Positions 1 through 32,772 of a stretch of DNA of 32,772 nt are shown here, piece after piece. The DNA is from Nitriliruptorales bacterium (lineage in GTDB: Bacteria > Actinomycetota > Nitriliruptoria > Euzebyales > Egibacteraceae). A model generated the notes under the pieces. The model was given only the letters and a program-made list of their open reading frames with translations. It ran no database searches and was not told the DNA's origin. A program made the position numbers and the translations under genes. The stretch spans positions 1 through 32,772 of the forward strand of contig WHTC01000009.1 of the NCBI GenBank assembly GCA_009379795.1, given 5' to 3'. Numbering within the stretch: the first letter of the stretch is position 1; every line of letters starts with the position of its first letter.

Positions 1-177
1 CGCGGCCGGCGTTTGTTCGGTGGACCGGATCACGACGCGGAGTTGGTGCGCGAGGCGCTGGGGACGATCCCGGTCGGCGGCTTCTTCTGCGCCGGGGAGT
101 TCGGCCCTGTCGGGTCCCGCAGTTTTGTTCACGGGTTTACCGCCAGCCTGCTCATCTTCGAGCGTGAGCAGCCGTAA
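1..177 (+). CDS. FIST-domain protein, C-terminal fragment (5' end outside window)
   Basis: Frame +1 is open from base 1 to TAA at 175-177: ...LGTIPVGGFFCAGEFGPVGSRSFVHGFTASLLIFEREQP*, matching the FIST C-terminal pattern (GFFCAGEFGP..G..F.HGFTAS). Absent from the ORF track because it has no start. Confidence 0.8.
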   Translation, partial: RGRRLFGGPDHDAELVREALGTIPVGGFFCAGEFGPVGSRSFVHGFTASLLIFEREQP

Positions 178-609
<432 letters not shown>

Positions 610-613
610 CGTC

Positions 614-691
614 TCATGAGCGCCGAATACGTGCAGGCGCTGGGTCCATCATGAGCGCCGAATACGTGCAGGCGCTGGGTCCATCATGAGC
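614..691 (+). repeat. 35-bp direct tandem repeat, 2 full copies plus about 8 bp of a third, running into the glnD start
   Basis: tcatgagcgccgaatacgtgcaggcgctgggtcca at 614-648 and 649-683, then tcatgagc at 684-691. Confidence 0.95.
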
Positions 692-3232
692 ACCGGGCTG
701 GACGCCCGCGCGGTGGAGGCGCATCCGGGCCCGGACTGGTGCCGGGCGTGGACCGCCCATGTCGACGCGGCGATCAGCGGGTCTATCCGGGAACTCGGCG
801 CCGACCGTGGCATGGCCGTGGTCGCGCTGGGCAGCTATGCCCGCCGGGAACTGTGCCCCGGGTCAGACGTGGACCTGCTGCTGCTGCACAGCGGGTGGGG
901 CCGTGACAACCTGTCCGACCTCGTCAAGCGACTCTGTTATCCCCTGTGGGATGCCGGCCTGCAGGTCGGCCATGCCGTACGCACCCCCTCACAGACCGTG
1001 CGGGCCGCGTCCGAGGGGATCGACACCGCCACCGCACTGACCGACCGTCGCCTCGTTGCCGGAGACCGCGGCCTGTTGGACGAGCTCAGCAGCCGCGCGG
1101 TGCCCTGGCTGCGCCGTGGCGCCGGCCAACTGCTGGCCGACCTCACGGACGCCGACCGCCGGCGGCGCACCAAGGCGGGCTGGCGGCCCGGGATGGTGGA
1201 ACCGCACCTCAAGAACGGTGCGGGCGGCCTGCGTGACCTCCAGGGGCTGCGCTGGGCCGCCGCGTGCCTGCTCGGCGAGGTCGGCCTGGACCCGCTGGTC
1301 AGCGCCCGCTACCTGGGCGCCGCCGACCGGCGGGAGTTGGCCGCCGCCGGCGACACGCTGCTCGCCGTGCGCTGCGCCCTGCACCTTGTGCGTGGTGCGA
1401 GTCTCCGGCCACCGGGCAACGAGATCGACCGGCTCCGGCTTGATCTGCAGGACGACACCGCGGCGCGGCTGGGCGTCGGTGCCGGCGACGGCGCAGAACT
1501 GCTGCTGCGGGTCGGCCTGGCGACCCGCACCGTCGCGTATCTGCACGAGCGCACCTGGCCGGTGCTGCTCGAGGACGCGCGTGGCGGCCGGCGCTGGCTG
1601 CGGGCATCGCGGCATCCGTCGCGCCGCGCCGCCCAGCCCGGCTCGCCGGGCGAGGGGCTGCGCTGGCAGGACGGCGCGGTGGCCGTCGAGGAGAGCAGCA
1701 CTCTGGCCGCCGACCCCGCGCTGGCGATGCGTGCGCTGGCGGCCGCCGGGCAGCGAGGGGTGTCGCTGCACCGCCCGACCGCCGAGCGGCTGCGCCGCCA
1801 GATCGCCGGCGCGGGCACCCTCGCCTGGGAGGACGGCGCCCGCAGCGCGTTCCTGGCACTGCTGCGTTCTGGCGCGACCGCGCTGCCCGCGCTCGGCGAC
1901 GCCGACCACCTGGGCGTGCTGCCCGCCTACCTTCCGGCCTGGACGCGGGTACGGGGTCACCCCCAGCGCAACCCCTTCCACCTCTACGACCTCGACACGC
2001 ACCTGTACCAGACCGTCGCGGAACTGGTGGAGATCGGCCGGGGCCTGCTGGGGGAGCGCCAGGCGGCGCTGTACGAGCGGCTGGCTTCCGCCGACACCCT
2101 CCTGGTCGGGGCGCTGCTGCACGATGTCGGCAAGGCGTGGCCGGGGGACCACAGCATCGTCGGCGCGCGACTGGCTCGCGAGTGGGTCCCATCCCTGGGC
2201 TTCCCCGGCATCGACGGCGACCGCGTGGCCCGACTGGTCCGCCATCACCTGCTCCTGCCCGACGTCGCCACCCGCCGGGACCTCGACGATGAAGGGGAGT
2301 TGCAGGCGGTTGCCACCGCGGTCGGCGACATCGAGACCCTTGACGGGCTGTACCTGCTGAGCCTTGCCGACGCCCGGGCGACCGGTCCCTCGGCGCACTC
2401 GCCGTGGAAGGACGGGCTGCTCGCCGAACTGCACCGGCGTGTCCGCCGGGTCCTGGCCGGCGGCGTCGAGCCCGCGTTCCCAGGCGCGGCGGCCGTGGCC
2501 GCCGCGGCGCGCCACCAGGCGCCTGGAGACCACCGGGTCGAAACACTGCTGTCCTCCGTGGACCCGCGCTACCTGATCACCGCGGGAGTCACACAGGTGC
2601 TGGCGCACGCCCGGCTGGTTCAGCCGGTGCCGGCGCCTGGCGAGCTGCGCGCCGCCACCCGGGAGGGCCCCGCCGAGCAGACCGCCACCATCACCGTCGT
2701 CGCGGGTGACCGCCGCGGCCTCATGGCCATGTGCGCCGGCGTGCTCGCCGCCCACGGCCTCACCGTGCTCGACGCCCGAGCGTTCACGACCGAGGGTGGC
2801 ATCGCGCTGGACTGGTTCGCGGTCCGGCCGGGCAACGGGCTGGAGGGCGGGCCGGGCTGGCGGCGCGTCGAGGACGACCTGCGGCGCGCCGCCGCCGGGG
2901 ACCTCGACGTGGCGGCGGCGATCGCTGCGCGGGAGCGGCGCCGCGATGCGCGTCCCCGGGCGCTGGCTGCGCCCGTGCCGATCGACGTCACCTTCGACCT
3001 GCGAGTCGGCCTGTCCCGGATCGAGGTCCACGGGCCGGACACCCCGGGCCTGCTCTACCGTCTCGCCCGCGTGCTGTCGGAGGCCGAGGCTGACGTGTTC
3101 GGCGCGCGGGTGGCCACGCTCGGCCCTGAGGTCCGCGACGTCTTCTTCGTCCGGCTTGACCCCGACTCCGACCCGGACACCCGAACCGCGCTCGCTCTCG
3201 CCCTCCGCGACGCCGCCACGCCCCGCACTTGA
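686..3232 (+). CDS. glnD: [Protein-PII] uridylyltransferase/uridylyl-removing enzyme
   Basis: 848 aa. Nucleotidyltransferase motif GSYARRELCPGSDVDLLLLH, HD motif LLHDVGKAWPGDHS, two C-terminal ACT-like regions; follows glnB. Confidence 0.95.
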   Translation: MSTGLDARAVEAHPGPDWCRAWTAHVDAAISGSIRELGADRGMAVVALGSYARRELCPGSDVDLLLLHSGWGRDNLSDLVKRLCYPLWDAGLQVGHAVRTPSQTVRAASEGIDTATALTDRRLVAGDRGLLDELSSRAVPWLRRGAGQLLADLTDADRRRRTKAGWRPGMVEPHLKNGAGGLRDLQGLRWAAACLLGEVGLDPLVSARYLGAADRRELAAAGDTLLAVRCALHLVRGASLRPPGNEIDRLRLDLQDDTAARLGVGAGDGAELLLRVGLATRTVAYLHERTWPVLLEDARGGRRWLRASRHPSRRAAQPGSPGEGLRWQDGAVAVEESSTLAADPALAMRALAAAGQRGVSLHRPTAERLRRQIAGAGTLAWEDGARSAFLALLRSGATALPALGDADHLGVLPAYLPAWTRVRGHPQRNPFHLYDLDTHLYQTVAELVEIGRGLLGERQAALYERLASADTLLVGALLHDVGKAWPGDHSIVGARLAREWVPSLGFPGIDGDRVARLVRHHLLLPDVATRRDLDDEGELQAVATAVGDIETLDGLYLLSLADARATGPSAHSPWKDGLLAELHRRVRRVLAGGVEPAFPGAAAVAAAARHQAPGDHRVETLLSSVDPRYLITAGVTQVLAHARLVQPVPAPGELRAATREGPAEQTATITVVAGDRRGLMAMCAGVLAAHGLTVLDARAFTTEGGIALDWFAVRPGNGLEGGPGWRRVEDDLRRAAAGDLDVAAAIAARERRRDARPRALAAPVPIDVTFDLRVGLSRIEVHGPDTPGLLYRLARVLSEAEADVFGARVATLGPEVRDVFFVRLDPDSDPDTRTALALALRDAATPRT

Positions 3233-3270
3233 CGCCGGCATCTGGGGGGTGGCCGCGCGTGGGGGCCTGC

Positions 3271-3284
3271 TACGCTCGCCGGCA
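3271..3284 (+). promoter_or_regulatory. Putative leaderless promoter -10 (TACGCT) with 7-nt spacer to ATG
   Basis: TACGCTCGCCGGCATG upstream of the metallopeptidase gene. Confidence 0.5.
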
Positions 3285-4846
3285 TGGAGGGGGAGCTGTC
3301 CCCGCAATCCTCGCCGCGCCGGCCGCTACCGCTGCTGCTGCTGCTGCTGGTGGCGGTGGTTGTGCTGCTGGTTGTCGCGCTTGTGGCCAGCGCGATCGCC
3401 GGGTTCGCCCAGTACCGCCAGGTGCAGCACCTGCGGGCCGAGGTGGCCGAGCTGTCTGCGGAGCTGGAGACGGTCCGCGACCAGCTCGCCCAGGATGCGG
3501 AGACGCCGGCGACCGACAATCCCCTGGCCGGTCTGCTTGACGACCTGCTGGGCGGTGACGGCGACCTCGACGGCCTGCTCGACGGCGGCCTCGACGGCCT
3601 GCTCGGCGGCGGACTGGAGGGGCTGCCCGGCGCGGAGCTGCTCGGCTGCCTCCAGCCGCAGGGAGCGACCCCGACGGCGACCCTTCCCCGCCAGCCGCTC
3701 GCCGAGCAGACGGCGGCGATCGCCGGGCGCGTGGAGGAGTTGCGCGACCTGACGTTCACCGATCCGCCAGAACCGGTCGTGGAGGCGCCCGGAGACTTCC
3801 GTGCGGGACTGGTGGAGCGGATCACGGCGGGCTACCCCGAAGAGGAGGCGGAGCTGGACCGGCGGATCCTGGCCGCGCTCGCGGCCATCCCGACCGAAAC
3901 CGACCTGTGGCGGCTGGCGGTCGACCTCGTCGGCGATCAGTCAGTCGGCTACTACGACTCGGACACCGGTGAGATTGTGGTCCGCGGCGACTCGGACGCC
4001 GACGAGCTCGGAACCGTCGAGCAGGTGACGCTGGCCCACGAACTGGAGCACGCGCTGGCCGACCAGGCTCTCGGCCTGCCCGACACCGACAGCGTCGACG
4101 GCGACGCCGCCCGTGCCGCGCTGGCACTCGTGGAGGGCGACGCCGTCGTGACCATGCAGCAGTTCGCGCTGTCGGCCCTGGAGGTCGGCGACCAGCTGGC
4201 CCTGAGCCTGGATCCCGGAATGATGGCCTCGCGCGCGCAGCTGGAGACCTACCCGGCGTTCCTGCGTGACGAGCTGCTGTTCCCCTACACCGACGGCCTG
4301 GCGTTCGTCTGCGGCCTGTACGCTGACGGCGGTTGGGCGGCGGTCGACGCCGCCTACGCCGACCCACCGACCACCAGCGCCCAGGTGCTGTACCCCGAGC
4401 GCTACACCGACCGGGAGCCTGCGGCCGAGGTGTCCGCGCCGCCGCACCCGGGATCCGGCTGGGACGAGGTCCACACCGACTCGTTCGGGGCCGCGGAGTT
4501 GCGCTCGCTGTTCGCCGCTCCCGGCGGCGACCCGGGCGCGGAGCTCGACCGCCCCGACGAGCGCGCTGCCGCCTGGGCGGGCGGGACGGTGACCCTGTGG
4601 ACCGCAGGCCAGGACAGCGCGGTGGCCCTGCGGCTGGTCGAACGTCCCGGCCACGACGGGCTGTGCGCGTCCGTACGCGACTGGTACGCCGCCGCTCAGC
4701 CCGACGGCGGGGACGCCGGTCCGTCCGGGGACGAGGTCCTGGCCCGCAGCGGTGACCCCCAGAGTGGCGTGGTCGCCTGCACGAGCGACGAGGTCCGGGT
4801 GGGGATCGCCCCCGACCTGGCGGAGGCCCGCGCGGTCACCCGCTAA
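3284..4846 (+). CDS. Membrane-anchored putative zinc metallopeptidase
   Basis: 520 aa. N-terminal TM (PLPLLLLLLVAVVVLLVVALVASAIAGF), coiled region, Gly/Leu/Asp-rich linker, HExxH in LAHELEHALADQALGL. Confidence 0.7.
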   Translation: MEGELSPQSSPRRPLPLLLLLLVAVVVLLVVALVASAIAGFAQYRQVQHLRAEVAELSAELETVRDQLAQDAETPATDNPLAGLLDDLLGGDGDLDGLLDGGLDGLLGGGLEGLPGAELLGCLQPQGATPTATLPRQPLAEQTAAIAGRVEELRDLTFTDPPEPVVEAPGDFRAGLVERITAGYPEEEAELDRRILAALAAIPTETDLWRLAVDLVGDQSVGYYDSDTGEIVVRGDSDADELGTVEQVTLAHELEHALADQALGLPDTDSVDGDAARAALALVEGDAVVTMQQFALSALEVGDQLALSLDPGMMASRAQLETYPAFLRDELLFPYTDGLAFVCGLYADGGWAAVDAAYADPPTTSAQVLYPERYTDREPAAEVSAPPHPGSGWDEVHTDSFGAAELRSLFAAPGGDPGAELDRPDERAAAWAGGTVTLWTAGQDSAVALRLVERPGHDGLCASVRDWYAAAQPDGGDAGPSGDEVLARSGDPQSGVVACTSDEVRVGIAPDLAEARAVTR

Positions 4847-5186
4847 CGATCTCGGCCACCTCCAGGCGGTCGCCGGGGCGCAGCCGCCAGCGGGCGAACG
4901 TCCCGGCCTCGGCTTCCAGCACCGCCCGTGACCGCCAGACTGGCCGGCTGAACCGGTTGGGCGCCATGGCGACGGTGCGCACGACCACGAGTCCGCGGTC
5001 ACAGAAGGCCACGTCGATGGCGAAGCGCATCCCGACGGTGTGCACCTGCATGGCGGGGCGGAGCAGCAGCCCGCCGTCGACCCCGTCGCGCCCGAGCAGG
5101 CCCCGCAGGCGCGCGCCGGGCGTGTCGGCGATCTCGATCGTCGCCACCGCCTCCCCGTCGCGCCGCAGCAGCGCGCTTCTCACCAC
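4836..5186 (-). CDS. DUF192 family protein
   Basis: 116 aa ...EIADTPGARLRGLLGRDGVDGGLLLRPAMQVHTVGMRFAIDVAFCD...AMAPNRFSRP...VLEAEAGTFARWRLRPGDRLEV; DUF192 pattern. GTG start. Confidence 0.85.
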   Translation of the reverse strand: MVRSALLRRDGEAVATIEIADTPGARLRGLLGRDGVDGGLLLRPAMQVHTVGMRFAIDVAFCDRGLVVVRTVAMAPNRFSRPVWRSRAVLEAEAGTFARWRLRPGDRLEVAEIVSG

Positions 5187-5192
5187 CGCCTC

Positions 5193-5735
5193 CTACACCC
5201 GGCCGCCGACGCCGGGGTCGCGCAGGTGGCGGGCCGCGGGGTCGTCGACGCGCGCGCCGCTGCGCGCCGCTGCCTCGCGGATCGCCTCCAGCAGCGGCTG
5301 CGGCCGGGCCCAGAACCACGGGTTGACACGCAGCGACGAGCCGTCGGCGTCGCGCAGGTGCAGCCACGTCGTCTCCACGTCGGCGTGGACGGCGTGGCGC
5401 TTGATGGGTCCGCGATGACCCTCGACCGCCACGAGGGCGTCAAGACGGACACGGCGAGCGCGCCAGGGCGGCAGCGACCGCACGGTGAGCCGCCCCTCCG
5501 TGTCCACGCGGGCGACCGCCCCCAAGCCCACGGCGAGCAGCCCCGCGCCAACGAGCGCTGCGCCGGCGGCGCCCAGCGACAGCGGGCCGGGCCCCGCGGC
5601 GCCGGCGACGGGAGGGGCCAGGGCTCGACCCAACCCCTCGATCATGCGGAGGAACGCCGCCAGCCCCAGGAACCCGGCTCCCATGGCCGGTACGAGCGCG
5701 GGCAGCCGCAGCCGGACGACCGGCCTCATGACCAC
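5193..5735 (-). CDS. Membrane protein, possible bacterial PH-like domain
   Basis: 180 aa, two hydrophobic N-terminal segments followed by a beta-rich stretch; collinear with neighbours. Start 5735 (GTG) or 5729 (ATG). Confidence 0.6.
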   Translation of the reverse strand: MVMRPVVRLRLPALVPAMGAGFLGLAAFLRMIEGLGRALAPPVAGAAGPGPLSLGAAGAALVGAGLLAVGLGAVARVDTEGRLTVRSLPPWRARRVRLDALVAVEGHRGPIKRHAVHADVETTWLHLRDADGSSLRVNPWFWARPQPLLEAIREAAARSGARVDDPAARHLRDPGVGGRV

Positions 5736-5736
5736 A

Positions 5737-6147
5737 TCACGGCCGCCGCGTGACGGCGGTCGCGCCGAGGGCGGCTGCCGCGGCGGCGACCGCGAGGCTC
5801 GCCAGCGACCATGTCACGGCGTCCCCGGAGCGGAAGCCGGCGACGGTGAGGATGACAAAGGTGGCCGTCGGGCCGGCCGCTCCTGCCAGCCGGCTCGGGC
5901 GCGCGCCGGCGCCGGCGCGCGCCGCCATCCAGGCGCCCGCCGCTCCGGCCACCATGACGGCCAGCGCCGCGGCGATCAGTACCACAGCCACGCCGGCCTC
6001 CGGCGACAGGCCGGCTCCGGCGGCCACCCGGGTCGCCGCCGGCTGCGCCAGCGCCAGCAGGATGAGGCAGGCGGCGGCGCCGGTGAGGAGGCCCCTGACG
6101 CGAGGCCGTCGCCGTGGTGCCGCGCGCTGTTCACCCAGTCTCGTCAT
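5737..6147 (-). CDS. Small multi-pass membrane protein, hypothetical
   Basis: 136 aa with about four hydrophobic segments; abuts 5193-5735. Confidence 0.6.
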   Translation of the reverse strand: MTRLGEQRAAPRRRPRVRGLLTGAAACLILLALAQPAATRVAAGAGLSPEAGVAVVLIAAALAVMVAGAAGAWMAARAGAGARPSRLAGAAGPTATFVILTVAGFRSGDAVTWSLASLAVAAAAAALGATAVTRRP

Positions 6148-6174
6148 CGCGGTGATCCTCCCGGCATTTCGGAC

Positions 6175-6726
6175 TCACGCCTGCAAGCGCAGCGAGTCAA
6201 CGATCGTGCGCAGCACGTTCTCGTCGACGTCATCGGCAGGCCCGGCCGCCCGCAGGTTGACGCTGGCGCCGTCGTCGGTCAGCACGAGCAGGTCGAACTG
6301 ACGCATCGGCACGTCATCGTCCTCCAGGGGGACGACATAGCGGCTCTCCACGAGCATGGCGTCCTGGGCGCCGGCCACCTCAACCGGGTCCTCGCTGATG
6401 ACTTCCCGGTCCTGGAGCTGCAGGTCGGCATTGAGGTGGAACTGGTCGAGGTAGACGTCCATGGGCACGTCGTCGGGCAGGCCGGGGCCGCGCTGGGCCC
6501 GCACGCCGGTTCGAATGTCGCCGGTGCCCTCGGGCCCGAGGAACTCCACCACACCGGACTCCTCGCCGGGCTGCCGTTCCCAGCCGTCGGCGTAGAGGAA
6601 GGAGTGCCCGTCCGCCTGGTGCCGGGAGTAACCCTCCGGGTCGTCCGGTTCCTGCGCGCCGCCGGCCGATGAGCAGGCGCCGAGCAGCGCAGCGGCAGCG
6701 AGCACCGCCAGTCCACGAGCGGTCAT
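6175..6726 (-). CDS. Putative lipoprotein
   Basis: ORF trimmed to MTARGLAVLAAAALLGACSSAGG (lipobox LLGAC); about 183 aa. Confidence 0.75.
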   Translation of the reverse strand: MTARGLAVLAAAALLGACSSAGGAQEPDDPEGYSRHQADGHSFLYADGWERQPGEESGVVEFLGPEGTGDIRTGVRAQRGPGLPDDVPMDVYLDQFHLNADLQLQDREVISEDPVEVAGAQDAMLVESRYVVPLEDDDVPMRQFDLLVLTDDGASVNLRAAGPADDVDENVLRTIVDSLRLQA

Positions 6727-6775
6727 CTCAAGGCCTCCGGGTGGTCGTTCGGCCGGCAACGCAGGGCGGCGGGGA

Positions 6776-8128
6776 TCATCCGGTGCACGCCTGCCACGGT
6801 ACCAAGACGCGCTCGCCGCCCTGGGGCGCGTCGAGGTATTGCGCGTCGACGAGCCTCGTGTCGCTTGCGTCGTAGCCCAGGTCCAGCCCGAGCTTGGCGC
6901 CGAGCGCCACCTCGCCACCCGCGCCGAGTCCCCAGGTCTCCCCGTCGTACTCGGTGATGCTAACCGTGCCATCGTCCATGATCCGCTGTTGGTAGCCCTC
7001 CGCGGCCTCCAGGTAGCGCTCGACGCCGTCGGGCGTTCCGACGGTTGCCGAGGCGGTGAGCAGGTCCATCGCCGCGCTGCGGTTGCGCGGGTCGCGCAGG
7101 TCGAGCTCGGAGGTGACGGTGACGGTGTTGGTGCCCTCGGCACCGAAGTCCCCGCTGACGCTCCCCAGGACGTTGCCCGCATCGTCGAGCGTCATGCCGT
7201 TGCCGGAGAGCAGACCGCCCCGTCCGCTGGACGTCGAGTACGACGACTCGAGCTTGATCGGCTGGCCGTCGGCGTCCAGCGTCAGAGCGGCGGCGACGCC
7301 ACGGCCTTCCGAGCCACTGACCCCGAGGACCACGCCCGCGCTGCCACCGATCTCGCCGCTCAGCTCCAGGTAGAGGGTTGTCTCACCGGTCCGGCGGTCG
7401 TAGACGCCGCCGGCCACGGCTTCTCCCGACAGCTCCGCGCTGGCCCCGGCAGGACCAAGATCGACTCCGGCCGAGCCCGACGCACCAGCTACCGCCTCGA
7501 AGTACACCATGTCCGAGTCAGGCAGATCGGGGCCGCCGGTGACCAGGTCGACCACGCCGTTGACGATGCGCAGGCCGGGAGACAACGACTCCCCAGCCCG
7601 GCGAAGCGCGAGGTTGCGACGCTCGCTGATGAAGTCGTCGGCGGCGTCGGCGTCCTCGAACACCCAGGTCTCGCCGAGCCCGGCCCCAACCTCGACCGTC
7701 CCGCTGGCGAACGCGCCGGCACGCAGGTCACCGCTGGGCAGCTCGATGCCACCCCTCGCACCGATGCCGGCCGTGGCGCCGACGGTGCCCTCATCGAACC
7801 AGGTGACGTGGACGGTGCCGTCGGAGCGCTCCTCGCGCGTGTACCCCTCCCGCCCGCCGATCTCCACGAAAGTGATCCTCAGCGAACCTCCGATCGACCG
7901 GTCAGAGGTCGCGCGCACGCAGCTGTCCGGCTCGAAGGTGGTTTCTCCGGCGGAGCAGTCCTGGCCGATGATGGTGCAGATGACGGTCTTGATGCCCTCG
8001 GCGACGGCCGGGCCGATGGGACTGGCGACGATCACCGCGACCGTGACCGTGATGGCCACGAGCACTCCGAGGTACTCGGCGGTGACCTGGCCCCGTTGTC
8101 CCGCCAACCGGGCGCTCAGCGGTCCCAC
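6776..8128 (-). CDS. Flp-type prepilin fused to a large Gly-rich C-terminal domain
   Basis: GTG start at 8128 inferred; leader VGPLSARLAGQRG|QVTAEYLGVLVAITVTVAVIVASPIGPAVAEGIKTVICTIIG aligns along its length with the Flp pilin at 9140-9343, followed by about 390 aa with GxGxxGG-type segments. Overlaps the upstream gene by 13 nt. Confidence 0.8.
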   Translation of the reverse strand: MGPLSARLAGQRGQVTAEYLGVLVAITVTVAVIVASPIGPAVAEGIKTVICTIIGQDCSAGETTFEPDSCVRATSDRSIGGSLRITFVEIGGREGYTREERSDGTVHVTWFDEGTVGATAGIGARGGIELPSGDLRAGAFASGTVEVGAGLGETWVFEDADAADDFISERRNLALRRAGESLSPGLRIVNGVVDLVTGGPDLPDSDMVYFEAVAGASGSAGVDLGPAGASAELSGEAVAGGVYDRRTGETTLYLELSGEIGGSAGVVLGVSGSEGRGVAAALTLDADGQPIKLESSYSTSSGRGGLLSGNGMTLDDAGNVLGSVSGDFGAEGTNTVTVTSELDLRDPRNRSAAMDLLTASATVGTPDGVERYLEAAEGYQQRIMDDGTVSITEYDGETWGLGAGGEVALGAKLGLDLGYDASDTRLVDAQYLDAPQGGERVLVPWQACTG

Positions 8129-9108
8129 GGCACCAGCCAGACGTCGAACTCCGCGAAGCTGCCCAACCCGCCGGGGAACGCCCCGCCGGGGCCGAGCACG
8201 CCGCTCCGGCCGCCGCACTCCGGTCCGCTGGCCAGGGAGAAGTGGACGTAGTCGTCGGAGGGGAACGGCTGGCACAACCCGACCTGCCTGGCCACGGTGG
8301 CCAGCGCCGCGTGGTCAGGCGTGTCGATCGCCATGCCGTAGTTGTGCAGTGACATGCCCGGTGCGGCCACGCGGCCGCCCACCGGGTCGGTGATGGCCGC
8401 CTGGCACGCCGGCGTCCGGTGCCCCGAGCTGATCGCCAGACCGCGGCCGAGCAGGTCCTCGGCCCGCAGGATCGCGACCTTCATGTCGTCGGTCAGATGC
8501 GCCACGTCCACCTGGCCCCCGCCGCACCGCGCGCCGTAGCGACGCAGCGCCGAATCGTCCCGTACCGGCGCTCCTGCCCGGTCGGCCAGGAGCGCCAGCT
8601 CATCCTCCGGCAAGCCCGCGCCGGCGCCCGGCGGGCCGACGCTGATCGGCAGCCCCAGCGTGTAGGTGATCTCCAACTCGGCGCGGGCCCGCGCCCGCCC
8701 GCCCTGACCGGCGGTGTCCTCCAGACCCGACCCGCCGTCCATGCGCTCGGCCGACTCCACCTCCACCCGCACGTAGGGGCCGGACGGGTCGTAGTCGAAC
8801 GCGGTGAGCGTCCCGCCGTTGCGTTGCGCCCAGTCCGCTGCCGCCCGCCGGACCCTCCGCTCGTTCACCCCCGACGGGTTGATCAGCCCGAGACCGAGCA
8901 CTCCGCCCTCCAGTTGCGCGCGCACGTCCTGGGCGCCCGCCAACGCCGCGGCGTCGGCGGCCGTGACCGCCCCCGCCCGCAGCGTCGACGCCCACCCGAC
9001 CTGGAACAGCAGCACGCCACCGGCGAGCAGCGCCAGCGCCAGCAGGAGCAGCGCGGGCAGGACCTGCCCGCGCTCCCCCCGCGCCGCCACCACCAGTTGC
9101 CGTCGCAT
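8116..9108 (-). CDS. TadG-like pseudopilin fused to an M15 (VanY-like) peptidase domain
   Basis: 330 aa. N-term ERGQVLPALLLLALALLAGGVLLFQVGWASTLRAGAVTAADAAALAGAQ (TadG/TadE-like). C-term SSGHRTPACQAA...SLHNYGMAIDT...SDDYVHFSL matches SxHxxGxAxD plus [DE]xxH of M15 peptidases. Confidence 0.8.
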   Translation of the reverse strand: MRRQLVVAARGERGQVLPALLLLALALLAGGVLLFQVGWASTLRAGAVTAADAAALAGAQDVRAQLEGGVLGLGLINPSGVNERRVRRAAADWAQRNGGTLTAFDYDPSGPYVRVEVESAERMDGGSGLEDTAGQGGRARARAELEITYTLGLPISVGPPGAGAGLPEDELALLADRAGAPVRDDSALRRYGARCGGGQVDVAHLTDDMKVAILRAEDLLGRGLAISSGHRTPACQAAITDPVGGRVAAPGMSLHNYGMAIDTPDHAALATVARQVGLCQPFPSDDYVHFSLASGPECGGRSGVLGPGGAFPGGLGSFAEFDVWLVPWDR

Positions 9109-9139
9109 GCTGCCGTCCTCCCGCGATCCGCCGGCCGCC

Positions 9140-9343
9140 CTAGCCGCCGCTGCCCAAGATGTCCTGGATCATCTGGAGCACGCCATCGCGGATCTCGGTA
9201 CCGATGTCGGTGGTCGCCAGCACCCCGATGATCACCGCGACCACGACCACGATCCCCAGGTACTCTGCCGCGGTTTGGCCAGATTCCCGGCGCAGCCGCT
9301 GCGCCGCCATGGCCACCCTGTCGAGCATCTTCGTCACCATCAT
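9140..9343 (-). CDS. flp: Flp family type IVb pilin
   Basis: MMVTKMLDRVAMAAQRLRRESG|QTAAEYLGIVVVVAVIIGVLATTDIGTEIRDGVLQMIQDILGSGG. Class III leader with Glu+5/Tyr+6; AGGAGG upstream of the ATG at 9343. Confidence 0.92.
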   Translation of the reverse strand: MMVTKMLDRVAMAAQRLRRESGQTAAEYLGIVVVVAVIIGVLATTDIGTEIRDGVLQMIQDILGSGG

Positions 9344-9490
9344 CGCCACTGACCTCCTCGGGTCGTCACGCCGGCGCATCCAGCGCCGACCGTCACTGGC
9401 ACGCTACGCGGTCGCCCACCACGCGCCCAGAGCCGTAGGACCCAACTTCGGAAGCGAAAAGGGACCCACGCCGGCTGGGACCAAAGGCCT

Positions 9491-9537
9491 ACTGCCCGGT
9501 CATCGGGTGGCCCATCAGGCCATCAGTGCCGGGCAGT
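9491..9537 (-). terminator. Possible stem-loop at the end of the VWA gene / tad operon
   Basis: Perfect 9-bp inverted repeat ACTGCCCGG (9491-9499) / CCGGGCAGT (9529-9537) with internal GGCC..GGCC, spanning the stop at 9515; no clear U-tract. Confidence 0.4.
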
Positions 9538-10756
9538 GGACGTAGGAGATGGATTCGCCGAAGCGCTCCCGGTAGCGATCCCGCGCGTCCTCCAGCTGCT
9601 CCTGGATCTCGTCTCGGAGCTCCAGACCGACCTCGCGGGCGGCGGTCCGTTGGTCCCGGACCCGGTTGGAAGCCGCATTGCGGATCTCGATGATCGCGCG
9701 CCGCTCCTCCTCGGAGTCGGCTTCCCTCGCCAGCTCGCTCATGCGCTGGTGGGCGGTGACCGACAGGCTCAGGTAGCAGCTGAAGACGTCGTTCATCTGC
9801 CCGATGACGCAGAAGAACTGGCTGAGCAGCGCCGAGTGGCGCTCGCGCTGCTTGTCGAAGTAGCCGCGCAGGTCGTCGCCGCTCTGCGCAGTGGTGTAGT
9901 CGCCCCCGGTGGCCTCGGCGATCGCGCGCAACTGGTCCTCATCGGCGGCGTCCACGCCGAAGCCGACGACATCGACGGTCACGTCGATCCCCTCGGCCGC
10001 CAGCGCCTCGGCGGCGGCGACCGGGTCGCCGTCGCAGGTCTCGATGCCGTCGCTGACCAGGATCACGCGGTTGGCGTCCTCGCCGCGGTCGGCGAACACC
10101 TCGCGGGCGGCTTCCAGCGAGCCGGCCACCGGCGTCCAACCGGTCGGCTCGAAGCTTTGCAGCACATCGGGGAAGGTCTCGAAGTCGACCTCGCCGACGT
10201 CGGCGAGCGTGTCCACGCCCGCGCAGCTCTCCGGGCGGTCGGCCTCCTGGTTCGAGCCGCGGTGGCCGTAGACCATGAACCCGATGTTGAACAGGTCCGG
10301 GGTGCCGGTGACGTAGCGCTCCAGCGCCTCCCGGGCCGCCTCCATCTTGGTCTGACCGCCGCCCGCGGAGCCGGCCATGGACCCCGACGCGTCCAGGATG
10401 AGCAGCAGGTTCTGCTCGCGCTCCAGCAGGTCGAGCGCCTGCACGCCGCCAGGCCCGGGGCAATCGATGTCGGCCGCGCAGTCGTCGACGGCGGGGTCGT
10501 AGCCCAGCTCCTCCTCGATGAAGTCGGGCACGAGGTTGCCGTCGGTGTCCACGGACCACTCCGGCCCGAGCGCCGAACCGGTCGGCTCGGGGCTGGGATC
10601 CTCGGGTGTGGTGGGGTCGGCAGTGGCGGTGGGGCTCGGCGGCGGGGCCGTCGGCTCGCTGTCGGGTTCGGCGTCCCCCCCGGTGCAGGCGGCCAGCAGG
10701 ATCGCGGCGGCCAGGGTCGCGGTCCAGCGTCGGCGGCCGGTGCGGGTCAGCGTCAT
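9515..10756 (-). CDS. VWA-domain lipoprotein associated with the Tad locus
   Basis: 413 aa. Lipobox ILLAAC, Pro/Thr-rich linker, MIDAS DASGSM, ILVSDGIETCDGD. ATGA overlap with the response regulator. Confidence 0.88.
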   Translation of the reverse strand: MTLTRTGRRRWTATLAAAILLAACTGGDAEPDSEPTAPPPSPTATADPTTPEDPSPEPTGSALGPEWSVDTDGNLVPDFIEEELGYDPAVDDCAADIDCPGPGGVQALDLLEREQNLLLILDASGSMAGSAGGGQTKMEAAREALERYVTGTPDLFNIGFMVYGHRGSNQEADRPESCAGVDTLADVGEVDFETFPDVLQSFEPTGWTPVAGSLEAAREVFADRGEDANRVILVSDGIETCDGDPVAAAEALAAEGIDVTVDVVGFGVDAADEDQLRAIAEATGGDYTTAQSGDDLRGYFDKQRERHSALLSQFFCVIGQMNDVFSCYLSLSVTAHQRMSELAREADSEEERRAIIEIRNAASNRVRDQRTAAREVGLELRDEIQEQLEDARDRYRERFGESISYVHCPALMA

Positions 10757-11400
10757 CGGTGGAGCTCCTCGTCGCGGCGCCCGACGCCGAGCCAGGCGGC
10801 GACCGCCTCACCCCGGCGGCGGACACCCAGCTTGGCGTAGACGTGGTTGAGGTGGTTCTTCACGGTCTTCTCGCTCACGTGCAGCGCGGCCGCGACCTCC
10901 CGGTTGGACCGGCCCCGCGCGACCTGATCCATCACCTCGGCCTCACGCGCCGTCACCCCCGCCGTCTGGGCGGCAGGGTGCTGGTGGCCGCCGCGCACCG
11001 CGGCGAACACCGCGGGTGCCACCGCGGGTGAGAGTACCGTCCGCCCTGCCGCCACATCCCGTACCGCCTGGACTAGGTCCTCGGGGCTGAACCGGCCATG
11101 AACCAGATACCCGGACGCCCCCGCCTGGATCGCCCGGGTCACCGACGTCTCGTCGGCGGCGTAGGTGAGCATCAGCACCTTGGCGTGCCGGCTCAGCGGC
11201 CCGGCGGTGCTGAGGCCGTCGCTGACCGGCATGCGCACGTCGAGCAGCACGACGTCGGGACGCAGTGCGCGGGCCATCACCACCGCCTGTTGCCCGTTGC
11301 CGGCCTGACCGACGACCGCCAGGTCGTCGTGCAGCCCGAGCAGCGCGGCGACGCCCTCGCGGATCACCGCATTGTCGTCAGTGATGAGCACGCGGATCAT
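10753..11400 (-). CDS. NarL/LuxR-family response regulator
   Basis: MIRVLITDDNAVIREGVAALL...VVLLDVRMP...GVTAREAEVMDQVARGRSNREVAAALHVSEKTVKNHLNHVYAKLGVR. Start trimmed to ATG at 11400. Confidence 0.92.
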   Translation of the reverse strand: MIRVLITDDNAVIREGVAALLGLHDDLAVVGQAGNGQQAVVMARALRPDVVLLDVRMPVSDGLSTAGPLSRHAKVLMLTYAADETSVTRAIQAGASGYLVHGRFSPEDLVQAVRDVAAGRTVLSPAVAPAVFAAVRGGHQHPAAQTAGVTAREAEVMDQVARGRSNREVAAALHVSEKTVKNHLNHVYAKLGVRRRGEAVAAWLGVGRRDEELHR

Positions 11401-12692
11401 GACCGCTCCGGGCGCCGGCGGGCGCGACGCGCCCGCCGGGGGGCGGGGATCTGCTGGAGGGCCGGCTCGGGTGGCGCCGCGGGCTCGGCGGCGGGAACGG
11501 TGAGCTGCACGCGGGTGCCGCCACCCGCCGCAGCCTCCACGGTCAGGCGCCCGCCGATCCGCTCGGCGCGCTCGATCATGCCCAGCAGACCGAAGTGACC
11601 GCCCGCGGCCAGCCGCTGCAGGTCGCCGACCTCGCTGGCGGTAGCGGCGGACTCGGGCAGGCCGCGCCCGTCGTCGGTCACCGTCAACCGCAGCTCGCCG
11701 TCGCCGCTGCCCAGCACCACCCGCACCGCCGCCGCGCCGGCGTGGCGCTCGACGTTGCAGAGCGTCTCCCGCAGGATGCACAGCACCTCGTACCGGTCCC
11801 CGGTCGACAGCGCCGGGGCCTCGCACGCTTCCGTGACCACCGCCACACCGCTCTGCTCGCTCCAGGCCGCGGCGTGTGCCCGGACCGCCTCGGCAAGCGG
11901 GCCGTCGAGTCGGTCGGCGCGCAGATCGCCGACGAGTTCTCTCGCCTCGCTGGCGGCCTGCTCGGCGGCGCGGGACAGCCCCTGGGCACGGACGGCGGCC
12001 TGCTCCGGCGCGCGCTCCACCCAGCCGGCCAGGGCGGCGGCGGACAGCGACAGTCCGTGCAGGGTCTTGATCAGCGAATCGTGCAGCTCCCGCGCCACGC
12101 GTGCGCGCTCGTCGGCGACCACCACCAACCGGCTGCGCTCGGCCAGGGCCGCCTCGGTGGCCAGCTGGCGTTCCAGCAGACCCCGCACCGCCGCTCCGGC
12201 GCCCGCGCCGATCGGGTACAGCACGGGAATGCCGAGGCTGTGGAAGCCCAGGGTGATACCGGTGACCGGGGCGTGGAGCACGACGGTCCACAGGTGCGCG
12301 CCGACGATGAGCGCGGCGAACAGGACCGCTCCCGTCCACCGGTAGAGGATCCCGGCGAGCAGCGCGCTCGACAGCGCGACGTACACCGCGGGGCTGACCG
12401 GGCCGGCCACAGCGAGGATGCCGAGCACGAGGACCAGGTCGGCGACGAGCAGCGACGGGTGGCTCAGCAGCAGCGGGGCCACCCGTTTCCAGGCGAGGAT
12501 CGGTGCGAGCGCCACCACCGCGGCGACGACCATCACCGCGCCGAGCACGGCGACCCCGGCGCCGCTGCCCCCCGGGAGCCACAGCACCGTGAGGAGGATC
12601 GCGATGAGCCGCAGGTCCAGCACCAGCCGGCACAGCGACGCGACCGGGTCACGGCGGGTGGGGGAGGAGACAGCGCTAGCCAAAGAGCTCAC
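11397..12692 (-). CDS. Sensor histidine kinase, NarX/HisKA_3 type
   Basis: 431 aa. Multi-TM N-terminus, RVARELHDSLIKTLHGLSLSAAAL, VTDDGRGLP ATPase motif; ATGA overlap with the regulator. Confidence 0.9.
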   Translation of the reverse strand: MSSLASAVSSPTRRDPVASLCRLVLDLRLIAILLTVLWLPGGSGAGVAVLGAVMVVAAVVALAPILAWKRVAPLLLSHPSLLVADLVLVLGILAVAGPVSPAVYVALSSALLAGILYRWTGAVLFAALIVGAHLWTVVLHAPVTGITLGFHSLGIPVLYPIGAGAGAAVRGLLERQLATEAALAERSRLVVVADERARVARELHDSLIKTLHGLSLSAAALAGWVERAPEQAAVRAQGLSRAAEQAASEARELVGDLRADRLDGPLAEAVRAHAAAWSEQSGVAVVTEACEAPALSTGDRYEVLCILRETLCNVERHAGAAAVRVVLGSGDGELRLTVTDDGRGLPESAATASEVGDLQRLAAGGHFGLLGMIERAERIGGRLTVEAAAGGGTRVQLTVPAAEPAAPPEPALQQIPAPRRARRARRRPERS

Positions 12693-13563
12693 CCAGGTTC
12701 ACGCCCGAAGCGATGTACAGGGCGACGATGATGAGCACGAGCGCACCGGGCACGATGAGGGTGGTCACCAGCAGACCGATCCGGGGAGCGGCCTGCGCGG
12801 CGCGTCGGCGCGCGTCCTGCTGGAACTCCCGGCGCAGGTCGACCGCGATGTCGGCGAGCGTGTCGGCCAGCGGCGAGCCGAGCTCTTCCGCCTGCAGCAG
12901 GGCGGTGACGAACGTGACCAGCGTCTCCGAGTCGTTGCGGGACCGCAGTTCGCTGAGCGCCTCACGACGGGGTGAGCCCAGGTCCATCTGGCGCAGGGTC
13001 AGCATGATCTCTTCGGCCAGCGGGCCGCCGAGCGCGTCGGCGACACGCGCGAGTCCCGTCCGGAAACCGGCGCCGGAGGCGACGATGACCTGGAGGATAT
13101 CGAGGAAGTCGGGCAGATCTCGCTGGATGCGCGCCTGACGGCTGCGGGCCTGGCGGGCCAGTGCGAAGTCGGGCATGAGCCAGCCGAGCACGCCGAACGC
13201 CACCACGAGCACGGCCGACCCGCCGGCCGCGGACAGCGCCAGGCCGGCCCCCGCGGCCATCACCGTCCACGCGCCCTTGCGACCCGCGTAGCCCTCCAGA
13301 GTCGTGGGCCGGCCGGCGGCGTCGATCCGGTGGCGCACGAGCGCCATCCGGCGCCGCCCGAGGAGCCGCAGCGTCCGCCGCGCCAGGCGGCGGCTCAGGG
13401 CCTCCATCAGCCGCCCGAGCACCGCGACTCGCGTTGCCTCGTCCGACTCGGCGACGCCGGTCATCCGCCGTGCCGCCGGGCTCGGGGCGCGCACCAGTTG
13501 CAGCCCGACCACGGCGACGGCGTAGCAGGCGACGAGCGCCAACGCGGGGACGGCCGGGTTCAC
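12676..13563 (-). CDS. tadC: Type II secretion system F domain protein, TadC-like
   Basis: 295 aa. ALARQARSRQARIQRDLPDFLDILQVIVASGAGFRTGLARVADALGGPLAEE... T2SSF pattern and TM helices; follows tadB. Confidence 0.87.
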   Translation of the reverse strand: MNPAVPALALVACYAVAVVGLQLVRAPSPAARRMTGVAESDEATRVAVLGRLMEALSRRLARRTLRLLGRRRMALVRHRIDAAGRPTTLEGYAGRKGAWTVMAAGAGLALSAAGGSAVLVVAFGVLGWLMPDFALARQARSRQARIQRDLPDFLDILQVIVASGAGFRTGLARVADALGGPLAEEIMLTLRQMDLGSPRREALSELRSRNDSETLVTFVTALLQAEELGSPLADTLADIAVDLRREFQQDARRRAAQAAPRIGLLVTTLIVPGALVLIIVALYIASGVNLGELFG

Positions 13564-14498
13564 GTCGTGATCCGGGTGGTCTGGCGGATGAGGACGAAGC
13601 CGGCGGTGTAGAGGACGCCGGCGATGATCAGCGCGAGCTGACCAAGCCCTGATCTGGTCATGTCCTCGATTACGCCGGGGCTGAGGGCGTTGAGCATCAG
13701 CAGACTGGCGGCGCCGAGACCAGCCACGATGTAGCTGGTGAACACCGACCCCGCCATGATCGTCCGCACCTCGCGTCGCAGGTCCTTGCGCGCGTCAAGG
13801 GTCTCGGCCATGTCCCGCAGCGCGCGGACGAGGTCGCCGCCAGCGCGCTGCTGAATCACGAGCGTGGCCACGAGCACCGACACCTCGCTGGACGCCATCC
13901 GCTGCTCCAGGTGCGTCAGCGCCTCCTCGACGGGGTAGCCCACCCGCAGCTCCTCGGCGACGTAGGCCAGCTCGGCGGCGGCCGGACCCTGCAGCTCCGC
14001 GGCGGCCATGTCGATCGCGCTGCGCAGCGCCAGCCCGGCCGAGGAGGCGTTGGACAGGATGCGCGCCACGTCGGGCAGTTGGGTGACGAGGACGTCGCGG
14101 CGCTTGCGCCGCTGGCGATCCAGCCACGCCCAGCAGCCCCGGACGCAGCCGGCGCCGACGGCCACCGCCAGCCACCAGGGCAGGATGAACCGGGCGATCA
14201 GCGTCCCCGCGATGCCTGCGGCGGCGGCCAGCCCGAGGAAGTCCGCGACGCCGAGCTCGACCCCCGCGGCGGCCAGCGTCTCCTCCAACCGGCGTCCGGG
14301 ACGGGTGCCCACCAGGAGGTCCTCGATCGCCCCGCGCACCCGCCGGCGGGCCCGCCGGCCAGCGGCCAGGCGGCTGCGCTCGGCGACGGCGGCCCTTTCC
14401 CGCCATCCCCGCTGGCACTGGTCGACGCCGGCGATGGCCACGAGCAGCACCGCCAACAGCAGCAGGAGCGCCGCCGCCGGGCTGGGTTCTGCGATCAT
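13560..14498 (-). CDS. tadB: Type II secretion system F domain protein, TadB-like
   Basis: 312 aa. LPDVARILSNASSAGLALRSAIDMAAAELQGPAAAELAYVAEELRVGYPVEEALTHLEQRMASSEVSVLVATLVIQQRAGGDL; T2SSF pattern. Confidence 0.88.
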   Translation of the reverse strand: MIAEPSPAAALLLLLAVLLVAIAGVDQCQRGWRERAAVAERSRLAAGRRARRRVRGAIEDLLVGTRPGRRLEETLAAAGVELGVADFLGLAAAAGIAGTLIARFILPWWLAVAVGAGCVRGCWAWLDRQRRKRRDVLVTQLPDVARILSNASSAGLALRSAIDMAAAELQGPAAAELAYVAEELRVGYPVEEALTHLEQRMASSEVSVLVATLVIQQRAGGDLVRALRDMAETLDARKDLRREVRTIMAGSVFTSYIVAGLGAASLLMLNALSPGVIEDMTRSGLGQLALIIAGVLYTAGFVLIRQTTRITT

Positions 14499-15829
14499 TC
14501 CGCCTCCCGCTCGGGCGCCTGGCCCCGCTCGTACAGGAATGGGTGGGGGATCGCGGCGCCCGCCAGCCGCAGGCGTCGCTCGAGCCCCTCCGGCAGCCGG
14601 AAGTGACGGAAGCGACCGGTCACCACCCGGTCGGAGGCGAGCGGGTCGGCGTCGAAGTCGAAGACGGTCGCCAGGCGGAAGCGCTCCCGGCGCCGCGAGG
14701 CGACCACGGCGATCTCGGCGACCCGGCGGGAGCCGTCCGGTCCCCGGGACAGGTGCACGATCAGGTTGAGGGCGCTGTTGATCTGGTCGCGCAGCGCCTC
14801 GAAGGTGATCGGCAGGTCGCTCATGGATGCCAGCGTCTCCAGCCGGATGACCGCGTCCTCGGCGGAGTTGGCGTGCACGGTGGTCAGGGAGCCCTCGTGG
14901 CCGGTGTTCATCGCCTGGAGCATGTCGAGGGTCTCGCCGCCGCGCACCTCGCCGACGACGATGCGGTCGGGGCGCATCCGCAGGGCGTTGCGGACCAGAT
15001 CCCGGATGGTCACCTCGCCCTCGCTCTCCACGTTGGGTGGACGCGACTCCAGGGAGACGACGTGCGGCTGCTGGAGCTGGAGCTCCGCGGAGTCCTCGAT
15101 GGTCACGATCCGCTCGGTGGCGTCGATGCAGCCCGACAGCGCGTTGAGGAACGTGGTCTTGCCGGTCCCGGTTCCGCCCGAGATGATGACGTTGCAGCGC
15201 GCGGTGACGGCGGCGGCGAGCAGTGCTCTGGCCGGCGCGTCCACGCTGCCCATCGCGACCAGCTCATCGAGGGTGTAGGTGGTGGGGAATCGGCGGATGG
15301 TGATGACCGGCCCGGACAGGGATAGGGGCGGGATGATCACGTTGACGCGCTCCCCGCCGGGCAGGCGGGCGTCGACCATGGGGCTGGACTCGTCGACCCG
15401 CCGGTTCACGGCGGCGACGATCCGGTCGATCGTCTGATACATCTGCGCCTCGTCGGCGAACCGCGCCTCGACCCGCTCCAACCGGCCGTCGCGCTCCACG
15501 AAGATGCTGTGCGGGCCGTTGACCATGATCTCGGTCACCGACTCGTCGGCGAGCAGCGGCTCGAGGATCCCCAGGCCCAGCGCCTCGTCGACGATCTGGC
15601 GGATGAGCGCGGCCCGCTCGAGGGTCGACAGCATCGGGCCGTCCCGGGTGATGAGGTGGCCGACGATGCGCTCGAGCCGGGCGCGGCGCTGGCTGGCGTT
15701 GAGCTGCGACAACTCGTCGAGGTCGACCTCCTCCAGCAGCATCGACCGGAAGCGGGCGACCGTCCCGCTGCGCTGCGGCAGCGCCTCCGGGGTCGCGTGC
15801 TGGGCGGCGACGCGGTCTTTCAGGCCCAC
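14495..15829 (-). CDS. tadA: CpaF/TadA-type secretion ATPase
   Basis: Walker [65 protein letters not shown] start at 15829 inferred from overlap (TAGTG) with the upstream gene. Confidence 0.95.
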
Positions 15830-16200
15830 TACGGTCCCCCGATGGCGTCCTCGTCGGGCAGGTGGGCGGTGCGACTGACCGTGAGCTGCTCGGCGGTGAC
15901 CTGCGGGACCAGGATCGGCGTGCGGACGCGTACCGTGACCTGGGCGCCGCCGGTGGCGCTGGCGTCGGCCCGGGGCTGCAGCCAGGTGGGCAACGCCTCG
16001 ACGGCGGCGGCCTCGCCGTCCTGGCCCAGGGTGGCGGCGCGGCTGCCGGTGCGCGCGGCGTTCTCCGCCGCGGTGACGCTGGCGGCCACCAGCAGCAGCT
16101 GCCAGGCCAGCAGCGCGGCGAGCAGCAGATAGGGCAGGATCCCGAGGAACTCCACCGAAGCGGCGCCGCGCGCCTCGCCAAGCCGGCGCCGGGCACTCAT
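15829..16200 (-). CDS. tadE: TadE-like pseudopilin
   Basis: MSARRRLGEARG|AASVEFLGILPYLLLAALLAWQLLLVAASVTAAENAARTGSRAA...; about 123 aa, Glu+5 after the candidate prepilin-peptidase Gly. Confidence 0.82.
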   Translation of the reverse strand: MSARRRLGEARGAASVEFLGILPYLLLAALLAWQLLLVAASVTAAENAARTGSRAATLGQDGEAAAVEALPTWLQPRADASATGGAQVTVRVRTPILVPQVTAEQLTVSRTAHLPDEDAIGGP

Positions 16201-17753
16201 CCGATCCCTCCCGCGATCGCCGGTGGGCGTGCGTTGGCCTGCTCGACGACCGTGCCCGCGCGAGCGGACACGTCGATCGGTGTGAGGAAGCGGCCAGGCA
16301 CGATGAGCGGCACCGCGAGCTGCACGGTGACATCGGCGGACCCGGGGTCCAGCCGCATGCTGTCGAGCCAGGCGGGCGGCAGGCTGGCGGCGGCCGCAGC
16401 CTCGATCTGCTCGGTGGCCGCACCGACCGCGAGCTCGCGGGCGCCCTCGCGCGCGGCGTGGCTGGCGAGCACGAACGTGAATCCCGCCAGGACGGCCTGC
16501 CACAGCAGCAGGACGACCACACCGATGGTGAACGCCAAACCCATCGTCTCCGCGGCGACGGAGCCGCGCTGCGAGCGCCAGCGACCCCGCCGGGCACGCT
16601 CGCGGGGAGCGATGAGGTGGAGCTCGGCGGCAAGCCCCGTCAGTCCCCGGCGTACCGGTCCGTCGGCGAGCCGCGCGGGCTTGCCGGTGTTCGTAGCCGC
16701 CTCCAGTGCCCGGAAGTCGGCGGGTATGGCCGCCTTGAGCACCGTGGCGTCGACCACACGCCGGACAAGGTCGGCCTGCACCTCAGAGTCCTTGCTCGCT
16801 CGGTTGACGACCACGCCGATCCCGTCCTTGCGGATCTGCAGGCGCTCCCATAGCGCGATGAGCCGGTTCGCGGCGCGCAGCGCCGCGACGTCGGGGGTGG
16901 TGACGACCACGACCTGGTCGGCGATCTCGGCGGCCATCGCCGCGGCCTCGGTCACGTACGAGCCGACATCGACGACGACGACATCGAAGCGTGAGCGGAT
17001 CGCGCCGAGCACCCGGCGGGCGACGTAGCCGTTGATGTACTCGCCGTGCTCGCCGTCCGGGGGCGGGAGCAGGATCCGCAGCCCCGTGGGGTACAGGTAG
17101 AGGCTCTCGTCGAGCTGCCGGGCGGTGAGCTCCTCGGCGACCTCGACAAGGTCCGCGATGCTGCGGCGATGGGTGAGGTCCAGAAGGCCGCGCACGTCAC
17201 CGGCCTGCAGGTCGAAGTCGATCAGGCAGACCCTGCGGTGGCGGGAGGCCGTCTGCGCCTCCAGCGCCAGGCGCACCGCGATCGTGGTGGCGCCGACGCC
17301 GCCCTTGGCCCCGGCGACTGCGAGCACTCGCCCCTCGAGCTGGTCCTCGGTGTCCTCCGCCGTGAGCCGCGCGCGCACCGCCTGCGCCCAGGCGGCCGCA
17401 CTCGCGACGGTGGCCTGCAGGTCCTCCAGTGACAGCGGCAGCGTGACGACCCCCCGGACGCCGGACTGCAGCGCACCGCGGAGCAGCCCCTGGCTCTGCT
17501 CGCGAGCCATGAGCACCACGGCGATGTCGGGGAAGCGGGTGGCGATCTCCCGGGCGAGGTCGAGCACCGGCAGGGGGCCGAGCCGCTCGTGCAGGCAGAC
17601 CGCGTCGACCTGCCGGTCCGTCAGGCCCTCCAGGATCGCCCCGGCGGTCGTGACCGCATCCAGGACGGTGCACTCGCCGCTCTCTTCGGCCAACGCCACC
17701 GCCTCCGACGCCTGAGCGGCGTCGGGCAGGCCGAACAGCACCCGGTACGTCAC
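16197..17753 (-). CDS. CpaE/TadZ-like ATPase fused in frame to a TadE-like pseudopilin
   Basis: 518 aa. Atypical receiver-like N-term, AGAKGGVGATTIAVRLALEA, CLIDFDLQAGDVRGLLDL, then SQRG|SVAAETMGLAFTIGVVVLLLWQAVLAGFTFVLASHAAREGARELAVG. No stop between the two parts. Confidence 0.88.
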   Translation of the reverse strand: MTYRVLFGLPDAAQASEAVALAEESGECTVLDAVTTAGAILEGLTDRQVDAVCLHERLGPLPVLDLAREIATRFPDIAVVLMAREQSQGLLRGALQSGVRGVVTLPLSLEDLQATVASAAAWAQAVRARLTAEDTEDQLEGRVLAVAGAKGGVGATTIAVRLALEAQTASRHRRVCLIDFDLQAGDVRGLLDLTHRRSIADLVEVAEELTARQLDESLYLYPTGLRILLPPPDGEHGEYINGYVARRVLGAIRSRFDVVVVDVGSYVTEAAAMAAEIADQVVVVTTPDVAALRAANRLIALWERLQIRKDGIGVVVNRASKDSEVQADLVRRVVDATVLKAAIPADFRALEAATNTGKPARLADGPVRRGLTGLAAELHLIAPRERARRGRWRSQRGSVAAETMGLAFTIGVVVLLLWQAVLAGFTFVLASHAAREGARELAVGAATEQIEAAAAASLPPAWLDSMRLDPGSADVTVQLAVPLIVPGRFLTPIDVSARAGTVVEQANARPPAIAGGIG

Positions 17754-18460
17754 GGGGACGCGGGGGGGTCGGGAACGGGCGCCCGGTAGCGCAGCCGCTC
17801 GGGAGGAACCGTCTCGGCGTCTCCGGGAGCGCGCAGGGCGAGGCTGACCTTCTGGGCGAAGCTGTCCGCGTAGGACAGGCGCAGGCTGTCCTCGATGCTC
17901 AAGGCGAACGTGACCGGGACAACCCGGTCGGGGCGGAACTCGTCCGCCGCGGGGTTGTCCTGGGCGACGCCGACGTCGATCACGCTCGCCTGTTGGACGA
18001 CGATCTCGGCCTGCGGTGGCTGCCCTTCCACGCCGGCGAAGGCGGCGTAGATGTCCACCACGGCTCCAGGGCCGACCTTGCCCGCGACGCCGGTCTCGGC
18101 GTCGACCAGCGTGGCGATCTCCCGCTGACCGGTCTCCAGGCTGGGCTCGGCCACGAGCATGCCCGGCTGCAGGAGCGTGCCGGGTTCCAGATCGCCTGTG
18201 GCGACTACGCCGAGCAGTTCCAGCGGGTCGCGCAGGACCCCCTCGGGCGCCCAGCGCTCGGGGAGGGACACCTGCTCGACCGCGTCGGGACCGACGGGCT
18301 CGAAGGCGCCCACCGGCGTCCGTACGTACAGGACCTCCGTCATCGGACCCACATGAGTGCGCACCTCGGTGACGTAGTTGGCGACGAGCACGAAGACCCC
18401 GATGGCCCCTACGACGGCGAGGGCCAGCAGCAGGACTCCTCGGCGCTGGCGTGGATTCAC
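17750..18460 (-). CDS. cpaB: CpaB/RcpC-like Flp pilus assembly protein (SAF domain)
   Basis: TM segment, then VLYVRTPVGAFEPV...GVVATGDLEPGTLLQPGMLV...GKVGPGAVVDIYAAF. Start 18460 (GTG) or 18511 (GTG) unresolved. Confidence 0.8.
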   Translation of the reverse strand: MNPRQRRGVLLLALAVVGAIGVFVLVANYVTEVRTHVGPMTEVLYVRTPVGAFEPVGPDAVEQVSLPERWAPEGVLRDPLELLGVVATGDLEPGTLLQPGMLVAEPSLETGQREIATLVDAETGVAGKVGPGAVVDIYAAFAGVEGQPPQAEIVVQQASVIDVGVAQDNPAADEFRPDRVVPVTFALSIEDSLRLSYADSFAQKVSLALRAPGDAETVPPERLRYRAPVPDPPASP

Positions 18461-18595
18461 CCGGCCCCCCGGGGCTCGTAGCAGGACAGGAGCCACCAGC
18501 TCCCGTGGCACACAGCGGTCATGACCTCCTCACGAATGGATCCGCTGGTGGCAGGAAGCGAGGCCCACGGCACCCGCCTCCTCGCCAAGGGCAGC

Positions 18596-19558
18596 CTAAA
18601 CCACCCGATTGGGGGAAGCAAAGGGCCCCTGCGCGTCCGCGTCACCAGCCGAGTCCAGGCCGCAGAACGCGCACCACCGGCCGGCGCCCGGCTCGCCGCA
18701 CCACGAGCAGGCGTGCAGCCGTAGCCTGGCGCACACCTGCCCGGCCAGTCGTCCAGGATCGGCGGGATGCGCCACCGTCTCCACCAAGCGCTTCGCGCCC
18801 CAGTACCGGACGCTGGCGGGCGGGGACTCCACCAGGATGAGCCGCGGGTGGCCCAGTGGCGCGGCAACCGCCCGCCGCACCCAGTCGCGGTCGCCGCCCG
18901 CCGCGGCCACCGCCAGCCCCACCGGTCCCGTGGCGCGGGGCAGCGGCAGCGACTCCGCCCCACGGGCGACGCGCCGCAACGTCAGCCGCGGCCAGGAGCA
19001 CACCGAGAACGCAGTGGTGGGCCACAGCGACACGAGATGCTGCCAGATGCTCGGCGCCGGCCGCTCGAGCCCCGACAGGCGCGAGAGCCAGGTCGCGGTG
19101 ACGAGTTGACGCTCGACCAATGGCAAGCCCGCGACCAGCGCGCCGGCCCCGGGGACACGCGCGGCGAGCGTACCGGCGAGGGACGCCAGCACCGCACCGG
19201 CCAACGGGGCCAGGGCCGAGGCGTGCCAGCTCAGCCGACGCGTCCCCAGGATTGCGCGGATGGTCTCCAGCCGCTGTAACGTCGGCTCGGCCGACCACGC
19301 CGGGTACACGACGACGACGTGCCCGCCGTCGGCGGCGGCCTCGGTCACGAACGCGGCGAGGCTGTCAAGGTCGTTGCGGCTGAGGGCCTCCGCGAACACC
19401 CGGTCCGGCGCGCGCCCTCCCGCCACCGCGCAGGCGGCGAAGCCGACGGTGACCACCCGCACGCCTGTGGCGGCCGGGGGTGGTGACGGCTCGCCCCCCG
19501 GCGGCTGCGCCCACCACGGTGGTGCGGAGCGGGCACGCTCGGGACTGCTGGAGGCCAT
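18596..19558 (-). CDS. Hypothetical protein with C-terminal double-Cys zinc-ribbon-like motif
   Basis: ATG at 19558: MASSSPERARSAPPWWAQPPGG...LRLHACSWCGEPGAGRWCAFCGLDSAGDADAQ. No family recognised. Confidence 0.65.
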   Translation of the reverse strand: MASSSPERARSAPPWWAQPPGGEPSPPPAATGVRVVTVGFAACAVAGGRAPDRVFAEALSRNDLDSLAAFVTEAAADGGHVVVVYPAWSAEPTLQRLETIRAILGTRRLSWHASALAPLAGAVLASLAGTLAARVPGAGALVAGLPLVERQLVTATWLSRLSGLERPAPSIWQHLVSLWPTTAFSVCSWPRLTLRRVARGAESLPLPRATGPVGLAVAAAGGDRDWVRRAVAAPLGHPRLILVESPPASVRYWGAKRLVETVAHPADPGRLAGQVCARLRLHACSWCGEPGAGRWCAFCGLDSAGDADAQGPFASPNRVV

Positions 19559-19704
19559 AGGCGCCGATCCCCTGTATGGGTACCGAATGGGACGCCGCAC
19601 GGTACCGCGCCGCGTCCGCCTGTGGCCAACGGCGCGAATCCCGCGCCGCCTCATCCGCGTTCTTACTAGACTGACCGCCGCCCAACCTCAAGGAGCACGT
19701 TGGC

Positions 19705-21105
19705 ATGACCGAAATGCGCACCGAACGCGACTCGATGGGTGAGGTCTCGGTGCCCGCCCGCGCCTACTACGGTGCGCAGACCCAGCGAGCCGTGATCAAC
19801 TTCCCGATCTCGGGGCAGTCGATCCCCGTCGAGGTGGTCCGGGCGCTCGGCATGATCAAGGCCGCCGCCGCCGAGGTGAACCACGCAAAGGGTGTCCTCG
19901 ACGACGACCAGCACCGCGCGATCGCCCAGGCCGCCCACGAGGTGGTCGACGGCGGCCACGATGACCAGTTCGTCGTCGACGTGTTCCAGACGGGGTCGGG
20001 CACCAGCTCGAACATGAACATCAACGAGGTGATCGCCAACCGGGCGATCGAGCTGCTCGGCGGCAAGCTGGGCTCCAAAGAACCGGTGCATCCCAACGAC
20101 CACGTCAACGCCGGCCAGTCCTCCAACGACGTGTTCCCCACCGCGGTCCATGTGGCCGCCTACGCCGCCTGCACGCAGCGGCTGCTGCCCGCGCTGGAGC
20201 ACCTGCGTGCGTCGCTGGCGAGCCGGGCCGGCGCGTTCGCCGACGTGGTCAAGCCGGGCCGCACCCATCTCATGGACGCCACCCCGGTCACCCTCGGCCA
20301 GGAGTTCTCCGGCTACGCCCGCCAGGTCGAGCTGGGCGCCGAGCGCATCCGCGCGGCGCTGAAGCGTGTTGCCGAGCTGCCGCTGGGGGGCACCGCCGTG
20401 GGCACCGGCCTCAACGCGCCGCAAGGCATGACCGAGGCGGTCATCGCCGCCCTGCGGGAACGCACCGGCATCGCCGAGCTGCGGGAGGCCGGCAATCACT
20501 TCGAGGCCCAGGGCGCCCGCGACGCGCTCGTGGAACTGTCTGGCGCCTGCAAGGTGATCGCCGCGAGCCTGACGAAGATCGCCAACGACATCCGCTGGAT
20601 GGGCTCGGGGCCCCGCAACGGTCTGGGCGAGATCCGCCTGCCCGAGATCCAGCCGGGCTCCTCGATCATGCCGGCCAAGGTCAATCCGGTGATCCCCGAG
20701 TCGGTCACGCAAGTCGCCGCCCAGGTGATCGGCAACGATGCCGCCGTCACCGTTGGCGGGCTGTCCGGCGCCTTCGAGCTCAACGTCTACATCCCGATGA
20801 TGGCCCGCAACGTGCTCGAGTCGATCGCGCTGCTGGCGGCGTCGTGCACCAACTTCGCGTCGCAGTGCATCGACGGCATCGAAGCGAACCGTGAACGGAC
20901 CGCCGAACTGGCCGAGATGAACCTGTCCACAGTGACCGCCCTGGTCCCCGCGATCGGCTACGACCGCAGCGCCGACCTCGCGAAACAGGCCCTGAGAGAG
21001 AACCGTCCGCTGCGTGAGGTCGTCAAGGGGGCCGGCCTCCTCGCGGAGGCCGAGGTGGACCGCATCCTCGACAACACGAAGATGACCCAAGGCGGCGTCA
21101 TCTAG
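19705..21105 (+). CDS. fumC: Class II fumarate hydratase
   Basis: 466 aa. [38 protein letters not shown], signature [13 protein letters not shown] aaggag upstream. Confidence 0.97.
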
Positions 21106-21139
21106 CGCGGAAGCCAGCAAGGCCGCTGACGGGGATCGC

Positions 21140-21153
21140 TACGCTGGCCGCCA
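21140..21153 (+). promoter_or_regulatory. Putative leaderless promoter -10 (TACGCT) with 7-nt spacer to ATG
   Basis: TACGCTGGCCGCCATG; no SD between the motif and the start codon. Confidence 0.5.
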
Positions 21154-21821
21154 TGACGACGCTGCTGCTCATCCGGCACGCAACCACCGCGGCCACGGGG
21201 CAGCGCCTTGGGGGTCGTACCGAGGCCAGCCTGGACGAGAAGGGGCGTGGCCAGGCCGAGGCCATGGCGGAGCGCCTGGCCGGCGTGCCCTTGAAGGCGA
21301 TCTACTCCAGCCCTCTGGCGCGGACCATGGAAACCGCCAAGTACGTGGCGGCCCCCCACGGGCTGGACGTCCAGCCGGTCGACGGGCTGCTGGAGGTCGA
21401 GTACGGCCGGTGGACCGACCGGCCGCTCCGCTCGCTGGTCAAGACCAGGCTGTGGCCGGTCATCCAGGCCCGGCCATCGCTGGTGCGCTTCCCCGATGGT
21501 GAGACCATTCGCGAGGCCCAGGTGCGGGCGGTGGATGCGCTGGAGGAACTGGTCGCCCGTCACCGGCGCGCCACGATCGCGGCGGTCACCCACGCCGACG
21601 TGATCAAAGCGGTGGTCGCCTTCTACCTCGGGCAACCCCTGGATCTGTTCCAGCGTCTCGTGATCAGCCCCGCATCGGTGACCATCATGAGCCTGGGTCC
21701 CGGTGCCCAGCCGGCGTTGCTGCGCTTCAACGACGACGGCCCGTTGACCAGGGAGCGCTTCGGGCGTCCCCGGAAACCCTCACGCCGGTCCCGCGAGCGG
21801 AAGGCCCGACCGCGTGGCTGA
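21153..21821 (+). CDS. Histidine phosphatase family protein (MSMEG_4193-like phosphomutase)
   Basis: MTTLLLIRHATTAATGQRLGGRTEASLDEKGRGQAEAMAERL...IYSSPLARTMETA...VTHADVIKAVV. Context with DUF3090 and SCO1664-like proteins. Confidence 0.9.
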   Translation: MTTLLLIRHATTAATGQRLGGRTEASLDEKGRGQAEAMAERLAGVPLKAIYSSPLARTMETAKYVAAPHGLDVQPVDGLLEVEYGRWTDRPLRSLVKTRLWPVIQARPSLVRFPDGETIREAQVRAVDALEELVARHRRATIAAVTHADVIKAVVAFYLGQPLDLFQRLVISPASVTIMSLGPGAQPALLRFNDDGPLTRERFGRPRKPSRRSRERKARPRG

Positions 21822-22329
21822 CTCCTACGAGCTCGACCCCGTCGACTGGATATCCGCCGGCGCCACCGGCGACCCCGGGGCCCGGACCTTCTACGTGCAG
21901 GCGCGGAAGGGCAGCGAGTACGTGGCCCTGGTCGTCGAGAAGACCCAGGTCGCCGCGCTCGCGCAGTTGGCCCAGCAACTGCTCGGCACCGCGGGAGTCA
22001 CCGTGACCCCCGACGACCTCGACGAGCGCGCACAGCGGCTGGTCGAGCCGGTCGAGCCGGTCTGGCGCGCCGGCGCCCTGTCGCTCGGCGCTGACGAGCA
22101 GGCCCAGCGCTTCCTGTTGGAGGCCCAGGAACTCGTCGGCGAGGAGGAGGAGGTCGCGATCGCCCGTTTCTGGATGGGTCGCGACGAGCTGATCGCCCTG
22201 GCCGCCCACGCCGCGTACGCGGTGAGCGCCGGGGCGCGGGAGCGCTGCCGCTTCTGCAGCCGCCCCATCGATCCTGTCGCGGGGCACGTGTGCCCGGCCA
22301 CCAACGGCCACGGACCGCTGACCGTGTGA
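21814..22329 (+). CDS. DUF3090 family protein
   Basis: 171 aa, GTG start. ARTFYVQARKGSEYVALVVEKTQVAALAQLAQQLL...CRFCSRPIDPVAGHVCPATNGH; overlaps the upstream ORF by 8 nt. Confidence 0.9.
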   Translation: MADSYELDPVDWISAGATGDPGARTFYVQARKGSEYVALVVEKTQVAALAQLAQQLLGTAGVTVTPDDLDERAQRLVEPVEPVWRAGALSLGADEQAQRFLLEAQELVGEEEEVAIARFWMGRDELIALAAHAAYAVSAGARERCRFCSRPIDPVAGHVCPATNGHGPLTV

Positions 22330-23102
22330 TGACGGCCCACGAGGACGCGGTCGAGGTCCCACGACCCCGGGCCGGGCGCCCGGAGGACCCTGCCGTGCTC
22401 ACGGCCCTGCGGCAGGCGGACCTGCGGCCGATCGGCTATCTCACCAACGCCAGCAACCACACGCTGTACTGCGAGCTCGGCGACTCAGGACTGGCCGCGG
22501 TCTACAAACCGCAGTCCGGCGAGCGGCCGCTCTGGGACTTTCCCCTGGGCAGCTTGTGCCGCCGGGAGGTGGCGGCCTACGTGGTGTCCGAGGCGCTCGG
22601 TTGGGCCCTGGTGCCGCCCACGGTGCTGCGCGAGGGGCCGGTAGGGATGGGCAGCGCGCAGTTGTTCGTCCCGCACGACCCGCGCCTGCACTACTTCGCG
22701 TTGGTGGAGGACCGCCGTCACCACCCCACGCTCGCGCGGATGGCCCTGTTCGACCTCCTGGTCAACAACACCGACCGCAAAGGCAGCCACGTCCTGCTGG
22801 GGGAGGAGGACGGGCGGCTGTACGGCATCGACCACGGCCTGACGTTCCACCCGCAGCCCAAGCTGCGGACCGTGATCTGGGAGCTCGCCGGCATGCGGGT
22901 GGATCCGCGCTGCCGGACCGACCTGGGCCACCTGGCCGAGACCCTGACCGGTGACGCCGGCCCGGTCACCGGTGAGCTGTGCGAACTGCTCAGCGCGCAG
23001 GAGGTCGCGAGGTGCGCGGCCCGCGCGGCCCGCCTGCGGACCATCCGGGCGTTGCCGGAGGCGACCGAGGACAGCCGCTCCTACCCCTGGCCGCCGCTGT
23101 AG
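22329..23102 (+). CDS. SCO1664 family protein, PI3/4-kinase-like fold
   Basis: ORF trimmed to ATG at 22329 (TGATG overlap). AVYKPQSGERPLWDFPLGSLCRREVAAYVVSEALGW...NNTDRKGSHVLLGEEDGRLYGIDHGLTFH. Confidence 0.88.
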   Translation: MTAHEDAVEVPRPRAGRPEDPAVLTALRQADLRPIGYLTNASNHTLYCELGDSGLAAVYKPQSGERPLWDFPLGSLCRREVAAYVVSEALGWALVPPTVLREGPVGMGSAQLFVPHDPRLHYFALVEDRRHHPTLARMALFDLLVNNTDRKGSHVLLGEEDGRLYGIDHGLTFHPQPKLRTVIWELAGMRVDPRCRTDLGHLAETLTGDAGPVTGELCELLSAQEVARCAARAARLRTIRALPEATEDSRSYPWPPL

Positions 23103-23108
23103 ACCGGG

Positions 23109-23726
23109 CTACTCCGAGACCCGGCAGTCGCCGCCGACGCCCTCCACGGTGGCGACGGCGGGTTGGCAGGACAGCGTGCCGAGGTCCTCGTCGGTGACCG
23201 CCACCGCGGTCACGGACTCAACGCGAAGGTGGGGATCCAGGACCGTCACGTAGAAGCCCGAGGTGTAGCCGCGCGGGCGCTGGACGCGCAGGATCAGGGG
23301 GTCGCCCTCGGACAGCTCAAGGCGCACCACCTGGACGTCGGGGGCGCTGATGCCGGTGAAGAACCAGCGGGCGTCGCGCTCGAGGCGGGTCACGCCGACG
23401 TCCCGCAGCAGGGCCTCGCCGCCGCTGTCGCACACCTGGCCGGCGGTCCGGCGATCCGACTCCACCAGCAGGCAGGTGTCGTCGTTGGTGATCGCGGCGG
23501 CGACGGCCCAGGTCTCGTCATTGAAGCTGCCGCTTACCAGCACCGAGCGATCGATGAGCCCGCCGAGCCGGGCCGCGACATCGTCCTGCAGGCGTGGCGA
23601 GAGCAGGAGCACGGACAGCACGGTCGCAGCGGCGACAACGACGAAGCACACGGCGAACACGGTGCCCGACACGGCCCTCGGGCCCGCGTCGCTGCGCGGC
23701 TTCTCGGTCGTCACGCGGTTCCCCAC
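23109..23726 (-). CDS. Hypothetical single-TM secreted/membrane protein
   Basis: 205 aa. TM AVSGTVFAVCFVVVAAATVLSVLLLSP, extracytoplasmic domain with several Cys; divergent from ilvA. Confidence 0.6.
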   Translation of the reverse strand: MGNRVTTEKPRSDAGPRAVSGTVFAVCFVVVAAATVLSVLLLSPRLQDDVAARLGGLIDRSVLVSGSFNDETWAVAAAITNDDTCLLVESDRRTAGQVCDSGGEALLRDVGVTRLERDARWFFTGISAPDVQVVRLELSEGDPLILRVQRPRGYTSGFYVTVLDPHLRVESVTAVAVTDEDLGTLSCQPAVATVEGVGGDCRVSE

Positions 23727-23743
23727 GCGGCCATGATGCCGCG

Positions 23744-23756
23744 TAGGCTGCCTGCG
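23744..23756 (+). promoter_or_regulatory. Putative leaderless promoter -10 (TAGGCT) with 6-nt spacer to GTG
   Basis: TAGGCTGCCTGCGTG upstream of ilvA. Confidence 0.45.
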
Positions 23757-24976
23757 TGAGCCTCGCGTTGATCACGCTGGACGATGTCCTGGCCGCCGCC
23801 AAGCGCCTGGAGGGGGTCGCCCAGTCCACGCCGCTGGAGCGCTCGCGCGCGATCTCGCGCGTGGCCGGCGTGGAGACCCACCTGAAGTGCGAGCACCTCC
23901 AGCGCACCGGATCGTTCAAGATCCGCGGCGCGTACAACCGCATCGCCCAACTCGGCGAGGACGAACGGGCGCGCGGGGTGGTCTGCTCCTCGGCCGGCAA
24001 CCACGCTCAGGGCGTCGCCCTGTCGGCGAGCCTGGCCGGGGTGCGGTCCACCGTGTTCATGCCCGAGACCGCGCCCCTGCCCAAGGTCGAGGCGACGCGC
24101 GCCTACGGCGCGGCCGTGATGCTGGAGGGACACAGCTACGACGACGCCTTCGACGCGGCGCAGCGCTGGATGGCCGAGCACGACGCGGTCTTCGTCCACC
24201 CCTACGACCATGCCGACGTGATCGCCGGCCAGGGCACCGTCGGCCTGGAGATCCTCGACCAGTTGCCCGACGTGCGGGCCGTGCTCGTGCCCGTCGGGGG
24301 CGGCGGGCTCATCAGCGGGGTGGCCACCGCCATCAAGGCGCGCCGCCCGGACGTCCGGATGATCGGTGTGCAGGCTGCCGGTGCCGCCGCCTTTCCCGCC
24401 TCGATCGACGCCGGCGAGCCGATCATGCTGGACCGGGTCTCCACGATGGCCGACGGCATCGCGGTCAAGCGGCCGGGGACGCTCACGCTGGCACACGTCC
24501 GCGCGCGCGTCGACCACCTGGTGACCGTGTCCGACGAGGCGATCGCGCGGGCCGTGCTGCTGCTCGTGGAGCGGGCCAAGCAGGTCGTCGAGCCGTCGGG
24601 GGCGGCCGGATTGGCGGCCCTGCTGGATCCCGAGACCAGCGGGTTGGCCGCGCTGGAGGGGCCGCTGTGCGTCCTGCTGTGCGGCGGCAACGTCGATCCG
24701 CTGCTGCTGGGCCGGATCATCTCCTCGGGCATGTACGAGGAGGGCCGGTACCTGATCGTGCGGACCCGCCTGGTCGATGAGCCCGGCGCGCTGCAGCGCT
24801 TTCTGACCCTGCCCGCCCAGACCGGTGCGAACATCGTCGGCGTGCGCCATAACCGGCTGGGTACGCTGTTGGGCGTGCTCGAGGTCGAGGTCGAACTCGA
24901 ACTCGAGACCCGCGGCCCCGAGCACATCGCCACCCTGCTCTCCGAACTCCGTGCCAGCGGCTATCCGGTCAGCTGA
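23756..24976 (+). CDS. ilvA: Threonine ammonia-lyase with C-terminal ACT-like domain
   Basis: 406 aa, GTG start. KCEHLQRTGSFKIRGAYNRI (PLP Lys), SSAGNHAQGVALSASLAG, VPVGGGGLISGVA. Confidence 0.93.
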   Translation: MSLALITLDDVLAAAKRLEGVAQSTPLERSRAISRVAGVETHLKCEHLQRTGSFKIRGAYNRIAQLGEDERARGVVCSSAGNHAQGVALSASLAGVRSTVFMPETAPLPKVEATRAYGAAVMLEGHSYDDAFDAAQRWMAEHDAVFVHPYDHADVIAGQGTVGLEILDQLPDVRAVLVPVGGGGLISGVATAIKARRPDVRMIGVQAAGAAAFPASIDAGEPIMLDRVSTMADGIAVKRPGTLTLAHVRARVDHLVTVSDEAIARAVLLLVERAKQVVEPSGAAGLAALLDPETSGLAALEGPLCVLLCGGNVDPLLLGRIISSGMYEEGRYLIVRTRLVDEPGALQRFLTLPAQTGANIVGVRHNRLGTLLGVLEVEVELELETRGPEHIATLLSELRASGYPVS

Positions 24977-24982
24977 GCGGGA

Positions 24983-25375
24983 TCAGGCCTGGCGGATCTC
25001 GAGCGCGCGCCAGATGGGTCCCACCTGGCAGATGGACAGCATCTCGGGCTCGGCATGGCCCACGAGCACGACGGTGTCGCCCTCCTCGGCGATGACCTCT
25101 TCGTCCGGTCCGGTCAGGCGCGGGGGATCGGCGTGCACTTCGTATCCCTCAGGGTAGAGAACCTCGTAGCGCCCGTCGGGGGTCTCCAGCCACGCGCAGC
25201 CGCCCTCCAGGGTCGCATCGCCACCGAGCGTCCCGGTGATCTGCGTCGTCGCAGCCTCCGTCCCGGGAGTCGGCAGCGTGGGCTCGGCGGTGGGCGAGGG
25301 GTCCTCGCCCGGCTCGCCGGGGTCGTCCGCACAGGCCGCGAGCAGCAGGCCTGTCACGAGCAGGATACGGACCAT
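24983..25375 (-). CDS. Small putative lipoprotein
   Basis: MVRILLVTGLLLAACADDPGEPGEDPSPTAEP...; lipobox LLAAC, Pro/Thr linker, about 130 aa. Confidence 0.65.
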   Translation of the reverse strand: MVRILLVTGLLLAACADDPGEPGEDPSPTAEPTLPTPGTEAATTQITGTLGGDATLEGGCAWLETPDGRYEVLYPEGYEVHADPPRLTGPDEEVIAEEGDTVVLVGHAEPEMLSICQVGPIWRALEIRQA

Positions 25376-25461
25376 GCGACCTCTCACCGTCTCCCCTCAC
25401 CGCAGCGGGTGGCGACTCCTCTCCGCTGTCGTCATACCCCTCGGGCACACTGGCACCCCAC

Positions 25462-27300
25462 ATGAGCGAACCGGATGCAGGTCAGGATTTCCGTGAGGAG
25501 CTTCCTCACGGCTACGTCTACGCCACGACCGACGCAGCGGTCCGCTCCTGGTGCGGGGGACTGGGGGACGCCACGTTCCTCGCGGTCGACACCGAAACCA
25601 CCGGCTGGGACCCCCATCAGGACCGGCTGCTGCTGGTCCAGGTGAGCGCCGGTCCCCATCGGCCGGTGCTCGTGCTGGATGCCCAGCGTGTCAGTCCAAG
25701 GGTACTCACCGGCGTGCTGGCGGACCCCGCGCTGCTCAAGGTCTTCCACCACGGCTCGTTCGACCTGCGGTTCCTGTCCCGCGCCGGGGTGCCCGTCCAC
25801 CGGGTGGCCGACACGATGCTGGCCCAGCAGTTGCTCGACGGCGGTGAGAAGACCGCCGCGGGCGTCGGGTTGGCGGGGATCGCGTCCTTCCGGCTGGGCA
25901 TGGAGCTGGACAAATCCGTACGCGACACCTTCGACGGCGGCACGCTGTCAGAGACCCAGTTGCGCTACGCCGCCGATGATGCGACCGCGACCTGGCAGGT
26001 GTTCGACCAGCAGTGGCGGGAACTGGTCGGCCACGGGCTGACACGCGTGGCGCAACTGGAGTTCGCCGCCCTGCCGGTCCTGGCGGACCTGCAGTTGCGG
26101 GGCGTCACGCTGGACGGGCCGCGCTGGCTGGAGCTCGTGGGGGGTCTCGAGGCGGAGCTGCCCGCGCTGGAAGGGGCGCTGCAGGCCGCGCTGGTGACCG
26201 AGGACAGTCCGCGTGACCTGTTCGGGCCGACACCGGTCAACCTCGACTCGACCGAGCAGATCCGTGAGGCCCTCGCGCGCTGCGGGGTGGAGCTGGTGAC
26301 CACGCGCGAGTCCGCGCTCCGCGACCACGCCGGGCACCCGGCGGTCGACGCACTGTTGGCCTACCGGCAGGTCGCCAAGATCACGTCCAACTTCGGGGGC
26401 GACTGGGCGCGCCGCGTGGTCAACCCGGTCAGCGGCCGCGTGCACGCCGACTGGCGGCAGATCGTCGGCGCCGGGCGGATCGCCTGCTCCGACCCGAACC
26501 TCACCCAGATCCCCAAGGACCCCCGCTACCGGTCCTGCTTCGGCGGTGCGCAGGGGCGGGCGCTCGTGGTGGCCGACTACTCGCAGCAGGAGCTGCGCAT
26601 CCTCGCCGCGGTGTCGCGTGACGACGCCCTCGGCGAGGTGTTCCGCCGCGGCGGAGACCTGCACCGCACCACCGCCGCGATGGCCTTCACGGTCAGCGAG
26701 GACGCGGTCACCAACGAGCAGCGGGCCGCCGCCAAGGCGCTGAACTTCGGGCTGATGTACGGCATGGGTGCGCCAGGCTTCGCGCGCGCCACCGGCATGA
26801 CCCTCGAGCAGGCGCAGGTCACAATCGCCCGCTACTTCGACGCCTTTCCCCGGGTCGCCGCCTGGCTGGCGGAGGCCGAGTCGGCCGGTCGCCGCAACGG
26901 GCGCACCCGTACGCCGCTGGGACGGATCCGCGCCCTGGACCCGGACGGTGGTGCGGGCCTGGCCACGCTCGCTCGCAACGCCCCGATCCAGGGGGCTGGC
27001 GCGGACATGACCAAGCTCGCCCTGGCCGAGGTCGCCAAGCGCCTGGAGAAGCGCTTCGGCGCCGGCGAGCGGGGCGCCGCCCCCGACGGGCTGACGCTGG
27101 TGATCCATGACGAACTGGTGGCCGAGGTCGGGGACGGCGACGCCGAGGAGGCCGCCTCGCTGGTCGTGGAGGGCATGAGCGCGGCGGCCGCCGTGGTGCT
27201 CGGCGACATCCCCGCCGCGGTCACCGCCGAGGTCCGTCCCCGCTGGGGCGCGCTGGAGCACGCGGCCGCCCTGCCGGAATCGCCGATCCCGATTTCGTGA
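25462..27300 (+). CDS. Family A DNA polymerase with 3'-5' exonuclease domain, no 5'-nuclease domain
   Basis: 612 aa. Exo: FLAVDTETTGWD, FHHGSFDLRFL, YAADDATATW. Pol: DYSQQELRILAAVSRDD, RAAAKALNFGLMYGMG, IHDELVAEV. Confidence 0.93.
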   Translation: MSEPDAGQDFREELPHGYVYATTDAAVRSWCGGLGDATFLAVDTETTGWDPHQDRLLLVQVSAGPHRPVLVLDAQRVSPRVLTGVLADPALLKVFHHGSFDLRFLSRAGVPVHRVADTMLAQQLLDGGEKTAAGVGLAGIASFRLGMELDKSVRDTFDGGTLSETQLRYAADDATATWQVFDQQWRELVGHGLTRVAQLEFAALPVLADLQLRGVTLDGPRWLELVGGLEAELPALEGALQAALVTEDSPRDLFGPTPVNLDSTEQIREALARCGVELVTTRESALRDHAGHPAVDALLAYRQVAKITSNFGGDWARRVVNPVSGRVHADWRQIVGAGRIACSDPNLTQIPKDPRYRSCFGGAQGRALVVADYSQQELRILAAVSRDDALGEVFRRGGDLHRTTAAMAFTVSEDAVTNEQRAAAKALNFGLMYGMGAPGFARATGMTLEQAQVTIARYFDAFPRVAAWLAEAESAGRRNGRTRTPLGRIRALDPDGGAGLATLARNAPIQGAGADMTKLALAEVAKRLEKRFGAGERGAAPDGLTLVIHDELVAEVGDGDAEEAASLVVEGMSAAAAVVLGDIPAAVTAEVRPRWGALEHAAALPESPIPIS

Positions 27301-27312
27301 CGAGCGCCGCCC

Positions 27313-27328
27313 GGCTTCACATGAAGCC
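27313..27328. terminator. Short hairpin just after the polymerase stop
   Basis: GGCTTC-ACAT-GAAGCC, 6-bp perfect stem, 12 nt after the stop; no U-tract. Confidence 0.4.
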
Positions 27329-27354
27329 CACCGGTCAGGCATCGTCGGTTCGGC

Positions 27355-27504
27355 TTCACGTGGAGGTGACCGGCGGGGCGATGTGGAGTCGACCGGACAC
27401 TCCACGAGCGGTCAGGTTCACGTGGAGGTGACGGGCGGGGCGATGTGGAGTCGACCGGACACTCCACGAGCGGTCAGGTTCACGTGGAGGTGACCGGCGG
27501 GGCG
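27355..27504. repeat. 62-bp direct tandem repeat (about 2.4 copies) in a convergent intergenic region
   Basis: ttcacgtggaggtgac[c/g]ggcggggcgatgtggagtcgaccggacactccacgagcggtcagg at 27355-27416 and 27417-27478, partial copy 27479-27504. Each full copy carries GTGGAGT(9 nt)ACTCCAC. Confidence 0.95.
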
Positions 27505-27506
27505 CC

Positions 27507-27977
27507 TCAGGCGGCGGGACGGATCCGCGCGCCGACGGCGATCCGCCCGCCGGACAGGATCTCGGCGTTCAGCCCGCCGCGGTGCGTCAGGTATCTGGAC
27601 AGCCGCTCACCGCTGAGCTCGTCCAGGTGACCGCAGGGCTCGCACAGCCGCGACCCGCGCAGCAGCACGCCGTCGATCAGGAACGTCTCGCCGACCAGAT
27701 GATTGAGCGGGACCCCTGCGGTGACCAGGTTCCGCCGGTGCAACCCGTTCCCGACGTCCACGTCATGGTCCCGCGCCAGCGCCGTGACCGTCTCGGACTC
27801 GATCAGCGTGACCTGCCCCCAGGGACGGTCCGGCCTCGACCAGGTCCCGGCCTCTGCGGCGTACCGGTCACCGGCCAGCCCGTACCCGGCAGCCGCCTCG
27901 ACCTCTGGCACCGCGCGCATCCCCGCCGCCGCTGCAGGGGACAGGTAGATTCCCGCGAGCGTTCCCTCCCAGCTCAT
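27507..27977 (-). CDS. MOSC domain-containing protein
   Basis: 156 aa. GLAGDRYAAEAGTW...VTLIESETVTAL...HRRNLVTAGVPLNHLVGETFLIDGVLLRGSRLCEPCGHL. Confidence 0.88.
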   Translation of the reverse strand: MSWEGTLAGIYLSPAAAAGMRAVPEVEAAAGYGLAGDRYAAEAGTWSRPDRPWGQVTLIESETVTALARDHDVDVGNGLHRRNLVTAGVPLNHLVGETFLIDGVLLRGSRLCEPCGHLDELSGERLSRYLTHRGGLNAEILSGGRIAVGARIRPAA

Positions 27978-27979
27978 AC

Positions 27980-29521
27980 CTACTCTCTCGCGCTCCCGCG
28001 TTGGTCACCGGAGGCGCCGTTGCCCTCCACCGGCTCCTCGCCCGAGCCGAGCCGATTGAACAGGCCGCGCAGGTCCAGCCCGGTGAGGTCCGAGCCGATC
28101 TGCAGGCCCTGCTCGACGTTGGTCGCGACCGACTTCGTCAACTGCGACGCGCCGTCGGTGGAGATGACGGTCAACCGGTCCACCCCGCTGATCGGCTCGG
28201 AGGCCGCGCGCACCACATCCGGCAGGGCGCCGACGATCAGATCCAACACCGCCGCATCGCCGTACTCCTTGAACGCGTCGGCGTTCCTGCGCCGGGCCCC
28301 GGCCTCGGCCTCGCCCTTGGCGAGGATCGCCGCGGCCTCCGCCTCGCCCTCGCGCTGGATCGCCTGGGCGATCGCTTCGCGGCGGGCGCGCTCAGCCGCA
28401 CCGCGGCGCTCGCCCTCGATCTGCTCGGCCTCGGCCAGCGCGGCACGCTTGGCCTTCTCGGCCTCGCCCTGCAGCCGGGCACGCTCGGCGGCGGCCTCCG
28501 CGTCGGCGATCGTGCGCTGCTTACCGGCCTCGGCCTCGAAGATGTCGGAGTTCCGCCGTGCCTGGGCCTCCTGCTCCACGCGGTAGCGCTCGGCGTCGGC
28601 GGGCTTGCGCACCTGCGTGTCCAGTTCGCGGTCCTTCAGCGCGGCGTTGCGCTCGGCGACCTTCTCCTGCTCGGCGAGGACCTCCTGGTCATGCGCGGCC
28701 TGCGCCAGCGGTCCCGCGGCGGCGGCCTTGGCCTGCGCGGCGTCGATCTCGGCCTGGATCTCGGCCTGCTTCAACTCCAACTGGCGCTGGGAGACCGCGA
28801 TGGCCTCCTCGGCGAGCAGGCGCTCCTGCTCGGCGGCCTGGCGGGCACGCGCCTCGGCGATGGCCGCTTCCTTCTCGACCCGGGCTGCCTCTGGCCGGCC
28901 GAGGTCCTGCAGGTAGTTGCCCTCCGCCTGGATGTCCTGCAGTTGGAAGGTGTCCAGGGCGAGGCCCTGGTTGGTCAGGGACGTCTCGGCCTCCTCGGCG
29001 ACGGCCGCTGCGAACGCGGCCCGGTCCTTGATGATCTCGTCGACCGTCAGGCGGCCGACGATGGCGCGCAGCGACCCGGCGAGCACCTCCTGAGTGAACT
29101 GGGTGATGCCCTCCTGCTGATCGAGGAAGCGCTGGGACCCGGCGCGGATGGCGTCCTCGTTCCCGCCGACCTTGACGATCGCCACGCCTTCGAGGTCGCA
29201 CTTGATGCCGTTGGAGGACACCGCCCCGCGGATGCCGACGGAGATGCGGCGCGACGACAGGTCCATGATCTGCAGTCGCTGGACGAAGGGCCACACGAAG
29301 GTCGAGGCGCCCATGACGACCTTCTGGCCGCTCATGTCGCTGGATATCTCGCCGGTCTCGGGGTTTTTCACCTCCTTGCCACCCTTACGGCCGGTGACGA
29401 TGAAGGCGTCGTTGGGGCCGCCCACTCTGATGCGGGAGACCACCGTGATCGCGACAAGGACGAGCAGCGCGAAGCCGCCGCCCACCAGAACAACGAGATC
29501 CTCCACTCCGAACACCTCCAC
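27980..29521 (-). CDS. Flotillin-like SPFH/Band 7 protein
   Basis: 513 aa. N-terminal TM, SPFH region, long Ala/Glu-rich coiled coil (EAAAERARLQGEAEKAKRAALAEAEQIEGERRGAAERARREAIAQ). Confidence 0.92.
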   Translation of the reverse strand: MEVFGVEDLVVLVGGGFALLVLVAITVVSRIRVGGPNDAFIVTGRKGGKEVKNPETGEISSDMSGQKVVMGASTFVWPFVQRLQIMDLSSRRISVGIRGAVSSNGIKCDLEGVAIVKVGGNEDAIRAGSQRFLDQQEGITQFTQEVLAGSLRAIVGRLTVDEIIKDRAAFAAAVAEEAETSLTNQGLALDTFQLQDIQAEGNYLQDLGRPEAARVEKEAAIAEARARQAAEQERLLAEEAIAVSQRQLELKQAEIQAEIDAAQAKAAAAGPLAQAAHDQEVLAEQEKVAERNAALKDRELDTQVRKPADAERYRVEQEAQARRNSDIFEAEAGKQRTIADAEAAAERARLQGEAEKAKRAALAEAEQIEGERRGAAERARREAIAQAIQREGEAEAAAILAKGEAEAGARRRNADAFKEYGDAAVLDLIVGALPDVVRAASEPISGVDRLTVISTDGASQLTKSVATNVEQGLQIGSDLTGLDLRGLFNRLGSGEEPVEGNGASGDQRGSARE

Positions 29522-29531
29522 TGTGTGCGAG

Positions 29532-30029
29532 CTACAGGTCGAAGGCGGTGACGACCACGGCCGTGGGACTCGTGACCTCCACGACGACGATGCGCGTCCC
29601 CGCCGCCAGGGCCTCCTCGGAGCGGGCGGACAGGTGCACTTGCTGACCGTGATAGCGGACCCGCACCTGGCCGAAGGACGACTCGGAGACCGGGGTCACC
29701 ACCACCCCGGTCTTGCCGACCAGCTCGCTGGCGCGTGGCGTCGCATCGGTGCGCATCCGCATCAGCGAGCGGGTCAGCAGCGCGGCCACCCCGCCGAGCA
29801 GCATCCCCGCGCCCACGCCGACGGCCGCCGCGAGGGCCGGTCCCAGCGCCGCGGTCGTCAGCGCCGCGCCGAACCCGAACGCGGCAAGGAATCCGCCGAT
29901 CACGGGCGCCGAGATCAGCCCGCTGCCCAGGTCGATCGCGTCGAACAGCCCATCCAGAAAGTCCCCGAGCAGCAGCGTTGCGAGCAGGATGACGACGCCG
30001 ATGACGCCGATGACGACGAAGACGTCCAA
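29532..30029 (-). CDS. NfeD-like (YuaF-type) membrane protein with C-terminal OB fold
   Basis: 165 aa. TM helices then ELVGKTGVVVTPVSESSFGQVRVRYHGQQVHLSARSEEALAAGTRIVVVEV; directly upstream of flotillin. TTG start preceded by agggggtaagg. Confidence 0.8.
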   Translation of the reverse strand: MDVFVVIGVIGVVILLATLLLGDFLDGLFDAIDLGSGLISAPVIGGFLAAFGFGAALTTAALGPALAAAVGVGAGMLLGGVAALLTRSLMRMRTDATPRASELVGKTGVVVTPVSESSFGQVRVRYHGQQVHLSARSEEALAAGTRIVVVEVTSPTAVVVTAFDL

Positions 30030-30094
30030 CCTTACCCCCTCCGCCGTCGAGTGTAGTGGGGCGGGGGGCAGGCGGAGCCGTAGCCTGTGGAGTT

Positions 30095-31339
30095 ATGACT
30101 AGCCCGCGGCCACCCCAGGTGACCAGCGAGGTCGGCCGGTTGCGCGACGTGATCCTGCACCGGCCGGGTCTCGAGCTTCGCCGGATGACCCCTGCCAACA
30201 AGGACGACTTCCTGTTCGACGAACTGGTCTGGGTCAGCAAGGCGCAGCAGGAGCACGACGGCTTCCGCGTGCTGCTGAGCGAGGAGGGCGTGCGCGTGCG
30301 CCTGTTCGCCGACCTGCTCGCCGAGACCCTGACCGACGAGGGGATCCGTCACGAGGCGATCGCCCGCGTTGCCACCCCCGACGTCTGCGGCGTGGAGCTG
30401 GTGGACCGGGTCACCGGTTTCCTGAAGGACCTGGATTCCGCGACCCTTGTGACCCACCTGATCGGCGGTCTGACCGTCGCCGAGGTGCCCGGCGCCGAGG
30501 ATGGTTTCGTCGGCGGCGTCCTGGGTCCGACGGCGTTGCTACTGCCGCCCTTGCCGAACTCGGTGTTCACCCGGGATCCTTCGGCCTGGATCGGGCACGG
30601 CGTGGTCCTGTCGCCCATGTCCAAGCCGGCCCGACAGGCCGAGCGCCGGCTCTGGGAGACGGTGTATCGACACCATCCCGACTTCGCTGGCTCCGGCTCG
30701 CCGGTCTGGTATGGCGAGGACGAGCGTGACTACTTCCCCGCGACGCTGGAGGGCGGGGACATTATGGTGCTGTCCGAGTGGTGCGTGGCGGTGGGGCTGT
30801 CCGAGCGCAGCCACCCGGTCGCGGCCGAGAACCTCGCCGCCCGGTTGTTCGCCGCCGGCGCTTGCGAGTGGGTGCTTGCGGTGGACCTGCCCAAGAGCCG
30901 CCGGACGATGCACCTCGACACGGTCATGACCGTGGTCGACCGGGACGCGATCGTGATCTGGCCGCAAGCGACCCAGTTGCTGAGCGCTTACCGCATCGGG
31001 CCGGCGCCCGGCGGGGCTGGATGGGGGGTCCGCCGGCTCCAGGTCCGCCAGGAGCCCCTGTTGCGGGCGCTGGCCGAGGGCCTGGGGGTGGATCGCCTGC
31101 GTGTGGTCGCCACCGGGGAGGACGAGGTCCTGGCCGACCGCGAGCAGTGGGACGACGGCAACAACACGCTGGCCGTGCGCCCGGGGGTCGTGGTGGCCTA
31201 CGAGCGCAACGTCGACACCAACCGGCGGCTGCGGGAGGCGGGCATCGAGGTGCGCACGATCAGCTCATTCGAGCTGCCCCGCGGCCGTGGCGGCCCCCGC
31301 TGCATGTCCTGCCCGCTCAGCCGCGACCCCCTCGACTGA
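30095..31339 (+). CDS. arcA: Arginine deiminase
   Basis: 414 aa from ATG 30095. NSVFTRDPSAWIG, LEGGDIMVLSE, MHLDTVMTVVD, NNTLAVRPGVVVAYERN, catalytic GPRCMSCPLSRD. Confidence 0.96.
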   Translation: MTSPRPPQVTSEVGRLRDVILHRPGLELRRMTPANKDDFLFDELVWVSKAQQEHDGFRVLLSEEGVRVRLFADLLAETLTDEGIRHEAIARVATPDVCGVELVDRVTGFLKDLDSATLVTHLIGGLTVAEVPGAEDGFVGGVLGPTALLLPPLPNSVFTRDPSAWIGHGVVLSPMSKPARQAERRLWETVYRHHPDFAGSGSPVWYGEDERDYFPATLEGGDIMVLSEWCVAVGLSERSHPVAAENLAARLFAAGACEWVLAVDLPKSRRTMHLDTVMTVVDRDAIVIWPQATQLLSAYRIGPAPGGAGWGVRRLQVRQEPLLRALAEGLGVDRLRVVATGEDEVLADREQWDDGNNTLAVRPGVVVAYERNVDTNRRLREAGIEVRTISSFELPRGRGGPRCMSCPLSRDPLD

Positions 31340-31342
31340 TGT

Positions 31343-31816
31343 CTAGTCGGCGAGCGGCCTGGCGCCGGTGACCTTGACCTGGAACGAGCCGGCCGGCGCC
31401 TCGTAGGAGACGGTATCCCCGACCTTGCAGCCCAGCAGCGCCTTGCCCAGCGGGGAACTGGCGCTCACGACGGGCAGCCCCTGCGCGCGATCCTCGCGGC
31501 TGCCAAGCAGGAACGTCTCGGCGTCCCCATCCTCGTCCACGGTGGTCAGCACCATGCCGGCGGCGACGGTGTCGCCCGAGGGCGCTTCGCCGACCTCGGC
31601 CCTGCCCAGCATGTCCTGGAGTTGGCGGATGCGGGCCTCCATCTTGCCCTGCTCCTCCTTGGCGGTGGTGTACTCCGCGTTCTCCCGGAGGTCGCCGTGG
31701 GAGCGGGCGATTTCGATGGCCTTCGACGTCTGCCTGCGCCCTTCTGTCTGCAGGTGTTCGAGTTCCTCGCTGAGGCGGTCGTACGCCGACTGCGATAGCC
31801 AGAGGGTGTCGGTCAC
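31343..31816 (-). CDS. greA: Transcription elongation factor GreA
   Basis: LSQSAYDRLSEELEHLQTEGRRQTSKAIEIARSHGDLRENAEYTTAKEEQGKMEARIRQLQDML...SPLGKALLGCKVGDTVSYEAPAG. GTG start 31816 preceded by gaaggaa. Confidence 0.93.
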   Translation of the reverse strand: MTDTLWLSQSAYDRLSEELEHLQTEGRRQTSKAIEIARSHGDLRENAEYTTAKEEQGKMEARIRQLQDMLGRAEVGEAPSGDTVAAGMVLTTVDEDGDAETFLLGSREDRAQGLPVVSASSPLGKALLGCKVGDTVSYEAPAGSFQVKVTGARPLAD

Positions 31817-31951
31817 TGCGCGATTCCTTCGCCCATATGCAATCTCTCGACCAAATATCACCATTGCGCAGCGAGTCTGGCTCGCCGGCGGGGGCGGAGT
31901 CTAGCGATCCCGTGTGAAGGATTTTGGAACCCGTCGCGCTGGGCGCGAGCC

Positions 31952-31964
31952 TACCCTGGAACGA
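31952..31964 (+). promoter_or_regulatory. Putative leaderless promoter -10 (TACCCT) with 6-nt spacer to ATG
   Basis: TACCCTGGAACGATG upstream of the Fpg/Nei gene. Confidence 0.45.
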
Positions 31965-32772
31965 TGCCCGAACTGCCCGAGGTCCAGGCTCACGCCGAAC
32001 GGCTGACCGCAGCGCTGCGCGGTGCCGAGCTGCAGCGCTTCGAGCCGCTCTCCTTCGCCGTGCTGAAGACCGTCAACCCGCCGCCTGACAAGGCGGTCGG
32101 GATACCCCTCGACGAGGTCCGTCGTCGCGGCAAGCACCTGCTCCTGCGCTTCGGGGAGTTGCGATTCGTCGTCCACCTGATGCAGGGCGGCCGGCTGCGG
32201 CCGGACGGCAACCAGGCCCGGCGGCCACGTGGCGGGGCGGCGCGCTGGTGGTTCGCCGACGGCCGCGCTCTGCTGCTGACCGAAGCCGGCACCGAGCGCA
32301 AGGTGGGCGTCTGGGTCATTGCCGGGGATCCGCGAGGCGTCGCGCCCCTCGACGAACTGGGGCCCGAGGCGGATCAGATCGAGCCCGCCGCCATGGCGGC
32401 GCTGTTCGACGGCCACCCGATGCGCCTGCACACCTTCCTGCGGGACCAGCGCATCCTGGCCGGGATCGGGCGCCGGTTGGCCAACGAGGTGTGCTGGACG
32501 GCGCGGCTGTCGCCGTTCGCCCCCACGCGCAACCTCGGCGAGGAGCGCGCCGCCCAGGCGGTGGACGCGATCCGCGCCGCGGTCACCGAGGGACTGGAGG
32601 ACGAGCGCCGGCGCAACGACATGTCGGCATCCAAGGAACGCGCCGGCGCGGTCCACCATCGCACCGGCGAGCCATGCCCCCGCTGCGGCGACGCGATCCG
32701 CGCCGTCGAGTACCGCGACTACACGGTCAACTACTGCCCCGCCTGCCAGACCGGCGGCAAGATCCTCGCCGA
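31964..32772 (+). CDS. Fpg/Nei family DNA glycosylase, 3' end beyond window
   Basis: MPELPEVQAHAERL...RRRGKHLLLRF...HTFLRDQRILAGIGRRLANEVCWTARLSP...CPRCGDAIRAVEYRDYTVNYCPACQTGGKILA; open to the window end. Confidence 0.88.
   Translation, partial: MPELPEVQAHAERLTAALRGAELQRFEPLSFAVLKTVNPPPDKAVGIPLDEVRRRGKHLLLRFGELRFVVHLMQGGRLRPDGNQARRPRGGAARWWFADGRALLLTEAGTERKVGVWVIAGDPRGVAPLDELGPEADQIEPAAMAALFDGHPMRLHTFLRDQRILAGIGRRLANEVCWTARLSPFAPTRNLGEERAAQAVDAIRAAVTEGLEDERRRNDMSASKERAGAVHHRTGEPCPRCGDAIRAVEYRDYTVNYCPACQTGGKILA

Follow-up and report, generated by a model that had tools for sequence, protein, structure and literature searches.

A Flp pilin module fused to a large C-terminal domain in an actinobacterial Tad locus: a candidate envelope-acting effector with a lipoprotein partner

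The Tad locus and its long Flp protein

The window, meaning the whole stretch of 32,772 nucleotides that was analysed (contig WHTC01000009.1 of a Nitriliruptorales bacterium), holds a Tad pilus locus whose genes, from the CpaB-like one (18511) through to DUF192 (4836), are all encoded on the minus strand. The gene order runs CpaB, TadZ, TadE-like, TadA, TadB, TadC, histidine kinase, LuxR regulator and vWA lipoprotein, and continues with Flp, a TadG-like protein with an M15/VanY-like tail, a long Flp protein called FlpLong here, a lipoprotein, a transmembrane (TM) protein, a second membrane protein and DUF192. The features are as follows:

12676..18511, minus: Tad assembly genes (TadC, TadB, TadA, TadE-like, TadZ, CpaB), named from reading the translations
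10753..12692, minus: LuxR-type regulator and histidine kinase within the Tad locus, conserved in loci L017, L018 and L026
9515..10756, minus: vWA-domain lipoprotein of the Tad locus (PF00092, E 1.2e-8)
9140..9379, minus: canonical short Flp major pilin
8116..9108, minus: TadE/G-like minor pilin with M15/VanY-like C-terminal domain (PF13400, E 1.4e-4; M15/VanY weak)
6776..8128, minus: FlpLong, modular Flp protein of 450 aa (leader, residues 1-13; Flp module, 14-58, ending in C51-x6-C58; beta-rich C-terminal domain, CTD, ~62-450)
7955..8128, minus: class III (prepilin) leader and Flp helix of FlpLong with terminal Cys pair (Flp-module HMM E 8e-21, from an alignment that already includes FlpLong)
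6779..7945, minus: CTD of FlpLong, beta-rich and putatively effector-like, with no Pfam or PDB sequence match
6175..6729, minus: lipoprotein (lipobox LGAC) downstream of FlpLong, proposed immunity protein
5737..6147, minus: multi-TM protein, downstream; TM genes hold the same position in homologous cassettes
5193..5735, minus: membrane protein, PH-like by eye, no Pfam match

The pair of LuxR regulator and histidine kinase likely regulates the pilus. The TadE/G-like protein immediately upstream of FlpLong has counterparts at L017:5379-6392 and L026:16-1002 and also in L018; SGxRTPxxQ, HNxGxAxD and VHF-type motifs are kept in three of the four proteins and degraded in L018. Carried on such a pilin, a peptidoglycan peptidase domain of M15/VanY type could clear a way through the cell wall for the pilus. 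Genes similar to the membrane protein at 5193..5735 also lie near FlpLong in L015, L020 and L021.

The original prediction held that FlpLong, once processed, aligns with the full length of the neighbouring mature Flp (9140-9379) and then continues for about 390 residues. Both parts are borne out: residues 14-55 align with that Flp without gaps (15/42 identities), at a score reached by 0/5000 full shuffles and by 0/5000 shuffles of the part after the motif, and some 392 residues follow beyond Flp length. The protein has the signature of Flp/Tad prepilins, with a short charged leader, the predicted G-1, E+5 and aromatic Y+6, and a hydrophobic helix, and a prepilin peptidase gene lies elsewhere in the same genome (PF01478, E 1.3e-15). 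No Pfam Flp_Fap match to FlpLong exceeds the cut-off; the neighbouring canonical Flp is also below it, so this result weighs little either way. The start codon is a GTG at 8128 that overlaps the stop of the upstream TadG-like gene (8116-9108), and it is credible because homologues with an in-frame stop close upstream (L015, L018) keep the short leader: that of L015, with its site, reads MWVSERG/QTAPEYVG, and that of L018 has at most ~22 aa. A longer start is thereby excluded as the general case, which disposes of the concern, raised with the original prediction, that a wrong start might leave the leader untranslated.

The C-terminal domain and its lipoprotein partner

A search of 101 relatives returned the same architecture in other genomes at ~30-36% identity, and profile searches extended the family to genome families f41 and f76 and to Streptomyces, where 36 of 199 sampled genomes have a match (full length in 34); 63 named Streptomyces loci were collected with the Streptomyces alignment. 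The window-type profile and the Streptomyces profile align from end to end (hhalign 99.7%, E 4e-27), and by these matches the CTD is a widespread actinobacterial family. The several cysteines first noticed are exactly four (51, 58, 70 and 448), all conserved in the family and kept in 62-63 of the 63 Streptomyces sequences; a GAGxGxxG motif, likewise claimed at first, is absent from the protein. In the genome-contig scan the window protein by itself gave no match, and a family alignment (A1) proved too divergent to serve as query.

No family had been recognised in the CTD from the letters alone, and none matches it among Pfam, NCBIfam or PDB sequences; a profile search of PDB with the FlpLong alignment gave nothing convincing. 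Matches of the window protein to OXA-9 and glycosidases (NCBIfam/Pfam) are noise. The AlphaFold model of the CTD of a Streptomyces meridianus homologue (56 alignment rows; pLDDT 73, pTM 0.66) has twelve strands of 16-25 residues and a few helices, in line with the beta-type segments of the original prediction; the window protein, modelled with rows from Streptomyces, came out poorly (pLDDT 41) and was left out of the fold search. Foldseek comparison of the S. meridianus model with PDB and BFVD gave no global fold match. The best PDB matches were outer-membrane barrels (FadL, CymA), at E 3e-4 at best, with which the modelled CTD would share local runs of long antiparallel strands; it is, however, not the same fold (TM-scores ~0.2-0.4, rmsd mostly >15 A), and the likeness appears limited to local strand geometry. 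Identity as a porin or pore former was rejected on the same grounds of no global match and low TM-scores. Hydrophobicity alternates along the strands above chance (p 0.001), although Gly, Ser and Thr abound in them.

The original prediction would have been undermined had the CTD proved to be a standalone family with a non-pilin signal, and this is partly the case: in two genomes the CTD occurs without a pilin module. In Streptomyces genome G222 it sits on a different, WXG/ESX-like N-terminus (L218:1504-3222, minus; also L236), in a gene whose neighbours encode an FtsK/SpoIIIE ATPase (E 8e-60), a protein with a sub-threshold WXG100-like match and a relative that has an N-terminus of the same style; in actinobacterial genome G372 it follows a zinc ribbon and a multi-TM N-terminus (L223:952-3072, minus). 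The fusion itself stands, and these cases mark the CTD as an apparently exchangeable domain; as far as gene architecture can tell, a domain that moves from one export N-terminus to another behaves like an effector. Equivalents of Cys 70 and Cys 448 are both lost in G222, and this joint loss suggests that the two pair with each other.

In Streptomyces the lipoprotein downstream is an obligate partner. It occurs in all 34 of the sampled Streptomyces genomes with full-length FlpLong and in 0 of the 165 others (199 genomes), and it lies downstream of FlpLong in 62 of the 63 named Streptomyces loci, the remaining locus ending at a contig edge, and in 20/20 loci of a smaller Streptomyces set. Most other homologues of the class and of genome family f6 also have it, L017 being without; the f41 homologues have no lipoprotein downstream. 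Immunity genes usually also occur as orphans; no orphan of the lipoprotein was clearly seen in the 199 Streptomyces genomes, with one possible case in a draft of 1300 contigs. The lipoprotein matches no known immunity family, a profile search of PDB gave nothing convincing, and some members of its family show weak DcrB/PsbP-like similarity. Analysed beside the sister fusions described below, it is probably an immunity protein.

The same Flp module on other cargos

The original prediction had proposed an HMM search for other long-extended Flp N-termini; run with the Flp-module HMM on the loci examined, it yielded 19 plain Flps and 42 different long fusions, whose mature proteins have 200 aa or more. 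The cargo-bearing Flps are marked by a Cys pair that closes the module, present in 38/42 long and 1/19 short ones (Fisher 1e-10). The recognisable cargos are as follows:

L016: RNAse_A_bac (CdiA-CT) with PT-HINT (Pfam)
L064: EndoU_bacteria (Pfam)
L065: PT-HINT (Pfam)
L103: Tox-REase-5 (Pfam)
L062, L069 (Pfam), L073, L074 (by eye): RHS
L023, L061: Peptidase_C2, calpain (Pfam)
L027, L067, L072, L102: Abhydrolase_8, a DUF1023-type hydrolase (Pfam)
L060: DUF6782 metallopeptidase (Pfam)
L070: Peptidase_M4 (Pfam)
L114: GDSL lipase (Pfam)

The set as a whole thus combines one N-terminal module with many exchangeable toxin domains, as polymorphic toxins do, and one closed, single-contig chromosome (G039) encodes seven long fusions of different kinds. 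RHS cargos reach 1400 aa. Flp fusions of two genomes (L117:3169-4155, minus, and L119:2012-2992, plus) share a domain unmatched in Pfam (YxQYWxYYP...DDWE), and two others (L066:5311-6657, minus; L071:3667-4287, plus) have low-complexity tails rich in Asp/Ser or Gly/Ser after the Flp module and no folded cargo.

The genes that follow these fusions differ with the cargo. After the RNase A fusion, and overlapping it by 4 bp, comes the gene of a CdiI_2 immunity protein (E 2e-10); behind the Tox-REase-5 fusion lies that of an Imm52-like protein (E 0.0016, short of Pfam's curated cut-off). The partner of the RNase A fusion is no lipoprotein, and those after the EndoU, HINT and L063 (uncharacterised cargo) fusions also have no lipobox. 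Judged by these domain matches, several Flp-module proteins are plain toxin-immunity pairs. Membrane proteins, one with a bPH domain, follow two RHS fusions. Mutually unrelated lipoproteins follow two Abhydrolase_8 fusions, one calpain fusion and both metallopeptidase fusions, with short overlaps in four of these five pairs; the L023 calpain fusion has no obvious partner. Cargos expected to act on the envelope come with lipoproteins, and FlpLong likewise; because its partner follows the pattern of these sister cargos, the comparison suggests that the FlpLong cargo, too, acts at the cell envelope.

The fusions also track a particular Tad lineage: in the class sample, long fusions occur in 9/11 genomes with the TadB clade of the window (E <1e-46) and in 0/55 others (Fisher 1.5e-9, uncorrected for descent), and in Streptomyces a Tad-locus gene lies within ~3 kb in 26/63 FlpLong loci. 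Alignment, distribution and neighbourhood show the FlpLong fusion to be real, conserved and linked to Tad. In 15 Streptomyces loci a 4-TM protein has a gene of its own downstream of the lipoprotein gene, and in most other Streptomyces loci a 4-TM segment (36-39% identity) is fused in frame before the Flp module. Where it is fused (L142-L181 and others, in the in-frame region before position 3001), the 4-TM segment precedes the module and the prepilin site falls in an internal loop; in this clade the FlpLong chain may stay membrane-bound.

Modular pilins and polymorphic toxins are among the known systems that come close. Modular type IV pilins (Streptococcus sanguinis PilB and PilC; Pelicic group) consist of a small pilin module and a bulky C-terminal domain, were surveyed among type IVa pilins via IPR012902, the N-terminal T4P pilin motif, and are usually adhesins (PMC8179133). 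FlpLong resembles them in its class III signal and in the functional domain that would be grafted C-terminally to a small pilin module, and with an extra, distinct domain after its pilin module it is, on this evidence, a modular or decorated Flp pilin with a large, presumably extracellular domain, as originally predicted. The FlpLong set differs in that its carrier is a Flp (Tad, T4cP) module and its cargos include nuclease toxins with immunity genes; the words Flp and Tad are absent from the main text of PMC8179133. Polymorphic toxin systems, whose trafficking modules were catalogued by Zhang et al. 2012 (PMC3482391), are alike in their exchangeable C-terminal toxins, PT-HINT, RHS and adjacent immunity genes, and unlike in that the trafficking module here is a Flp pilin; the words Tad and pilus are absent from the portion of that source available. 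No earlier report of Flp- or TadE-fused polymorphic toxins was found in the open-access literature, and the Flp-module toxin set is apparently undescribed so far.

Interpretation and significance

We read FlpLong, with a probability of roughly 0.55, as a Tad-borne modular pilin that carries an envelope-acting effector domain and is accompanied by a lipoprotein partner, probably for immunity. The class III leader would direct the protein to the membrane, the prepilin peptidase of the genome would cut it after Gly13, and the Flp helix would enter, or be extruded by, the Tad machine of the same locus, so that the CTD would end up outside the cell. There the CTD would most likely act as an envelope-acting antibacterial effector, possibly a membrane-active one given its long amphipathic beta strands, while the adjacent lipoprotein would sit on the cell's own membrane and protect it. 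FlpLong would then be one member of a wider group of 'Flp-polymorphic toxins', in which a Flp module with a Cys pair carries RNases, nucleases, proteases, hydrolases or RHS cores and most members have a downstream partner gene. A broader claim must be made more tentatively, at somewhat less than even odds: that actinobacterial Tad pili are contact weapons which display or deliver Flp-borne toxins, and that the CTD represents a new toxin fold, all-beta and acting on the envelope, to which the lipoprotein gives immunity.

The original prediction left the CTD as adhesin or toxin-like, and it is the former that offers the strongest alternative. Under this account the CTD would be a ligand-binding domain on Tad pili, with the lipoprotein, together with the TM protein, as a partner in assembly or anchoring instead of an immunity protein. 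It has in its favour the usual adhesin role of modular type IVa pilins (PMC8179133), the position of the FlpLong gene inside the Tad locus, the strict linkage to the lipoprotein with no clear orphans, and a CTD family that shows one conserved type instead of polymorphism and occurs singly in f41 genomes. However, RNases and nucleases with immunity genes ride on the same Flp module, and pilus adhesion would make no sense for the CTD that sits on another N-terminus next to a type VII locus. We consider an adhesin unlikely, and favour an effector because of the toxin-bearing Flp relatives with their immunity genes and the obligate lipoprotein partner; it counts against the effector that no member of the CTD family matches a known toxin, that the lipoprotein belongs to no known immunity family and is missing downstream in f41, that orphans, which would have spoken for immunity, were not clearly seen, and that the window protein itself gives a poor model.

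Less probable still is that the Flp helix is a mere membrane anchor, cleavable or uncleaved, for surface enzymes and domains that never join a pilus. The four TM segments in frame before the module in one Streptomyces clade, and the bulk of the largest RHS cargos for a filament, would fit such an anchor, but prepilin site and Flp helix length are retained, and the fusions follow a particular Tad clade, many of them in or beside Tad loci. An artefact, whether a wrong start or a chance resemblance to Flp, to which the GTG inside the upstream gene and the MAG-like draft assembly of the window (511 contigs) might have pointed, can be dismissed as already refuted, with homologues of independent genomes sharing architecture and short leaders, shuffles never reaching the alignment score, and the module HMM (its alignment including FlpLong) giving E 8e-21.

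The effector reading, in which the CTD is a toxin, appears the best of these on sequence evidence, and the display or delivery of toxins appears to be a use of Tad/Flp pilus machines. The N-terminal export module defines the class of a polymorphic toxin; if the reading is true, the Flp pilin as such a module would add Tad machines to the polymorphic toxin list, single-membrane bacteria would gain a pilus-based route for the delivery or display of toxins, and the unexplained large pilins with lipoproteins in some Tad loci would be accounted for. The Myxococcus Kil system, a Tad-like machine, is required for contact killing, and its authors leave toxin secretion by Kil open and, in the portion of the source available, report no pilin-toxin fusion (PMC8460266); whether Tad machines deliver toxins would now become a testable question. 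Tractable Streptomyces carry the FlpLong-lipoprotein pair, among them S. griseus, S. globisporus and strain SirexAA-E, with part of the loci adjoining Tad genes.
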